Shown here piece after piece: positions 1-64,000 of a stretch of 64,000 nucleotides of DNA (the stretch's first letter is position 1; each line of letters begins with the position of its first letter). Location: the NCBI GenBank assembly GCA_902547755.1, contig CACCPA010000002.1, positions 62,001 to 126,000 of the forward strand, read 5' to 3'. The position numbers were made by a program, and so were the translations under genes. The notes below the pieces were generated by a model. The model had not been told where the DNA came from, made no database searches, and was given only the letters and a program-made list of their open reading frames with translations. Source of the DNA: Halieaceae bacterium (GTDB lineage Bacteria > Pseudomonadota > Gammaproteobacteria > Pseudomonadales > Halieaceae).

Positions 1-617
1 CCAGGGTGCTTCACCATGGGTCGCGGGAAATCGAAGCGATCCGGATCGCCTGTTTGAGCCAAGGCTGCCACATGCGGACCGCCCGGATAGGGTAAATCAA
101 GCAATTTAGCCGTCTTGTCGAAAGCCTCCCCTGCCGCATCGTCAACAGACTCACCCAAAAGCCGATAATCTCCGAACGCATCCGCTCTAATGAGCTGCGT
201 ATGGCCACCCGACACCAGGAGGGCTACGAAGGGATAGCCGGGCGGTTCGTCGGATAAAAGGGGCGCCATTAAATGCCCCTCCATGTGATGAACACCCAAA
301 GAGGGTACCCCCAGTCCCGCGGCAATGGATCGAGCGACAGTTGCACCAACGATAAGCGCACCGAGCAACCCTGGGCCCGACGTGTAAGCAACCGCATCGA
401 TATCGGTCTTATTAAGACACGCATCACACAGAACGCGGTCGATGAGCGGCAAGGTCTTTCGAATATGGTCTCGAGACGCCAGCTCAGGCACCACGCCACC
501 ATACTCTGCGTGCACTGCCACTTGCGAATAGAGTGCCTCGGACAATAAACCCCGCTGAGTGTCATACAGTGCAACACCTGTCTCGTCGCAACTGGTTTCT
601 AAGCCCAAAACAACCAA
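1..617 (-). CDS. tsaD: tRNA N6-threonylcarbamoyladenosine transferase TsaD (partial, N-terminal part)
   Basis: TsaD transfers threonylcarbamoyl to A37 of ANN-decoding tRNAs, working in the cytoplasm with TsaB and TsaE. The minus-strand frame reads [11 protein letters not shown] near the start, then [16 protein letters not shown] and [10 protein letters not shown], which are hallmark motifs of the Kae1/TsaD ASKHA fold; the metal-binding HxxxH is in HHMEGH. About 205 codons are present and the gene runs off the left edge; the family is usually about 340 residues. No ATG lies at the expected place. A TTG at 615-617 gives MVVLGLETS, which aligns with the usual start, so I infer a TTG start. It is divergent from rpsU, the usual gammaproteobacterial arrangement. 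Confidence 0.95.
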
Positions 618-664
618 AATTCAGTGTCCCTCAAAAAATGCGGAAGTTAGCACGATGTTAGCCT

Positions 665-693
665 TTGCAAAACGTCGCTGGCCTACCTATACT
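665..693 (+). promoter_or_regulatory. Sigma70 promoter of the rpsU-dnaG-rpoD cluster
   Basis: TTGCAA at 665-670 and TATACT at 688-693 are separated by exactly 17 bases, close to the sigma70 consensus. The start point would fall near 700, leaving a leader of about 55 bases before the rpsU ATG at 755. This is the expected place for the macromolecular-synthesis operon promoter. Confidence 0.7.
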
Positions 694-754
694 GCGCGCC
701 CTTAAATTTGATGTGGCGACTACCCGCTCATCAGTTAACGACAGGATTAGTTTA

Positions 755-970
755 ATGCCTTCAGTAAAGGTAAAAGAGAACGAGCCCTTTGACGTTGCTT
801 TACGCCGATTCAAGCGTTCGTGCGAAAAAGCCGGTCTTCTGGCCGAAGTTCGCAAGCGCGAGCACTACGAAAAGCCGACCACGGTTCGCAAGCGTGCCGC
901 TGCTGCAGCTGTGAAGCGTCACCTAAAGAAAATGTCTCGGGAAAACCGCAAGCGTCAGCGTTTGTACTAA
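755..970 (+). CDS. rpsU: 30S ribosomal protein bS21
   Basis: This is the small basic protein bS21 of the 30S platform, needed for efficient initiation on mRNA. It has 71 residues, the standard length: [20 protein letters not shown] at the start and a basic tail ending in RKRQRLY. The frame is open upstream to 665, but the ATG at 755 gives the conserved N-terminus and has AGGA (741-744) at a workable distance. It is the first gene of the rpsU-yqeY-dnaG-rpoD cluster and sits just downstream of a good sigma70 promoter. Confidence 0.98.
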
Positions 971-989
971 AACCCTACCGACTAGCGAG

Positions 990-1448
990 ATGACGGATTC
1001 CGAAAATTTAGTCGCCCGAATCAAGGCCTCAATGAAAGAGGCCATGAAGGCACGAGCAAAAGAGCGTCTCGCCACCATCCGGCTAATTCAGGCCGAATTC
1101 AAACGCGTTGAAGTTGACGAGCGAATCGAAATCGACGACGCGAGAGCGCTTGCGATCATGGACAAGATGGTCAAGCAGCGTCGGGATTCCATTAGCCAGT
1201 TTGAGAGCGCAGGCCGTGACGAATTAGCCGCTATTGAGCGAGCCGAAATCAGCGTCATTCAAGAATTCCTCCCACAGCAGCTCAGCGAAGATGAAATCCT
1301 CGCTATCATCGACGATGCGCTTAGCGGTATCGATGCAACGGGCATGGCTGCCATGGGGCCGCTGATGGGTCTCATCAAGCCCAAATTGCAGGGTCGCGCC
1401 GACATGGGTGCCGTATCCAAGTTAGTTAAGGCTAAACTGACGGCTTAA
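990..1448 (+). CDS. yqeY: GatB/YqeY family protein
   Basis: This 152-residue protein has the helical YqeY fold, related to the tail domain of the GatB subunit of tRNA-dependent amidotransferase. Recognisable parts are the N-terminal RIKASMKEAMKAR helix, an RIEIDDARAL segment, VKQRRDSI and the terminal ADMGAVSKLVKAKL. In many proteobacteria it lies between rpsU and dnaG, as here, 19 bases after rpsU. Its biochemical role is unsettled; an action on tRNA has been proposed from the homology. Length and position are normal. Confidence 0.93.
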   Translation: MTDSENLVARIKASMKEAMKARAKERLATIRLIQAEFKRVEVDERIEIDDARALAIMDKMVKQRRDSISQFESAGRDELAAIERAEISVIQEFLPQQLSEDEILAIIDDALSGIDATGMAAMGPLMGLIKPKLQGRADMGAVSKLVKAKLTA

Positions 1449-1470
1449 TCACCGGCTAAGGTCATCCAAC

Positions 1471-3336
1471 ATGGCCCGACTTCCACAGGCATTTATCGAC
1501 CAAGTCCTTGACCGGACCGATATCGTTGATGTGGTTGATCGCCGGGTAAAACTAAAAAAGGCGGGTAAGAACTACTCAGCTTGCTGCCCATTCCATCAGG
1601 AAAAAACCCCTTCCTTTTCTGTTAATCCCGAAAAGCAGTTCTACTACTGCTTTGGCTGCGGTGCAGGCGGCAACGCGTTGGGCTTTGTAATGGATTACGA
1701 GCGGATGGAGTTTCGCGAGGCCATTGAGTCCCTCGCACAAGCGGCCGGCATGGAACTGCCAGTAGAAGAAGCCGACGCTACTACTCAGATAGATCATCAA
1801 AAACCCCTTTATGAGTCCATGGATAAAGCGACGCGATTGTATGAGTCGCTTCTGCGGAAGCATCCCACTCGGGGGCGTGTTGTCGACTACCTGAAACAAC
1901 GCGGTTTGTCAGGTGAGATAGCCCGAGACTTTCGACTGGGTTTTGCGCCTGAAGGGTGGGATAACCTCATGACCACCCTGTCGTCGGAAGAAGATATTGA
2001 GCATGCACTAACGGCAGGGCTCTTAATTGAAAATGACTCGGGGCGAAAATACGATCGTTTCAGAGATCGCGTTATTTTCCCGATCGTAAATCAACGCGGT
2101 AAGGTCATTGCCATGGGCGGCCGAGTACTGGGAGATGGAAAACCCAAGTACCTCAATTCGCCAGAGACGCCGCTGTTTTCAAAGTCGCATGAGCTTTACG
2201 GTCTCCACCATATCCGCAAATTTGCGAAGAACGTCTCGCGCATTGTTGTCGTGGAAGGCTATATGGATGTTATTGCGCTAGCGCAATTTGGCATCCATTA
2301 CGCGGTAGCGACATTGGGAACGTCAGTGGGCAAGCCCCATTTAGAAATGCTTTTCCGGCGCGTAGACCAGGTCGTATTCTGCTTCGACGGTGATGAGGCC
2401 GGTAGAAAAGCCGCGTTCCGAGGGATGGAAGCCGCCCTACCCATGATGGAAGACGGACGCCAAGTGAAATTCCTTTTCCTCCCAGAGGGCGAGGATCCGG
2501 ACAGTGTAGTGCGCAACAAAGGCTCCCAGCACCTCGAGCATTTATTCGATAACGCTGATCCTCTGGAGACTTTCCTGTTCGATCAAATGGCACAGGGAAT
2601 CGATCTCGACACCATGGATGGCAAGGCGCGGCTGTCAAAATTGGTAGCGCCCTACATCAACCTCATTCCTGACGGTGTGTTCAAAACACTCTTATTCAAA
2701 GCGCTCGCGACTCGCACGGATATGGATGTCGACAGCTTGCGGCGATTGAGAGAAATCGAGAAGCCTACGAGAGCAGACTATGACTCCGCTCCCGAAGCAG
2801 AGCCCGGCGAGATACAAAGCGAAGCTGACGCGCCCTTTGATTATCCTGGGGGATATGAGTCGCTTCCCGACAGTGAAGGTCACTATGGGGCCCCGGCGCA
2901 GATGGAGCCTCATAGTGCTGTCCTCTTGCGGGCGCTGGGCTTGCTGGTACTCAAGCCATCCTCAGCAAACGCGGTAACCGATGAACTGCTTCCCGAGCAA
3001 GGCGGGATACTCAGCAACTTGCTTCGTGATGTTGTAAGACAGGTGCGTGAAACCCCTGAACTCAGCACAGCCGCCCTACTCGGCTACTGGATGGGCACCG
3101 ATGAAGGCGAACTACTGAGTGAGGCCGCTGCGAAAGAGGTCATCGATGATGAACAGCACATTAGCGAACACCTGATGGCGATCCTAAATAAGCTTTCGAG
3201 AGATCGGCATGTCACTCTTTTGCGTAAACGCGCTGAAACATTGAAATCTGTGGCCTACACTGATTTAAGCAACGAGCAAAAGCGCGAGCTCGTAGCATTG
3301 ACGACTGAGATAAGACAACTCTCTGGACGAAACTAA
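1471..3336 (+). CDS. dnaG: DNA primase DnaG
   Basis: DnaG makes RNA primers at the replication fork and is recruited by DnaB helicase. The 621-residue protein has an N-terminal zinc-binding domain (C39, H42, and the YYCFGC pair near residues 60-63), an RNA-polymerase core, and a Toprim centre with EGYMDVIAL (E262) and DGDEAG (D306, D308), matching the E. coli catalytic acids in position. An acidic linker near 430-470 precedes the C-terminal helicase-binding domain, ending in TTEIRQLSGRN. It starts 22 bases after yqeY, consistent with co-transcription. Confidence 0.98.
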   Translation: MARLPQAFIDQVLDRTDIVDVVDRRVKLKKAGKNYSACCPFHQEKTPSFSVNPEKQFYYCFGCGAGGNALGFVMDYERMEFREAIESLAQAAGMELPVEEADATTQIDHQKPLYESMDKATRLYESLLRKHPTRGRVVDYLKQRGLSGEIARDFRLGFAPEGWDNLMTTLSSEEDIEHALTAGLLIENDSGRKYDRFRDRVIFPIVNQRGKVIAMGGRVLGDGKPKYLNSPETPLFSKSHELYGLHHIRKFAKNVSRIVVVEGYMDVIALAQFGIHYAVATLGTSVGKPHLEMLFRRVDQVVFCFDGDEAGRKAAFRGMEAALPMMEDGRQVKFLFLPEGEDPDSVVRNKGSQHLEHLFDNADPLETFLFDQMAQGIDLDTMDGKARLSKLVAPYINLIPDGVFKTLLFKALATRTDMDVDSLRRLREIEKPTRADYDSAPEAEPGEIQSEADAPFDYPGGYESLPDSEGHYGAPAQMEPHSAVLLRALGLLVLKPSSANAVTDELLPEQGGILSNLLRDVVRQVRETPELSTAALLGYWMGTDEGELLSEAAAKEVIDDEQHISEHLMAILNKLSRDRHVTLLRKRAETLKSVAYTDLSNEQKRELVALTTEIRQLSGRN

Positions 3337-3480
3337 CGCGCTGATCGTTCAGGGCGCGGAAATACTGATAAAAATTGAATAAAACGTTCAAAGTCCAAGT
3401 TTTGACATGGCTTATTGCACCTGCGACCGCTATTATTGCGGGCTTATTTTTTTTCGACCCCTTTTTCTCCGGACCGATAC

Positions 3481-5289
3481 ATGTCTGATTCGCTACAACA
3501 ACAATCTCGCCTGAAGCAACTGATTGCAAAAGGCAAAGAGCAAGGCTACCTAACTTACGCCGAGGTTAATGATCACCTTCCTCAAGATATTTCGGAGCCG
3601 GACCAGGTCGAAGACATCATTCAGATGATCAATGACATGGGTATTCAGGTGTTCGAACAGGCGCCTGATGCCGATGAACTGTTGTTAACCGAGGGCGATC
3701 GCTCCGCTGACGAAATTGCGGCTGCTGAGGCTGCCGCGGCACTGGCGGCCGTTGAGAACGAAGCGGGAAGAACGACCGATCCTGTGCGCATGTACATGCG
3801 AGAAATGGGCACAGTTGAGCTTCTAACGCGTGAAGGCGAAATCGTGATTGCCAAGCGTATCGAGGAAGGCATTCGGGAATTAATGGCTGCCCTGGCCTTC
3901 TACCCGGGCATTGCACGCAAGCTTTGCGATGAGTACGACCTAGTAGCCAAAGAAGAACGTAAACTCGCCGACATTCTTGTGGGCTACCTAGACCCTGCTG
4001 ATCATGTGCCGTCAGCGCAAGAAATTGCGGAGCAGAACGCGAACAACAGCAGTGACGATTCTGAAGAAACAGCGGACACGGGGCCCGATCCTGTCGAAGC
4101 GAAAAAGCGTTTCACGGCATTGAAGCGTCAGTGCACGAAGACAGAAAAGACGCTGGACGAAAAAGACTTCGACAGTAAAGAAGCTCAGAAAGAAATGACC
4201 AAGCTGGGTGAACTCTTTAAGTTCTTCAAGCTGACGCCGCGCGTATTTGATCCGCTAGTTGAAACACCCAGAGCAGTACTGGCCGTCGTTCGAGAGTCAG
4301 AGCGAGAACTCATGCGAATTGTGGTGCGCGAGTGCCGCATGGATCGGAAAGATTTCATCAAGAGCTTTCAGGGATCAGAAAGCAACCTCGAGTGGATCGA
4401 CGGTGCGACGAAAAAGGCAGACGTCGCCGAGCGCTTGGCCAATTATCAAGAAGACATTGTCCGACTCCAAAAGCGCATTGGCATCATTGAGGACGAAGTA
4501 GGCCTATCCACACTTGAGATCAAAGAGATTAACCGTCGCATGAGCATGGGCGAGGCGCGTGCGCGGCGGGCCAAGAAGGAGATGGTAGAAGCCAACCTTC
4601 GACTGGTTATTTCTATTGCAAAGAAATACACCAACCGCGGCCTCCAGTTCTTGGACCTCATCCAAGAGGGCAACATTGGCCTAATGAAGGCGGTTGATAA
4701 GTTTGAATATCGACGCGGCTACAAATTCTCTACCTACGCGACGTGGTGGATTCGTCAGGCGATCACACGATCGATTGCCGACCAGGCGCGCACGATTCGG
4801 ATTCCTGTGCACATGATCGAAACGATCAACAAGCTCAATCGAATCTCTCGTCAGATGCTGCAAGAGATGGGACGTGAGCCTACGCCTGAAGAGCTGGGTG
4901 AGCGCATGGACATGCCGGAGGACAAAGTACGTAAGGTCCTGAAAATCGCTAAAGAGCCTATCTCGATGGAGACGCCCATTGGCGATGATGAAGATTCGCA
5001 TCTTGGCGATTTCATTGAGGACGTCACGATCGCAAGTCCCGTTGATGCCGCCACTGACGAAGGCTTGACCGAAGCGACTCGTGAAGTCCTGGGCGGTTTG
5101 ACTGCGCGTGAGGCCAAAGTACTCCGTATGCGTTTCGGCATCGACATGAATACAGACCACACCCTTGAAGAAGTCGGTAAGCAGTTTGACGTGACTCGTG
5201 AGCGTATTCGTCAGATCGAAGCCAAGGCGCTACGAAAACTTCGTCACCCGACTCGGTCGGATTACCTGAGAAGCTTCCTCGACGACTGA
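3481..5289 (+). CDS. rpoD: RNA polymerase primary sigma factor RpoD (sigma70)
   Basis: This is the housekeeping sigma factor. The frame is open from 3415, but the ATG at 3481 gives the conserved region 1.1 start ([20 protein letters not shown]) and a 602-residue protein of normal size. Region 1.2 follows ([11 protein letters not shown]), then a long acidic non-conserved insert, region 2 ([30 protein letters not shown]), region 3 and region 4 with its helix-turn-helix ([14 protein letters not shown]). The gap of about 145 bases after dnaG is AT-rich and contains TTGACA at 3402-3407. I could not find a well-spaced -10, so an internal promoter is plausible but unproven. Confidence 0.98.
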
Positions 5290-5319
5290 GTCGGTTGAAC
5301 CACGCGTTTTTCTGAAACG

Positions 5320-5784
5320 CTATTGATACAGCCGAATCCCGTAGGCGCGCCTCAACTCGTCCAGTGGCGTGTTCATCATGTCCTCGGTGACATCTGAATG
5401 CGGCCACTTGGCCGACATACTTCGCACACGACGAACCCAGATCCAGAAAAACAACGGCAGGTAATACGTCAGCAAAAGCGTGTAGGCCTTCACTCGTCCG
5501 CCCATTAACTGAATACCTTCCTCGTTGAGCATCTGCACGTCTGGATCCATTGCGTAGGCCCTAAGCTCGTCTCCATTGATCGTCGTGCCAAAAAGAATCC
5601 ATGGCTTCAAAAGGATCTCTCCCTGAAGCGATGTATCACACCCAAACAGGACATGAGTAAGATCGTGATCGATGAACGTCTTGCCTTTGCGTCGCGAGAC
5701 CACGGCCACTTCTGGCGCATGCCGATACAACTCCTCAAGGCCATCGCGCAGGGTTAAACAACAATCTTGTTGCATGAACTGCAT
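5320..5784 (-). CDS. Short Coq4-like protein with HDxxHx11E metal motif
   Basis: This is a 154-residue protein. Residues 40-56 read HDLTHVLFGCDTSLQGE, an exact match to the HDxxHx(11)E zinc-ligand pattern of Coq4, the ubiquinone-biosynthesis organiser/decarboxylase. A hydrophobic stretch (YTLLLTYYLPLFFWIWV) near residues 100-118 suggests membrane contact. The protein is shorter than mitochondrial Coq4 (over 220 residues). I chose the ATG at 5784 because it follows a G-rich stretch (GGGGGGCGG); a TTG at 5796 and an ATG at 5775 are alternatives. It converges on rpoD. Membership of the Coq4 superfamily is likely from the motif; a role in quinone metabolism is inference. Confidence 0.7.
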   Translation of the reverse strand: MQFMQQDCCLTLRDGLEELYRHAPEVAVVSRRKGKTFIDHDLTHVLFGCDTSLQGEILLKPWILFGTTINGDELRAYAMDPDVQMLNEEGIQLMGGRVKAYTLLLTYYLPLFFWIWVRRVRSMSAKWPHSDVTEDMMNTPLDELRRAYGIRLYQ

Positions 5785-5982
5785 ACCGCCCCCCAACTTT
5801 TTTCTTTAATCCTAGCGTGTTTGATTACGCTCTGCATCCTCACAAAGTCCGCACCCTCGGAAAGCGTTCGTAAGGTGCGATTGAGGTGGCATTGCAGCGG
5901 CAGATACATGGCTGACGAAACGGCTGACGAATTAGAAGCGACCCATCAATCAACTCAGTCATGGGTGCGCGTTTTCGATGGA

Positions 5983-6026
5983 GCGCTTTTTTCTACGGAG
6001 AGCTTTTTTATAGAAAGCTTTTTCTA
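5983..6026 (+). repeat. Three imperfect T-tract repeats upstream of the cytochrome operon
   Basis: Three short direct copies follow one another: GCTTTTTTCTA from about 5985, GCTTTTTTATA from 6002 and GCTTTTTCTA from 6017, spaced 15-17 bases. They lie 55-100 bases before the cytochrome c gene at 6081. They could be a protein-binding or bent region in the promoter, or a slippage product. The rest of 5797-6080 shows no convincing gene. Confidence 0.4.
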
Positions 6027-6080
6027 AAGAGAGCACCGTTTATACTTACAAACTGACTCCGAGGTACAAGAAGCTGGCAA

Positions 6081-6698
6081 ATGACATTAAGCCAAAAGCT
6101 CGCCACACTACTCCTAGCTATCAGCGCGTTATCTGCGCCTTCGTTAGCCGATGATGCATACCAGACGCATTGCGCTTCGTGCCATGACGCTACGGGCGCG
6201 GGCAACCCGTCATTAGGCGCGCCAAACTTAACGCTCTTTTCCAGTGCGTACCTACAGCGTCAGTTGAGGGGCTTTCGGGAGGGATGGCGAGATACAACTG
6301 CCCCCTACACTCAGACCATGAGCTCAGCAGTCGGTGCTTTGGATGCTGACGTCATCGCTGAGGCAGTCCTCGCGATTAATCGCCTCCCTGATTCGCGAAA
6401 AATTTCGGTGGCAAAACCTGCAGCAGGAAACGCGGATCGCGGTGCGGACTTGTACACCGCCTACTGTGGCGCCTGTCATGGAACAACCGCAGGTGGCAAT
6501 GACGCATTGGGTGCGCCCAGTTTACTGGGGCTCAATGGGCGCTACTTGGCACGTCAGTACGGTCATTTTAGTGATGGCCGGCGTGGCTTCCATGCCGATG
6601 ATCGCTATGGGAAGCAGATGACCCGTCTGTCGCGCTCACTCAAAGACCCGTCCCTCATCGATGATGTCAGTGCTTATGTGGCGCAGCTGTCTCAGTAG
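6081..6698 (+). CDS. Periplasmic dihaem cytochrome c (c4-like)
   Basis: This 205-residue protein has a signal peptide (cleavage probably after PSLADD or just before) and two class I cytochrome domains with haem sites CASCH (31-35) and CGACH (129-133). The two halves resemble each other (GAPNLTLFSSAYLQRQLRGF and LGAPSLLGLNGRYLARQYGHF), as in cytochrome c4, a periplasmic electron carrier. Likely axial methionines are in YTQTMSSAV and YGKQMTRLS. It is the first gene of a four-gene unit, and its 3' end overlaps the start of the peroxidase-like gene. I infer that it passes electrons to or from the downstream haem proteins. Confidence 0.9.
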   Translation: MTLSQKLATLLLAISALSAPSLADDAYQTHCASCHDATGAGNPSLGAPNLTLFSSAYLQRQLRGFREGWRDTTAPYTQTMSSAVGALDADVIAEAVLAINRLPDSRKISVAKPAAGNADRGADLYTAYCGACHGTTAGGNDALGAPSLLGLNGRYLARQYGHFSDGRRGFHADDRYGKQMTRLSRSLKDPSLIDDVSAYVAQLSQ

Positions 6699-7890
6699 AT
6701 TTTCGCTGAATGGCCCGAGAGCGCTCGGGCTCTGCACTTTTTTTCTCTGGCTGCCACAGTCACTAACGGCAGACGAACTTCACCATGCATTTGAACTCGC
6801 CACTCACTGCCCGCCCGGTTTCAAACTCACCGAAGAGCGCCGCTGCGAACTCAATAGCTTGTACGATAATTATCATTCGCCGCACGATAGTGGTGTGGGC
6901 GGGCCTCGAGCAGGTCTACCCGAAATTCGCGATGGTTTCTCACCACAGGTCATTGATCTCGGCCGTTATCTTTTCTTCGACCCCATACTGTCGGCAGATA
7001 AGAGCATTGCCTGCTCGAGCTGCCATGACCCCGATTATGGCTTCGCCGACGGACTTGGACGGGCAAGTGGAATTAACAAGACTGTGCTCGACCGCTCGGC
7101 GCCCAGTTTGTGGAACATTGGCTTTTTCGACACCCTGCTTTGGGATGGCAGTAAATCCTCGCTTGAAGAGCAATTGATTGGTCCACTCTATTCTGACAAG
7201 GAAATGGGTAATCGACCTGACCAGCTGATTGCTGACCTGCGATCTAACGCAATCTACCAAAATCTATTCACGGTCGCTTTTGGCCCGGGCGAAATACAAC
7301 TCGATCAGGTCTACACGGCCATAACCGCATTTGAATCGTCGCTCGTATCGCTCAACAGCCGATACGATTTTTACGCGCACGGCCTTCAAACAGCGCTATC
7401 ACCCAGTGAACTCGAAGGGCTCAACGTGTTCCGATCATTCGTTTCTCGCTGTGGTGAATGCCATACACCGCCGCTGTTTAGTAATCAGGAGATCGCCATC
7501 ATCGGCGTGCCTGAACCTGAGGGGCGACCCTTTGATCCGGGTGCTGGAGCAACCTCTGGCATTCCCAGTCAGCGCGGAGGGTTCAGGGTTCCGAGCTTAC
7601 GTAACATTGCAAAAACAGCACCCTATATGCATCAAGGCAATTTCGAGTCACTCAGAGATACCGTTACCTTTTATAACGGCGGGCGTGGCCATGCGGTCCC
7701 TGAGGACGAGAATTTATTGATTCACTGGCATATTTGGGAGCCAGACTTACGCGAGGAAGAACTCGACAGGCTGGTCGATTTCCTACACGCTCTAACGGAT
7801 GAGGGCTTTATGCCCGAAATACCTAGGCGTCTACCCTCTGGGTTAACTCCGGGCCGCGCAATGAACAGGAATAACCTGACATCGAGGTAA
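6661..7890 (+). CDS. MauG/CcpA-type dihaem cytochrome c peroxidase family protein
   Basis: This periplasmic dihaem enzyme is of the bacterial cytochrome c peroxidase/MauG superfamily. Haem sites are CSSCH (118-122) and CGECH (264-268). Typical flanking motifs are present: LGRYLFFDPILS, RSAPSLWN, DGSKSSLEEQ and RVPSLRNIAKTAPYMHQG. Family members reduce peroxide or oxidise protein side chains; which applies here cannot be read from the sequence. The first ATG overlaps the upstream gene by 38 bases; an ATG at 6676 gives a cleaner signal peptide. The next gene starts 5 bases downstream, so the set is probably one transcript. Confidence 0.88.
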   Translation: MMSVLMWRSCLSRFSLNGPRALGLCTFFLWLPQSLTADELHHAFELATHCPPGFKLTEERRCELNSLYDNYHSPHDSGVGGPRAGLPEIRDGFSPQVIDLGRYLFFDPILSADKSIACSSCHDPDYGFADGLGRASGINKTVLDRSAPSLWNIGFFDTLLWDGSKSSLEEQLIGPLYSDKEMGNRPDQLIADLRSNAIYQNLFTVAFGPGEIQLDQVYTAITAFESSLVSLNSRYDFYAHGLQTALSPSELEGLNVFRSFVSRCGECHTPPLFSNQEIAIIGVPEPEGRPFDPGAGATSGIPSQRGGFRVPSLRNIAKTAPYMHQGNFESLRDTVTFYNGGRGHAVPEDENLLIHWHIWEPDLREEELDRLVDFLHALTDEGFMPEIPRRLPSGLTPGRAMNRNNLTSR

Positions 7891-7895
7891 AAATA

Positions 7896-9341
7896 ATGAT
7901 TAGAAAAACCATTTTTAGGGGGCTGTGGCTTTGCAGCATGGCATTAAGCAGCCTGGCGATCGGTGCGGTTCACGAAGTGAAAGACGGCCAATCTATCCAG
8001 GCGGCCGTGACCAAGGCAAAGGCCGGTGACATAATCAAAGTTTTCCCCGGCACTTACCACGAGACTATCTATGTCGATAAAGATGACATTTCGCTCATCG
8101 GCATCGTGGAAAACGGCGAGTGGGCTCACCTCGATGGTGAAAAAATATTGAACGATGCCATTTTGTATTCGGGGAATGGCTTCAGTGTCGAGTGGTTCAA
8201 GATCACCAAGTACAAAGGCAATGCGATCATGGGCCAGTCGGGTAACAACTTCTCGATTCGCAATAACTGGGTCATCGATACCGGTCTGTATGGCATCTTT
8301 CCAGAATTCGGTCACAACGGGCTCATCGAAAACAATATTCTGAGCGGGATCGAGGATGCTGCCATCTACGTTGGCATGTCTGATTACATCGACGTTCGAA
8401 ATAATCAGGTATTCGATAACGTTGCGGGCATCGAAGTGGAAAACAGCCGGCACGTGTTGGTCGAAGGCAACGTCGCACGAAACAATACCGGCGGCATCTT
8501 GGTATTTATTACGCCGGGGCTACCCATCAAGTCGTCTTACGACGCCATTGTCCGACGTAACTTCGTCACCAATAACAACACACCCAACTTCGCCATCCCC
8601 GGTTCGCTAGTGGCAGGTATCCCATCGGGAACGGGCATTTTGGTGATGTCTGGCGATAAAGTCGTTATCGAAGACAACATCATCACTGGCAATAACACTG
8701 GCGGGATTATCGTAACGAGCGGCGACTTTGTGACAGAGGTGGCCAGCGACAAGGATTCAGACCCCCACTCCGATCAGGTCGAAATACGCAACAACGTCAT
8801 GTTCGATAACGGGAACGACCCTGATGGTGAAATGAAACTACTGATGCTGAGCAAGTTCAGCACCAAAGGCCCTGACATTCTCGCTTACCAAAGTGCCACC
8901 GAGAAGGAACGTGGTAGTTGCATTTCTCGGCGTGAGGCCTACCGATCTTATGGACTCGAGGAGTGGGCGGACTGCGATGCGCCGACTGTGCGAGCAGCCG
9001 ATGCGGTTGCCTCTGCCTCTGATATTGGCACCACACGACAGCTCACCACAAAAATGCTGGAAGCACCGGCTGATCCTAGAATCATCACCGCCGATGCCGG
9101 CGGCGCCGAAGTGATATACAACGGGATTTGCGCCGGCTGCCATGCCTATAACGTGCGACTAATCGGACCACCCGCCCTTGTGATTCAAGCGCAGTACGGT
9201 GACGACGCACAGGCGATCGCCAACTATGTAGCCGAGCCTGTGCGCCGACGGCCCGACTTCCCGAACATGCCGCCTCAAGGGCATATCTCGGAAGAGATGA
9301 GGTTACTGGTGGCCGAGTACATGCTAGGGCTGGACGGGTGA
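7896..9341 (+). CDS. Secreted right-handed beta-helix protein fused to a C-terminal cytochrome c domain
   Basis: This 481-residue protein has a signal peptide (about residues 1-23), a long right-handed parallel beta-helix (about 30-310) built of repeats such as NNWVIDTGLYGIF, NNQVFDNVAGIEVENS and DNIITGNNTGGIIV (NosD/pectate-lyase-like fold), a linker, and a haem site CAGCH at 412-416 followed by a cytochrome-like tail with NMPPQGHIS (possible axial Met). Beta-helix proteins usually bind or cleave polysaccharide or present a repetitive surface; no catalytic residues are obvious. The fused haem and the two cytochrome genes upstream point to periplasmic electron transfer. Its stop overlaps the next start by GTGA. 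Confidence 0.88.
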   Translation: MIRKTIFRGLWLCSMALSSLAIGAVHEVKDGQSIQAAVTKAKAGDIIKVFPGTYHETIYVDKDDISLIGIVENGEWAHLDGEKILNDAILYSGNGFSVEWFKITKYKGNAIMGQSGNNFSIRNNWVIDTGLYGIFPEFGHNGLIENNILSGIEDAAIYVGMSDYIDVRNNQVFDNVAGIEVENSRHVLVEGNVARNNTGGILVFITPGLPIKSSYDAIVRRNFVTNNNTPNFAIPGSLVAGIPSGTGILVMSGDKVVIEDNIITGNNTGGIIVTSGDFVTEVASDKDSDPHSDQVEIRNNVMFDNGNDPDGEMKLLMLSKFSTKGPDILAYQSATEKERGSCISRREAYRSYGLEEWADCDAPTVRAADAVASASDIGTTRQLTTKMLEAPADPRIITADAGGAEVIYNGICAGCHAYNVRLIGPPALVIQAQYGDDAQAIANYVAEPVRRRPDFPNMPPQGHISEEMRLLVAEYMLGLDG

Positions 9342-10537
9342 ATTTAATCGCGGTGCAAGACGAGGCACCGCACCGAAAACTATGCACCGATTGTGGCGTC
9401 AGTCGGACGGATGATCCCGGTCGCTGCGGATACACCTGCCAGTTCATAAATCCCGACTACCCACGATTAGAGCAGAGGGCCCATGGCCGTCTGCGTGGTA
9501 CCGAGGGCGACATTGAGCCCTTTTTTGGTGTCATCAAGGAGATGCATCAAGCAGCCCTGAAGCCTGCGCGCCAGGGTGCGCAGTGGACCGGCATAACAAC
9601 ACGCCTTGGAGAAGCACTGTTGGCCTCGGGTGAGGTAACCGCGGTTCTTTGCGTTGGCCCCGATCCAGAAGACAAATGGCGCCCCGTACCTCGACTCATT
9701 ACTGCCGCGGAGGACATGGCGACGTGCCGAGGCATGCGGATGGGCTATGCACCGCTTTTGGAACTGTTGGAACCAGCGATTGCAGCGGGTCACAAACGGC
9801 TCGCGGTCATTGGCATACCCTGCCAGATTTATGCGCTTCGAGCCCTTGAACCGGAGCTAGCCCTCGAGCACTTGGTGGTCATTGGTACGCCTTGCTCCGA
9901 TAACACCACGACAGAGAATTTTCACGAATTTCTCTCGCTGCTTGATGATGATCCCGAGCAGATTAACTACCTCGAATTTATGCCCGACTTTCACGTGGAA
10001 CTCCGGTATGAAACCGGCTCAAAGCGACGCATACCGTTCCTGCAACTTCCTATTGCCGACTTGCGCGATGACTTCTTCCCTTTAACCTGCCGTACCTGCG
10101 TCGATTACGTGAACACGCTGTCAGACATTACTGTGGGCTACATGGGCGGACGCGGCGAGCAGTGGCTACTCGTCCGAAATCAGCGAGGGAAGGCAGTGCT
10201 GGAGCATATCCAGCCAGAGTTATCCCTGACGTCACCGACATCGTCTGGAAAACGGTACTCGGCCGTCAAAGGCTTCATAGAGAATACGCGAAGAGCGACA
10301 GGCGGCTTGCCTCTGCGAAAGATGCCGCAGTGGCTGCGGCCCATTGTGGGGAAAATCATGCCGCTCACCGGCCCGAAAGGTCTTGAATTTGCGAGGACCC
10401 GACTTGAGATGAAGGCCGCGGAATCAATCCTACATTTGCGACGTGCAGCGCCGAAGCGCTTGCGCACCATGATCCCTGAGCACGTTTGGAAACTTGCCGA
10501 GCCCTACGGCATTAACGCTCAAGAAGACGAACGCTGA
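9338..10537 (+). CDS. BciB/HCAR-like Fe-S flavoprotein (FrhB/FdhB family)
   Basis: This 399-residue protein is of the coenzyme F420 hydrogenase/dehydrogenase beta-subunit family. It carries C16-x2-C19-x10-C30-x3-C34, a GIPCQIYALR motif (C162), C186, and CRTC (C251, C254), all candidate [4Fe-4S] ligands. Segments AQWTGI, NYLEFMPDF and CVDYVNTLSDITVGYMG resemble the chlorophyll-pigment reductases BciB (8-vinyl reductase) and HCAR (7-hydroxymethyl chlorophyll a reductase) as I remember them. The start is a GTG overlapping the previous stop (GTGA), implying translational coupling to the cytochrome genes. No bch genes are visible here, so a pigment role is unproven. It has no signal peptide and is presumably cytoplasmic. 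Confidence 0.82.
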   Translation: MNLIAVQDEAPHRKLCTDCGVSRTDDPGRCGYTCQFINPDYPRLEQRAHGRLRGTEGDIEPFFGVIKEMHQAALKPARQGAQWTGITTRLGEALLASGEVTAVLCVGPDPEDKWRPVPRLITAAEDMATCRGMRMGYAPLLELLEPAIAAGHKRLAVIGIPCQIYALRALEPELALEHLVVIGTPCSDNTTTENFHEFLSLLDDDPEQINYLEFMPDFHVELRYETGSKRRIPFLQLPIADLRDDFFPLTCRTCVDYVNTLSDITVGYMGGRGEQWLLVRNQRGKAVLEHIQPELSLTSPTSSGKRYSAVKGFIENTRRATGGLPLRKMPQWLRPIVGKIMPLTGPKGLEFARTRLEMKAAESILHLRRAAPKRLRTMIPEHVWKLAEPYGINAQEDER

Positions 10538-10591
10538 TCCATCCCTCCCACGACCCTGTAACAACAGCTCCTACCTGTTCAGGAGTCCATC

Positions 10592-11152
10592 GTGGAAGGA
10601 CACACAGTTGCCTACTCTCAGAGCACCATTATCGAACTGATGGTGCCCAGCTACGCCAACTTTGGCGGCAAGGTCCACGGTGGCACACTGATGTCCTTAA
10701 TGGACAAAGTAGCTTACGTCTGTGCCAGTAAGCATGCGGGCAACTATTGCGTGACCGTATCGGTGGATAATGTGGAATTCCTTCAGCCTGTCGAGGTTGG
10801 AGAGGTCATCAAGCTCATGGGATCCGTCAACTATGTAGGCCGCAAGTCGCTCGTGGTAGGTATCAAAGTGGTGGCGGAAAACCTGCAAGCAGGAATCAGT
10901 AAGCACACTAATACCTGCTACTTCACCATGGTTGCCAAAAGCGCCGATGGCAATACGGCTGAGGTGCCACCCCTGATTTTAAAATCTCACGATGACGTGC
11001 GCCGGTTCTTAAGTGCATTGCAACGCAAGCGCCTCCGGATGCAGGACAACGAGTTTATGGACAAATACCGGCAAGACTTCGTTTATGATACGGCGTCAGC
11101 GGAGCTGTTATATGACCAGCGCTGCCACGTACTGCTTGACGCAGAAAAATAA
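10592..11152 (+). CDS. Acyl-CoA thioesterase, hotdog fold (YciA-like)
   Basis: Enzymes of this group hydrolyse acyl-CoA to free acid and CoA. The 186-residue protein shows the hotdog signature NFGGKVHGGTLMSLMDKVAY, then VTVSVDNVEFLQPVEVGE and a buried strand VGRKSLVVGIKV. The Asn/His/Gly-Gly pattern near residues 20-30 is that of acyl-CoA hydrolases. A C-terminal extension of about 50 residues is rich in Arg and Lys. The GTG start at 10592 is supported by AGGAG at 10581-10585. It lies 54 bases after the BciB-like gene and 19 before the Old Yellow Enzyme gene. Confidence 0.88.
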   Translation: MEGHTVAYSQSTIIELMVPSYANFGGKVHGGTLMSLMDKVAYVCASKHAGNYCVTVSVDNVEFLQPVEVGEVIKLMGSVNYVGRKSLVVGIKVVAENLQAGISKHTNTCYFTMVAKSADGNTAEVPPLILKSHDDVRRFLSALQRKRLRMQDNEFMDKYRQDFVYDTASAELLYDQRCHVLLDAEK

Positions 11153-11171
11153 ATAAACTCGGAGTAAGCCC

Positions 11172-12455
11172 ATGCTTAACCAGCCTCTAAACCTGCCCTG
11201 TGGCGCGGTGGTACCTAATCGTATGTGCAAAGCCGCCATGACGGAGGGTCTGGCGCATCCCAATGGGACCGCATCAGCAGAATTAGAGCGGCTCTACGGT
11301 ATTTGGAGTGATGGCGGCTCTGGCATCCTGCTCTCAGGCAATATTCAGGTCGATGGCGATCACCTCGAGCGACCAGGGAATGTGATTGTCGACAGCGCAC
11401 TATCTGATGATGCGTTCGCGGCACTGCAGAGAATGGCAGCCGCAGGCACACGTAACGGCAATCACTTGTGGGCTCAAATAAGCCATGCTGGCAGGCAAAC
11501 ACAGAAAATCGTCAATCCGGCACCCAAGGCCCCCTCTGCTGTTCGATTGCGTTTGCCGCAGAGTCAGTTTGGAGAGCCCGTCGCGCTGACCACGGAAGAG
11601 ATCCAATCGATTGTTGAGCGCTTCGTAGGTTGCGCGGTTACTTGCAAAGAAGCGGGCTTTACCGGTGTGCAGTTTCACTCGGCACACGGCTACCTGCTCT
11701 CTCAGTTCTTGAGCCCGCTAACAAATCAGCGTGAAGATGAGTGGGGCGGCACATTGGAAAATCGCGCTCGAGCGCTCATTGCCATCGTCACTCAAGCACG
11801 CGAGGCACTCGGGACCAACTTCCCCATATCAGTAAAACTTAATAGTGCAGACTTCCAGAAAGGCGGTTTTGATTTTGATGACTCCTTGACGGTAGCCAAG
11901 TGGCTAGCGGATGCGGGCGTTGACTTACTGGAAATTTCCGGTGGTACCTACGAGCAGCCACGATTGCTCAATCTGGATGGTGTCGAGCCGATCGAAGAGC
12001 AGTCACTTGCCAGAAGCACACTGGCACGAGAGGCCTATTTTGTTGATTTTGCGAAGGCGATGCGTGAAAAGCTCTCTATACCCATCATGGTGACAGGTGG
12101 TCTTCGTCGCAAAGAAGTCATGAATCACGTGTTAGAGACAGGCGGTGCCGACATGATTGGCTTGGGCCGCCCTCTGTGTGTCGATGCGGACGGCCCGAAC
12201 CGATTGTTGAACGGAGAAGACGAGCTCGCTCGCTACGAAGACAATCTCTCCTTACTTCCCAGCTGGCTCATGTGGCTGACGAGGTTCAATGCAGTACGGA
12301 CCATCAATTCGTTTGCGACGCAGTTTTGGTTCTACGAGCAGATAGCCAGTATCGGTCGAACGGGCGCTACCGACCCGACGCTCACTGTTTTCTCCGCAAC
12401 GATGGCACAGCAAAAAGCCGCTTCAGCCTGGATGACGGCTAGAAAGGGTAGATAG
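11172..12455 (+). CDS. NADH:flavin oxidoreductase / Old Yellow Enzyme family
   Basis: This is an FMN-dependent ene-reductase-like TIM barrel of 427 residues. It has the start LPCGAVVPNRMCKAAMTEG, the active-site region QISHAGRQ, FTGVQFHSAHGYLLSQFLSP (with the HSAHGYL substrate/FMN motif), NQREDEWGGTLENR and the phosphate-binding MVTGGLR...GADMIGLGRPL. It lacks the Fe-S and NAD-binding extension seen in FadH. The C-terminus, from about residue 345, has an extra aromatic-rich segment (SWLMWLTRFNAVRTI) that may contact the membrane. GGAG precedes the ATG. Substrate unknown; a lipid or enone substrate is suggested only by the neighbouring thioesterase. Confidence 0.9.
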   Translation: MLNQPLNLPCGAVVPNRMCKAAMTEGLAHPNGTASAELERLYGIWSDGGSGILLSGNIQVDGDHLERPGNVIVDSALSDDAFAALQRMAAAGTRNGNHLWAQISHAGRQTQKIVNPAPKAPSAVRLRLPQSQFGEPVALTTEEIQSIVERFVGCAVTCKEAGFTGVQFHSAHGYLLSQFLSPLTNQREDEWGGTLENRARALIAIVTQAREALGTNFPISVKLNSADFQKGGFDFDDSLTVAKWLADAGVDLLEISGGTYEQPRLLNLDGVEPIEEQSLARSTLAREAYFVDFAKAMREKLSIPIMVTGGLRRKEVMNHVLETGGADMIGLGRPLCVDADGPNRLLNGEDELARYEDNLSLLPSWLMWLTRFNAVRTINSFATQFWFYEQIASIGRTGATDPTLTVFSATMAQQKAASAWMTARKGR

Positions 12456-12491
12456 GAAAGTTCGATAGAGAGAATAGCTGCCCTTAATAAA

Positions 12492-12519
12492 GCTGAAGCG
12501 GGAGGGTAGAGGCTTCAGC
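12492..12519. terminator. Hairpin between convergent genes
   Basis: GCTGAAGC at 12492-12499 pairs perfectly with GCTTCAGC at 12512-12519 across a 12-base loop. It sits between the converging ends of the oxidoreductase gene and the lipoprotein gene, whose stop codon lies within it. There is no clear T-run, so intrinsic termination is uncertain. Confidence 0.45.
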
Positions 12520-12904
12520 GCGCTGCTTTCAGATCAGCCTCTGAGGGCCATGAATCCTCTTCGCCGACCTTAATCAATTGGTCGTTCAGAAAGAAGAACC
12601 AGGTAACGACCCGCTCGGTACCAGTGAAGTCGTTACGCCGGTCCGCTCCTGTTGCAGCAAAAGAGTAGTACGCGTAGGCCACCTCATAGGCGATCAATGT
12701 TTCGAAGTCGCCTTTATTGGCTCCTCGGGAAATACGCTGCAGAAATAGGCTTTGAAACTGATCAAATGACATGCCTAAGGTAACTTGCTTTATCTGTCGC
12801 TCGTACACCTCGCGATCAAGTTCAAACTCGTTGACCGCACACGACGATGCGAGGCCCAAGCTGACGATGACAAATACAAAAAGACCTTTCCCGAACCGTT
12901 TCAT
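12515..12904 (-). CDS. Small putative lipoprotein of unknown function
   Basis: The 129-residue product begins with a basic start, a hydrophobic core (GLFVFVIVSLGLA) and a lipobox-like LASSC at about residues 18-22, so it is probably lipidated and anchored to a cell-envelope membrane. The mature part has an RQIKQVTLGMSFDQFQSLF segment similar in style to SmpA/OmlA-like small lipoproteins (GMsxxeV pattern), and a later VVTWFFFLNDQLIKVGE strand pair that also fits that fold. I do not recognise a named family. It stands alone between convergent and divergent neighbours. Confidence 0.65.
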   Translation of the reverse strand: MKRFGKGLFVFVIVSLGLASSCAVNEFELDREVYERQIKQVTLGMSFDQFQSLFLQRISRGANKGDFETLIAYEVAYAYYSFAATGADRRNDFTGTERVVTWFFFLNDQLIKVGEEDSWPSEADLKAAR

Positions 12905-13072
12905 TATTACCTGCTTTAAGGTTGCTCAAAGACATTGCGGCGAACGCTATCACCTTGTGGCATCGATACGAAAGGGAAATTGAGGGAAAGTGCATTGCAA
13001 GTGACGTCCGCCCCCCACTTTTAAAGTTTGCGCCGTGGTACACTCGCCGCCCGCAAATCACTTGCGTTTTCA

Positions 13073-13149
13073 GGGCCCATAGCTCAGTTGGTTAGAGCAG
13101 TCGACTCATAATCGATTGGTCGTAGGTTCAAGTCCTACTGGGCCCACCA
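13073..13149 (+). tRNA. tRNA-Ile2, anticodon CAT (lysidine-modified)
   Basis: This is a 77-base cloverleaf. The acceptor stem GGGCCCA (13073-13079) pairs with TGGGCCC (13139-13145), followed by A and an encoded CCA. The D arm is GCTC...GAGC, the anticodon stem GTCGA/TCGAT with loop CTCATAA (anticodon CAT), and the T arm GTAGG TTCAAGT CCTAC. The GACTCATAATC context matches the minor isoleucine tRNA whose C34 is changed to lysidine by TilS to read AUA, rather than a methionine tRNA. A -10-like TACACT lies at 13039-13044. Confidence 0.95.
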
Positions 13150-13363
13150 CTTCACTCCGTTAGTGATAGCGGACATCCAGTAACCCCTGATCGCTCTCGT
13201 CCATTCATATTCTTCGCGATCCACCAACATAAGTTGGCGCCAGCCCTCTCGAGACGCTTGAGTATGCGGCCGGTGTACCGTAATGCCCTCGCCCTCGAAT
13301 TTGTGTCAGTATGCTAGTCAATAATAGGTATTTAAGACTGATCTGAAGAGACATTCAGCAACG

Positions 13364-13987
13364 ATGAACAACACGATTAACATGAGCACTTTTCGCTGGT
13401 TAAAGCGCCACACGGCATCCATAACGGCGATAGGCGTCACATCCTTCATGATGATCTCTAACGGCCCAGCCTTGGCATCGGAATCCGGAAACATCGAGAG
13501 CGTGATGAGCGCCGAGGAACGCCTGAAGTCGGGCGTGGACACGCTTACCGCCGAGCAACGGGAGTTCCTTAATAACTGGTTACAGGAGAACTACGGCCGC
13601 CGCACTGAAAGTGTTGTCACCAGAACTACAACGGATAAGCAGAGTGAATCGACAGAACAGCCAGCGAAATTGAAGGCACCGCCCGAGGCCATCGAGGCCG
13701 AGGTCGATCGTCGCGTGGCCGCGAAACTTGCAGACAAACGCGAGAGCGAAAAAGCAAAACAGTCTGATTCCGCCTTTGAGGCAAGGTTGAGTGGCGACTT
13801 CACGGGGTGGACCGGCAAAACCATTTTCAAGCTGGACAACGGGCAGGTTTGGCGACAGCGATCATCAGCGAATTATCGCCACCGTGGTAGCGATAGGCGT
13901 GTCACATTCAAAAAGAACTGGATGGGTGGCTGGGAGATGACTGTGGTGTCCAGTGGCAAAACTGTTCTTGTCAGAGAGGTTCAATAG
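13364..13987 (+). CDS. Secreted protein of unknown function
   Basis: The 207-residue protein has a long N-terminal signal region (hydrophobic ASITAIGVTSFMMI, likely cleavage after PALA). A charged helical segment rich in Glu, Lys and Arg follows (about residues 40-130, probably coiled coil, with AEVDRRVAAKLADKRESEK). The C-terminal domain of about 70 residues (GDFTGWTGKTIFKLDNGQVW...WEMTVVSSGKTVLVREV) looks like a small beta barrel and is common at the ends of marine gammaproteobacterial hypothetical proteins. Periplasmic or surface location is inferred. No partner gene is evident: it lies 214 bases after the tRNA and converges on the TPR-hydroxylase gene. Confidence 0.75.
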   Translation: MNNTINMSTFRWLKRHTASITAIGVTSFMMISNGPALASESGNIESVMSAEERLKSGVDTLTAEQREFLNNWLQENYGRRTESVVTRTTTDKQSESTEQPAKLKAPPEAIEAEVDRRVAAKLADKRESEKAKQSDSAFEARLSGDFTGWTGKTIFKLDNGQVWRQRSSANYRHRGSDRRVTFKKNWMGGWEMTVVSSGKTVLVREVQ

Positions 13988-14026
13988 TCGCACACCCACA
14001 GCGGCGCCCAGTGAAACAGGCAACCC

Positions 14027-15859
14027 CTACTTATGCGGCACTATGTCAAAGGCAACTGTAATTCTTGACTGTGATGACTCGAATGGAACTGTGCCGTGCC
14101 ACATATAGGAAGGAAATAGCACCAGCTTCCCAACCTCTGGCTTCACTGTGCGAACTGAGGGGAGATTGAGTCCCAACTTATCTTCAGGCGCGCCAAACTG
14201 AATGTAGCCAGCATCGTCAGTAGCACCTGCAACCTCATCTGGAACCGCAATATAAAGTGCAGAGCTAATCCAGCCTTTGGGATGCACGTGGTTCGTGTGA
14301 TAACCCTGAGCCCTCAGTCGCACGGACCAAGCGCCGGAAAAAAGAACATCACTGGCAGATGTTCCCTGCACATTACGGCCCCAGAAAGGATGTCGTGGAT
14401 CATTGGGAAAACGACTGATCGCATCGACAACGGCCAGTCGTATTTGTTGCTCCAAACTTTTCACCAGCGGCTCTGCGATGCGAAATAAAAAGCCGTTAGT
14501 TTGTGTGCCACCACGGACACTTTGATCGATGGGATGCGCTTGCGTGTGGTGCAGCGTTTCCAGTACCTCAGCAACCTCGCCAAAATAGGAAGCAGCGCTA
14601 CTGTAGCCACTCGGTACCGGCACCTGTACGTCAAAGACCATGCGATCGTAATCGACAAGTGTCGGTTCTCGCGGGTCATTCATCATGCGTAGTGCAGAGC
14701 AGCGAAACGCGAGCGCCAATTGGTCTTGCGGATCAATTTTCAGAGCGTCTACCAATAGCGATTCGGCCCGATCGGGCTCATTGGCTTTCAAAAGCTGCAC
14801 CGCGAAATCAAATTTGATACCAGTCTCAGTGGGGTATAGGTCAAGGAGGCGTTCAAAGGAAGACACCATGCCATCTCGCCTACCCTCATCGCCCAGCCCA
14901 ATTGCCTCGAGGCTCTGCAGGCCCGGAGTCGATGGGCATCCAGAAGCCAACGCTTCGGCCAACAACGCACGCTGATCGCCTTTGCGATCGAGATACTTCA
15001 AAAAGCCAATCGCTGTCTCCCAAAGTGATGGATTTGTCCGATGCTTCCGCGCCGCTATAATCAAATCCTCGACGGCGTCGCCAGGCGAGTTGCTCTCAAC
15101 GTGAAGTCTGGTCACCACTCTATGTAGCTCAAGGTCTGTCGAGTGGCGATCCAATCCGAGGCGTGCGAAGGCCACTGCGTCATGCGACCTGCCGGACTCC
15201 AACAGGGACTCCGCGGTATTTCGATAAAGATCAGGTGAATCGAACCCCAAAGTGTGCGCCGTCTGATACGCGATAGCTGCGTCTTTGAAGTTGCCCTGTT
15301 CACGACACAACTGGCCTAGGGCGTAATTCAGCATGGCCGAGCCAGGAATCAACCGGATCGCCCGCTCGATCATGCTGACCGCTTCATCCAGTCGCTTTAG
15401 GCGCTGGGCGGCACCAGCCGCTAGCTCCCACGCAGATTCATCCTTGGGAGAAATACTGATCAACTTATTGGCGCTGAATAGTGCTTCGTCACACAGGTCC
15501 AAGCGCAGCTGTGTCATTGCCAATGCCTTCCATGCGTCAGGCATTTGTGGCGCAAGAGACGCGGCTCGCTGGTGGAGGGGCAGTGCCTCGGCTGGCGCCG
15601 CTGTCTCGCGCAGAAAGTTTCCGAAATTCAACAAGAGATCAATGCGATCAGGCGTGACAGTCAACGCTTGGGAAAAAGCGTCTCGCGTAGTCGCCGCGTC
15701 ACCGATTTGGGCGGCCGCCACGCCGAGCATATATAAGGTATTGGGCTCGCGCGGCGCGTAAGAAAGAACCTCGCGGCAGAGCTTAATTCCTGCATCAAAA
15801 CGCCCCTGCATTAAATGCGCTTGAATGCTCTGCACATCCTGTCTCAAATCTCGCTTCAT
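14027..15859 (-). CDS. TPR protein with C-terminal 2OG-Fe(II) oxygenase domain
   Basis: This 610-residue cytoplasmic protein (no signal peptide) has an N-terminal array of tetratricopeptide repeats (about residues 1-390; for example YMLGVAAAQIGD, LLLNFGNFLRE, NYALGQLCREQG) and a C-terminal Fe(II)/2-oxoglutarate oxygenase domain. Likely iron ligands are in HTNHVHPKGW (H521-H526) and MWHGT (H588), with R599 in SRITVAFD for 2-oxoglutarate. This resembles the putative 2OG-Fe(II) oxygenase group with an HxH-type first motif. It is divergent from the TonB receptor gene at 16285, whose other side carries a second TPR-hydroxylase. TPRs probably hold a protein substrate; the substrate is unknown. Confidence 0.87.
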   Translation of the reverse strand: MKRDLRQDVQSIQAHLMQGRFDAGIKLCREVLSYAPREPNTLYMLGVAAAQIGDAATTRDAFSQALTVTPDRIDLLLNFGNFLRETAAPAEALPLHQRAASLAPQMPDAWKALAMTQLRLDLCDEALFSANKLISISPKDESAWELAAGAAQRLKRLDEAVSMIERAIRLIPGSAMLNYALGQLCREQGNFKDAAIAYQTAHTLGFDSPDLYRNTAESLLESGRSHDAVAFARLGLDRHSTDLELHRVVTRLHVESNSPGDAVEDLIIAARKHRTNPSLWETAIGFLKYLDRKGDQRALLAEALASGCPSTPGLQSLEAIGLGDEGRRDGMVSSFERLLDLYPTETGIKFDFAVQLLKANEPDRAESLLVDALKIDPQDQLALAFRCSALRMMNDPREPTLVDYDRMVFDVQVPVPSGYSSAASYFGEVAEVLETLHHTQAHPIDQSVRGGTQTNGFLFRIAEPLVKSLEQQIRLAVVDAISRFPNDPRHPFWGRNVQGTSASDVLFSGAWSVRLRAQGYHTNHVHPKGWISSALYIAVPDEVAGATDDAGYIQFGAPEDKLGLNLPSVRTVKPEVGKLVLFPSYMWHGTVPFESSQSRITVAFDIVPHK

Positions 15860-16284
15860 ATATTCACTGCTTTCCGAGCCAAAATCTGCCGGTCCATCTC
15901 ATCAACGTATTACCTAAAAGAGGATATCAGTCGTGTCAGCTAGATCGTTAACAATCGCACAGCCCGGGTGAGAAAAAAGCTGACTGAGGTAGGGCTTGAA
16001 ATCGAGCTAGGCAATACCTTTTTCGGTCGATAAAGTGAATATAGGGGTCTCGTTGCCGCACCAAAAAAAACCGTAGGTTGCGTTAGCGGCAAAAAGTTCC
16101 CCGTAAATACGTAAAAAAGTCGCAATAAAACCGAAATTAACCTTTAATAATGCGAGTGCGGGTATCGCGTGGCCATAGATTTTCGCTAAAGTTGTCTCGT
16201 GGAGCTGTCTCAGTACCGCGCTTGGTGTTTTATATTCGCACCGCAAGGAGCCCTTGAACTTACATTAACTACGGGAGGTTTCTT
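15860..16284. promoter_or_regulatory. 425-base divergent intergenic region before the TonB receptor
   Basis: No gene is apparent. It separates the divergent TPR-oxygenase and TonB-receptor genes, so it should hold promoters for both. An AT-rich stretch spans about 16020-16160. A strong ribosome-binding site GGGAGG at 16273-16278 precedes the receptor ATG. I could not place -35/-10 boxes with confidence. The length leaves room for an operator or a long leader. Confidence 0.5.
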
Positions 16285-19200
16285 ATGAAATCTTTTAACA
16301 AAAACTACCTCAGTCATGCGGTAGCAGCAGCAGTCGCTTCGACATTGCCAGGTTTTGCGTTCGCGCAGGACGAAGAGGCAGGTATCGAAGAGATTGTAGT
16401 AACCGGTTCGCGTTTGACCAAATCAAACGTTACATCTTCAGTACCTCTAGTGCAGATCGGTGCGGAAGAAATCAATAGCCGCGGTGTAGCCCGTGTCGAA
16501 GACGTCGTTAACATCCTGCCCAATGTCTTTGTTTCCCAGACTGCAGAGGTTGCTAACGGCGCAAACGGCACCTCAACACTCAACCTTCGCGGCTTAGGTT
16601 CGACTCGAACACTCGTACTGATCGACGGAAAGCGACTTCCATTTGGTAGTCCGTTCTCATCTTCAGCCAACGTCGACATGATCCCATCTAGGATGGTGGA
16701 GCGTGTCGATATTGTCACTTCGGGTGCTTCTGCGGTATACGGTTCTGACGCGGTAGCAGGTGTTGTTAACTTCATTACCAAGAAAGATTTCGAAGGTTTT
16801 GAGTTCGACTACCAGTACAGCACGAACTACAACGAGAATTCTAACGGTTACATGGAGAACCTGCTCGCAGATGCGGACTTCTTCGATCCAGGTGCAACTA
16901 CAGCTGGTGAAGCAAGCCTCATGTCTGTCTTGATGGGCGTTAACAGCGACGACGGTCGTGGCAACATTACACTCTTCGGTACATATGAAGACATGGAATC
17001 CATGATCGGAAAGGATCGTGATACAGGTGCCTGTACTCTGTTCGGTTCTTCTGACCCCTTCTGTGGTGGTTCATCTAACTTCCGTCGCTTCAATGGTACT
17101 ATCGGTAACGGTGTAGCCGGAACTGTGTTCCAGGAGCTCAACGGCGAACTGGTTCCATTCTCTGGTCGCTCTGACATGTATTACAACTACGGTGCGGTAA
17201 ACCACTATCAGCGCCCTGTCGAGCGTTGGAACTTGGGTGCAAGTGGTCACTATGAACTTACAGAGTCGGTAGAGGCCTACTTTGACACCACGTACATGAA
17301 CAACAAGACGGTTGCGCAGATTGCTGAGTCAGCATCTTTTAACAGGCCTTTCTCGACCAACTGCGACAACCCACTGCTATTCGGTGGTAATCCCAACAAC
17401 AACCCAGACGGTGTGCGGCTGGGTGATATGACGGGTACATTTGACGCCGATGGAAACTTCATCAGTTGCATCGATTGGATAGCTGCTGGCAACGAGTCCG
17501 TGGACGTTCAGTTCATCAACTCGCACCGTAATATTGAAGGTGGCCCTCGCCAAAGCACATATGAAAACAGCACATGGCGCGCGATCTTTGGTATGCGTGG
17601 TGATATTACCGATGATTTCTCGTTTGATATCTTTGCGCAGTACGCTGCCACTGAGGGGACCCGGATCTCTCAAAATGACCTAAACTTCAACCGCGTCCAA
17701 CAGGCACTTTACATTGTCGACGATGGGTCAGGTAATCCTGTCTGCCGCGATACTAGCGGTGGCTGTGTGCCATGGGATATCTTTACGCGCGGCGCGGACG
17801 GCTCTACAAACGTTACGGATGAAGCAGCCGCGTTTATTATGGGCGTGGGTATAGTGACGGGTGATACTGAGCAGACTGTCTTCGGCGGTACTATCGAAGG
17901 TGATCTGACTAACTTTGGCATCAAGAGCCCAATGGCAGATGCGGGTATGACAGGCCTGGTTGGTTTCGAATACCGCGAAGATTTCTTGGGGCGTTTGTCA
18001 GATGACATTTCTAAGCAATCGGGCGGCCGTGGTTTGACTGGTACAGGTGGTGCGACACTACCGATCTCTGGTGAAATTGAAGTCGAAGAACTGTTCATGG
18101 AAGTGTCTATGCCCCTGGTCACTGGTCAGCCAATGATCCAGGAGCTGGGTCTCAATGCCGGTTACCGGTATTCCGACTACACGACCAACGGTAATGGCGT
18201 GTCGAATACATTCGATGCAGATACTTACTTCGCTGGCCTAAGTTGGGCGCCCAATGATGACATTAGATTCCGTGTGAACCAATCGGTTGCGATTCGTGCG
18301 CCGAACGTATTTAACCTCTACGTGGGTATCAACACGGGTTTGGTTGAGTTATCGCCTGTTAACGGTGATGGTGACCAGTGCTCTGGTCCTAATCCAGTAG
18401 CAACTCAGGCACAGTGTGCGAACACTGGTCTGTCTGCGGCTCAGTACGGAACAGTTGATCCAAGTGCGGCGGGTCAGTTCAACCTGATCACTGGCGGTAA
18501 CCCTAACCTGGTTGCCGAGCGCGGTGAGACTACAACGTTCGGTGTTGTTATCACGCCTAGCATGATAGAGGACCTATCAATCGCAATCGACTACTTCGAT
18601 ATCGAAGTAACCAACGCGATTGGTAGTGTACCCGCTCAGACTTCATACGATCGTTGTTTAACAACAGGTGATCCTGCGTTCTGTGCGAATATCACTCGTG
18701 ACACTGCGGGCACGCTTCACTTGTTGAACGAAGCACCTGGCGGTGGCCTCGCGGGTATTAGTACTCAAAACGTCAACGTAGCAACCGACGCCACAGAGGG
18801 TATCGACGTTAACATCACATACTCACTCGATATGAGCGATATGGGATCAATTAACTTTGATTACGCGGCAACATTCCTGGATACCAATTACACAATTGCT
18901 ATCCCTGGTGATGACAAGGTGGAATGTACAGATGCATATGCGGGGCCTTGTGGTTTGCCTGCGCCTGAATATAACCACCGCTTACTTGCGACTTGGGTGA
19001 GTCCTTATGACGTAAGAGTTTCTGCGACTTGGCGTCACGTAGGTGAGACAACACTCTACGGTCTGACGGATCCACAAGGTTATCTGGAAGATAAAATGGA
19101 AGAGCGTAACTACCTTGACCTAGCTGCAACGTATGATTACAGCGAGAACGTACAGGTTCGTATCGGTGCCAACAACCTGTTGGGTGAAGACGCACCTGTC

Positions 19201-19299
19201 ACAACTTCATCAGGCACAGGTACTGGCAACAACAATACCTACCCTGGTCTATTTGACGTAAGCACCTACTTGTTCGCTGGTGTAACCGTCAAGTTCTAA
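16285..19299 (+). CDS. TonB-dependent outer-membrane receptor
   Basis: This 1004-residue receptor imports a ligand across the outer membrane using TonB/ExbBD energy. It has a signal peptide ending in FAFAQ, then a TonB-box-like EIVVTGSRL, a plug domain (about residues 50-170, with LNLRGLGSTRTLVLIDGKR and SGASAVYGSDAVAGVVNFI) and a long 22-strand barrel ending in a terminal Phe (GVTVKF). It is of the long Caulobacter/Sphingomonas-like group often linked to carbohydrate or peptide uptake. Several Cys pairs occur in predicted loops. Both flanking genes encode TPR-hydroxylases. A strong SD and a downstream terminator suggest high monocistronic expression. Ligand unknown. Confidence 0.95.
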   Translation: MKSFNKNYLSHAVAAAVASTLPGFAFAQDEEAGIEEIVVTGSRLTKSNVTSSVPLVQIGAEEINSRGVARVEDVVNILPNVFVSQTAEVANGANGTSTLNLRGLGSTRTLVLIDGKRLPFGSPFSSSANVDMIPSRMVERVDIVTSGASAVYGSDAVAGVVNFITKKDFEGFEFDYQYSTNYNENSNGYMENLLADADFFDPGATTAGEASLMSVLMGVNSDDGRGNITLFGTYEDMESMIGKDRDTGACTLFGSSDPFCGGSSNFRRFNGTIGNGVAGTVFQELNGELVPFSGRSDMYYNYGAVNHYQRPVERWNLGASGHYELTESVEAYFDTTYMNNKTVAQIAESASFNRPFSTNCDNPLLFGGNPNNNPDGVRLGDMTGTFDADGNFISCIDWIAAGNESVDVQFINSHRNIEGGPRQSTYENSTWRAIFGMRGDITDDFSFDIFAQYAATEGTRISQNDLNFNRVQQALYIVDDGSGNPVCRDTSGGCVPWDIFTRGADGSTNVTDEAAAFIMGVGIVTGDTEQTVFGGTIEGDLTNFGIKSPMADAGMTGLVGFEYREDFLGRLSDDISKQSGGRGLTGTGGATLPISGEIEVEELFMEVSMPLVTGQPMIQELGLNAGYRYSDYTTNGNGVSNTFDADTYFAGLSWAPNDDIRFRVNQSVAIRAPNVFNLYVGINTGLVELSPVNGDGDQCSGPNPVATQAQCANTGLSAAQYGTVDPSAAGQFNLITGGNPNLVAERGETTTFGVVITPSMIEDLSIAIDYFDIEVTNAIGSVPAQTSYDRCLTTGDPAFCANITRDTAGTLHLLNEAPGGGLAGISTQNVNVATDATEGIDVNITYSLDMSDMGSINFDYAATFLDTNYTIAIPGDDKVECTDAYAGPCGLPAPEYNHRLLATWVSPYDVRVSATWRHVGETTLYGLTDPQGYLEDKMEERNYLDLAATYDYSENVQVRIGANNLLGEDAPVTTSSGTGTGNNNTYPGLFDVSTYLFAGVTVKF

Positions 19300-19324
19300 G
19301 TTGCTGACTTGTCAAGCGGTGAAC

Positions 19325-19350
19325 GGGGGGCGAAAGCCCCCCTTTTTTTT
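19325..19350 (+). terminator. Rho-independent terminator after the TonB receptor
   Basis: GGGGGGC (19325-19331), a GAAA tetraloop and GCCCCCC (19336-19342) form a 7-bp GC stem followed by eight T. It ends only 6 bases before the next ATG, so the downstream TPR-hydroxylase would need read-through or its own promoter upstream of the terminator. Confidence 0.93.
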
Positions 19351-19355
19351 GCATA

Positions 19356-20561
19356 ATGGCAACCAGCATCAAACCTACGTGGACACACCCGATGACAACC
19401 GGTATTCAATCCTCTACCAATCCGCAGCAACTTCTGGGCGATGCCATTGCGGCACTTCGCGCAACACAACCCGAGAACGCTGTTTTACTGGCTCGGCAGG
19501 CGGTAGAGCTCGGCCTTGATGACACTACGGTCTGGGGCGTCATTGCACTCGCCAGTCGTAATATGGGTCACTACGAGGCAGCACACGAGGCGGCAGACCG
19601 CGCAATCGCCCATGACGGGCGTAACGCCCGGGCTTTCGTCGTAAAGGGTGATGCCTTTTTCGCACAGAATAACCCCCGAGCGGCGGCCGCGTTTTATCAG
19701 CGAGGTCTAACCCTGAGTCCGTTGCACCCTGACATGGTTCAGGAAATCCGAGTTGAATTTCTGCGGGCACAGACCCGATTGCAAGATTTGCAGAAAGCCT
19801 TCAGCGAGCACATGATCAAGGAGGTGCAACCGCTGTTGGATGATACCGACCGTTGTACCCCTCGCATGCAAGGCGCTGTCGATTTACTGCTAGGTAAACG
19901 GCGTCTTTACTATCCTGAGCCGCGACACATCATGGTGCCCGATTTACCCATTCACGAGTTCTACCCTCGAGATCATTTCCCATGGCTCGAGGAGCTCGAG
20001 AGTAAAACGTCTGTCATTCTGGATGAACTCAACGCATTGATTACGCATGGAACGTCGTTTGACCCCTACCTCACCAAAAGCAATGAACGACCTGTCTTTG
20101 ATACACACGGTATGGCAGGTAATGACGACTGGGGCGCGTTTTACCTCTGGAAGAACGGCGAGGCGATCACTGAGAATCAGACGCTTTGCCCAAAAACAAC
20201 ACAGGCTATGAGCGCGCTACCATTGGTGTTTTCAGGTGAGCGTTGTCCCAATATCCTGTTTTCGCGTCTGAAAGCAGGCGCGACCATCCCGCCTCATAAC
20301 GGCATGATTAACAGCCGCCTGATTGGGCATCTTCCACTCATCATCCCGGATGATTGTGGCTTTCGCGTGGGCAACCAGATACGCCCTTGGGTCTTAGGCG
20401 AGGCATTCTTGTTCGACGACACAATCGAACATGAGGCATGGAACCACTCATCGGAAGATCGTTTCGTTTTGATATTCGAAGTCTGGAAACCCGAACTCAA
20501 TGAAGCAGAGCAAGCGCTTATTACCCGCATGCTGACTGCAGTGGATAGTTATGGCGCTTAG
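19356..20561 (+). CDS. TPR protein with aspartyl/asparaginyl beta-hydroxylase (AspH-like) domain
   Basis: The 401-residue cytoplasmic protein has N-terminal TPRs (about residues 20-150) and a C-terminal AspH/LpxO-type hydroxylase domain. The motif set is IPPHNGMINSRLIGHLPLI (H314, H325), GEAFLFDDTIEHEAWN (H359) and DRFVLIFEVWKPE, matching the two-histidine iron site and 2-oxoglutarate Arg/His of AspH enzymes, which hydroxylate Asp/Asn side chains or lipid A. It directly follows the receptor terminator. No clear SD is seen for ATG 19356 or ATG 19392, so the start is uncertain. It probably works with the receptor or the oxygenase at 14027, an inference from position. Confidence 0.88.
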   Translation: MATSIKPTWTHPMTTGIQSSTNPQQLLGDAIAALRATQPENAVLLARQAVELGLDDTTVWGVIALASRNMGHYEAAHEAADRAIAHDGRNARAFVVKGDAFFAQNNPRAAAAFYQRGLTLSPLHPDMVQEIRVEFLRAQTRLQDLQKAFSEHMIKEVQPLLDDTDRCTPRMQGAVDLLLGKRRLYYPEPRHIMVPDLPIHEFYPRDHFPWLEELESKTSVILDELNALITHGTSFDPYLTKSNERPVFDTHGMAGNDDWGAFYLWKNGEAITENQTLCPKTTQAMSALPLVFSGERCPNILFSRLKAGATIPPHNGMINSRLIGHLPLIIPDDCGFRVGNQIRPWVLGEAFLFDDTIEHEAWNHSSEDRFVLIFEVWKPELNEAEQALITRMLTAVDSYGA

Positions 20562-20633
20562 TGTACTTGCGAGTGTGAGCACCGGCGCGACTGACTGTCA
20601 CCGTGGCTGCAATAAACTCGGCCAATAATCGCC

Positions 20634-21272
20634 GTGATACCCCCCACGCAATTTGAATCCTGTGACCACCAGGCTCGGCTTTCTATTTCCGACAACATCT
20701 CGAACTTCTCTTATGAAAGCCAGCCTCTTGAGGACCTCCGCGCCGCTGCTGTCGCCATAGTCATCGCGGCGCACCGGGGTAGCCCCACTGTCCTACTCAC
20801 CCGAAGATCCGACAAGTTGCGAGCCCATAGCGGTCAGTGGGCACTACCAGGTGGTCGACTGGATGCCGGGGAGTCGGCGGAAGACGCGGCCTTACGGGAG
20901 CTTGAGGAAGAGATAAACCTGTCACTGACTCACGATGCCGTCATCGGGCGGTTAGATGACTACATTACACGCTCGGGTTACCGCATCACTCCCATCGTTC
21001 TGTGGTCGGGCCAAGAATCAGATCAATTAAGGCCCAACCCTGATGAAGTAGCGTCGATTCACACAGTCAGCTTCAAAGAGTTAGCGAACCCTTCGGCCCC
21101 ACAGTTTGACGAGGTACCGGATAGCGATCGAGCAGTCCTTTCGATGAGATTAAGTGTCGACCAGATCTATGCACCTACGGCGGCATTTCTATACCAGTTC
21201 CGTGAGGTCGGTATCCTCGGGAAACACACACGCGTGCTTCACTACGATCAGCCGCGGTTTGCATGGCGTTAG
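20634..21272 (+). CDS. NUDIX hydrolase (CoA pyrophosphatase NudL-like)
   Basis: The 212-residue protein has a complete NUDIX box, GRLDAGESAEDAALRELEEE (about residues 78-97), binding Mg and cleaving a nucleoside-diphosphate-X bond. The preceding segments VLLTRRSDKLRAHSGQWALP and the following RSGYRITPIVLW fit the YeaB/NudL group that acts on CoA. The start is GTG at 20634 with weak SD. It is followed by a gap and a convergent aminotransferase. CoA as substrate is inferred from the family pattern. Confidence 0.88.
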   Translation: MIPPTQFESCDHQARLSISDNISNFSYESQPLEDLRAAAVAIVIAAHRGSPTVLLTRRSDKLRAHSGQWALPGGRLDAGESAEDAALRELEEEINLSLTHDAVIGRLDDYITRSGYRITPIVLWSGQESDQLRPNPDEVASIHTVSFKELANPSAPQFDEVPDSDRAVLSMRLSVDQIYAPTAAFLYQFREVGILGKHTRVLHYDQPRFAWR

Positions 21273-21364
21273 TTCAGCGCTCTAGGTTGATTCAAAAGCA
21301 CAAGCACTGAACTCGACTCGTCGAATCTCAGACGCCTTTAACGCTCCAGATTCGCCGCTCGGTT

Positions 21365-22483
21365 CTAGCTACCCAGCACAGCCTCGAGGGCGCTCAAGCA
21401 GCGATAGATATTGACGTCATTGCTACTCGAACCCATTAGCCCTATTCGCCATTGCTTACCGGCAAGCTCGCCAAGACCAGCACCCACCTCGAGATCGAAC
21501 TCATTCAGTAGACGCGACCGCACGGTGGCATCGTCGACACCCTCAGGAATCCTCACCGCATTGAGTTGTGGGAGTCGCCACGCTTCATCCACTGCGAGCT
21601 CGAGCCCAAGCTTTGATAGGCCAGCGGCAAGCTTTAAGTGATTCGCTCTGTGCCGCGCAATACTCGCCTCGAGGCCCTCTTCCTCGAGCATAAGTAATGC
21701 CTCGTGAATAGCATAGACCGCATTAACAGGGGCTGTGTGGTGGTACGAGCGCTTCGGGCCCTCGCCCCAATAGCCCATGATGAGATTCATATCCAGAAAC
21801 CAGCTTTGGACCTTTTGAGTTCGCGCACTAATGGCTGAAACAGCGGCATCGCTAAACGTGATAGGCGAGATACCGGGCAACCCTGAGAGACACTTTTGAG
21901 TCCCAGAGTAGACGACGTCCGCACCCCACTCGTCAGCTTTTAGCTCGATGCCTACCAGTGACGTCACCGCATCGACAATCACCAACATGCCCGCGTCTTT
22001 TGCCAGTCGGCACAGTGTCTCCGCATCGCTTCGAACACCAGTGGATGTCTCGGCATGGACAAAGGCAACGACTTTCGCATCAGGGTGCTCTTTAATCGCG
22101 GCTTCCAGCTTCTCGGGATCAACGGGGTCACCCCAGCGATCCATCGCCATGACTGCAGTCGCCCCGCAACGTTCGACGTTTTCCTTCATACGCCGACCGA
22201 AGACGCCGTTCTGGCAAACAATGACTTTGTCGCCGCACTCGAGCAAATTGACAAACGCAGCCTCCATACCAGCCGATCCGGGGGCAGACAGCGGAATTGT
22301 TAACTCATTGCTAGTTTGGAAGGCATACTGCAAGAGCCTCTTCACATCATCCATAAGACCGACGAACAGGGGATCGAGGTGACCAATGGTGGGGCGCGCA
22401 GAAGCGGCAAGCACCCGTGGCGATACGTCCGAGGGACCGGGACCCATAAGTGTGCGAACGGGCGGATGAAAGCTAGATGACAT
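21365..22483 (-). CDS. Class V aminotransferase (alanine/serine-glyoxylate aminotransferase family)
   Basis: This PLP enzyme has 372 residues. It begins with LMGPGPSDVSPRVL, then shows PTIGHLDPLF, the small-residue APGSAGMEAAFVNLL loop, DAVTSLVGIELK (Asp contacting the pyridine N) and SGTQKCLSGLPG with the Schiff-base Lys. RIGLMGSSS near the end is a substrate-carboxylate Arg region. The family transaminates glyoxylate using alanine or serine. ATG 22483 is preferred over a TTG at 22495 because GGAGG lies 6-8 bases before it. Exact amino donor unknown. Confidence 0.9.
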   Translation of the reverse strand: MSSSFHPPVRTLMGPGPSDVSPRVLAASARPTIGHLDPLFVGLMDDVKRLLQYAFQTSNELTIPLSAPGSAGMEAAFVNLLECGDKVIVCQNGVFGRRMKENVERCGATAVMAMDRWGDPVDPEKLEAAIKEHPDAKVVAFVHAETSTGVRSDAETLCRLAKDAGMLVIVDAVTSLVGIELKADEWGADVVYSGTQKCLSGLPGISPITFSDAAVSAISARTQKVQSWFLDMNLIMGYWGEGPKRSYHHTAPVNAVYAIHEALLMLEEEGLEASIARHRANHLKLAAGLSKLGLELAVDEAWRLPQLNAVRIPEGVDDATVRSRLLNEFDLEVGAGLGELAGKQWRIGLMGSSSNDVNIYRCLSALEAVLGS

Positions 22484-22597
22484 GACGACCTCCAAATTCG
22501 GCTCCGCATAATGCCCTAACCCTAATAATGATGCGACTGGTGTACGCCATTATTCATTTTATTTTGATCATTAGTGTGCGGGTCCTACAATCAAGCC

Positions 22598-23242
22598 ATG
22601 ACGACCATGCCAATACTGTACTCTTTCCGACGCTGCCCCTACGCGATGCGAGCACGTATGGCTATTGTCTATGCCGGTATTGAGGTTGGTTTGCGCGAAG
22701 TGGTCCTTAAAGATAAACCCGCAGCGATGCTGGCAGCATCGTCAAAGGGCACCGTGCCTGTTCTCATTGAAACCAATGGGTATGTCATTGACGAAAGCCT
22801 CGATGTAATGGCGTGGGCCCTCGACCAGCAGGATTCGGATCACTGGTTGAGCGGTGAGGGTCTGCAGGACCCGCTTATTGATAGCTGTGACAATACTTTT
22901 AAGCATTGGCTAGATCGTTATAAATACGCGGTGAGGTTCCCCGAGCAGAGCGAGCAGTGGTACCGAGCGCAAGGTGAGCGCTTTCTTGATCAGCTTGAGC
23001 AACTACTCACTAATCATCGGTACTTGAGAGGCGACTCATTGTCCGCGGTAGACGTTGCCGTGATGCCCTTTATCAGACAATTTGCTGCGGTCGACCCTGC
23101 CTGGTGGAAAAAAGCGCCCTTCCCAATGACCCGTAAGTGGCTCGACGCTTGGTTAGAGAGTAGGTTGTTTACAAGCGTTATGACCAAATACCCGAAGTGG
23201 AACGAGGGAGACGACGACCAACCTTTCCCACACCTTAGCTAG
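22598..23242 (+). CDS. Glutathione S-transferase family protein
   Basis: The 214-residue protein has a thioredoxin-like N-terminal domain (ILYSFRRCPYAMRARMAI; CPYA resembles glutaredoxin and omega-class GSTs, so Cys is the likely catalytic residue). The cis-Pro is in KGTVPVLIE and the glutathione-binding pair in DESLDVM. A helical C-terminal domain ends with PHLS. The frame is open from GTG 22574, but ATG 22598 (or 22607) gives the normal start. It stands alone between a divergent aminotransferase gene and a secreted-protein gene. Substrate unknown. Confidence 0.87.
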   Translation: MTTMPILYSFRRCPYAMRARMAIVYAGIEVGLREVVLKDKPAAMLAASSKGTVPVLIETNGYVIDESLDVMAWALDQQDSDHWLSGEGLQDPLIDSCDNTFKHWLDRYKYAVRFPEQSEQWYRAQGERFLDQLEQLLTNHRYLRGDSLSAVDVAVMPFIRQFAAVDPAWWKKAPFPMTRKWLDAWLESRLFTSVMTKYPKWNEGDDDQPFPHLS

Positions 23243-23363
23243 CGAATCTGCGAAGCCTAGTGGTATCTGCACAGAGTTATTGAATTTCTGGCAATCAGTT
23301 ATTTCTCTCCTAGACTCAAAGCAAGAATCTGATTGGGTTCTCATCCGATAAAGGAGGAAGGTT

Positions 23364-24125
23364 ATGAAGTATCTTGTTTTTGTTGTAACAGCATTACTAT
23401 CAATTACCGTTCAAGCGCAGGAATACGAAGCTAGGAGCGAATTTTTCTTTTGTTCCCTCAATGAGGGCAAAAAAATGGAGGACGTCGTTGCTCAAAGCGA
23501 AGCATATGGGAAATTTTCTACGGATATGGGCACCAAATATGCGCAAGCTATTTTGACTCCCATGCACGCAGGCGACACTGCTGATTACGACTATATTTTA
23601 TGGGGCACTTGGCCCGATGGCGCAGCGATGTATGAGGAATGGGGCAGCTTCGTCAACGGGTATGGAGGATGGGCTGTAGGAAACTCGGGTACCGCACCAA
23701 GCGAAGAAGCAGGAAGCTGTCATCGCTCCATTGCAATGTTTAACACGGCCGTTAGTCATAATCGCATACCACAGGAAAAGCGTGACGAGCGACAGCCGAT
23801 TCAGTTTACTCAGTGCTCACTCAAGAACGGTGCATCAATGTCACAACTGTATGCCCAAGCCGAGAAAAACAAAGAGAAAATGGATAAGGCCGGCTTTAAA
23901 GGCTGGGGTATCCATTACTTCTTCCCGTACCTAGGTTTTGAAGATGTGGAATACGATTTCGTACAAATGAACCATTGGTATTCCTACGAAGCACGGGGCT
24001 ACATGGCAAATAACTGGGGTGGCTTTTTAGAGGAAAATCCTGACGTGGCATCAGGCATGCAACTCTTGGTGGATTGTTCGAACACCAACTCCTATGTGTC
24101 ACAACTCGTATTCAACAATCTATAG
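23364..24125 (+). CDS. Secreted protein with two copies of an alpha/beta domain, unknown function
   Basis: The 253-residue product has a clear signal peptide (VVTALLSITVQAQ). The mature part is an internal duplication: FFFCSLNEGKKMEDVVAQSE (about 27-46) and FTQCSLKNGASMSQLYAQAE (about 153-172) are homologous, each followed by a DYxxxxW segment (YDYILWGTWP, EYDFVQMNHW) and a second Cys (GSCHRS, LVDCSN). Each half looks like a dimeric alpha/beta-barrel domain with one potential disulfide. The SD is strong (AAAGGAGG, 23350-23357). No enzymatic motif is seen; a periplasmic binding or scaffold role is possible. Confidence 0.8.
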   Translation: MKYLVFVVTALLSITVQAQEYEARSEFFFCSLNEGKKMEDVVAQSEAYGKFSTDMGTKYAQAILTPMHAGDTADYDYILWGTWPDGAAMYEEWGSFVNGYGGWAVGNSGTAPSEEAGSCHRSIAMFNTAVSHNRIPQEKRDERQPIQFTQCSLKNGASMSQLYAQAEKNKEKMDKAGFKGWGIHYFFPYLGFEDVEYDFVQMNHWYSYEARGYMANNWGGFLEENPDVASGMQLLVDCSNTNSYVSQLVFNNL

Positions 24126-24134
24126 CGCACTGCG

Positions 24135-24162
24135 CCCGCAAGTGCTTTCCCAGCCTTGCGGG
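24135..24162. terminator. Hairpin between convergent genes
   Basis: CCCGCAAG (24135-24142) and CTTGCGGG (24155-24162) form a perfect 8-bp stem with a 12-base loop, just after the stop at 24125 and facing the end of the minus-strand gene at 24201. No T-run follows, so terminator function is a guess from position and stem strength. Confidence 0.45.
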
Positions 24163-24200
24163 TGCCTTACACCGTGCAAGAGGGATGCAAGTGAGGTGGG

Positions 24201-24569
24201 CTAAGCTAAACCCAAGTAGGCCAGAAGAGCAGTTGCACCCATGAGGTAAGCACCTGGTAATTTCAGTAGCTGCCAGTGTCCTGTGAAACCAAGGAAAACA
24301 AACAGCAGTGCGCACAGTGCGTTCACTGCAATGATGGGATAGACCATGAGTGCAAGGCTGGCGTCGAGCGAGACGCAGACCAGTACGCCCGCGCTCACGG
24401 CAAGCCAGATGGTGAAGACCTGCCACGAAACAACGCTCAATGATTTAGTCAGGCCCTCAAGATCACTACCGTTGATGTGGCCCAGATAAATGCGTCCACC
24501 TACGTAGCCGTGAAACACGGCGCCGACCGCAGCGATGAACGCCGCTATATTGAGATACCAGAACGCCAC
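24201..24569 (-). CDS. Small integral membrane protein, unknown function
   Basis: The 122-residue protein has four hydrophobic segments: the N-terminal IAAFIAAVGAVFHGYVGG, then VFTIWLAVSAGVLVCV, MVYPIIAVNALCALLFVFL and LPGAYLMGATALLAYL. The first segment carries HGYVGGRIY, a pattern seen in small four-helix membrane proteins of proteobacteria. The start appears to be GTG at 24569, 15 bases after fadH on the same strand, so the two are probably co-transcribed. No function can be assigned. Confidence 0.75.
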   Translation of the reverse strand: MAFWYLNIAAFIAAVGAVFHGYVGGRIYLGHINGSDLEGLTKSLSVVSWQVFTIWLAVSAGVLVCVSLDASLALMVYPIIAVNALCALLFVFLGFTGHWQLLKLPGAYLMGATALLAYLGLA

Positions 24570-24584
24570 CCGTAACCACCCAGC

Positions 24585-26747
<2,163 letters not shown>

Positions 26748-26770
26748 CTAGGACAGAAGAAGAATAAGCG

Positions 26771-27457
26771 ATGCGCCACATGGATGTTCTTAACAGCGAC
26801 AGCCCCTTAATTGTCTATCTTGACGTCAAAAGCCCCTACGCATTTATTTCTGTCAAACCTACACTAGCATTGGAACAAGAACTGGGTCTCATATTCGATT
26901 GGCGCCCTTACACGCTTGATATACCGAGCTATCTCGGTTCCGCACGCAAAGAAAAGGGAGCGGTAGTCGAGTCGAGTGGACGAAGTCCCAAGATATGGAA
27001 TGCCATTCGGTACGCTTACCGCGACGCTCGGCGTTATGCAGAAATGCAGGGCTACATACTCAAGGGTACCGAGAAAATCTGGGATTCAAGCATCGCCAAT
27101 ATGGGCATTTTGTTCGTCAATCTGTACTTTCGAGATCGCGTGCCCGCCTACTTAGACGCTATCTATCCGCCTTTTTGGCGTCGGGAGCTCGACATCGAAG
27201 ACATCGATGTCGTGAAGCGCTGCCTCGAAGCTGCAGGTGTCGAATCAGCAGGGTTTGATGACTTCGTGAATGGAGAGGGGAAACAACTGCACGATCACAT
27301 CCTTGCGCATCGCTTCGATGCCGGGATGTACGGCGTGCCCACCTATGTTTTGGAAGAGGGCGTTTTCTTTGGCCGAGAGCACTTGCCCTATATTCGCTGG
27401 GTGCTCACCGGCAAACGAGGCGCAGCACCGGATATCTGCAATGAGGTGGTTTCATGA
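26771..27457 (+). CDS. 2-Hydroxychromene-2-carboxylate isomerase/DsbA-like thioredoxin-fold protein (copy 1)
   Basis: The 228-residue protein has the kappa-GST/HCCA-isomerase fold. It begins YLDVKSPYAF with the catalytic-type Ser of the SPYA motif, has a helical insertion with the WNAIRYAYRDARRYAE segment, and the cis-Pro strand MYGVPTYVLEEGVFFGRE. True HCCA isomerases act in naphthalene breakdown with glutathione; here no aromatic genes are visible, so a general thiol-dependent isomerase or oxidoreductase is more likely. It overlaps copy 2 by 4 bases (ATGA), so the two are translationally coupled and perhaps act as a heteromer. Confidence 0.82.
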   Translation: MRHMDVLNSDSPLIVYLDVKSPYAFISVKPTLALEQELGLIFDWRPYTLDIPSYLGSARKEKGAVVESSGRSPKIWNAIRYAYRDARRYAEMQGYILKGTEKIWDSSIANMGILFVNLYFRDRVPAYLDAIYPPFWRRELDIEDIDVVKRCLEAAGVESAGFDDFVNGEGKQLHDHILAHRFDAGMYGVPTYVLEEGVFFGREHLPYIRWVLTGKRGAAPDICNEVVS

Positions 27458-28020
27458 TTACTGCCTACATCGATTTTAAGTCGCTCGATTGCTTCCTAGC
27501 CATCAGTCCGATTCTCAAACTTGCAAATGACTTTGGAACGCCAGTGAGCTGGCAACCCTACCGCAGCGAAGAGCGTGCACTTCCCACAGAGGTAGCCAGC
27601 GAATCAGTCACCCAAACTCACCATCGTGTTCGAGCAGAATCCGAGCGTCGCTTACAGCAGCACTATGCCCGTTTACGCGGGCTACACATTGATCCTAGCC
27701 GCGGGCAAATCGACACCAGCGCCGCATTAGAGTGGCTGGCAAGTCTGGAAGGCGATACCTCGTCGTTTGTCAGCAGACTGTTTACTGCCCATTGGATCGA
27801 CCACACAGACATCAATGACCCGACTCTCTTAAAAGAGCTCACGGCCCAATGTGGTCTGAGGCGGACGGTGGACGCTGTTGATCTGAGTTCGATCGAGCGT
27901 GAAGCCGAGGACAAAGGACTATTTGATGCACCCACATTTTTTATCGAGGGGCAGATGTTTATGGGGCGCGCAAATATCCCTCTAATACAACAGCTACTCG
28001 CGGATGGATGCGATCATTAA
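27454..28020 (+). CDS. HCCA isomerase/DsbA-like thioredoxin-fold protein (copy 2, shorter)
   Basis: The 188-residue paralogue of the upstream protein keeps the same plan: an IDFKSLDCFLAISP start (SLD in place of SPYA), a shorter helical insertion, and a FDAPTFFIEGQMFMGR cis-Pro strand near residues 150-165. The substitution of Pro-Tyr at the active-site loop suggests altered or lost catalysis, as in one-active, one-degenerate pairs. Its ATG overlaps the previous stop. It ends 20 bases before the convergent nitroreductase. Confidence 0.78.
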   Translation: MITAYIDFKSLDCFLAISPILKLANDFGTPVSWQPYRSEERALPTEVASESVTQTHHRVRAESERRLQQHYARLRGLHIDPSRGQIDTSAALEWLASLEGDTSSFVSRLFTAHWIDHTDINDPTLLKELTAQCGLRRTVDAVDLSSIEREAEDKGLFDAPTFFIEGQMFMGRANIPLIQQLLADGCDH

Positions 28021-28040
28021 GCGGGCTTTGGACTACTCGA

Positions 28041-28721
28041 TTACTCAAAAAACGAAGAAATCTGGTCCAGCGGCTTTTTCACCGTCGCAGCTCTAGGCAC
28101 TTTGGCATCTGGAGCCGCATGGCCTACGACCAACAAGATCATAGGACGCTCGTTACTGGGGCGTCCCAAAATCTTGCTTAAAAACTTCATTGGGTTAGGT
28201 GTATGCGTCAGCGTTGCCAGACCCACGTTATGAAGCGCGTTGATCAGAAGCCCGGTTGCAATACCGACAGACTCCGGGACGTAGTAATTCTTTTGCTTCT
28301 CACCCGACTCATCAAAACTATACCGCTCCGCAAAGATCGCTATTAGCCATGGCGCCGTCTCTAAGAAGGGTTTTTGAGCATCTGTGCCCAAACCATGTAA
28401 GTCATCAAGCCACTGGTCGCCCGCTCGTCCACCGTAAAAGGCCTGCTCCTCTTCCTCTGCGGCAACTCTAATCTGCCGCTTGATGTCAGCGTTACTAACA
28501 CAGACGAAATGCCAAGGCTGATGATTGGCGCCTGACGGTGCCGAACCGGCAGCCTGAAGGCAGGCTTCTATTACCTCTCGCGGTACGGGCTTAGCAGAAA
28601 ACTGCCGCACCGATCGGCGACGCGAGATTAGCTCAACATAATCCTGCGCGCGTGCCAGCATCTCCTCTGACTCAGGTGCATGGGAATAACCGAGGGGGAT
28701 GGGGTCGTAATCGTATTTCAT
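28041..28721 (-). CDS. Nitroreductase family protein (FMN-dependent)
   Basis: The 226-residue protein has the nitroreductase fold. It shows [14 protein letters not shown] (FMN-phosphate Arg/Ser site), [39 protein letters not shown] and a C-terminal [15 protein letters not shown]. This is close to the BluB/iodotyrosine-deiodinase-like branch in overall layout. The enzyme would use NAD(P)H to reduce nitro, quinone or halogenated aromatic compounds; the substrate is unknown. The start ATG at 28721 is single and reasonable. It lies divergent to a membrane-protein gene. Confidence 0.88.
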
Positions 28722-28865
28722 GAACGCATCTACGCCAGATTTAGTGAAGGCATCACTCTAACATCCGGTCGAGACGGATCTCGATTGAAACGACCAAACA
28801 GAAACTTGAAGTTTTGTTATCGCCGTACCATGCTGGCAATAGCAATTCGATTTCTGGGAGAATTC

Positions 28866-29525
28866 ATGTCTACAAGCACTGACTGGAGCATCGGCGAGGT
28901 CCTTAAAACCGCGACTGAAAAACAAGTTGGCTTCAAATGGAGTTATTTCGCAGCGGTCCTTGTTTACGCTGTAATCTCAATTGTCATCACCCTAGTGCAG
29001 GTGGCCGCAGTAGGCAGCGCCGGTGATGATGTAGCAGCCTCATTCGTGGAGCTACTCATTACATTGATCCTCTTCCCCCTGGGTGTAGGGCTTGGGCTTT
29101 TAGGCATCAGACGCGCAGCCGGGAAGGAAACCCCCGTAAGCACACTGTGGGAGCCGTACACTCATGCACTCCCATTGATTGTCATGTTCGCGTTGATGGC
29201 AGTGCTCATTATTGCCGGCTTCTTCTTGCTTGTTTTGCCCGGCATTTACTTATCGATCGCCTACTCATTTGCACCGTATTTGATTGTTGAGAAGAATATG
29301 GGGGTCTGGGAGGCTTTGGAAACATCCCGAAAAGCCATAACCCAGTTTTGGTGGCGGTACTTCGGGCTCATGCTTGTCGCCATGGTGCTCATTATTATCG
29401 GATCGATACCGCTGCTAATTGGACTTTTCTGGGTCCTTCCAATCGTTGCAATCGCCACGGGCGAAGTGTTTGCGAAAACCTTCGGAAACCCAGAGACGGA
29501 GGCTTTGACCTCGGACCCTGAGTGA
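28866..29525 (+). CDS. Predicted integral membrane protein, unknown function
   Basis: The 219-residue protein has about five to six transmembrane segments (for example YFAAVLVYAVISIVITLVQV, LLITLILFPLGVGLGLLGI, LIVMFALMAVLIIAGFFLLV, YFGLMLVAMVLIIIGSIPLL). PGIYLSIAYSFAPYLIVEK and WEALETSRKAITQFWWRYF match a pattern in proteobacterial membrane proteins of the glycerophosphodiesterase-membrane-domain/YciC type. The frame is open from 28680, but ATG 28866 has GGGAG 6 bases before it and leaves room for the nitroreductase promoter. Function unknown. Confidence 0.8.
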   Translation: MSTSTDWSIGEVLKTATEKQVGFKWSYFAAVLVYAVISIVITLVQVAAVGSAGDDVAASFVELLITLILFPLGVGLGLLGIRRAAGKETPVSTLWEPYTHALPLIVMFALMAVLIIAGFFLLVLPGIYLSIAYSFAPYLIVEKNMGVWEALETSRKAITQFWWRYFGLMLVAMVLIIIGSIPLLIGLFWVLPIVAIATGEVFAKTFGNPETEALTSDPE

Positions 29526-29593
29526 TCTCACCCGTTTCGGCATAGGCTGAAAAGGCAGAGCCTGGGCACGGGTCTGACTATCAGAGCGCTCAG

Positions 29594-31030
29594 TTATCCC
29601 AAGGATTTTGACTGATAACTGAGCGCAATTTTCTGAATCGCGATCATGTAGGCCGATAACCGAAGATCATCCACCTTCTCGTCCTCATACCACCGCACAC
29701 GCATGGCCTGAAGCGCGTCGCGCATGGTGTCATCGAGGCCCGACCGAACCAGCTCCAACTCATCAGCGCCCTTTGCGTAATTCGTTCGGAAATTCTCCGT
29801 GGGCGTCCACTTATCTGAGCCAACCAAGGTGCTTAATCGCTCTAACTCAGTGAGCATCAGCGCTTGCGTGGCCTCCTGCGCACGGCGCTCCATTCGACCA
29901 AAGCGAATATGTGAGAGATTTTTTACCCACTCAAAGTACGAGACGGTGACACCGCCCGCGTTGGCATAGAGATCAGGGATGACAACCACACCTTTTGCAC
30001 GCAACGTCTCATCAGCCGCCGCAGTGACGGGCCCGTTGGCCGCCTCGATAATCAGCTTTGCTTTGATGCGGGCCGCGTTTTCGGCATGAATAACGCCCTC
30101 CAGTGCCGCAGGAATAAGGATGTCACACTCGGACTCCAGCACCGAGTTACCCTCTGCGATAAAAGTTGCACCGGGGAAGCCCTCAACACCGCCCGTGGTG
30201 TTAATCCACTCTTTGACCGCAGCGACATTGAGTCCACTATCGTTCGTAAGGGCTCCATCGCGCTCGATAATGGCAATGACCTTCACGCCATCTTCAAGCG
30301 ATAAGAAGGTTGCCGCATGGAAGCCCACGTTACCCAAGCCCTGGACAATCACGCGCTGTCCATCTAGGCCACCTTCAAGGGAGGCACGTTTGACATCCAG
30401 TGGTTCGCGGAAAAACTCTCTTAAAGCAAATTGTATTCCCCTGCCCGTTGCCTCCACTCGGCCGGCAATGCCCGACTTGTAGACAGGCTTACCTGTGACG
30501 CAAGCAAGCGCATCCATTTCAGTGGGGTGTAGCCGCTGGTACTCATCTGCAATCCACGCCATCTCTCGCGCTGAGGTGCCCATATCAGGGGCAGGGACAT
30601 TTTGGCTTGGGTGAATCAGATCTCGTTTAATGAGCTCGTAGGCAAAACGTCGCGTGATCTGCTCTATCTCGTGATCTTCGAAGTCGTCTGGATTTATGCA
30701 AAGACCGCCCTTTGACCCACCGAACGGAACATCGACCACGGCGCATTTGTAGGTCATCAAAGCAGCAAGCGCTTCGGCCTCATCCTGATTAACTGCCAGT
30801 GAGTAACGAATGCCGCCTTTGACCGGCGTGATGTGATCAGAGTGAACAGAGCGATAGCCTGTAAATACGTGAATCCGCTCACGGAGGCGCACTGGGAACC
30901 GGACAGTGTAGGTTGCGTTACAGGTTCGAATTTGTTGAGCCAGACCTGGGGGCAGGTCAAGCAGATTAGTCGCTCGCAAAAATTGCCGATCAACGTTCGC
31001 TGTAAAACTCAATTCCTGAGAAGACATCAT
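29594..31030 (-). CDS. Glu/Leu/Phe/Val dehydrogenase (NAD(P)-glutamate dehydrogenase)
   Basis: The enzyme oxidatively deaminates an amino acid, most likely glutamate, to a 2-oxoacid and ammonia. The 478-residue protein shows PVKGGIRYSLAVN, the catalytic CAVVDVPFGGSKGGL (with the Lys of SKGG), PAPDMGTSAREMAW and a Rossmann domain VIVQGLGNVGFHAA. VIPDLYANAGGVTVSYFEW near the end is a substrate-pocket region. ATG 31030 or 31027 is preferred over the TTG at 31033. It follows the desaturase gene by about 60 bases on the same strand. Next to putA and gltD in this window, it fits glutamate catabolism. Confidence 0.92.
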   Translation of the reverse strand: MMSSQELSFTANVDRQFLRATNLLDLPPGLAQQIRTCNATYTVRFPVRLRERIHVFTGYRSVHSDHITPVKGGIRYSLAVNQDEAEALAALMTYKCAVVDVPFGGSKGGLCINPDDFEDHEIEQITRRFAYELIKRDLIHPSQNVPAPDMGTSAREMAWIADEYQRLHPTEMDALACVTGKPVYKSGIAGRVEATGRGIQFALREFFREPLDVKRASLEGGLDGQRVIVQGLGNVGFHAATFLSLEDGVKVIAIIERDGALTNDSGLNVAAVKEWINTTGGVEGFPGATFIAEGNSVLESECDILIPAALEGVIHAENAARIKAKLIIEAANGPVTAAADETLRAKGVVVIPDLYANAGGVTVSYFEWVKNLSHIRFGRMERRAQEATQALMLTELERLSTLVGSDKWTPTENFRTNYAKGADELELVRSGLDDTMRDALQAMRVRWYEDEKVDDLRLSAYMIAIQKIALSYQSKSLG

Positions 31031-31094
31031 CAAGCCCCCACTCGATCACAGTCCAGCAAGCTTAGTGCTGTAGCATGGGGAGATCTATAACACC

Positions 31095-31970
31095 TTAGAT
31101 CGCATCAACCCGCGCACCCTGAGCCTTCAAGATCGGCTTCATCTGCCGATAGGCCTCCGGCGTTCGCACCAGGGGGATGCGAGGATATAAATGGTGGATG
31201 ACGTGGTACTGCATACCTGACGACCAGATATTGCCAAAACGCGACTTAAAGCTTTGCGTGTCGTTATATCGGTCCGTACCGCAATCCGGGTAATGCGGCG
31301 CCCACGACAAATAAAACTGAACATAGAACACCGCGACCATTCTTGGAAGCCACCACAGTAGCGCTGCCTCTATCGCCAACCCATTGAGTGCCATGCCACA
31401 CAGGACACCCATGTATACGAGCTGATAAGCCACCGAGTGAAGAATGAGATCTTCACGACCAATGCGCTTCAGACAGCGCACATAGGGATGCTCACCGCCG
31501 CGGGGTTTAGGTTGGCGCCATTGTACGCTCGACCAAAAAAAGCCCCCTGTCGTCTCGTAATGTTCGCTGTAATCCGGGTCAAGCTCTGGATTGTTTGGAT
31601 GCTTGTGGTGCTCCATATGCGTTGCACGCAACACGGAGTAAGGTATGACTAAAGGAATGGGGCTCAGCCAGCCGACGAGCTCGTTAAGCCAACGCTTTGG
31701 TTTACCGGGCATCGCAAATATCGAGTGCTGGGCTTCATGAGATGGCAGGTAGGAAGCGGCGACATTGACAGTCGCAATGATAAAGCCCAGCCAGAGCGGC
31801 ATCGTACCGTTGAGGCACAGCGCCCAAACCGTAATCCAACACGCTAAGTTACCAAAGGCCCAGATGAGGGATAGGTAAGGGAATTTATCGAGATGCTGTT
31901 TCGCAATTTCGCGCTCCATCGCACGAAGCTCGAGCTCTGTCTTCGCCGTTAGATCCATCGTCCCGTCCAT
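31095..31970 (-). CDS. Fatty acid desaturase family membrane di-iron enzyme
   Basis: The membrane-bound di-iron enzyme has the three histidine boxes of the desaturase/hydroxylase family: SHEAQH, HMEHHKH and, near the C-terminus, HVIHHLYP, with four hydrophobic segments between them. Products of the family include desaturated or hydroxylated lipids, carotenoids and alkanes; which applies is not evident. From ATG 31970 the protein has 291 residues and overlaps the end of the upstream small membrane gene by 22 bases. A longer frame to 32018 exists, but its extra residues are cysteine-rich and unlikely. Confidence 0.88.
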   Translation of the reverse strand: MDGTMDLTAKTELELRAMEREIAKQHLDKFPYLSLIWAFGNLACWITVWALCLNGTMPLWLGFIIATVNVAASYLPSHEAQHSIFAMPGKPKRWLNELVGWLSPIPLVIPYSVLRATHMEHHKHPNNPELDPDYSEHYETTGGFFWSSVQWRQPKPRGGEHPYVRCLKRIGREDLILHSVAYQLVYMGVLCGMALNGLAIEAALLWWLPRMVAVFYVQFYLSWAPHYPDCGTDRYNDTQSFKSRFGNIWSSGMQYHVIHHLYPRIPLVRTPEAYRQMKPILKAQGARVDAI

Positions 31971-32146
31971 GACGCTACGCCTCCCCAGGCACCAAAAATG
32001 ATGAGTGCCACAGTCCACATATCAACGCCACCAATGGCGTCGACTCCGAACTCTGCCATAACCTGAACCGAGAGTGGAGCCAAAAAAGCCAATCCAAAGA
32101 AAAAGGGTAATGCTCCTAAGAACCACTCCAATAACCTCGCGAGCAT
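31949..32146 (-). CDS. Small two-helix membrane protein coupled to the desaturase
   Basis: The 65-residue protein has two hydrophobic helices (LLEWFLGALPFFFGLAFLAP and DMWTVALIIFGAWGGVASW) joined by a short acidic loop. It has no recognised family. The gene's 3' end overlaps the desaturase start by 22 bases on the same strand, so translation is likely coupled, which suggests an accessory subunit or electron-transfer partner of the desaturase. It lies 32 bases downstream of the crotonase gene. Confidence 0.7.
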   Translation of the reverse strand: MLARLLEWFLGALPFFFGLAFLAPLSVQVMAEFGVDAIGGVDMWTVALIIFGAWGGVASWTGRWI

Positions 32147-32178
32147 AATTTTTACTCCTATGGTCTACGCGGCCTAGT

Positions 32179-32844
32179 TCAAGCCATCGCGGCACGAATC
32201 CGCTCGATTGGAATCGAGCGACTCAGCAACTTGTTCGCGGCAAAGGCGCGCTGTGGTAATGCGCCTAAACGAGACGCATGTTCCATCGCACAGTCGACGA
32301 GTGCCGCCGAGGGCACCACTTCGTCCAAGAAGCCTGCCGCCATCGCCGATTGTGGAGAGTGGATCTGAGCCGCCACAATGGACTCAAACCGATGCGCCTC
32401 AGCAAGTCGATAAACCGCTGGCTCGTAGCCAAACGCCGGTAAGTCCATATCAATGGCCGTTTCGTTTAAGCCGAACTTGTAATCACCTTCGATACCAATG
32501 CGCTTATCAGCACACACCAACATTACGGAGCCAAGCGCCAAACAGTGGCCTGTTACTGCACAAACAACGGGATGCGGGAAGGTGAAAATCCGAAATGCCA
32601 ATTCACCACCTGCTTTGACCATGGCTGCCGCGGCGTCTGCATCTCCATTTGAGATGACCTTCAAATCAAAGCCAGCCGAGAAGCACCCGTCCCGGCCTAA
32701 CCACATCAGCGACGCCGACTTGGCCTCAACCTCATCGAGCGCCTCATTAAAATCCCGAATCGCGTCGGGGGAGAACACATTTCGCTTACCATCATCGTGC
32801 TTAAGAACAGCAACGTGTTCCTGAAAATCCAGTGTGAGTGACAT
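32179..32844 (-). CDS. Enoyl-CoA hydratase/isomerase (crotonase) family protein
   Basis: The 221-residue protein is a short crotonase. Oxyanion-hole segments are CFSAGFDLKVI (first) and ALGSVMLVCADKRI (second, replacing the usual GGG/GGA). The family adds water across or moves the double bond of acyl-CoA; short members often act as isomerases or thioester hydrolases. The catalytic Glu pair typical of hydratases is not clear at the second site. It is first in a likely minus-strand operon with the small membrane protein, desaturase and possibly the glutamate dehydrogenase. Confidence 0.85.
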   Translation of the reverse strand: MSLTLDFQEHVAVLKHDDGKRNVFSPDAIRDFNEALDEVEAKSASLMWLGRDGCFSAGFDLKVISNGDADAAAAMVKAGGELAFRIFTFPHPVVCAVTGHCLALGSVMLVCADKRIGIEGDYKFGLNETAIDMDLPAFGYEPAVYRLAEAHRFESIVAAQIHSPQSAMAAGFLDEVVPSAALVDCAMEHASRLGALPQRAFAANKLLSRSIPIERIRAAMA

Positions 32845-32939
32845 ACCTGCTCCTTACCTACTTAGTGTTATTGGTTCTATGTATCAAGCCCCTATATTTA
32901 AGCAGAATGTGGGCGGCATGACATTATCGGGGAACATGG

Positions 32940-35900
32940 ATGGCCGAACTTAGTCGAGACTCAATCCGTTCTGTGCACTATGCGCCCGAATGCGAGGCGC
33001 TGCGGTCGCTAGGTGCCACCATCGCGTCGTTCGGTGCCAACCGAACATCGATTTCCACAAATGCCTCCCAGCTAGTTGAGTTCAGCAGAGCACGTGCCAG
33101 TGAGTCTGGCACGCTTGATGCGTTTTTGCGCGAATTTGGTCTTTCAAACGCTGAGGGAATTGCGCTGATGTGCTTGGCTGAGACGCTTCTAAGGGTTCCT
33201 GATGAGCCAACATTGGACGCACTGATCTCGGAAAAAATCCGAGAGGGGAACTGGGGCGCCCACCAGAACGCATCTGATTCCAATCTAGTCAACGCATCCA
33301 TTTGGGGTCTCATGCTCGCTGGTAAGATTGTTGGACCGGGTGATCTGCTCCAGCAGACACCGGCGAATTGGCTAACAAAATTAACGCACCGTATTGGTGA
33401 GCCCACGGTTCGGCTGGCAACACTCCAAGCGATGAAGATTCTTGGTGGACAATTTGTTCTCGGCCGCGACATAGACGCCGCTCTCAAGCGCGCAGGACGA
33501 AACGGGGCCCTGTGTAGCTTCGATATGCTGGGCGAAGGCGCGCGAACGCAAAAAGATGCGGATCGCTACTTTGATAATTATCTCGCAGCGATACAAAAGG
33601 TGGGGGATGCCAGTACTGCCTCACACCTGTTTGATGGACACAACGTCTCGGTAAAACTATCGGCGCTTCATCCGCGGTTTTGGGAGAGCCATCGCGAGGC
33701 GTGCCTTCCAGCGATCAAGGAGAAGGTCTTTACCTTGGCCGTGACGGCGCGCCATTTCAATATTGGTATGAGCTTAGATGCTGAGGAATGCGCTCGACTC
33801 GAACTTACGATGGACATATTCGAGTGGCTATGCGAGCAGCCTGAGCTTGAAGACTGGCAAGGGCTAGGATTTGTATTACAGGCGTATCAAAAGCGTGCGC
33901 TTGAAGTGGCTGAATGGTTAATCGCGGTCGCGCAATCCAGACCGACGGGAATTATGGTACGATTGGTGAAAGGTGCGTATTGGGACGCCGAAATTAAGAT
34001 GGCCCAGCAACGAGGGCTAACTGACTACCCGGTGTTTACCCGCAAGGCTCATACCGATGTGGCCTATGAGGCCTGCATGCGCACCCTGATAGCCTGCCCA
34101 GATATCTACTGTCAGTTTGCGACGCATAACGCCCTGACAATTGCTCAAATCCGTGAAGCCGCCGGCGAGTGTGGCCGACCCTTTGAATTCCAAAAACTTC
34201 ACGGCATGGGTGATTTGCTCTATGCGCTCCTTGAGGAGCAAGAACCCAGCCTTAGAATCAGAACCTATGCGCCTGTAGGGCAGCATGAAGACCTGCTCCC
34301 CTACCTCGTCAGACGGCTTCTCGAGAATGGGGCCAACAGCTCTTTCGTAAATCGGTTTCTCGACGCTGACCTCCCCGTCAGTGAATTAGTATTAGACCCA
34401 CTAAGCACTTTGCCTAGCGATGCTACTTCTGGCTTTTCACACATACCCCTGCCCCGGGATGTTTTCCAAGGCAGCGATATTCCCTGGTTGTCGTCAGCAG
34501 GGTTTGATCTCGATGAGCGATCAACGGGCATAAGGTTCGAGACAGCCAACTTTCAGATGACCGAGCTGCGCTCCGTTATTAGCCCGCAACAAAGGTGTGA
34601 GACGGATATGACTGAGAACTCAACCGAAGACCTTCGTTCCTCAACATCACCGGCAGATTCGAGCGTTGTTGGACAATACTCGGAGGCGACTCAAGCAGAT
34701 GTCATTGCCGCCATTGAACGCGCACAGAACTCCCTCACCGATTGGTCTTCTCGATGTGTCACCGAGCGTGCTGCCATTCTTGAAAGGGCTGCTGGGCTAT
34801 TCGAAGCCCGGACCGCTGATTTTACGTCCTTAATTGCCAACGAGGCGGGACGCACTCTAAACGATGGTCTCGATGAAGTTCGAGAGGCGGTCGATTTCTG
34901 TCGCTACTATGCTGCACAAGCAACGGCTCTCATACACTCTGAACTCGAGCTACCGAGTGTCACTGGTGAAACCAATCGGCTTTTTTATACGCCCCGCGGT
35001 ACATGGCTCTGTATTAGTCCCTGGAACTTCCCACTGGCCATTTTCACTGGCCAAATTGTGGCAAATCTCGCTGTGGGTAACACGGTAATAGCAAAGCCTG
35101 CGGAGCAAACTCCTCTCGTCGCGCGGTTAGCCTGTAATGTGCTCAAAGAGGCTGGGGTTCCTGAGGGCGTCTTAAATCTCGTCAATGGCGATGGTCCCAC
35201 TCTTGGGAGCTGGCTACTGCCCGATGAGCGCATTGCCGGCGTCTCTTTTACAGGGAGTCACCCCAGCGCCCGAGTCATTAACAGGCAGCTTGCCTCACGC
35301 GACGGACCTATCATTCCCTTCATCGCGGAGACAGGCGGAATCAATTGCATGGTCGTCGACTCCACAGCTTTGCCCGAGCAAGTTGTCGATGACGTTATAA
35401 CCTCTGCCTTCAGATCCGCAGGCCAACGATGCTCAGCGCTTCGTGTGCTTTTTGTGCAGAGCGACGTAGCTGATGGGATCATCGAGCTGCTCTCAGGCGC
35501 AATGAAAGAGCTGAACGTAGGCGACCCTCATAAGCTATCGACCGATGTGGGTCCGGTCATTGATCAGGCTGCCCATGACCGCATTTCGGCCCACCTCACG
35601 CATTTAAAGGAGACAGCTACCTTTATCGCAAAAAGTCCATCGCCCGACCCTGAACTGAATGGCTACTTCGTAGAACCGCAAGCGTGGGAGATTGCGAGCT
35701 TGTCAGCCTTGCGCGAGGAGGTCTTCGGCCCAATTTTGCACATAGTGAGATACCACTCTGAGGATCTGGATTCGATCATCAAGGACATCCGCAGCTCCAA
35801 GTTCGCACTGACAATGGGCATACACAGTCGACTAAAAGGGTTACACGAACGACTAGCGAGAGAGCACTTAGTCGGCAACTTATACATCAACCGAGACACT

Positions 35901-36065
35901 GTAGGTGCTGTGGTTGGGAGTAATCCTTTCGGGGGTCACGGTCTCTCTGGAACAGGACCCAAGGCTGGCGGCCCAAACTACCTGAGACAGTTAGTTGTCG
36001 AGCACACGGTAACCGATAATGTGACCGCCCTCGGTGGCAATACTGAGCTTTTCAACCTCGAATAA
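32940..36065 (+). CDS. putA: Bifunctional proline dehydrogenase / delta-1-pyrroline-5-carboxylate dehydrogenase PutA (short form)
   Basis: PutA oxidises proline to glutamate in two steps, feeding electrons to the quinone pool. The 1041-residue protein has the FAD proline-dehydrogenase barrel (FDMLGEGARTQKDADRYF, VRLVKGAYWDAEIK, FQKLHGMGDLLYAL, RTYAPVGQHEDLLPYLVRR) and an aldehyde-dehydrogenase domain (PWNFPLAIFTGQIVANL; E797 in ETGG; C831 in GQRCSA). It lacks the N-terminal ribbon-helix-helix DNA-binding domain of E. coli PutA (1320 residues), so it is the enzyme-only short type and cannot repress its own gene. The product, glutamate, would feed the nearby glutamate dehydrogenase. Confidence 0.95.
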   Translation: MAELSRDSIRSVHYAPECEALRSLGATIASFGANRTSISTNASQLVEFSRARASESGTLDAFLREFGLSNAEGIALMCLAETLLRVPDEPTLDALISEKIREGNWGAHQNASDSNLVNASIWGLMLAGKIVGPGDLLQQTPANWLTKLTHRIGEPTVRLATLQAMKILGGQFVLGRDIDAALKRAGRNGALCSFDMLGEGARTQKDADRYFDNYLAAIQKVGDASTASHLFDGHNVSVKLSALHPRFWESHREACLPAIKEKVFTLAVTARHFNIGMSLDAEECARLELTMDIFEWLCEQPELEDWQGLGFVLQAYQKRALEVAEWLIAVAQSRPTGIMVRLVKGAYWDAEIKMAQQRGLTDYPVFTRKAHTDVAYEACMRTLIACPDIYCQFATHNALTIAQIREAAGECGRPFEFQKLHGMGDLLYALLEEQEPSLRIRTYAPVGQHEDLLPYLVRRLLENGANSSFVNRFLDADLPVSELVLDPLSTLPSDATSGFSHIPLPRDVFQGSDIPWLSSAGFDLDERSTGIRFETANFQMTELRSVISPQQRCETDMTENSTEDLRSSTSPADSSVVGQYSEATQADVIAAIERAQNSLTDWSSRCVTERAAILERAAGLFEARTADFTSLIANEAGRTLNDGLDEVREAVDFCRYYAAQATALIHSELELPSVTGETNRLFYTPRGTWLCISPWNFPLAIFTGQIVANLAVGNTVIAKPAEQTPLVARLACNVLKEAGVPEGVLNLVNGDGPTLGSWLLPDERIAGVSFTGSHPSARVINRQLASRDGPIIPFIAETGGINCMVVDSTALPEQVVDDVITSAFRSAGQRCSALRVLFVQSDVADGIIELLSGAMKELNVGDPHKLSTDVGPVIDQAAHDRISAHLTHLKETATFIAKSPSPDPELNGYFVEPQAWEIASLSALREEVFGPILHIVRYHSEDLDSIIKDIRSSKFALTMGIHSRLKGLHERLAREHLVGNLYINRDTVGAVVGSNPFGGHGLSGTGPKAGGPNYLRQLVVEHTVTDNVTALGGNTELFNLE

Positions 36066-36157
36066 TCGAACTCGAGTCGCTGTAGTTTGTGGCGTCACAG
36101 GGTGTCGCTCCATATGATGGTTGGCACCCAACAATAAAAGTATGTCTGGAGGTCGGA

Positions 36158-37063
36158 GTGGACTTGTTCAAAGGAAAAACAGTGATCGTCTCAGGAGGTG
36201 CTGAGGGCATCGGCTTCGCAGTCGCACAGGCTGTGGGGCGAGAAGGCATGAACGTGGTCATCGCTGATATTTCCACAGATACCTTGGCCACCGCTGAAGC
36301 GACTCTGAGCGAGCAGGGCATTCCCGTTTTGGCATTAACGGCGGACGCACGAAGTGAAGCTGATTGGGATAGGGTTGCAGACGCTGCGCTCGGGCGATTC
36401 GGCTCTATTCATGCGTTGATGAACAATGCAGGTGTTGGCGGGGGCGGTTCCAGCGGTCCGATCGAGGACCACTCAGCGGAAGACTGGCGCTGGACGATCG
36501 ACGTCAATTTGATGGGAGTGGTCTTCGGAATGAAATCTGTTGTGCCAGACATCAAAGCCGCGGGCGGTGGTTGGATTGTCAATGTCGCGTCCATGGCGGG
36601 TATGAATGGCTTCCCCTACGGTGGCGCCTACAACGCCACCAAACTCGCTGTCGCTGGTTTATCCGAAGGCTGGTCAATGGAGCTCGCCCCGTTTGGCATC
36701 CATGTGGCAGCGCTTTGCCCTGGCTTTGTGCGGACAAGAATCTATCTCTCTGACCGAGTCAGACCCTCCGATTACGATGATAGCCATCGAGAGCTTGTGG
36801 TTTCAGACGACGACCTTGATCCGGAGGCAATGGCAACAGGCTTATCCAATGAAGTTAAAAACGGAATTGACCCCGATCTACTTGCGGCACGTGTCATCGA
36901 GTCATTGCAGGCGAAAGATACCTATATTTTCACACATCCATCGTTTAGAGAGGGCATTCGAGAACGTTATGCGATGATCGATCAATGTTTTGAGAGCGCA
37001 GCCAATAGTCCGCTCGTTGGCGATGTTACTTCCTCGGTCTCAAAACCCGATATCTTTAAGTAG
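36158..37063 (+). CDS. Short-chain dehydrogenase/reductase (SDR)
   Basis: The classical SDR has 301 residues. The cofactor motif is SGGAEGIG near residue 15, followed by NNAGVGGGG, then the Ser of NVASMAG, and GGAYNATKLAVAGL with the catalytic Tyr and Lys. The C-terminus is long (about 60 residues beyond the fold, DVTSSVSKPDIFK). It starts with GTG at 36158 after GGAGG at 36148-36152; an earlier GTG at 36089 lacks an SD. It follows putA by about 90 bases. It converges on and overlaps the ArsC-like gene by 24 bases. Substrate unknown. Confidence 0.88.
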   Translation: MDLFKGKTVIVSGGAEGIGFAVAQAVGREGMNVVIADISTDTLATAEATLSEQGIPVLALTADARSEADWDRVADAALGRFGSIHALMNNAGVGGGGSSGPIEDHSAEDWRWTIDVNLMGVVFGMKSVVPDIKAAGGGWIVNVASMAGMNGFPYGGAYNATKLAVAGLSEGWSMELAPFGIHVAALCPGFVRTRIYLSDRVRPSDYDDSHRELVVSDDDLDPEAMATGLSNEVKNGIDPDLLAARVIESLQAKDTYIFTHPSFREGIRERYAMIDQCFESAANSPLVGDVTSSVSKPDIFK

Positions 37064-37483
37064 CTCTCGTTGTAAGGCTGCCAGCTGCGATTCGAGGGCA
37101 TCCATGACGGTGTAAAAAGCAGTCTCTATTGCAGCTTCATCGCCCGTTGCGCGAGATGGGTCGGGCATACCCCAATGTGCGCGAGGCGCATCGCTCATCC
37201 ACAGCGGGCAGGCCTCGTCCGCGGCGCTGTCGCAGACAGTGACCACCAAGTCAAACTCCTGATCGGCAAACTCATCCCACGACTGGCTGCTTAAGCCCTC
37301 GGTAGGGAGGCCACGAGCAGCTAGGAACTTAAGTGTAAGAGGGTGAATCTCTCCTGCGGGTTGGCTCCCCGCACTGAACGCGCGAAACACGCCCTCAAAC
37401 TGAGTGTTCGCGATTACCTCAGCAAGCACGCTTCTACATCGATTGTGAGTACAGATAAACAATAGATTAAACGGTTTTACCAC
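37040..37483 (-). CDS. Low-molecular-weight phosphatase-fold protein / ArsC-like arsenate reductase
   Basis: The 147-residue protein has the LMW-phosphatase P-loop near its N-terminus, LLFICTHNRCRSVLAE (CX5R), an AFSAGSQPAGEIHP segment, SSQSWDEF, TVCDSAADEACPL (the second Cys region used in thioredoxin-linked ArsC) and PDPSRATG. Together these match the ArsC group that reduces arsenate. The P-loop has H and R where ArsC usually has G and S (CTGNSCRS). Start GTG at 37483 with GGGAG about 8 bases before. No arsenic efflux gene is next to it, although an MFS gene is close. Confidence 0.8.
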   Translation of the reverse strand: MVKPFNLLFICTHNRCRSVLAEVIANTQFEGVFRAFSAGSQPAGEIHPLTLKFLAARGLPTEGLSSQSWDEFADQEFDLVVTVCDSAADEACPLWMSDAPRAHWGMPDPSRATGDEAAIETAFYTVMDALESQLAALQRELLKDIGF

Positions 37484-37599
37484 CTACTTACTCCCTTCCT
37501 GTCCTAACTTCGTGACCATCAATGAGCCAAACATTTCAGCCTTACCCTGTAGTTTGCCTAAGACCAACTCTGGTCGAGCCAGTGCCCACCTTAAATAGC

Positions 37600-37841
37600 T
37601 TAGTCAGCCGCTTCGAAAAGAGTCGTACCAAGCAAAAACTTATCTTGCTTCGCTTTGTCGCCAACTGCCTCTAGTCGCTTTCGGCCACCTTTGATCTTCT
37701 TTCTAGCCATCTTCTGTCTAGCTACTTTTTCAGCTACTTTTCTGTCCTAGGCACCGCTTTTCTTACCCTACCGCCGACACTGCTAACTATCCTTCTGGCT
37801 ATCCTTCTGGGGCGAATTCTTTTAGGGTAGCCGCCCTTCAT
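37600..37841 (-). pseudogene. Possible small basic protein broken by a one-base frameshift
   Basis: Two short minus-strand frames abut: 37734-37841 (35 residues, MKGGYPKRIRPRRIARRI...) and 37600-37710 (36 residues, MARKKIKGGRKRLEAVGDKA...ending in LLGTTLFEAAD). Between them lie two nearly identical units, GAAAAGTAGCT and GAAAAAGTAGCT (minus strand). If the first unit had five A as the second does, both frames would join into one 80-residue lysine/arginine-rich protein with repeated EKVA units. No SD is visible. It may be a decayed gene, a sequencing error in a homopolymer, or chance. The rest of 37484-37865 holds only the divergent promoter region of the MFS gene. Confidence 0.3.
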
Positions 37842-37865
37842 GACAGTTATGACGATTGTTTGTCG

Positions 37866-39005
37866 ATGTTGACCCTCCCAACACAGCGCATCCTCACATT
37901 TGGCTTCATCGCCTTTGTTCTCATTGGTCTGGAGCAGGGCCTACTGGGCCTGTTCGTTGCTGAACTGGGCATGAAGCTCGCTAGGTCACCTGAGGATTTG
38001 GGACTCTTTTTTGCGCTCCATGGTCTTGGCTCTGCTGTCGTAACCGGATCAGCGCTGATTGGATGGATGGAGCGGCGAAATAGCAAACGCATAGCGCTCG
38101 CCAGCCTGTCACTGTGTCTCGGTTCTTTCCTTGTCGTGACAGGCGATTACTGGCTTCTAAAACTCATCGCGGCGCCGCTGCTTGGCCTCGGGTTTGGTGG
38201 TCTCTCCATGTCATTTAACACACTGTTCGTGACCCATTTTTCACAGAAGAACGCAGGGCTACTCAATGTATTGAATGCTACCTATGGCCTTGGCGCCGTC
38301 GCTGCGCCATGGCTCCTTAGCCAGGGGCTTCTGACGGGTAGCGAGCTTTTTGTCGCTATTGCTCTTGCGTCAATGGTTGTCTGCCTCGGCGCCTGTAATA
38401 TTGACGACCGAATACCCACGCGCTCAGCTATTACATCTGAGAACGAGCAAGTAGCGCCGATCCTGCCGTTATTGCTTACCGCCTTTGCCATTCTTTTCAT
38501 CGAGGCTGGTCTCACCTATTGGATGCCATCACTACTCAGCGATCCAGCAGGTGACGGTAAAGCGACCGCTGTCTACATGGCGCGGTTCTTTTTCTGGTTT
38601 GTCATCGTCAGGCTCACCGCCGCTGCCCTCGCAGTCTGGATTTCGACATTAGGTTTCGCCGTATTCGGACTCGCAGGTATCTTCTGTTCGCTGATCCTTG
38701 TATTGGCCGGCACTGTTCCGCTGGCAGATACCAGTTTTACTGGAGCCTTTATGGGTTTGATATTTCCCAATGCTTACGCATGGATGCTCACCAAGGGCGG
38801 CGGCGGTACGACCACCGGGGCTAAAATTCTGCTGAGTGCAATCACCGGTGCAACATTGGGCCCATGGCTACTCGGCTGGGTTTTGCCCTACCTGGGCCAA
38901 AGTGCCGTGCTATGGCTTTTGAGCTCACTGAGTTTAGCCACCGCTGGTTTGATGCTTATCACCCATTTAAATGTTGAGTACCGGAAGTCTGGCCGAGCGC
39001 AATAG
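37866..39005 (+). CDS. MFS transporter
   Basis: The 379-residue integral membrane protein has about twelve transmembrane segments and is of the major facilitator superfamily. It begins TFGFIAFVLIGLEQGLLGLF and has a GWMERRNSKRIAL loop after helix 2-3 (the MFS A-motif position), a central hydrophilic loop near residues 185-195 and a FIEAGLTYWMPSLL start of the second half. This resembles the sugar/fucose-type MFS branch (FucP-like) in layout. TTG 37860 and ATG 37866 are both possible. It is followed by an SDR. Cargo unknown. Confidence 0.87.
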   Translation: MLTLPTQRILTFGFIAFVLIGLEQGLLGLFVAELGMKLARSPEDLGLFFALHGLGSAVVTGSALIGWMERRNSKRIALASLSLCLGSFLVVTGDYWLLKLIAAPLLGLGFGGLSMSFNTLFVTHFSQKNAGLLNVLNATYGLGAVAAPWLLSQGLLTGSELFVAIALASMVVCLGACNIDDRIPTRSAITSENEQVAPILPLLLTAFAILFIEAGLTYWMPSLLSDPAGDGKATAVYMARFFFWFVIVRLTAAALAVWISTLGFAVFGLAGIFCSLILVLAGTVPLADTSFTGAFMGLIFPNAYAWMLTKGGGGTTTGAKILLSAITGATLGPWLLGWVLPYLGQSAVLWLLSSLSLATAGLMLITHLNVEYRKSGRAQ

Positions 39006-39087
39006 ATGTCTGAGTCGTCGATACATGGTTAGATAACGCGTCGATCAAATAATCATCATTAAATAATGAATCTGGGAGTTTCAGTAC

Positions 39088-39876
39088 ATGGATACATCAA
39101 CACTTTTTACGCTCGAGGGCAGAACGGCACTCGTCACCGGAGGATCGCGCGGCATTGGTAAAATGATCGCTACTGGTTTTATTGCCCAAGGCGCAAAGGT
39201 CTACATTTCATCGCGAAAAGCCGATGTCTGTGATGCTGTTGCCGAAGAGCTCGGTCCAAACTGCATTTCTCTTCCGCAGGACGTAAGCACCGTAGCAGGT
39301 TGCCAGATGCTGGCCGACGCGTATTTGCAGCACGAGAAATCGCTCGATATTCTTGTTAACAATGCCGGCGCCGCGTGGGGTGAGCCCTTCGAAACCTTCC
39401 CCGAGAGTGGTTGGGATAAGGTGATGGATCTGAACGTTAAGTCACTGTTCTTCCTCACGCAAGCACTCCATGGACCGCTCAAAGCAGCGGCAACAAGAGA
39501 GCAGCCAGGTAAGGTCATTAATATCGCGTCTATCGACGGCATTCGGATTAATCCCTGGGAAACCTATAGCTATCAGGCGTCGAAAGCGGCAGTGATTCAG
39601 CTTACAAAGCGCATGGCAACTCGTCTCATCAAAGACAGCATTAACGTCACCGGTATTGCACCCGGCGCCTTTGCATCTGAAATGAATAAAGCTGCGCGCG
39701 ACTTTGGCGATGCTGTCGGTAATGGTGTGCCATCAGGTCGTATCGGCCGTGATGAGGACATGGCCGCAGTGGCCATCTACCTGGCTGCCCGAAGTGGGGA
39801 CTATGTGGTCGGCGAGACGATTGCCGTTGATGGTGGCGTTGTATACGGATCAGCCGCAGAAACCATCAGCCCCTAA
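39088..39876 (+). CDS. Short-chain dehydrogenase/reductase (3-oxoacyl reductase-like)
   Basis: The 262-residue classical SDR has TGGSRGIG near residue 17, NNAGAAWG, IASIDGIR with the catalytic Ser region, and YSYQASKAAVIQLTKR with Tyr and Lys. GRIGRDEDMAAVAIYLAARS and the terminal GETIAVDGGVVY are typical of the FabG-like group. GGGAG at 39073-39077 precedes the ATG. It follows the MFS gene by about 80 bases and ends in a bidirectional terminator. The physiological substrate cannot be told from sequence; it is not in a fatty-acid synthesis cluster. Confidence 0.9.
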   Translation: MDTSTLFTLEGRTALVTGGSRGIGKMIATGFIAQGAKVYISSRKADVCDAVAEELGPNCISLPQDVSTVAGCQMLADAYLQHEKSLDILVNNAGAAWGEPFETFPESGWDKVMDLNVKSLFFLTQALHGPLKAAATREQPGKVINIASIDGIRINPWETYSYQASKAAVIQLTKRMATRLIKDSINVTGIAPGAFASEMNKAARDFGDAVGNGVPSGRIGRDEDMAAVAIYLAARSGDYVVGETIAVDGGVVYGSAAETISP

Positions 39877-39895
39877 AGTCCCGACCTACAGAAGC

Positions 39896-39931
39896 AAAAA
39901 AGCCCCAGTCGATATGAGTGGGGCTTTTTTT
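39896..39931. terminator. Bidirectional rho-independent terminator
   Basis: AAAAAAGCCCCA (39896-39907) pairs with TGGGGCTTTTTT (39919-39930) around an 11-base loop. T-runs follow the GC stem on both strands, so it can end the SDR transcript on the plus strand and the sulfatase transcript on the minus strand. Confidence 0.93.
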
Positions 39932-39966
39932 ACTTCAGTGATGAAGGAGCGCTTTAGAGCCACGTT

Positions 39967-41499
39967 TTACTGGCCCTGCGATTTCTGCTGGTTGTAGAGC
40001 GGCTCCATCATCTGATCAACGCCAAACGTTGCCGGACGCTGACGCGGTGGAAATTGGGCCAGTGACGTCAGGAATTTTTGAAGCTCAATACGTGCAACAG
40101 CGATACGCGGGGGTACTTTGCGTACCCACCAATCTTCGTAATTATCAGCATGAACATCCGCTCGCTCGAACGGGTCGCGTCTTAAATGAAACACTTTCGG
40201 AATACGGAGCTCATCAAACTGCTCTCGCCATACCGCAAAGCCTTGGGCACGCTGTTCAGCAAAAACAACCTTCCAGTCTCCTGTTCGAATTGCCGTTAAC
40301 ACACCGTCGTCGCTCCAGTAAAAGAACGAGTTTCGTGGACCAAGATCCGTCTCGCCCTCCAGTAACGGAAGGAAGTTGTAACCATCGAGGTGATTCTTGT
40401 AAGGCTTGCCATCAACCGTCACACCCGCTTTGAGCTCGGCGACGACATTCGGACGTCCAGCAGCAGCCATCAAGGTTGGCACCCAATCCTCGTGAGACAT
40501 GATCTCGTTAATGACCTGTCCTTCTTTAATCCGGCCGGGCCAGCGGACCATCGCTGGAACGCGAAAACCGCCCTCCCAGTTCGTATTCTTTTCGCTTCGG
40601 AACGGCGTAATAGCAGCATCTGGCCAGGTGTTGTAGTGCGGACCGTTATCGGTCGAGTACATGACAATGGTGTTATCGGCGACGCCCAACGTATCGAGGT
40701 GGTCGAGTAATTCACCAACCATCATGTCGTGACCTACCATGGCGTCGTTATAGAAGCCCTGACCCGAAAGCCCACGCTCATCGTCGGCTGTGTGGGTAAA
40801 GAAGTGCATGCGGGTTGTGTTGTACCAAACAAAGAAAGGCTTGCCCTGATCGACTGCACGCGTCATGAAGTCGAGCGCCGCAAGCTTGAACTCTCGGTCC
40901 ACAGTCTTCATGCGCTCGCGGGTCAAAGCGCCAGTATCAACGATGTCGCCGTCAGCAAAACTGTGGATCACGCCGCGCGGTAAAAAGAGCTTAACGAGCA
41001 GTTCATTGTCGTGCGGGTAGTCAGGATCCTCTGGCTCTTCCTCTGCATTCAGGTGGTACAGGTTGCCGAAAAACTCGTCAAATCCGTGGTTTGTAGGAAG
41101 AAACTCGTCCTTATCGCCAAGGTGGTTCTTTCCAAATTGCGCGGTGACATAGCCCTCGTCTTTGAGAAGCGACGCCAGAGTGACGTCCTCGGGCCTAATA
41201 CCGAGGTCAGCACCGGGCGAGCCAACTTTCGTCAGTCCTGTGCGAATCGGTGACTGACCTAGGATGAACGCAGAGCGTCCAGCGGTACAACTTTGCTGAC
41301 CATAGTAGTCGGTGAACTTGGCACCCTCTTCGGCAATCCGGTCAATATTTGGCGTGTCGTAGCCCATCATCCCCATGTTGTTGGTAGAGAGATTCCAAAA
41401 GCCAATGTCATCGCCCCAGATGATCAGCATATTGGGCTTGTCTTGCGCCAATGCTTGGCCAGCAAACACTAAGCTCAACAGAAAGAAAATAACGCGCAT
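39967..41499 (-). CDS. Secreted arylsulfatase family protein
   Basis: This type I sulfatase has 510 residues and a signal peptide (FLLSLVFAGQALAQ). The start of the mature domain, NMLIIWGDDIG, supplies metal Asp ligands. The formylglycine site is CTAGRS (C71), the CxA/PxR pattern modified by a formylglycine-generating enzyme; GKNHLGD and YSTDNGPHYNTWPD complete the active site. It would remove sulfate esters from an external substrate, for example algal polysaccharide or a small aryl sulfate. It stands alone; no glycoside hydrolases flank it. Neither a formylglycine-generating enzyme nor a maturase is present in this window. Confidence 0.92.
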   Translation of the reverse strand: MRVIFFLLSLVFAGQALAQDKPNMLIIWGDDIGFWNLSTNNMGMMGYDTPNIDRIAEEGAKFTDYYGQQSCTAGRSAFILGQSPIRTGLTKVGSPGADLGIRPEDVTLASLLKDEGYVTAQFGKNHLGDKDEFLPTNHGFDEFFGNLYHLNAEEEPEDPDYPHDNELLVKLFLPRGVIHSFADGDIVDTGALTRERMKTVDREFKLAALDFMTRAVDQGKPFFVWYNTTRMHFFTHTADDERGLSGQGFYNDAMVGHDMMVGELLDHLDTLGVADNTIVMYSTDNGPHYNTWPDAAITPFRSEKNTNWEGGFRVPAMVRWPGRIKEGQVINEIMSHEDWVPTLMAAAGRPNVVAELKAGVTVDGKPYKNHLDGYNFLPLLEGETDLGPRNSFFYWSDDGVLTAIRTGDWKVVFAEQRAQGFAVWREQFDELRIPKVFHLRRDPFERADVHADNYEDWWVRKVPPRIAVARIELQKFLTSLAQFPPRQRPATFGVDQMMEPLYNQQKSQGQ

Positions 41500-41660
41500 G
41501 GGTTTTTACCCTTTATTGTCAGAGTCGCCGTAGGTTACTGCCTCACGTCGTCGATGGCGACTCCTCGAGAGAGATTTCTCTACTTCGTTTGGTGCTTCGA
41601 GTGAGACTCAAAGTACTATGGGGCACGGACGAGCCAGTGGGGAAAGGGAGTTAGGGCCAA

Positions 41661-42272
41661 ATGCGTAGCGTGAGGTTTCAGAAGACCGAGGTCATCCCCA
41701 ACAAAATCGTTTGTGTTGGTAAGAACTACGCGGCACACATCGAAGAAATGGGCAGTGTACCGTCTGATCAAATGACTGTATTCATGAAGCCCAACGCCTG
41801 TATCAGCGATCAACTAATAGCCCACAGCGGGGAACAAATTCATTTCGAGGCGGAAATTTGTTTGCTTATTCAAGGCGGTGCTGTGGCGGGAGTGGGTGTC
41901 GGACTCGATCTCACCAAAAGAGCTACACAAAAAAGACTTAAAGATGCTGGCCTCCCCTGGGAACGTTCTAAAGCCTTTGAGGGCTCGGCAGTATTCAGCC
42001 ACTTTGTCGATGCACCGGCTTCCCTGAATGATCTCAAATTAGAGCTCTGCGTTGATGGTGAACCGCGCCAGCAGGGTGGCCCAAAACAAATGCTCTATAA
42101 GCCACACGTCATCTTGGAAGAGCTACGTTCTTTCTTACCGCTCGAAGATGACGACATTATCATGACCGGAACACCCTCCGGGGTCGGTCCGGTCAAGAGA
42201 GGTGCGCTTTTTGAAGCGCGACTTTTAAACGCTAATGAAGAGCTAGTTAGCGCGTTATGGCGCGCAGTTTAG
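41661..42272 (+). CDS. Fumarylacetoacetate hydrolase (FAH) family protein
   Basis: The 203-residue protein has the core FAH domain: KIVCVGKNYAAHIEEMG, VFMKPNACI, HFEAEICLLIQGG (metal-binding Glu pair), MLYKPHVILEELRSFLPLE and DDIIMTGTPSGVGPVKRG. Proteins of this size act as acylpyruvate hydrolases or oxaloacetate decarboxylases, opening C-C bonds with Mg. The exact substrate is not evident. It converges on the threonine aldolase gene with about 28 bases between stops. Confidence 0.88.
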   Translation: MRSVRFQKTEVIPNKIVCVGKNYAAHIEEMGSVPSDQMTVFMKPNACISDQLIAHSGEQIHFEAEICLLIQGGAVAGVGVGLDLTKRATQKRLKDAGLPWERSKAFEGSAVFSHFVDAPASLNDLKLELCVDGEPRQQGGPKQMLYKPHVILEELRSFLPLEDDDIIMTGTPSGVGPVKRGALFEARLLNANEELVSALWRAV

Positions 42273-42299
42273 AAACAATATAACGGTAGCCGGTGCTCA

Positions 42300-43328
42300 T
42301 CAGTACTGGTTTAGGTGTTCGATAAACTCATCGATTTCAGCAGGTGTGGTGGTAAACGACGTTACCAAGCGATACGCCTTGGGTAAGGATGGCCACGCAT
42401 AAAATATATGCCCGCGTTGCAGTAGGCCCTCTGCAACGTCCTCCTCCATGGCGATAAATAACTCATTGCCGTCACCGCCGGCCAGTATTGAAGCATTCTG
42501 TGACGATGAGATGCCATCGCGAAGTCTAGCCATGTTGGTGTTTGAGGCTGAAGCTAGCTCGAGCCACAGATCCTGTTCAAGATAAGCGTCGAACTGCGCT
42601 GCGAGGTATCGATGCTTCGACCAGAGGTGGCCGCCGCGCTTCCGATGGAACTGGGCCATCATCGCTTCGTCTGGATTAAAAAATACGAGTGCCTCAGCCG
42701 CCATTGCGCCGTTCTTTGTTGCACCGAAACTAAGCGCATCGACACCGGCACGCCAGGTGAGATCGGCCGGGCTTTCACTACCACCTGCTACGGCATTAGC
42801 GAATCGGGCGCCATCCATGAATAGCTTCATACCGCGAGACTTCGCAAGCTCAGAATAAGAGACAATTTCATCGGGGGAGAGTCGGGCACCCAACTCGGTC
42901 AAATTAGAAATTGCAATCACCGCAGGTTGGACAGAGTGCACTCCCCTCGCACCTGATAGGTCAATTTTTTGTGCCAACTCCTCAAGGTCAGGTTTTGCAT
43001 CATCTCCCCCGACCGTGAATTGTCGAGCACCGCCAGTGTACAGCTCGGGCGCTGTCGACTCATCGTTCACGATATGTGCTTCAGCATGAGCATAGATGCC
43101 GGAAACTGGAGAGGCAAGCGCCGCCAGACCGATACAGTTAGCTGCTGTACCGGTGGCAACCAAAAAAATGCTCACGTCGCATTCAAATAGCGATTCAAAT
43201 CTTTTGTAAACCGATCGAGTTAAATCATCATCCCCGTAGGCAGCTACATTACCAGACGAAGCCGAAGCCAGAGACTCAATGATCTTGGGATGTGTGCCAG
43301 ACGCATTATCAGATCCAAAATTTGCCAT
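42300..43328 (-). CDS. ltaE: Low-specificity L-threonine aldolase (PLP)
   Basis: The 342-residue enzyme of the fold-type I threonine aldolase family splits L-threonine or allo-threonine to glycine and acetaldehyde. Motifs are FGSDNASGTHPKI, AYGDDDLT, FLVATGTAANCI, GMKLFMDGARFANAV and SFGATKNGAMAAEALVFF, where the Lys of TKNG should carry PLP. The N-terminal DNASG is slightly changed from the usual SDTxTxP. It stands alone between the FAH gene and the TonB receptor terminator. The product glycine could feed a glycine-cleavage system, of which gcvT is about 4 kb away. Confidence 0.9.
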   Translation of the reverse strand: MANFGSDNASGTHPKIIESLASASSGNVAAYGDDDLTRSVYKRFESLFECDVSIFLVATGTAANCIGLAALASPVSGIYAHAEAHIVNDESTAPELYTGGARQFTVGGDDAKPDLEELAQKIDLSGARGVHSVQPAVIAISNLTELGARLSPDEIVSYSELAKSRGMKLFMDGARFANAVAGGSESPADLTWRAGVDALSFGATKNGAMAAEALVFFNPDEAMMAQFHRKRGGHLWSKHRYLAAQFDAYLEQDLWLELASASNTNMARLRDGISSSQNASILAGGDGNELFIAMEEDVAEGLLQRGHIFYAWPSLPKAYRLVTSFTTTPAEIDEFIEHLNQY

Positions 43329-43440
43329 TGATCAAATCTAACATTAAGAAATAAGGAAAATCCGTCACACACAAAGCCTGCAACCATTATGTGTGGTGAA
43401 GAAATATTTTTTCGACCACCTAAACCGCCTTGGATAACAC

Positions 43441-43465
43441 AAAAAAGCGGGCCGAGGCCCGCTTT
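43441..43465 (-). terminator. Rho-independent terminator of the second TonB receptor
   Basis: GCGGGCC (43447-43453) and GGCCCGC (43456-43462) form a GC-rich stem. Read on the minus strand it is followed by TTTTTT (complement of 43441-43446), the expected tail for the receptor transcript that ends at 43487. Three T also follow on the plus strand. Confidence 0.9.
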
Positions 43466-43486
43466 CGATAACACATCACTGCTGAA

Positions 43487-46351
43487 TCAAAAGTTGTACT
43501 TAAAGCCGGCTTTGATGATCCGACCCAGCGGGTTGTGGTTGTATGCATCGTACATCAAGTCACCATAGGCGACTGGTGGCATCTCATCCCCTGCATTAAT
43601 TGCGGACAACGTGACAGCAAGGCTCTCGTCCACATCAATATTCACGTGAATATCCACCGTGGTAAAGTCGTCAACGCTATCCACTCCTTCAGGTAGATTT
43701 GTGCGTCGATCTTTAACGCTGTCGGAGTGATTAACGTATGCAGATAAGCTCAGCGCTGACGTCACACCCAAAGTTGCGAAGGCTCTAGCGCGGAGCTCGG
43801 GAATGGGGCGCGCGGTGTTATTGTAGTTATAGTAACCCGCAGTCTCCTCACCGGCGGCTATCAACACATCACCCTTGTAATAATCACCCACCTCATTGCC
43901 TAAGGTATAACTCCCCTCCAAACCTAGACTAAAGGGCGTTCCCGCATCGGATTGATAGCCCAAAAAGAAGTCAACACCGTCAGACTCCAGACGCGGTCCA
44001 TTTATAATGAAGGTATTGATACGCTCAATTCCACTAGCGGCGCACGATCCATCCGCCACACCCGACTGACAGGTAATTTGCGCTTGCACAGCGGCTTGAG
44101 CCGCGCCACCTGCTGCATAAGCAGCTACTAACTGACCGTAAGCCTCGGTGATGATCGGATTATCAAAGTCAAAATACCAGTAATCGAGGGTAGCACTCAG
44201 GTTATCGCCTGAGTAAACGAAGCCCACGTTGTAAGTAAACACCGATTCGGGTTCAAGATTAGGATTACCGGTGGTGTCGATGGCTTTAAATGCAATGGCG
44301 GGAGCCACATAGGCAAGTGCTGTTGCAGCGCTTGGATCCAACTGATTAGGATCGGGTGCCCGGAACGTGGTCTGCGCAGATGCCCTAAGTGACACACTTT
44401 CAGAAAGCTGATAGAGCAGCGAGACTTTAGGATCTAAAGTATCACTGCCAGACCCGTAGTCTTCGTATCGCAAACCAACACTGGCTTCCAAGTTTTCACT
44501 CAACGGTAGGTAAGCCTCTGCAAATACAGCATAAACCGTTTGGTCAAGCTCGTAAGGTGATCCCGCGGCCAAGAAGCTGTGAAGACCTGTCCGGCTTACG
44601 CAATCCATATAGCCGCTCACGCGGCAAGGATTAACGTTAACATTCCCGGTGTCCTCAACTCCTTGACTCACGTCGTTCTGGCGATACTGAAAACCATAGG
44701 CGATATCCGCAATGCCTAATGACTGCTGAAGGACAATGTCCGCAGTGAAGAGCTCGTTCTCTCCTCTTACCTTCCATTCATCGTCAATCCAGTCTTGCAT
44801 CGCTTGTGTATTAGCAACACTCGGGTCGTAGTTTGGATTAACAAACTGCCCAAAATAGCCGGACTCAATCGCTGTTGAAAAGGGGTTGAAATAGCTACAG
44901 TTGCCTTGCCCCGCGATTGCGCCATTGGGACTAACACTTTCGTCCGGATTCAGCGTTGCGCCGCAGCCTTCACCGCCATAACCGAGATAAGCCAATTTGG
45001 TTTTTTCAATACTCGCGTCACGTGAGGAGTAGCCACCTTCAGACCGTGAGTAGGCCATGTTTAATGTGTAATCAACATCCTCAGTCAAAGCACCGCTCAA
45101 TGAGCCAGCGAAGCGATAATTTTGATACTCCCGCGCCGCCAATCGGGGGCCTGATGCACCCACACCATTTACACGTCCCCGCACGATGATGTAGCTCGGA
45201 TAAGCAGGTAAGGACGCAAAGTACTCGGGAAAAGTCGATTCGAGACTTTGCCAAGCTGGGCTGTCAGGAAAGACTGTCTGTACGGGATCAATGATCCGCT
45301 GCGGCGGGTAAGATGGAGAGGTTGCCCAGTTAGGCACACTCGTATCAGCATATAGGGCTTCTAGATGCAGCACGTCACCGTTGCCGAGGGTCCCATTAAT
45401 TTCGGAGAAAATCTCAAAGTGCTCTTCATTCTCCACGAAATTATCAAATTGCGTGTACTGAAACATGCAAACTCCTCCAGCCACGAGCCCTCCAGCATCA
45501 GCACAGCCAGGATCAGCACCTCCCCCGATAATTGTATCGAAGCCCAAACCCTGACCGTTTGGATTGGTGTCAAGGAAGGGATAGAGAGTGCCCGGATTAC
45601 CAATGCCAGAAAACCCATCGAATGGGAGATAACTACCGTCTAGCCGGGTGCCAAAATCTCTATCTCGCTGCTTCAGCTGGCTGCGCTCACGATACCCAGC
45701 GGAAGTGACCCAATTGAAGTCTCCAATTTCCGTGCCGAAGATAGCGCTTAGGGAGTAATCACCATTCGAGTCAGCAATACTGGCGTAATTACCTTGCAAT
45801 TCGAATCCTTCAAAATCGGATCGCGTTATAAAGTTAACTACGCCGCCGACAGCGTCTGAACCGTAAGTCGCCGCAGCGCCCTCCTTGAGAACTTCTATAC
45901 GCTCGATCGCGACACCAGGAATCGAGTTAATGTCAACAAATCGACCAGCACCGAGCCTAACAGGAACGGCTGCTTGTCGTTGTCCATTAATCAATACGAG
46001 AGTTCGGGCAGGACCCAAACCTCGCAAATTTACATTTGCCAAACCTTCAGTCGCATTGGATTCAAACTGGTTAGAGTCACCGTCAACACCGGAACTGAAG
46101 CTCAAGTTTTTAGTGAAGTCGACAAGTGATGGACTATTTTGCATGTCCAACGCCGAGCGATCGTAAACCGACACGTTGGTTTCCGCGTCGGTCGCCGTTC
46201 CCTTGATTAGTGATCCTGTTACCAGCACCTCCTCGAGCGCACCGCTCTCTTGGGCCCAGGCGTGGTTGATTAGTGAAGTAGCGGCAACGGCTACCGCGAG
46301 CATGAGCGAGCGGTTACCGGTGGATAGCCGGTTTTTTTTGAGTCGTTTCAT
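43487..46351 (-). CDS. TonB-dependent outer-membrane receptor (second)
   Basis: The 954-residue receptor has a signal peptide (LMLAVAVAATSLINHAWAQ), a TonB-box-like EEVLVTGSLI, a plug domain with VNLRGLGPARTLVLINGQR and EGAAATYGSDAVGGVVNFI, and a barrel ending in aromatic Phe (GFKYNF). It belongs to the same broad group as the receptor at 16285 but is clearly different in the loops. Unlike that gene, it has no hydroxylase neighbours. An AT-rich leader of about 200 bases precedes the ATG. The closest SD-like sequence is GTGGAA. Ligand unknown. Confidence 0.94.
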   Translation of the reverse strand: MKRLKKNRLSTGNRSLMLAVAVAATSLINHAWAQESGALEEVLVTGSLIKGTATDAETNVSVYDRSALDMQNSPSLVDFTKNLSFSSGVDGDSNQFESNATEGLANVNLRGLGPARTLVLINGQRQAAVPVRLGAGRFVDINSIPGVAIERIEVLKEGAAATYGSDAVGGVVNFITRSDFEGFELQGNYASIADSNGDYSLSAIFGTEIGDFNWVTSAGYRERSQLKQRDRDFGTRLDGSYLPFDGFSGIGNPGTLYPFLDTNPNGQGLGFDTIIGGGADPGCADAGGLVAGGVCMFQYTQFDNFVENEEHFEIFSEINGTLGNGDVLHLEALYADTSVPNWATSPSYPPQRIIDPVQTVFPDSPAWQSLESTFPEYFASLPAYPSYIIVRGRVNGVGASGPRLAAREYQNYRFAGSLSGALTEDVDYTLNMAYSRSEGGYSSRDASIEKTKLAYLGYGGEGCGATLNPDESVSPNGAIAGQGNCSYFNPFSTAIESGYFGQFVNPNYDPSVANTQAMQDWIDDEWKVRGENELFTADIVLQQSLGIADIAYGFQYRQNDVSQGVEDTGNVNVNPCRVSGYMDCVSRTGLHSFLAAGSPYELDQTVYAVFAEAYLPLSENLEASVGLRYEDYGSGSDTLDPKVSLLYQLSESVSLRASAQTTFRAPDPNQLDPSAATALAYVAPAIAFKAIDTTGNPNLEPESVFTYNVGFVYSGDNLSATLDYWYFDFDNPIITEAYGQLVAAYAAGGAAQAAVQAQITCQSGVADGSCAASGIERINTFIINGPRLESDGVDFFLGYQSDAGTPFSLGLEGSYTLGNEVGDYYKGDVLIAAGEETAGYYNYNNTARPIPELRARAFATLGVTSALSLSAYVNHSDSVKDRRTNLPEGVDSVDDFTTVDIHVNIDVDESLAVTLSAINAGDEMPPVAYGDLMYDAYNHNPLGRIIKAGFKYNF

Positions 46352-46580
46352 AATTATATTCCACTTATTTATTATTTATGTGTCGCATTGATCGTTGTTT
46401 TGTCGCCGAACTGCAACCTTTGGCACACGACGAAAATGAAAATTAAATCACCAATCAACTCACTTGTTAAGTTTTTATTACCAGTGACATGAGAGAAGGA
46501 ATTTTCGACAAGAACACACTCCCGTGATTGTAATTCGCATACCTAAGTAGTAACGTTCCGAAAACGTGAGTGCGATACTG

Positions 46581-47132
46581 ATGCAAGCAATCCTTAAACT
46601 GGACGTAGCGGGGCAACCTAGAGGCTGGCTTAGCCTCCAAGAAGCGATTTCTGCCTACGCTCGAGGCGATGTCATCTACGGCATCGGGGATCCCCTTCCC
46701 CCAGTGTTTGGTGGCACACAGCGACTCACCGGCCTGCGATCAAAGCTCATCCTTCAACCAATCGTTGCTCTCAATGGCAGAGTCTTCGATAACTTTACGC
46801 CGCCCCTTTGCAACCGAACGCTGTTTAGGCGTGACGATCACAGGTGCCTGTACTGCGGTAACCAGTTTCCGAGAAGCGAACTCACTAGGGATCATGTAGT
46901 GCCGACTTCGAGAGGTGGCACGGATAGGTGGGAGAACGTCGTCGCTGCCTGCAAACGCTGCAACTGGCTGAAGGATTGCCGCACACCGGAAGAAGCTAAC
47001 ATGCCGCTTCTAGCCATTCCATTTAAACCCAATTCTTATGAATGGCATTTCCTAGCAAAGGATCGAGTGTTGGCAGACCAAATGGAATACCTGTCAACTC
47101 AGTTTAGAGCGGATCGTGACTGGGCTCATTAA
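46581..47132 (+). CDS. HNH endonuclease family protein
   Basis: The 183-residue protein carries an N-terminal domain (ILKLDVAGQPRGWLSLQEAI) and a C-terminal zinc-bearing HNH nuclease domain: CLYCGNQFP, ELTRDHVVPTSRGG (catalytic His pair region), NVVAACKRCNWLKDCRTPEE. The Cys pairs CxxC and CxxC bind structural zinc. This stand-alone HNH type is widespread in proteobacteria and has no known biological role; it is not linked here to restriction or homing elements. GTG 46566 is an alternative start; neither start has a strong SD. Confidence 0.87.
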   Translation: MQAILKLDVAGQPRGWLSLQEAISAYARGDVIYGIGDPLPPVFGGTQRLTGLRSKLILQPIVALNGRVFDNFTPPLCNRTLFRRDDHRCLYCGNQFPRSELTRDHVVPTSRGGTDRWENVVAACKRCNWLKDCRTPEEANMPLLAIPFKPNSYEWHFLAKDRVLADQMEYLSTQFRADRDWAH

Positions 47133-47181
47133 CTCAGGGCCTACTCAGGGCCTAAGGAGTGCCCGCAAGACCGCAACTTAC

Positions 47182-48288
47182 TTAACCTCTGAAATAGCGA
47201 TTAGGCACCATAGGTAGTCTAACGACTGTAAGATCAACGCGCTTATCGCGCACCATCACGTGAAGATGCGTGCCTACCTGCGAGCAGGCAGATTGAACAA
47301 ACGCCATCGTCACGGGACTACCGACTGACGCCCCGAACGCATCAGAACAAATCACGCCAACCTCATTACCTGCGTCGTCGAGCAAAGCTTCACCCGCTCG
47401 AACAGGTCGTCGGCCCTCGACGCGAAGACCCACTCGCTTCCTCGCCGTGCCCTCTGAAAGTTGATGATGAATAATTGCTGCACCAGGATAGCCGCCAGGA
47501 CGGCTTCCACTCTCACGCCGGTCTCTGGCAATCGCCCAGTTCAGTCCTGCCTCAATCGGCGTAATATCGGCAGACAGTTCATGTCCGTGTAAGCAAAGGC
47601 CTGCCTCTAGCCTGAGAGAATCTCTCGCGCCCAGTCCAATCGCTTCGACCTCCGGCTCCGCCAATAAACACTGCGCGAACCTGTCCGCCTCCGATGCAGA
47701 TACCGAAATCTCAAAACCGTCCTCACCGGTATAACCCGAACATGTGACCCAAACATCGATCCCATCAACTTGATCTTGAGCAGCCGTCATGAAGCCAAGC
47801 CCACTGGCTGTTTTCCCCAGGCGCGCCATCACGGCACGCGACTCTGGCCCTTGGAGTGCCATCAGCGCCCTATCCTCATGAAGCTCAAACGTCAGATCAG
47901 GAAGCGCTGCTCTCAAATAGGCTAGGTCCTCGTGCTTATTACTCGCGTTTACAACCAAGTTGAATCGCCCATCACCAAGGTTAGTGGCTATGAGATCGTC
48001 TCTGACACCGCCAGCCTCGTTCATCAAGAGTCCATATACGCTCGACATGGGCGCGAGGCTGATAAAGTCATTCGGCATAACACGCTCAAGCCGCTCTGCA
48101 ACAGAATCACCGATGACGGTTACCTGCCCCATGTGAGAGACATCAAAAAGACCAGCCTGAGAGCGCGTGTGATTATGTTCTGCAATAATGCCGCCCGGAT
48201 AACTGATGGGCATGCTGTAACCAGCGAAGGGAACAAGCTTTGCTCCGAGCGTTTGATGAAGTGCGATCAGTGGCGTTTCGAGTAACAA
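47182..48288 (-). CDS. gcvT: Aminomethyltransferase GcvT (glycine cleavage T protein)
   Basis: GcvT moves the aminomethyl carbon from lipoylated GcvH to tetrahydrofolate and releases ammonia. The 368-residue protein matches: TPLIALHQTLGAKLVPFAGY, RSQAGLFDVSHMGQV, GLLMNEAGGVRDDLI (folate-binding region), SGYTGEDGFEISV and GLGARDSLRLEAGLCLHGHE. The start is a TTG at 48288 with AGGAGG 6 bases before, so it is well supported. gcvH and gcvP are absent from the window, so the gene is separated from its partners. I checked the 130 bases upstream for a glycine riboswitch and saw none. Confidence 0.92.
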   Translation of the reverse strand: MLLETPLIALHQTLGAKLVPFAGYSMPISYPGGIIAEHNHTRSQAGLFDVSHMGQVTVIGDSVAERLERVMPNDFISLAPMSSVYGLLMNEAGGVRDDLIATNLGDGRFNLVVNASNKHEDLAYLRAALPDLTFELHEDRALMALQGPESRAVMARLGKTASGLGFMTAAQDQVDGIDVWVTCSGYTGEDGFEISVSASEADRFAQCLLAEPEVEAIGLGARDSLRLEAGLCLHGHELSADITPIEAGLNWAIARDRRESGSRPGGYPGAAIIHHQLSEGTARKRVGLRVEGRRPVRAGEALLDDAGNEVGVICSDAFGASVGSPVTMAFVQSACSQVGTHLHVMVRDKRVDLTVVRLPMVPNRYFRG

Positions 48289-48436
48289 CTGAGCCTCCTA
48301 TGAGGTGTAAGCGTAAGAGGTATTACGTAAATAGCGGTGCGCAAAATAAAGCAGGTGCGTGTGCCAGTTTAATTTCACCGGCCTTTCCTCATGGACTATT
48401 TGAATGGCCGGCAAACATAGTATGAAGGACAACAAT

Positions 48437-48949
48437 ATGGCGCGTCACCCGATACAAGTAGTGAGCTTAATTGGGATGCCAGGCAGCGGGAAAAGTACCA
48501 TAGGCGTCTTGCTAGCAAAGCGCCTGGGGCTCGCCTTTGTGGACACCGATTTATTGATTCAGGAGCAGGAGCAAGCCACGCTCGCCGAGATCATTGCAGC
48601 TAAAGGCCACGAAGCGCTGCGTATTATCGAGGAGCAAGTACTGCTAGACATGGAAATAGGACCGTCCGTCATTTCAACCGGCGGATCTGTGGTCTATAGC
48701 GAGGCAATAATGAATCGTTTATCGAATGCGTCGTCGGTGGTCTATCTGCGATCACAGCTGGCAACGGTTGAGTATCGAATTTCTCTTGCACCTGATCGCG
48801 GTATCGCCTCGCCCGGCAGTCATTCGCTCGAGGATGTCTACAACGAACGCGTCCCGCTATACGAGCGTTATGCAGCTATTACTGTCGACGTTGATAGTGA
48901 ACCCCCCGATACCATCTCCGGACACATCACTACCACTTTAGACAGCTAG
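48437..48949 (+). CDS. Shikimate kinase-like P-loop kinase
   Basis: The 170-residue P-loop kinase begins with Walker A GMPGSGKST and continues with DTDLLIQE (Mg/shikimate Asp region) and LRIIEEQVLLD, matching the FRxxE shikimate-binding block. The GGG motif is STGGSVV (one Gly lost). The lid, normally containing RPLL, reads APDRGIASPGSH, and a NERVPLYERYAAI tail fits the terminal R-x-x-Y segment. It is therefore shikimate-kinase-like but divergent at the lid and is not next to aroB. It may phosphorylate a different small molecule. ATG 48437 has AAGGA 7 bases before; ATG 48404/48422 are alternatives. Confidence 0.75.
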   Translation: MARHPIQVVSLIGMPGSGKSTIGVLLAKRLGLAFVDTDLLIQEQEQATLAEIIAAKGHEALRIIEEQVLLDMEIGPSVISTGGSVVYSEAIMNRLSNASSVVYLRSQLATVEYRISLAPDRGIASPGSHSLEDVYNERVPLYERYAAITVDVDSEPPDTISGHITTTLDS

Positions 48950-49067
48950 TAGGTATAGACGGACGCGTCCGCAAACCGGAGAACAGCAGCAGGCAAACGC
49001 AGTCTTCTCAATAAATACTGGCTCTAAGCTTGGTGTAATACATTGGCAAAGCACTTGCCTATCCTCT

Positions 49068-49192
49068 GGTGCTCCCGTCCGCTAAATTGGACTTTCATTC
49101 GCACAAGGACGCGTGCACGGGCGGGAGCGTCTAACCCTCCGAGAGGGTCGATCTCGCAGTTACTTAAAAAGCATCCAAAAGCACTTGTGGAT
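49068..49192 (+). ncRNA. Candidate structured RNA or leader in a 313-base gap
   Basis: The gap 48950-49262 holds no gene I can support. Three hairpins lie in a row: 49068-49081 with 49118-49131 (14 pairs, several wobble; loop 36), 49134-49139 with 49143-49148 (ACCCTC/GAGGGT, loop 3) and ATCCA 49173-49177 with TGGAT 49188-49192. A palindrome CGGACGCGTCCG is at 48960-48971. It could be a small RNA or the leader of the small-protein gene at 49263. The strand is assumed to be that of the downstream gene. Confidence 0.35.
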
Positions 49193-49262
49193 TTACAGAA
49201 AAGGGAGGACAGTCCAAAAAGCGGTGGAGTTTTTTTACCTTTGGAACTAGCTAGGGGTGAAC

Positions 49263-49487
49263 ATGCAGGGCCGAGATCAAGACAACAGCGACATGCCACT
49301 GACGGATGATGTTGCAGAAACAATCCTCAGCGACTTCGACGAGGCAGCGCTCGACGAGATTGAGAAAAGCACACCGACACTCTCCGATGCCGCTCGATTA
49401 GCACAGAAGCGCCGGCGCGCCGAAGATTTGCTTGAGCAACGACGTTTACGCGAGGAGCTAGGTGATGATGACTTCAATTTTGACTGA
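49263..49487 (+). CDS. PA3496-like small acidic protein
   Basis: The 74-residue protein has an acidic N-terminal half (DDVAETILSDFDEAALDEI) and a basic-then-acidic helix (AARLAQKRRRAEDLLEQRRL) ending LREELGDDDFNFD. The C-terminal pattern of R-rich helix followed by xELxDDxF resembles a small Pseudomonas family (PA3496 type) described as a putative envelope-integrity factor. No signal peptide is seen. The ATG at 49263 is 6 bases after AGGGG; a GTG at 49257 is in the same frame. An overlapping frame at 49043-49309 is considered spurious. Confidence 0.6.
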   Translation: MQGRDQDNSDMPLTDDVAETILSDFDEAALDEIEKSTPTLSDAARLAQKRRRAEDLLEQRRLREELGDDDFNFD

Positions 49488-49500
49488 GTAGCTCAGACAA

Positions 49501-50322
49501 CTAATCCGCTATTAAGCCAGTCTCCTCTCGCCAAGAAACGACGTTTCGCTCGATAACAAAGAAGGCGAATAACCATAGGATGGCGTCCCAGAAGTCGAGA
49601 AAGTCCCCTTCGAATCCCCAGTACACAGCGGCTGCGAACAAAATGAAATACAGCAACAACTTGAATGAGAAGATCACTCCACCGTCCGATGTCCCGCCGC
49701 TCCGGGAGGCAAGAACGGCGCGAACCTCGACCTCAAGTACTAAAACCACCAGAATCCATGCCGCAGCGTTAATGAAGTCCGTAGCAGCGAGCCAAATCGC
49801 GCTCTGAAGTAATTCTGGGGTTGCGAGTACACGATCATAATTACTCAAGATCACCCAATTACCCTCGCCGCAGACATTGATCGTGAGGGGCTCAAATTTA
49901 TCCAGATCCTTCAGCAAAGACCAACTGTGATCCAAGATGCCACACTGCATAGGATCCAAAGGTTCACTTGCGAGCAACCCATAGAACTCCGCAAAGTACC
50001 CCCAACAAGCAATGCAGATGGTTAATAGACAAACAGCGCGTGTCACCCGAATTACGCGGCCGGTTGCGCCTCGTAAGGTCTGATCGGACAACAAATAGGT
50101 TTCGAGCTCAAAGAAGAGCAGCAACACCAGCCATGCCGCCGTATCGATAGTTGTTGAGAAAATCTGGAAAACACTCACCAACGAAGTGACTGACGTATTT
50201 AGCGCTGCAGCCGAGTCAATTTCTTCGATGAGGAACGAATAGACATTACTCAGCAGTGCCAAATAGACCGCGTACTTAACCCATTGGAACAGCGCTCGAT
50301 TTTGTAAAACTGCAGGCAACAT
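49501..50322 (-). CDS. Integral membrane protein, unknown function
   Basis: The protein has about 273 residues and roughly six or seven hydrophobic segments (for example VKYAVYLALLSNVYSFLI, AAWLVLLLFFELETYLL, VTRAVCLLTICIACWGYF, INAAAWILVVLVLEVEV, LLYFILFAAAVYWGF and ILWLFAFFVIERNVV). Glu and Arg next to several segments, as in FFELETYLLSDQ and VLVLEVEVRAV, recur with a repeat-like spacing, suggesting an internal two-fold repeat. No family recognised. Start ATG 50322 or TTG 50331 is unsure. Its 5' end is immediately downstream of the glutamine-synthetase-like gene on the same strand, so they may form an operon. Confidence 0.75.
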   Translation of the reverse strand: MLPAVLQNRALFQWVKYAVYLALLSNVYSFLIEEIDSAAALNTSVTSLVSVFQIFSTTIDTAAWLVLLLFFELETYLLSDQTLRGATGRVIRVTRAVCLLTICIACWGYFAEFYGLLASEPLDPMQCGILDHSWSLLKDLDKFEPLTINVCGEGNWVILSNYDRVLATPELLQSAIWLAATDFINAAAWILVVLVLEVEVRAVLASRSGGTSDGGVIFSFKLLLYFILFAAAVYWGFEGDFLDFWDAILWLFAFFVIERNVVSWREETGLIAD

Positions 50323-50338
50323 AAACGACAACGTTCGA

Positions 50339-51766
50339 TTAAACCTGGAGCAGCAAATGCTCGCGCTCCCAGGAACTTATCACTCGATTAAACTCTTCAA
50401 ACTCATCCAGCTTTACAGCGGCATAAGCCCGCAGGAAAAGGTCTCCCATCACGCGAGCAAGATCTGTATTGGCATTCAACCGGCGAACGGCCTCCTCCAG
50501 TGAACGTGCCACCTCCACGCTGTCATCATTTGCCGTGCCTTGGTGCGGCGGCGTGGGCTGTAATTTGTGCTCTAGACCCAGCAAACCACTAGCAAGCGAT
50601 GCAGCGATCGCCAAATAGGGGTTCGCATCAGCGCCGGGGAAGCGATTCTCCAGGCGCCGATTGATGGGCGTACTATCGGGCACTCGAAATGCCGTAGTGC
50701 GGTTGTCGTAACCCCAACTCAAATTAATTGGGGCTGAGATATCAGGTGCTAAGCGACGATACGAGTTCACATTGGGCGCATAAAAGCTGATCAAGTCGGG
50801 CGTGTACCGTTGCAACCCTGCGATGTAATGCATGAGTTCCGGGGTGGGCCGGTCGTCTGCACCATTAAAAATATTATCGCCTGTCGCCAGCGACAAAATG
50901 CTTTGATGAATGTGTAGAGCTGATCCCGGCTCCTTCTGCATGGGCTTGGCCATGAACGTGGCGTACATATTGTGACGCTGCGCTGTTTCACGAACGGTCC
51001 GCTTGAAGACAAACACCTGATCGGCCATGTCCAATGGATCGCCGTGATTGAAGTTAATCTCGAGCTGAGCCGCGCCGTTTTCGTGAATAAGGGTATCGAC
51101 ACTCAGTGCCTGCTCATCAGCAAAGTCGTACATGTCCTCCACAAAGTCTTCAAACTCGGCCACGGCGTCGATGCTGAATGACATTCGTGCGACCTCGCGG
51201 CGCCCCGAGCGACCCTTCGGTGGCATCAGCTCATAATCGGGATCGGTGTTTTTGTGGACCAGAAAGAACTCAACCTCTGGGGCGACTTCTGCACGCAGTC
51301 CTGCCTCCGCGTAAAGCTTGATGATGTGCTTCAGTACATTGCGAGAAGCCAAAGGATGCGGCTCGCCTGATGCTTTATAGCAATCGGCAATAATTTGTGC
51401 GGTGGGCTCCCGGGCCCAAGGGACCTTTCGCAAAGTATTTGGGTCAGGCACCAACAGCATGTCTGTATCGGTCGGTTCGACAAAATCCCAATGCTCGTCG
51501 GTGTACTCACCCGTCACCGTTTGCACCATGATGGACTCGGGAAGCTTGAGATCGCCTCTGCTGAGGAATTGATGTGCCGGGATAAACTTCCCTCTCGCGT
51601 TGCCCGTCATATCGGGTACGAGGCATTCCACCTCTGAAATCTCGTTCGCTTCAAGCCATGCTCGGATTTCCGCTGCATTCTCTTGAGCCGGAGTGTCCGC
51701 CATATCGACATCGGGCGAATACACAATCGTTTTATTGTCGTCAGACCGCTTTTTCAACGCGCTCAT
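50339..51766 (-). CDS. puuA: Glutamine synthetase family; gamma-glutamylputrescine synthetase-like
   Basis: The 475-residue enzyme has the glutamine-synthetase fold: VPDMTGNARGKFIP, VAPEVEFFLVH (metal Glu), IHENGAAQLEINF, MAKPMQKEPGSALHIHQSI and the ammonia/nucleotide region NRRLENRFPGADANPYLAIA. The shorter C-terminus lacks the adenylylation Tyr site of GlnA. Together with the divergent FAD oxidase gene 73 bases away, this strongly suggests the PuuA role, joining glutamate to putrescine in polyamine breakdown. Related members use other amines. An intergenic region of 73 bases must contain both promoters. Confidence 0.85.
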   Translation of the reverse strand: MSALKKRSDDNKTIVYSPDVDMADTPAQENAAEIRAWLEANEISEVECLVPDMTGNARGKFIPAHQFLSRGDLKLPESIMVQTVTGEYTDEHWDFVEPTDTDMLLVPDPNTLRKVPWAREPTAQIIADCYKASGEPHPLASRNVLKHIIKLYAEAGLRAEVAPEVEFFLVHKNTDPDYELMPPKGRSGRREVARMSFSIDAVAEFEDFVEDMYDFADEQALSVDTLIHENGAAQLEINFNHGDPLDMADQVFVFKRTVRETAQRHNMYATFMAKPMQKEPGSALHIHQSILSLATGDNIFNGADDRPTPELMHYIAGLQRYTPDLISFYAPNVNSYRRLAPDISAPINLSWGYDNRTTAFRVPDSTPINRRLENRFPGADANPYLAIAASLASGLLGLEHKLQPTPPHQGTANDDSVEVARSLEEAVRRLNANTDLARVMGDLFLRAYAAVKLDEFEEFNRVISSWEREHLLLQV

Positions 51767-51839
51767 AAAGCCTTCATGTTGCTACTGGACGGCCAGTATG
51801 GTGTGGCAATTCGATCCTATCAAGCGGCATAATTGCAGT

Positions 51840-53135
51840 ATGTCGAAGCCTATGACCAGTTACCCCGACAGTTGGTACGTCGCATCCTCCCCAATGCTGG
51901 CAGAGCAACCACCGGCCAGGGGAGACCTTGTTTATGATGTCTGTGTCGTTGGGGGTGGTTACGCCGGATTATCGTGTGCATTGCAGCTAGCAAAATCAGG
52001 TAAGTCCGTCGCTGTTCTTGAGGCAGAGCGGGTTGGCTGGGGCGCATCAGGTCGGAACGGTGGGCACGTTGGTACCGGGCAAAGAGCTGACCAACATTCA
52101 CTCGAAAGATGGTACGGCAAAACGACAGCAAAAGAGCTGTGGCGACTGGGGCTGGAAGCCGTTGATTTGGTCTCGGAACTCGTCGAAGAAAACGGCATCG
52201 ACTGCGAGCTTGGCAGAACGAATATCCATTTCGCAGCTAAGCAATCCCATGTCGATGAGTTACGGAACGAGGTCGACCATCTCAGAACAAAGTACAACTA
52301 CGATCAAATCAGTGGCGTCGAGTCATCGTCACTTGAGGAACTCACGTCTGGTGTCGGCTTTCACTACGGTGTCGTTGATCATGGCGCAAGACATCTCCAC
52401 CCGCTCAAATTTTGTCTGGGTCTAGCTGAAGCAGTCATGACGGCGGGAGCCTCGGTATTTGAGACAAGCCGAGTAAAAGCTATCAATATTAAGCGCGACC
52501 ATGCGGTCGCCTCGACAGACAAAGCGATAATCAAAGCGCAAAAGGTGGTTCTGGCATGCAATGGTTATCTCGGTAATTTATTTCCGCCCATCGCCAGCAA
52601 TATCATGCCGATCAATAACTTTATCATTGCGACCGAGCCTTTAGATGACGCGACGGCTAATCGAATAAATCCGCTTAACGCTTCATTGTCAGACAGCTTA
52701 TTTGTAATCAACTACTGGAAAATGTCAGAGGACCGACGACTAATTTTTGGCGGTGGCGAAACTTACAGCGATAAATTTCCCGCGTCTATTACCGACTTTG
52801 TACGGCCAAAGCTGCTGGCGATCTATCCGGAGCTATCCAATGTGCGGCTCGATTATGGCTGGGGAGGTACACTCGCTATCACCCGCAATCGCATGCCAGA
52901 CCTCGGCGTTTATAAAGGTGTGGTTTATTACGCACAAGGCTTTTCAGGGCACGGTGTTCCCACGGCCACGATGGCGGGTAAATTGATTGCGACAGCCATT
53001 GAGGCAGGTGGCGACGACTTTGATCTTATGTCCGGGCTTAAGACCCTCAAGTTCCCGGGTGGTCCCCTGCTCCGAAGACCATCGCTAGTGGCAGGCATGC
53101 TCTTTTACAGCTTGAGAGATCGCCTTGGTCGATGA
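51840..53135 (+). CDS. puuB: FAD-dependent gamma-glutamylputrescine oxidoreductase (PuuB-like)
   Basis: The 431-residue FAD amine oxidase is of the DadA/GlpO-like DAO family. It starts YDVCVVGGGYAGLSCALQLA (FAD dinucleotide site) followed by RVGWGASGRNGGHVG, GGHxHPL-like ARHLHPLKFC, and the end GVPTATMAGKLI with GLGG-type FAD loop. VRLDYGWGGTLAITRNRMPD is typical of PuuB/OrdL. ATG 51840 is chosen because it gives the conserved N-terminus; the frame is open 147 bases further. It would oxidise the PuuA product with O2, producing an aldehyde and peroxide. Confidence 0.88.
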   Translation: MSKPMTSYPDSWYVASSPMLAEQPPARGDLVYDVCVVGGGYAGLSCALQLAKSGKSVAVLEAERVGWGASGRNGGHVGTGQRADQHSLERWYGKTTAKELWRLGLEAVDLVSELVEENGIDCELGRTNIHFAAKQSHVDELRNEVDHLRTKYNYDQISGVESSSLEELTSGVGFHYGVVDHGARHLHPLKFCLGLAEAVMTAGASVFETSRVKAINIKRDHAVASTDKAIIKAQKVVLACNGYLGNLFPPIASNIMPINNFIIATEPLDDATANRINPLNASLSDSLFVINYWKMSEDRRLIFGGGETYSDKFPASITDFVRPKLLAIYPELSNVRLDYGWGGTLAITRNRMPDLGVYKGVVYYAQGFSGHGVPTATMAGKLIATAIEAGGDDFDLMSGLKTLKFPGGPLLRRPSLVAGMLFYSLRDRLGR

Positions 53136-53295
53136 GGTGAGTTAGCGTAACGCGTATCGAGATACGGCGAATCATCCCATCACGACAGCGACCATCAGCG
53201 ACTAATAGTGACAAATACGACCGCAAAGTGCGCCGCAACCGCGCATTGTAAAACCCACATGGTATGTTATTGACTCAAGCTGTGGGGTTAGTGCA

Positions 53296-54042
53296 ATGGG
53301 ACAGTTGTCAGGGAAGCCAAGTGCATTATTAGTCGTGTCAGATAATTACCTGGCAAAGCAACTTACGGAGTCACTCCACATTCAGGGCTACAAAACCGTG
53401 CGAGCACCACTCGCGCGGGATTGTTACTCTGCTTGGTCCTCACCTGAGCGCTTTAGTCTGTGTTTGATTGATCAACACCTCGAGGACCAGCCCGGTCATG
53501 TGCTGGCTAAATACCTAGCCGAAAACAAAGCGAAGAATGTTGTCCTTTTCGGAAACTTGGCAGATGCCGAGATGCGACTGGGACTTTACAGAGCAGGCGT
53601 GAATCTGCTCCTTAGAGAGCCCGAGGGTACGGCAGAAATTATTGCAGCCATCGAGGCCATGGCAACACCCGTAGTGAAGCATTCATCCAGACCCGCCGCG
53701 GTAGTGCCATTCCCAAACAAAACCTCAGGAAACGTTCCATGGCAGGTGAAGGCTCTGCAACGAGAACTCGTAGCGCCCACCGGTCAAGTCGTGGCATTGA
53801 CGCGTAATGAAGTCAAAGTCTGTTTAGCGTTAGCAGAAGCCCCCTCTGAGCCCACCAACCGCGAGGCACTTACGCGATCGCTTTATGGGCGATTGGACTC
53901 ATCGGCCAATCGGGCACTAGATGCTGTGATTAAACGTCTAAGACAAAAGATTGTCGCTAAGGTAAGCGCGGTAGATCCCATCACCACTCATTATGGTGAG
54001 GGACACCGATTCACTGCACCCATCATCGCCGTCAACCAATAG
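53296..54042 (+). CDS. Atypical OmpR-type response regulator (degenerate receiver)
   Basis: The 248-residue protein has a receiver-like N-terminal domain (about 1-125) and an OmpR/PhoB winged helix (about 150-245: VALTRNEVKVCLALAEAP, NREALTRSLYGR, DAVIKRLRQKI). In the receiver, the phospho-Asp position is present (D59 in LIDQHL), but the acidic pair is reduced to a single D16 in VVSDN, the conserved Thr/Ser position appears to be G86 and the conserved Lys is R107. It may act without standard phosphorylation. It lies tail-to-tail with a degenerate kinase-like gene 200 bases away. Confidence 0.8.
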   Translation: MGQLSGKPSALLVVSDNYLAKQLTESLHIQGYKTVRAPLARDCYSAWSSPERFSLCLIDQHLEDQPGHVLAKYLAENKAKNVVLFGNLADAEMRLGLYRAGVNLLLREPEGTAEIIAAIEAMATPVVKHSSRPAAVVPFPNKTSGNVPWQVKALQRELVAPTGQVVALTRNEVKVCLALAEAPSEPTNREALTRSLYGRLDSSANRALDAVIKRLRQKIVAKVSAVDPITTHYGEGHRFTAPIIAVNQ

Positions 54043-54240
54043 CGCTAAGGCGCAGCTCGGTGCAGTCAGCTTGACCGACGGCCATGAGCATTTGTCACTG
54101 ACGAACACGCTTCCAAAGGTTTGATCAATGAAATTGCCTTGTATCAAGAGCACCTCTTGACTGTTGAGTGCACTTCAGCGTTGAGCGTTCAGAATGCGCG
54201 TAGTTTTCGCGAAATGCGAAATAGATCTCGAAATGAAAAT

Positions 54241-55851
54241 TTAGGCGCGATTAAAACGTATAACGTGCTCTTGATTGCCGGTTAAAGAGGCTGGGGTAGA
54301 ACAGATGGCCGCCCCGACGCCCTCGAGAATGTCCTTCAAAGCTGTGAGCGATGCATGATCGAGTCCTGGATCTTCGAGCGACCACTCAACGCCCGCATCT
54401 CTGATCCTAGCGAGTAATTCGGGCTCCCCTGATTTAGATGATTCAGTCCAAAGCGAGAGCTCGATGAAGCCCTCGTCAGTAAAGGTCAGCGATGTATTGA
54501 TAAAAGCTAACAGGGCGGACTCCACCCAATACGCGGAGCCCTCAATGTCGGTCTTCAAGCTCTCATCCAAGAGCACGCGTGTTTCAATGCCTTCAGCCAC
54601 AGCGAGTCTTTTGAGCTCCGTCTCAACAGTTTTCGCAACCTCGTCTACTGAAAACATCTCTCCAACGCCATCAATAGGCTTATGCCCCTGCGAGTTTCGA
54701 TCGGCCATAATTTTAGCATCGAGGCTCAACCGCATTTGGCTCATTTCTGACTGCGCTATATTGAGATAGCGTCGCTCGGCATCGGCCATACTCGGGGCTT
54801 CTTTCACCCGTTGCGCGAGCTCCAGCAGGTGGGTCAAGTTATCAGCGACAATCGTATGAATTGCTTCTGTCAGCTCTTCCTTACTATCCAGCGAGCCACG
54901 ATAGGCAGTGATCTCCTGATCCGCGCTGGCCAGACGTGCTCGAATAATGAATGCCACCAGTAGGGCAATGCCGGTTGCGACCAGTGTGAACATCAGCTCA
55001 AGCGCAACCCTAGGAGGGTGATTGGCCTCAAATAGTTGTACGTATTCAGGTGTCGCCGAGACAATTGTGCGTAGTCCATTTCTCTCAGATACGAATTGCA
55101 GCGCGCCATCGGGGCGGGACTCCGGGCAGGGAAAACCACCGCGATCCGAACGATACCTAAGCAAACATTGATTCGTTGATGGCTCATACACGGCCACCTC
55201 GAGTTTAGGCAGGGGCCCCAGCGCCCGAAGCTCGGAATCAATGTATCTCTCGGCTTCGACAAGATTGATCTTAACAATGCCAATGACTGGAACAGTGGCA
55301 TTTGGATAGCGAAACACATGACGCCGCACAACCACTGGACTTTCAGATGGAAATGACAAGTCATTTTCGCGAGATGCCATAAAGCCGATTTGATCAATCC
55401 GCCCGGTAGCGCTCGAAAAATCGAAATCACGCAGCATCGGATGCCCCGAAATCTCCTGCCCAACTAATTCGGGCCGCGGATAAGCGTGGGCGATAAAAAC
55501 ACGCTGCTCGACATCTACTGCCGCCACGAAGAAATGAACTATCTGTGATGCGGAATCAGAACCATAACTGTTAGAGAGAATATTTCCCGCTCGCTCAATG
55601 GTTTGCTCTAGTTCTCCCGTGTTGGTTGTTGCAAGGGCCTGTAAAAAGCCCTGTAAATGTGTCTGAAGGCGCTGTGCCAACGCATCACGGACAAGCAGTC
55701 TCAATGCAGCACCTGATTCGAACCGCTCTTGCAGTAATTCATTCCGCTCAGCTTTCGACTGTTTTATCTCTGCAACGGTCGCCAGCAAACCTACGATGAA
55801 GGCGATGACGGGAATCAAGAAAGCAATGTTGTGAGACTTCATTAAGCGCAT
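54241..55851 (-). CDS. Sensor histidine kinase-like protein with degenerate ATPase
   Basis: The 536-residue protein has a membrane segment near residues 9-28, a periplasmic sensor region of about 250 residues (CHASE-like, ending before RVALELMFTLVATGIALLVAF, the second membrane helix), a helical DHp-like stretch (LTHLLELAQRVKEAPS, possible His) and an ATPase-like C-terminus. The N-box is changed (INTSLTFT for the usual NAxKFT), the G1 box reads RDAGVEWS instead of DxGxG, and no G2 is visible. Kinase activity is therefore doubtful; it is probably a pseudo-kinase sensor. It faces the atypical regulator gene at 53296. Confidence 0.75.
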   Translation of the reverse strand: MRLMKSHNIAFLIPVIAFIVGLLATVAEIKQSKAERNELLQERFESGAALRLLVRDALAQRLQTHLQGFLQALATTNTGELEQTIERAGNILSNSYGSDSASQIVHFFVAAVDVEQRVFIAHAYPRPELVGQEISGHPMLRDFDFSSATGRIDQIGFMASRENDLSFPSESPVVVRRHVFRYPNATVPVIGIVKINLVEAERYIDSELRALGPLPKLEVAVYEPSTNQCLLRYRSDRGGFPCPESRPDGALQFVSERNGLRTIVSATPEYVQLFEANHPPRVALELMFTLVATGIALLVAFIIRARLASADQEITAYRGSLDSKEELTEAIHTIVADNLTHLLELAQRVKEAPSMADAERRYLNIAQSEMSQMRLSLDAKIMADRNSQGHKPIDGVGEMFSVDEVAKTVETELKRLAVAEGIETRVLLDESLKTDIEGSAYWVESALLAFINTSLTFTDEGFIELSLWTESSKSGEPELLARIRDAGVEWSLEDPGLDHASLTALKDILEGVGAAICSTPASLTGNQEHVIRFNRA

Positions 55852-55967
55852 TTGAGGCTTACTTCGTATTTGTTACTACAATGAGAACCGGGCGAACTCA
55901 GTCGTTGTCTGAGAGCACGACGAAACGCGCATAGTTCGCTTTCGCACTTTGAGGATAAGGATATCAC

Positions 55968-56432
55968 GTGGCATTCAAGTGGCTAGAGAAGTTAACCCAA
56001 CTTGGGGAGTCAGCAAGCGAGAAAGAAAACGATAGTGACGAACTCGGAATGACTTTAGCCGTACTCATGCTAGAAGTCGCGAAAAGCGACTTTGATGAGA
56101 GTGATTACGAGATACAAACAATGGCTGCCTGGCTGGAAAGCCAAGATTTGGGCCTGAATCAACGAGGCATTATTCAACTGCTTGAATCCGCTCGAGAGGA
56201 GCAGGCACGCTCCGCCGGCCTGTTCGAATATACGCGTCGCGCCTGCGAACGAATGTCGATGGAAGAGCGAGTGCAACTAGTCGAGCAGCTGTGGCGCATC
56301 GCTTACGCTGACGGCATCATCGATAAATATGAGGAGGCAGCTATCAGAAAAGCCTCCGAGCTACTCTATGTCGCGCACTCTGATTTCATTCGTGCAAAGT
56401 TATCGGCACAAGCGTCGTCTCAGTATGAGTAA
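55968..56432 (+). CDS. TerB-like (tellurite-resistance B fold) protein
   Basis: The 154-residue helical protein is of the TerB/DjlA-type family. Two repeats carry acidic metal-binding positions: AVLMLEVAKSDFDESDYE and LWRIAYADGIIDKYEEAAI, the latter with the DGxIDxxE signature. LYVAHSDFIRAK closes the domain. TerB-like proteins bind calcium or metals at the membrane; the specific role here is unknown. It starts with GTG after AAGGAT. Its stop overlaps the next ATG by 8 bases, so translation is coupled to the DUF1643 gene. Confidence 0.82.
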   Translation: MAFKWLEKLTQLGESASEKENDSDELGMTLAVLMLEVAKSDFDESDYEIQTMAAWLESQDLGLNQRGIIQLLESAREEQARSAGLFEYTRRACERMSMEERVQLVEQLWRIAYADGIIDKYEEAAIRKASELLYVAHSDFIRAKLSAQASSQYE

Positions 56433-56928
56433 ATGCAATTCGGCCAGGGCTACAGCCACGCTGTCCGACTGTGGTCGTTATCGTTACCTGCTCGAGCGAC
56501 ATTGGGGCAATGGCACCGCCTGTGTGTTCGTTGGGTTGAATCCATCAACTGCAACTGCAGAAACTGATGACGCCACCATAAGAAAATGTGCAGCACTGGC
56601 CAAAGCCTGGGGATTTTCTGGCATGACTATGGCGAACCTGTTCGCGGTGCGCTGCCGTTACCCCAAGGTCTTATCAACTCATCAAGATCCAGTTGGGCCA
56701 GCAAATGATCGATTCTTGTTACCTGCCATCGAACAAGCACACACTATGGTTGCTATGTGGGGTAACCACGGACTGAAGTCCTACGGTCAATCAACACGGC
56801 GTGATCAATACATACTGTCACTTCGCGATGACTGGCAATGTGTAGGCATCACCAATCAGGGCGCTCCCAGGCACCCGCTTTATGTTGCTAGTAGTTCCAC
56901 CTTGGTGAAGTTCACCGAGAGTTTGTAA
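56425..56928 (+). CDS. DUF1643 family protein
   Basis: The 167-residue protein carries CGRYRYLLERHWGNGTACVFVGLNPSTATAETDDATIRKC and then GFSGMTMANLFAVR, DPVGPANDRFL, VAMWGNHG and the closing ITNQGAPRHPLYV. These are the conserved blocks of DUF1643, a small domain of unknown biochemistry that is related in motif style to uracil-DNA-glycosylase-like folds. ATG 56425 is preferred because it overlaps the TerB stop (ATGAGTAA); a longer frame begins at 56329. It pairs with the TerB-like gene. Confidence 0.82.
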   Translation: MSKCNSARATATLSDCGRYRYLLERHWGNGTACVFVGLNPSTATAETDDATIRKCAALAKAWGFSGMTMANLFAVRCRYPKVLSTHQDPVGPANDRFLLPAIEQAHTMVAMWGNHGLKSYGQSTRRDQYILSLRDDWQCVGITNQGAPRHPLYVASSSTLVKFTESL

Positions 56929-57252
56929 AAGTTCGCAGAGTACCAATCGCACCTTTTTTCGCAGTGGTCAGCTATCCTCTAAACGAACTCACGGTTGCGA
57001 TTAGCTTATGTGGTTGGGATTAGAACGGCTCTTAACGGCCACGAAATACTCACATCGACACCGGACCTACAGCGAACAACCCTAGCCCTAAATAACAGTG
57101 CAACCAGTCACGCCAATCTGCGCTTTGAATGATCTCAAGCTTCAGTTTTGACCCGAAAAGACTACTCACTTACCGCCGCGTCCCGCAGACAACGAACGGC
57201 ACGCTACGCTACCATCTCATTTGCAGGTAATCTGAATCTAAAACGACGAACT
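56929..57252. other. 324-base intergenic region without a supported gene
   Basis: The region lies between the DUF1643 gene and a small Cys-rich gene. I see no tRNA, strong hairpin or clear promoter. A frame from 57148 runs into the small gene, but its first 35 residues look non-coding (mixed basic and low-complexity). The downstream gene's promoter should be here. Confidence 0.5.
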
Positions 57253-57402
57253 ATGACCGCTTCTCCCATACAATCAGCTGAGTTGCTCCCTTGTCGGGGC
57301 TGTACAGACAAATGCCCAAATCGACATACCTGCAAAGGCGCGCCTTGGAGAAAATCCAGTCAAGGCGGCAAGGACGTTCGCGTAGAGGAGTGTAAAAAGT
57401 AA
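57253..57402 (+). CDS. Small Cys-rich protein, unknown function
   Basis: The 49-residue protein has the pattern CRGCTDKCPNRHTC, four to five Cys and one His closely spaced, followed by KGAPWRKSSQGGKDVRVEEC. This looks like a small zinc-binding or Fe-S-binding knuckle. The ATG at 57253 gives the shortest credible start; the frame extends back to 57148 without a good start. There is no clear SD. It is followed by a coupled pair of membrane genes. Coding status is likely from the ordered Cys motif but not certain. Confidence 0.5.
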   Translation: MTASPIQSAELLPCRGCTDKCPNRHTCKGAPWRKSSQGGKDVRVEECKK

Positions 57403-57481
57403 CAATTGTCTTAATTGACGATAATGTTACTGTTTTATTACAATTCCGGATGTCCAAAGAAGTAGCTGAGGGGGCAACTTA

Positions 57482-57871
57482 GTGTACAAATTTTCAGTTG
57501 CCATCTGCTTTTTATTCGCAAGTCTCGTAATCGCCTTATTCACGCTCATTATTACCGACGGGTCCTTCGAGCCAGCCACTGATGGGGGCGCAACCCTAGT
57601 GCAGGATCTAACCGCGGTTCGAGTATGGATTGTGGTCGCTGGCTTAGTCCTTTACTCATGGAAAAGCGCTACCAACCAGCCCAGTGCCGTGGTGGTGGCC
57701 GTTTTAACTGCTATCGCTTGGATCATGTTCCTCGAGGACTATATGGTCCTCGATAGTGTGTTATTCATTGCCAGCCACCCCCCAGCCCAAGCAGTGGTTT
57801 TCACGCGCCCCATCTTCTTGGTAGCTCTGACCTATGTGGCGTTTAAACAGTGGGAGATTGATCTGAGATGA
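57482..57871 (+). CDS. Small membrane protein, first of a coupled pair
   Basis: The 129-residue protein has about four hydrophobic segments (VAICFLFASLVIALFTLII, VWIVVAGLVLYSW, SAVVVAVLTAIAWIMFLED and VFTRPIFLVALTYVAF). No known motif was recognised. The start is GTG at 57482, about 8 bases after GAGGGGGC. Its stop overlaps the next start by ATGA, so it and the following gene are translationally coupled and likely form one membrane complex of unknown function. Confidence 0.72.
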   Translation: MYKFSVAICFLFASLVIALFTLIITDGSFEPATDGGATLVQDLTAVRVWIVVAGLVLYSWKSATNQPSAVVVAVLTAIAWIMFLEDYMVLDSVLFIASHPPAQAVVFTRPIFLVALTYVAFKQWEIDLR

Positions 57872-58383
57872 GAGATCGCTCAAACGATGACCCTATTAGA
57901 CCGTCACAAGAAGAGCTGGATGCGCTGTTAAGCTCGCCTGCAATATTCTCTTTTCAAGGTGTCAGGGCATCGTTTGACCGACGGACGACCCTGTTTAAGC
58001 GAACATGGTTGGTATTAATGGCCGTGACCATTCTCTACCTGATGGGATGGTTTACGGGTTTGCTCAAGCCCTACATGGCGTCCGCGGTCACTGGGCTTGA
58101 AGCAGACTATCAACTCCATCAGGTCCGCTTCTTGCTCGCATTTATCATGATAACTATCGGTACCGTCGCCTTGAACTTCGACTGGCATATCGATGAGACA
58201 TTCACGACCGTGGCATGGATCCAAGCGTATTTTTTAGTCAGCGGTGTCGGCAGGCAATGGCGGACGATGCCCGAGGATAATCTCTCAGTAACTCTGATGT
58301 ACGCGGCTAATCTTTTATTGATCTTACTGCTGCTCGTGACTCTGATCATAGAGGAGCGAAGACTTAAATCCTCGCTACCGTAG
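57868..58383 (+). CDS. Membrane protein, second of a coupled pair
   Basis: The 171-residue protein has an N-terminal cytoplasmic stretch of about 50 residues (DPIRPSQEELDALLSSPAIF) and four hydrophobic segments: LVLMAVTILYLMGWF, VRFLLAFIMITIGTVALNF, a weaker middle helix, and LLILLLLVTLIIEER. The N-terminal SQEELDALL resembles the start of FliM/FliN-type flagellar-switch proteins, but the rest is unrelated. The start overlaps the upstream stop (ATGA). Confidence 0.72.
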   Translation: MRDRSNDDPIRPSQEELDALLSSPAIFSFQGVRASFDRRTTLFKRTWLVLMAVTILYLMGWFTGLLKPYMASAVTGLEADYQLHQVRFLLAFIMITIGTVALNFDWHIDETFTTVAWIQAYFLVSGVGRQWRTMPEDNLSVTLMYAANLLLILLLLVTLIIEERRLKSSLP

Positions 58384-58384
58384 C

Positions 58385-58591
58385 TCAATAAACCCCCGCC
58401 ATGCGCGCTAATATCTGACTCAGCAAACTGAAGCCAGTGACGACAGCAATCAATAAAACAACAAGCAGAATGGGCCGGAACGGCCTCTTTTCCGTTGCAT
58501 TAACCCCCGTGCGTATGAAGTGATCGACTCGCGCCTGATCTTCCTCAGACAAGACAGGATGGTCATCTTCACGGTTTTCATTGCTCATAGC
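58385..58591 (-). CDS. DUF3094-type small membrane protein
   Basis: The 68-residue protein has a charged N-terminal part with LSEEDQARVDHFIRTGVNATEKRPFRP followed by a single membrane helix (ILLVVLLIAVVTGFSLLSQIL). The RVDxFxxxGVNxxERxPFRP signature is the one I recall for DUF3094, a family largely found in gammaproteobacteria. ATG 58591 is preferred to a longer start at 58633. It converges on the membrane pair, with one base between stops. Function unknown. Confidence 0.75.
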   Translation of the reverse strand, partial: AMSNENREDDHPVLSEEDQARVDHFIRTGVNATEKRPFRPILLVVLLIAVVTGFSLLSQILARMAGVY

Positions 58592-58716
58592 GACTCTCAA
58601 GATTACCTGCAGAACAGCACAGAACGACTGCACTCGCCTCTATTTTAGCAGGGCTTTACCGATCGCGAACAAGCGATGATTTCCCATGGGGTCGGCGCTT
58701 TAAGTAGCATCAAATA

Positions 58717-59493
58717 ATGATACGAACCTCTTCCACAGCGTCTCGATTGAGATCGATTGGAAAGATATCAAAACGTGCGCTGGCAATTATTCTCGTTCCG
58801 CAATGCGCCTGCTGCCGGCAGGCACACCACTTACCCTCACGCCTCTGCGCTGTCTGCCTTGCGTCCCTCAGATCCACTCTTTGTCCACGATCAATACGAT
58901 TACCCAACGATCGGGCCTGTAATTACTCACAGACCAAAGACAGCATCACTATTACAGGCGCTCAACACGTTGCGGAAATAAGCCAGCTTCAGTCGATCTT
59001 TTTCTACCGCGACGTGGTGCCCGATCTGCTGATTCGTTGGAAGTATGACGGCATGGTTGAACTGACAAACCTTATCGCGTCGTGGGTCGCTAACCACTGC
59101 CAGATCTCGGCTTCATACGATATGGCAACCATCGTCCCCTGCCATTGGCGACGGCGACTAACCCGCGGTTTTGATCACATGTGGTTGCTGGCCAATGCAC
59201 TCGCCAAGACAGGATTGATAGAAGCGCCGACCAAAACCCTCAAGCACTCCAGGCCGTTACCCTTCCTGCATTTGCAAGCAGCCTCTGATCGTCACATCGA
59301 TCCCGATCACTTTCGTACCGTTCGCTTCGTCAAGCGTAAACGGATATTAATCATCGATGACGTCATCACCTCCGGTGCCACCTTAAGAGCAGCCGCGGCA
59401 GCCCTGAAGCGCGAGGGTGCCGTGGAGGTCAGTGCACTGACGATAGCAACGGCCAGGGAACTATTATTGCCGGCGTCGAGAACGCGGGTATAA
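58717..59493 (+). CDS. comF: ComF family protein (phosphoribosyltransferase fold)
   Basis: The 258-residue protein has an N-terminal zinc-binding-like Cys set (CACCRQAHH...CAVC) and a C-terminal phosphoribosyltransferase-like domain with RILIIDDVITSGATLRAAAA (PRPP loop). The middle segment IRWKYDG/RRLTRGFDHMWLLA fits ComF/GntX. ComF proteins assist DNA uptake and other single-stranded-DNA or sugar-nucleotide processes. The gene overlaps the end of the convergent acyltransferase gene by 30 bases. Domain order is usual. Confidence 0.9.
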   Translation: MIRTSSTASRLRSIGKISKRALAIILVPQCACCRQAHHLPSRLCAVCLASLRSTLCPRSIRLPNDRACNYSQTKDSITITGAQHVAEISQLQSIFFYRDVVPDLLIRWKYDGMVELTNLIASWVANHCQISASYDMATIVPCHWRRRLTRGFDHMWLLANALAKTGLIEAPTKTLKHSRPLPFLHLQAASDRHIDPDHFRTVRFVKRKRILIIDDVITSGATLRAAAAALKREGAVEVSALTIATARELLLPASRTRV

Positions 59494-60192
59494 GGAATAG
59501 ATAACCCATCGCCAAAACGAGTTATTAACCAACAGGCTTTTATCGAGCGCATCAAAATATGCCCGCGTTTCAGTGGGGTCACGGAACATGTCTTCTCGCG
59601 TGTAGCGAGGCTCATGTTCATCAAGCTCTTTCACAATCACGGCCGGGTTGCCCGCAACGATGACATTCGCTGGTACATCTTTTGTAACCACTGAGCTTGC
59701 GGCAACAATACTATTATCACCAATGGTCACTCCCTTCAAAACGGTTGACCGGTCACCCAACCACACATTGTCGCCCAAACGAACGGGTTTAGGCGCACCA
59801 TCTCGATTGACTCGGTCGTAAAGCCCATGCCAATCAGAGTCAGTGATGTAACTGCCATGGGCCATCATGCAGCCGTTCCCCAATACCACCTCGTCGCTAG
59901 CGGAAATTCTTGCGCCGGGGCTCATTAGGCAAGCGTCGCCAATCTCGACACGCCCTTCGCCAAAGTTTCGGCCCCAGACACCAATTTGGACTGGATGATG
60001 CATTTCCCCAATGGCCGTAAACGAATGCCCGATGCGGATATTAGGACCTGATATGATGACGAACCAAGGCGACATAATGGTTGAAAAGGCCCCCAATGAT
60101 TCGCATCGCGGCGCGAGAAACCACCAAATCCAAAATGCGCGAAACTTCAGGTACAACCGCTTTACCCAATAAGGTCTCACATCACGTCGCAT
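59464..60192 (-). CDS. Hexapeptide-repeat acyltransferase
   Basis: The 242-residue protein has a left-handed beta-helix of hexapeptide repeats: IGVWGRNFGEGRVEIGDACLM, ISASDEVVLGNGCMMAH, LGDNVWLGDRSTVLKGV and IGDNSIVAASSVVTKDVPANVIVAGNPA, with the trimeric acetyltransferase style end. An N-terminal part (YLKFRAFWIWWF) is hydrophobic and may contact the membrane. Sugar or lipid acyl/acetyl transfer is the likely role, for example to a surface polysaccharide; donor and acceptor unknown. It overlaps comF tail-to-tail. Confidence 0.87.
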   Translation of the reverse strand: MRRDVRPYWVKRLYLKFRAFWIWWFLAPRCESLGAFSTIMSPWFVIISGPNIRIGHSFTAIGEMHHPVQIGVWGRNFGEGRVEIGDACLMSPGARISASDEVVLGNGCMMAHGSYITDSDWHGLYDRVNRDGAPKPVRLGDNVWLGDRSTVLKGVTIGDNSIVAASSVVTKDVPANVIVAGNPAVIVKELDEHEPRYTREDMFRDPTETRAYFDALDKSLLVNNSFWRWVIYSLYPRSRRRQ

Positions 60193-60250
60193 GACAAGCT
60201 AGCCCGGTAAAATGAGGGTTTATGATCGCAACCAACAGGACTCGTATCAA

Positions 60251-60907
60251 ATGAATCGTGAGGACAACACCAGCATCTACTCAAACCAGTCCTCGATTCA
60301 CGGCGATCTCGCCAAGCTAGTACAGAAACACATGAGATCAACCTGGAAGGAGCCGACACCCCCGCACGATCGCGAGGTGATGAGCCACATTGTCGCGTTG
60401 CTCAAGGCCCATGATGGACCGCTCATTTTGGACTCTTTTTGCGGTACAGGAATGAGCACGGCAAAACTCGCATTGCAACACCCAAAGGCACTGGTCATTG
60501 GCATTGATAAATCGGCAGACCGACTGAGGCGTCACGTGCAAACGCAATCGCACAACTATCACCTGATACGTGGCAACTGCGAGCACATATGGGCTCAGTT
60601 GGCGTCGGCCAAGGTTAAATGTGCACAACACTATCTGCTGTATCCGAATCCTTGGCCGAAAAAGGCACACCTCAAGCGAAGAATCCACGGCCACCCATCG
60701 TTTCCATTACTCGAGCAATTAGGCGGCACGATTGAGGTCAGGAGTAACTGGAAAATTTATGTCGATGAATTCGCGGTAGCAGCGCAGTTGCTAGGCCTAG
60801 ATACTCAAGTCAAAAGCTTGTCAGCAACAGACCCTATGACACTGTTCGAGCGTAAGTACTCTGCGAATAGTGAAAATCTATGGGTATGTAAAGCAGCTGC
60901 AGCCTAA
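60251..60907 (+). CDS. TrmB-like SAM-dependent methyltransferase
   Basis: The 218-residue protein has the TrmB (tRNA m7G46) layout. The SAM motif is LILDSFCGTGMSTAKLA, followed by IGIDKS, and the conserved LLYPNPWPKKAHLKRRIHGH block. A YSNQSSIH segment near residue 10 is typical of a TrmB-like branch often found beside true TrmB, so it may not be the tRNA enzyme itself. ATG 60251 is chosen because the family begins close to that segment; ATG 60212 adds 13 residues. It follows a divergent acyltransferase gene. Confidence 0.82.
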   Translation: MNREDNTSIYSNQSSIHGDLAKLVQKHMRSTWKEPTPPHDREVMSHIVALLKAHDGPLILDSFCGTGMSTAKLALQHPKALVIGIDKSADRLRRHVQTQSHNYHLIRGNCEHIWAQLASAKVKCAQHYLLYPNPWPKKAHLKRRIHGHPSFPLLEQLGGTIEVRSNWKIYVDEFAVAAQLLGLDTQVKSLSATDPMTLFERKYSANSENLWVCKAAAA

Positions 60908-60967
60908 GTCTCTGGAATCAACCTAGGTCTCTGCGCTAACGTGTGCGGTAACAATAATGAGGAAATT

Positions 60968-61792
60968 ATGACAGTGCATGCACTTCCCTCCACAGACGCC
61001 GAGCACGCAAACGATCCGCTTTGGACCACGATTTGCGGCGAGGTGCGTGAACTGATTCGCACGGAGCCTATGCTGGAGGACTTCCTGCGAGCCGCTGTCC
61101 TTAATCACTCGAGCTTAGAAAGCGCTCTCAGTGCCCACCTTGGAAATCAGATTGACTGTGCAACCATTCCCGCTCGCGTCCTGTGCCACGTCATCTCCGA
61201 GGCGTTTTCTACACGCGACGATATTCGCCAAGCCATGCGTGATGATCTGCAAGCAGTGGTTGAGAGAGACTCTGCGTGTGAGTCATTTCATTTGCCGCTT
61301 CTTTACTTTAAGGGCTTTCACGCGCTGCAGCTGCACAGGGTTTCAAACTGGCTTTGGCTACAAGGCAGACAATCGCTTGCGCTGCTAATGCAGAGTAGGG
61401 CGTCTATGAAATTTGGCGTCGATATACACCCAGCCGCCACCTTCGGCAGTGGCATTATGTTGGATCATGCGACAGGACTTGTGGTGGGTGAAACCGCCGT
61501 TGTCGGCAATCAGGTCTCGATACTGCAAAGTGTGACTCTTGGAGGCACTGGTAAAGAGCATGGTGACAGGCACCCGAAAATTGCTGACGGCGTATTGATC
61601 AGTGCTGGCGCAAAAATACTGGGGAACATCAGGGTTGGAGAGGGCGCCAAGGTAGGTGCAGGCAGCGTTGTCCTGCGAGATGTCCCAGCGCACACGACTG
61701 TTGCGGGTGTTCCTGCCAAAGTCGTGGGAAGGCCTGACTCGGACCTTCCCGCGCTTAACATGAATCATGAAATACCGGACTACGAGTGGTAA
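60968..61792 (+). CDS. cysE: Serine O-acetyltransferase CysE
   Basis: CysE makes O-acetylserine from serine and acetyl-CoA, the first step of cysteine synthesis. The 274-residue protein has an N-terminal helical domain ([27 protein letters not shown]) and a C-terminal hexapeptide helix with [53 protein letters not shown] and [22 protein letters not shown]. The GGTG loop and HP pairs are active-site elements. ATG 60968 after GAGGAAA is preferred over GTG 60941. It overlaps the end of the hemE gene by 13 bases. Confidence 0.95.
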
Positions 61793-62844
61793 GCCGGCGA
61801 TAGCTCTATAACGGCGTCAACCATTGCTCCAACGCACTCAGGATCAATTCCGGGTGTGATACCGTGACCAAGATTGAAAATATGGCCGGTTCCAGAGCCA
61901 TAGCTTGCCAAAATCTTTCCGACTTCTTCGCGAATCCGCCCAGGCTGCGCGTTGAGCATGGCTGGGTCCATATTGCCCTGCAGCGCGACCTTGTCACCCA
62001 CCCGAGCGCGAGCAGCCCCAATATCGGTTGTCCAGTCGAGACCTACTGCATCGGCGCCGCAGTCAGCAATTTGCTCCAACCACTGGCCGCCACCCTTGGT
62101 GAAGACAATGACGGGCACACGCTGGCCATCCGCCTCTCGAGGTAATCGGTCGACCACTGCTTGCATGTAGCGAAGAGAGAACTCTTGGTAATCACTGTGG
62201 CTTAGCGAGCCGCCCCAGGTATCAAAAATTTGGAGCGCCTGTGCCCCCTGCTCAACCTGAGTGGTCAGATAAACCGCGACAGCGTCCGCAAGCTTATCGA
62301 GCAATTGATGCATCGCCGCAGAATTATTGAAAGCCAACGACTTTGTCTTTGCGAAATCCTTGGACGAACCACCCTCGACCATGTAAGTGGCCAAGGTCCA
62401 GGGAGAGCCAGAGAATCCAATCAGCGGAACCTTGCCATTGAGCTCCTTCCGAATTAAAGAAACAGCGTCCATGACATAGCCCAACTCATCCCGCGCTCTA
62501 TTGGGCTCCAGAGCTGCGATCTCGGCGTCAGTCGACAAGGGTCTTTCAAACCGAGGCCCCTCGCCTTCCGTGAAATAAAGCCCTAACCCCATGGCATCGG
62601 GGATTGTCAAAATATCTGAGAATAAGATAGCCGCGTCCATATCGTAACGACGTAACGGCTGCATGGTGACCTCACAGGCGAGTTCCGGCTGGGTACACAA
62701 ACCCATAAAGCTGCCGGCTTGCGCGCGCGTGGCACGGTATTCAGGCAGGTAACGGCCTGCTTGGCGCATCATCCAAAGAGGTGTTCGGTCTACGGGCTCG
62801 CGTAACAAGGCCCGCAAAAATCTATCATTTTGCAGTGGTGCCAT
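61780..62844 (-). CDS. hemE: Uroporphyrinogen decarboxylase HemE
   Basis: HemE removes four carboxyls from uroporphyrinogen III to give coproporphyrinogen III in haem biosynthesis. The 354-residue protein matches the E. coli enzyme in length. Start: [20 protein letters not shown]; then [18 protein letters not shown] (substrate-binding Arg pair), [20 protein letters not shown] and [11 protein letters not shown], ending before [13 protein letters not shown] 62844 is used because it gives the conserved N-terminus; the frame is open to 62958. It is downstream of gltD on the same strand with a 62-base gap. Haem supply fits the cytochromes in this window. Confidence 0.97.
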
Positions 62845-62906
62845 ATCGGCAGGATCCCCCGAGTGGTCGCCTCTGTGTGCAAACTCACTCTGATCTTTTT
62901 TTATAT

Positions 62907-64000
<1,094 letters not shown>

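Follow-up and report, generated by a model that had tools for sequence, protein, structure and literature searches.

A probable BciB-type 8-vinyl reductase gene follows genes for a putatively periplasmic haem-protein trio with a MauG-like diheme enzyme in a Halieaceae bacterium

The window analysed here is a stretch of 64,000 nucleotides from a Halieaceae bacterium, in which four genes follow one another closely on the forward strand. The first (6081–6698) encodes a cytochrome c4-like diheme c-type cytochrome of 205 aa, the second (6661–7890) a MauG/MbnH-like diheme enzyme of 409 aa, the third (7896–9341) a fusion protein of 481 aa that joins a right-handed beta-helix (TIGR03805) to a monohaem cytochrome c domain at its C-terminus, and the fourth (9338–10537) a BciB-type Fe-S flavoprotein of the FrhB/HCAR superfamily that is probably a C8-vinyl reductase. 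By their ORF coordinates genes 1 and 2 overlap by 38 bases and genes 2 and 3 are 5 bases apart, while the overlap between genes 3 and 4 consists of the 4 bases GTGA. There are two CxxCH motifs in the small cytochrome (residues 31 and 129), two in the diheme enzyme (118 and 264), one in the fusion protein (412) and none in the flavoprotein; N-terminal stretches resembling export signals, judged by eye rather than with a predictor, are present in the first three proteins and absent from the flavoprotein. An earlier note on this DNA had described four same-strand genes with these overlaps and this gap, three of them for exported-type haem proteins with five CxxCH sites in total, and the ORFs, the motif count and our reading of the export signals by eye confirm that description.

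A gene for a hotdog-fold thioesterase (4HBT; 10592–11152) begins 54 bases beyond the flavoprotein gene and one for an Old Yellow Enzyme family NADH:flavin oxidoreductase (11172–12455) a further 19 bases on, both on the same forward strand, so that the run may exceed four genes. The thioesterase gene is found downstream of the flavoprotein gene in the flavoprotein's clade, possibly on the same transcript, and the Old Yellow Enzyme gene comes after it in that clade wherever the contig extends so far. A scan of the region for promoters and terminators gave matches no better than chance, and the support for co-transcription is therefore that of gene spacing, with which the single transcript proposed previously is compatible and, on that basis, probable. 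In ten relatives that have both the flavoprotein and the other three genes, all four are intact and kept, with identities of 85–98% for the fusion protein, 83–98% for the flavoprotein, 75–95% for the diheme enzyme and 41–87% for the small cytochrome.

The small cytochrome matches Cytochrom_C at 54.5 bits, above the curated cut-off, and is likely to be the electron carrier of the trio; both CxxCH motifs and Met80 are present in 41/41 aligned rows and Met180 in 40 of the 41. The diheme enzyme scores 158.3 bits against CCP_MauG (PF03150; cut-off 25.6) but falls below the cut-offs of the two more specific models, at 156.9 bits for MauG (TIGR03791; 443.85) and 197 bits for MbnH (TIGR04039; 362.85). 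Its Tyr338 aligns with residue 294 of MauG, a tyrosine which we take to be an axial haem ligand, and is invariant in alignments of 17 and 35 sequences and present in 47/48 sequences of another. The best sequence matches in the PDB are classical diheme peroxidases, and in a predicted structure of middling confidence (pLDDT 71) the MauG-like 6e1c, with Z 23.9, is tied with classical peroxidases.

The fusion protein reaches 112 bits with Beta_helix and 192.9 bits with TIGR03805, whose cut-off is 141.5. Its cytochrome domain lies under the Pfam cut-offs, and a profile built from its relatives matches c555/c551 proteins; Met458, together with Met80 and Met180 of the small cytochrome, would be a haem ligand, judging from their conservation. 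The predicted fold most resembles AlgE4 and AlgE6 (Z about 32), NosDFY structures also appearing among the fold matches, and the score against NosD (TIGR04247) is 51.5 bits, under its cut-off of 300. Weaker relatives at the order level (E above 1e-50) match through the beta-helix part alone. We considered whether the fusion protein might undergo a MauG- or MbnH-type modification of a tryptophan, and set this idea aside: no Trp is invariant in the wider alignment of 17 rows, so that such a modification has no clear target, and Trp76, which is nearly invariant in a closer alignment of 42 rows, is replaced in several of the wider relatives.

The three haem proteins recur as a set, as had been supposed. 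Among the best 80 of 403 fusion loci, which are those named here, upstream sequence was sufficient to judge the diheme enzyme in 75 and the small cytochrome in 70, and we counted a gene as adjacent when it lay upstream on the same strand, at up to 1.6 kb for the diheme enzyme and up to 3.5 kb for the small cytochrome. The diheme enzyme is upstream of the fusion gene in 74/75 of these loci and the small cytochrome is near the pair in 57/70, not being found in the other 13; the choice of the best-scoring loci biases these counts towards closer relatives. Five loci with no clustered fusion ORF (L176, L206, L210, L228 and L233) are left out of the gene-order table, and all except L176 are included in the tblastn adjacency count. 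The pair of diheme enzyme and fusion gene is a conserved one that extends over more than one phylum: record titles place it in Gammaproteobacteria and Bacteroidota, and a plasmid search in Ruegeria pomeroyi DSS-3, where the two genes are SPO_RS20600 and SPO_RS20610. Our literature search found no published description of the trio, which is apparently both widespread and undescribed. We also considered a tie between the trio and phototrophy and rejected it: in phylum-level samples of 398 Pseudomonadota genomes the 7 that carry the fusion gene and the 31 with reaction-centre genes have only the window's own genome in common.

The genes around the trio were surveyed at 81 loci for some of the neighbouring families, and include the TonB receptor family at 24 loci, an SDR family at 17, LytTR regulators at 7, AraC regulators at 5, SusD-like genes at 4 and a benzaldehyde-dehydrogenase-like enzyme at 5. 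These neighbours are suggestive, although not decisive, of an organic compound that is taken up and oxidised. Several neighbours (rpoD, dnaG and atpD) are clearly unrelated. The motif HDxxH is a signature of Coq4.

We propose that the trio (6081–9341) would act as a periplasmic oxidation system, in which the MauG-type enzyme, with H2O2 as its probable driving oxidant, would oxidise either the fusion protein or a ligand bound in the alginate-epimerase-like groove of that protein, and electrons would reach the respiratory chain through the cytochrome c domain of the fusion and through the c4-like protein. The chemistry, the substrate and the direction of electron flow in this scheme are those that we infer, and a MauG-like oxidation mechanism is put forward tentatively, at somewhat less than even odds. 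A less probable explanation is that the trio provides an ordinary periplasmic defence against H2O2, with a diheme cytochrome c peroxidase, a c4-like donor and the fusion protein as a docking partner or accessory donor. The CCP_MauG domain, the diheme peroxidases at the top of the PDB sequence matches, the adjoining gene for a c4-like donor and the tie in structural Z between 6e1c and the classical enzymes are all as this explanation would have them. However, classical diheme peroxidases have a Met as axial ligand of the second haem, and the trio's enzyme, when aligned with MauG, has an invariant Tyr at the position of MauG Tyr294; furthermore, a near-obligate beta-helix partner would be unexpected for simple detoxification, as would the TonB or SusC/D genes that lie alongside in some loci.

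That the trio handles copper, like NosD and the MbnH/MbnP pair, is improbable, even though the NosD and MbnH models match below their cut-offs and NosDFY structures resemble the fusion protein in fold: the few neighbour families scanned, with no MbnP model among them, included neither an MbnP-like partner nor nos genes, and no conserved His/Met set for copper was noticed among the invariant residues of the beta-helix. A bolder form of our own proposal, to which we likewise give little credence, is that the trio represents a new class of redox enzyme, in which the MauG-like protein would convert conserved tyrosines of the beta-helix (Tyr132, for example, perhaps with the nearly invariant Lys107) into a protein-derived cofactor, and this would dehydrogenate a sugar-acid or other polymer ligand in the epimerase-like groove and deliver the electrons to the built-in cytochrome c.

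The flavoprotein (9338–10537) matches the FrhB_FdhB N and C domains at 74 and 90 bits, above the curated cut-offs, and its nearest solved relative is HCAR (5dqr), aligned over the full length (residues 11–398) with E 1.3e-68, the runner-up being at 2.4e-15. In 22 aligned rows representing 21 distinct sequences, eight cysteines (C16, C19, C30, C34, C162, C186, C251 and C254) are conserved, with the exceptions of an unread X at C19 in one row and M at C30 in Thiodictyon; eight is the number required for two [4Fe-4S] clusters. The gene was found in 15 of the 398 Pseudomonadota genomes, all 15 of them among the 31 with reaction-centre genes, and reaction-centre genes are present in 18/18 of the genomes of the window's genus that carry it. 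In one genome (G551) a reaction-centre gene is 8 kb away from it and a squalene/phytoene synthase gene adjoins it, and in Thiodictyon a homologue of 36% identity is 2 kb from bchI, within a bchI-bchD-bchO stretch; in the window's genome it is on one contig (C2) and the reaction-centre genes are on another (C3). The HCAR match, the eight cysteines and the confinement to reaction-centre genomes show that the fourth protein was correctly labelled BciB-like, and very probably it is an 8-vinyl reductase. As BciB it would be a cytoplasmic flavin and Fe-S reductase converting 8-vinyl to 8-ethyl chlorophyllide for bacteriochlorophyll a, and would replace the unrelated BciA in this lineage.

It is improbable that the flavoprotein is an enzyme of the HCAR/FrhB family acting on a different substrate. 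The FrhB superfamily is diverse in function, HCAR itself works on 7-hydroxymethyl chlorophyll, and the third N-terminal Cys of the flavoprotein is displaced relative to HCAR; but in the samples searched the flavoprotein is restricted to reaction-centre genomes and never shares a genome with BciA, and chlorophyll b is, to our knowledge, not expected in these bacteria.

Among 57 genomes of the genus, 18 have the flavoprotein, 29 have BciA, none has both and 10 have neither; for 30 other phototrophs the corresponding numbers are 14, 10, 0 and 6. The P values for exclusion, 4e-8 and 2.7e-4, ignore shared ancestry. BciA was assigned by resemblance to a remembered motif and by location near reaction-centre genes (in G344 and G677) rather than by a curated model, no NCBIfam model named for BciA having been found. 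Of the 29 BciA carriers in the genus, 8 show no reaction-centre gene, all of them incomplete MAGs. Neither reductase was found in 5 reaction-centre-positive genomes of the genus, and these together with the 6/30 other phototrophs mean that BciA and BciB do not give a full account. Nor is their exclusion a general law, since Acaryochloris has both, according to PMC4836224, in which Acaryochloris genes were expressed in a Synechocystis strain without bciB. PMC4214422 cites comparable use of a Chlorobaculum tepidum bciA mutant and reports Synechocystis BciB to be inactive in R. sphaeroides. In PMC3176799, the photosynthesis gene clusters of aerobic anoxygenic phototrophs were analysed and the core genes shared among them are stated to span the bacteriochlorophyll a route minus the 8-vinyl reductase, and our literature search found no paper linking Luminiphilus with an 8-vinyl reductase. 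We name candidates for the missing step: in one clade of Luminiphilus it would be BciB and in other clades BciA, which do not overlap in the genomes searched, and swaps between the two within several families make the exchange open to test in cultures.

The earlier note's proposal of a pathway shared by the flavoprotein and the haem trio is not borne out. Searched for together across genomes, the check that the note had put forward with rare co-occurrence as its refuting outcome, the four proteins are not conserved as a unit: the flavoprotein occurs with the fusion gene in 10/80 of the named loci (the best 80 of 403), all of them close Luminiphilus-type relatives of the window, and beside it in 0/28 order-level regions. 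Two further close loci (L206 and L210) stop within the fusion gene. In the family (140 genomes) the fusion gene is present in 92 and the flavoprotein in 18, every one in the window's genus, and in the 398 Pseudomonadota genomes, with 7 and 15 carriers respectively, they coincide in the window's own genome only. Eight regions from the genus have the trio and no flavoprotein. Conversely, the genus relative G300 has the order dnaG-rpoD-flavoprotein, the flavoprotein gene starting 8 bases downstream of rpoD with no trio between them, and a divergent pair of diheme-enzyme and fusion genes elsewhere in its genome. No trio genes were seen near the flavoprotein in eight regions of 14–20 kb from other phototrophs (8 of the 14 flavoprotein genomes outside the genus were inspected), nor around the Thiodictyon homologue.

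Because the fusion gene and the flavoprotein are distributed independently, by the family, order-level, phylum and named-locus counts alike, a single pathway of all four genes, in which the cytochromes exchange electrons with the fusion protein, in either direction, while a related cytoplasmic compound is handled by the flavoprotein, is very improbable despite the overlapping ORFs and the constant gene order in ten Luminiphilus-clade relatives. We conclude that there are almost certainly two functionally separate modules, which probably share one transcript, and we put at roughly 0.75 the probability of the overall explanation that the trio is a periplasmic MauG-type oxidation system and the flavoprotein is BciB, the two being probably co-transcribed. 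Since the ORFs overlap and their order is stable within one clade, some lineage-specific connection between the modules is still conceivable, and the case is a caution that gene overlap does not prove a common pathway.

Compared with known examples of BciB (Synechocystis slr1923 and Chloroherpeton Ctha_1208; PMC4214422 and PMC4836224), the flavoprotein is similarly of FrhB/HCAR type with a full-length match and eight cysteines, occurs here only alongside reaction-centre genes, and alternates with BciA. It differs in belonging to a proteobacterial subfamily, in the displaced third N-terminal Cys, and in the position of its gene, downstream of a periplasmic haem trio and off the reaction-centre contig. 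The fusion protein passes the curated cut-off for the beta-helix proteins of TIGR03805, but differs from them in its C-terminal monohaem cytochrome c and its MauG-like enzyme partner. With the mannuronan C5-epimerases AlgE4 and AlgE6 (2pyg, 5lw3) it has in common the beta-helix fold (Z about 32 over 283–286 residues) and a YGxxP motif, which in AlgE4 is YGFDPH (149–154). However, in a register set at the level of the motif, Tyr149, Asp152 and His154 of AlgE4, which we take to have functional roles, would correspond to Tyr132, Phe135 and Glu/Gln137 of the fusion protein, and since the Asp152 and His154 positions would thus be changed, plain epimerase chemistry seems unlikely.

The diheme enzyme resembles MauG and MbnH (PDB 3l4m and 6e1c) in its diheme c CCP_MauG fold, in the Tyr at the Tyr294 position and in having one dedicated, co-encoded partner. 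Unlike them, it falls under both curated cut-offs and has an invariant N-terminal pair of cysteines (C50 and C62) and an HWH motif (355–357), and it is paired with a beta-helix-cytochrome c fusion in which no Trp is invariant across the wider set. The two members of the gene pair are a diheme enzyme of MauG type and an epimerase-like beta-helix bearing its own cytochrome, and if the new-class reading were true, the trio would be a beta-helix counterpart to methylamine dehydrogenase and MauG.

The window's contig (202,826 bases) belongs to a 2.09 Mb source genome that is 72% complete. By Pfam and NCBIfam, the four forward-strand genes encode a c4-like cytochrome c (6081-6698), a diheme enzyme assigned to CCP_MauG (6661-7890) whose top NCBIfam matches, MbnH and MauG, each fall below cut-off, a fusion of a TIGR03805 beta-helix (above cut-off) with a weak C-terminal cytochrome c domain (7896-9341), and a flavoprotein with FrhB_FdhB N and C domains (9338-10537). 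The earlier note described these open reading frames correctly, and its 38-base overlap, 5-base gap, GTGA overlap and five CxxCH sites are all confirmed. Such spacing would suit co-transcription, but the single redox pathway that the note read into the four genes is wrong, as the first three genes (the trio) and the flavoprotein gene are two modules with independent distributions.

In the family, 92 of 140 genomes, from 20 of 28 genera, have the fusion protein at E <= 1e-60; the flavoprotein is found in 18 of the 140, every one in the window's genus, which includes records titled Luminiphilus. The diheme enzyme and the fusion are a conserved pair. Their genes adjoin in 27 of 28 regions sampled across the order, the contig of the 28th ending at that point; 21 of these regions contain the small cytochrome, and none has the flavoprotein. 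Named genomes yielded 403 fusion relatives when scanned, and among the best 80 of these the diheme enzyme lies immediately upstream at 74 of 75 loci that extend far enough in that direction, the small cytochrome is present at 57 of 70 (12 of the 13 loci without it have Bacteroidota titles), and the flavoprotein is present at 10 of 80, the ten ranked closest to the window.

Within the genus, the trio precedes the flavoprotein in 11 of 12 flavoprotein-bearing regions examined, the window included. In the twelfth, from genome G300, the flavoprotein gene follows rpoD at a distance of 8 bases and no trio intervenes; a divergent diheme enzyme and fusion pair is situated elsewhere. In eight flavoprotein-less regions rpoD is followed by the trio at a distance of about 0.1 to 6.6 kb. 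The G300 flavoprotein is sister to the remaining Luminiphilus flavoproteins tested (support 98/99), and its RpoD clusters with flavoprotein-less genomes in a midpoint-rooted tree. Thioesterase and Old Yellow Enzyme genes, downstream in the same direction in the window (10592-12455), are kept behind the flavoprotein within its clade. In G300 they were not found next to the flavoprotein, nor, in any of the eight regions lacking the flavoprotein, next to the trio.

The flavoprotein is a separate gene linked to phototrophy. Reaction-centre genes (PF00124) occur in 44 of the 57 genomes of the genus, the window's own among them. Across 398 sampled Pseudomonadota genomes the flavoprotein is present in 15, all among the 31 with reaction-centre genes (hypergeometric P 5e-19, ancestry ignored). 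In one of these, G551, the flavoprotein gene has a squalene/phytoene synthase gene as its neighbour and a reaction-centre gene at a distance of 8 kb; the remaining carriers have it remote from such genes or on a different contig. A 36% homologue in Thiodictyon is 2 kb away from bchI, and bchO and a magnesium chelatase subunit D gene belong to the same stretch. Among solved structures, only plant 7-hydroxymethyl chlorophyll a reductase (HCAR, 5dqr; E 1.3e-68) is a strong relative of the flavoprotein, and eight cysteines are conserved across 21 distinct aligned sequences, except for one M and one unread position. The flavoprotein is probably an 8-vinyl reductase.

A putative DVR/BciA-type protein was picked, by a sequence motif, from the NAD_binding_10 proteins of flavoprotein-less relatives; its homologues lie 7 kb (G344) and 1 kb (G677) from reaction-centre genes. 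In the genus, 29 of 57 genomes carry the BciA type, 18 the flavoprotein, 10 neither and none both; across the phylum sample's 30 further genomes with reaction-centre genes the corresponding numbers are 10, 14, 6 and 0. Among the genomes searched, the flavoprotein, a BciB homologue, is confined to those with reaction-centre genes and never accompanies BciA, and the two are exchanged repeatedly within single families (f50, f84, f94 and the window's f1). Against a simple replacement stand five genus genomes with reaction-centre genes and neither reductase, namely G275 (96% complete; locus L121), G281 (L123), G282 (L120), G268 and G298, together with 8 of the 29 BciA carriers, all incomplete MAGs, in which no reaction-centre gene was seen. 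Chlorophyllide oxidoreductase (COR) is described as able to perform the reduction (PMC4214422), which may explain the five genus genomes with neither; for these the possibilities are reduction by COR only, missing sequence, or another 8-vinyl reductase. Acaryochloris is recorded as carrying BciA and BciB together (PMC4836224). The core bacteriochlorophyll a gene set of aerobic phototrophs, as presented in PMC3176799, left the 8-vinyl reduction step open, and both this step and the haem and beta-helix module are worth following.

Recurrent neighbours at part of the trio loci are TonB receptors, SDR family proteins, AraC/LytTR regulators, SusD-like genes and aldehyde dehydrogenase. Ruegeria pomeroyi DSS-3 carries the set on a megaplasmid, and there (L176, 8907-9980), as in G177 (L037, 8029-9099), the diheme enzyme and fusion genes are separated by an inserted gene for a TPR protein. 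In Bacteroidota loci L243, L247, L249 and L259 the pair has a LytTR regulator on one side and, on the other, a TonB receptor paired with a SusD-like gene (both scanned in L247 only), and a benzaldehyde-dehydrogenase-like gene lies within a few genes downstream in L243, L253, L254 and L259. The window itself has a TonB receptor (16285-19299) between a TPR/2OG-Fe(II) oxygenase protein (14030-15859) and an aspartyl/asparaginyl hydroxylase with TPRs (19356-20558). It also encodes a 158-aa protein (5323-5796, minus strand) with no Pfam match, whose family recurs in 6 named loci of the best 80 of 403 and whose HDxxH-x11-E motif we take to be a Coq4-type signature.

Literature searches found no description of this haem and beta-helix module. 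In the diheme enzyme, the invariant Phe337-Tyr338 aligns with MauG residues 293-294, the latter being the Tyr axial ligand of MauG, and Trp161 and Glu181 are likewise invariant. By analogy with MauG, the enzyme may oxidise either the beta-helix protein or a ligand bound to it, and the electrons would exit through the cytochromes. Tyr54, Tyr132 and Tyr158 of the fusion are invariant in both the wider and closer alignment sets, and no invariant Trp was found in the wider one. The AlphaFold model of the diheme enzyme is middling (pLDDT 71), and its closest fold is 6e1c, a 'MauG-like protein associated with microbial copper homeostasis' (Z 23.9), level with classical peroxidases. The fusion model is better (pLDDT 84); by sequence its tail resembles cytochrome c555/c551-type proteins, and modelled residues 25-365 match the mannuronan C5-epimerases AlgE4 and AlgE6 (Z about 32). 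A YGIFP motif of the fusion resembles YGFDPH of AlgE4 (149-154): the Tyr is shared, and the Asp and His are missing.
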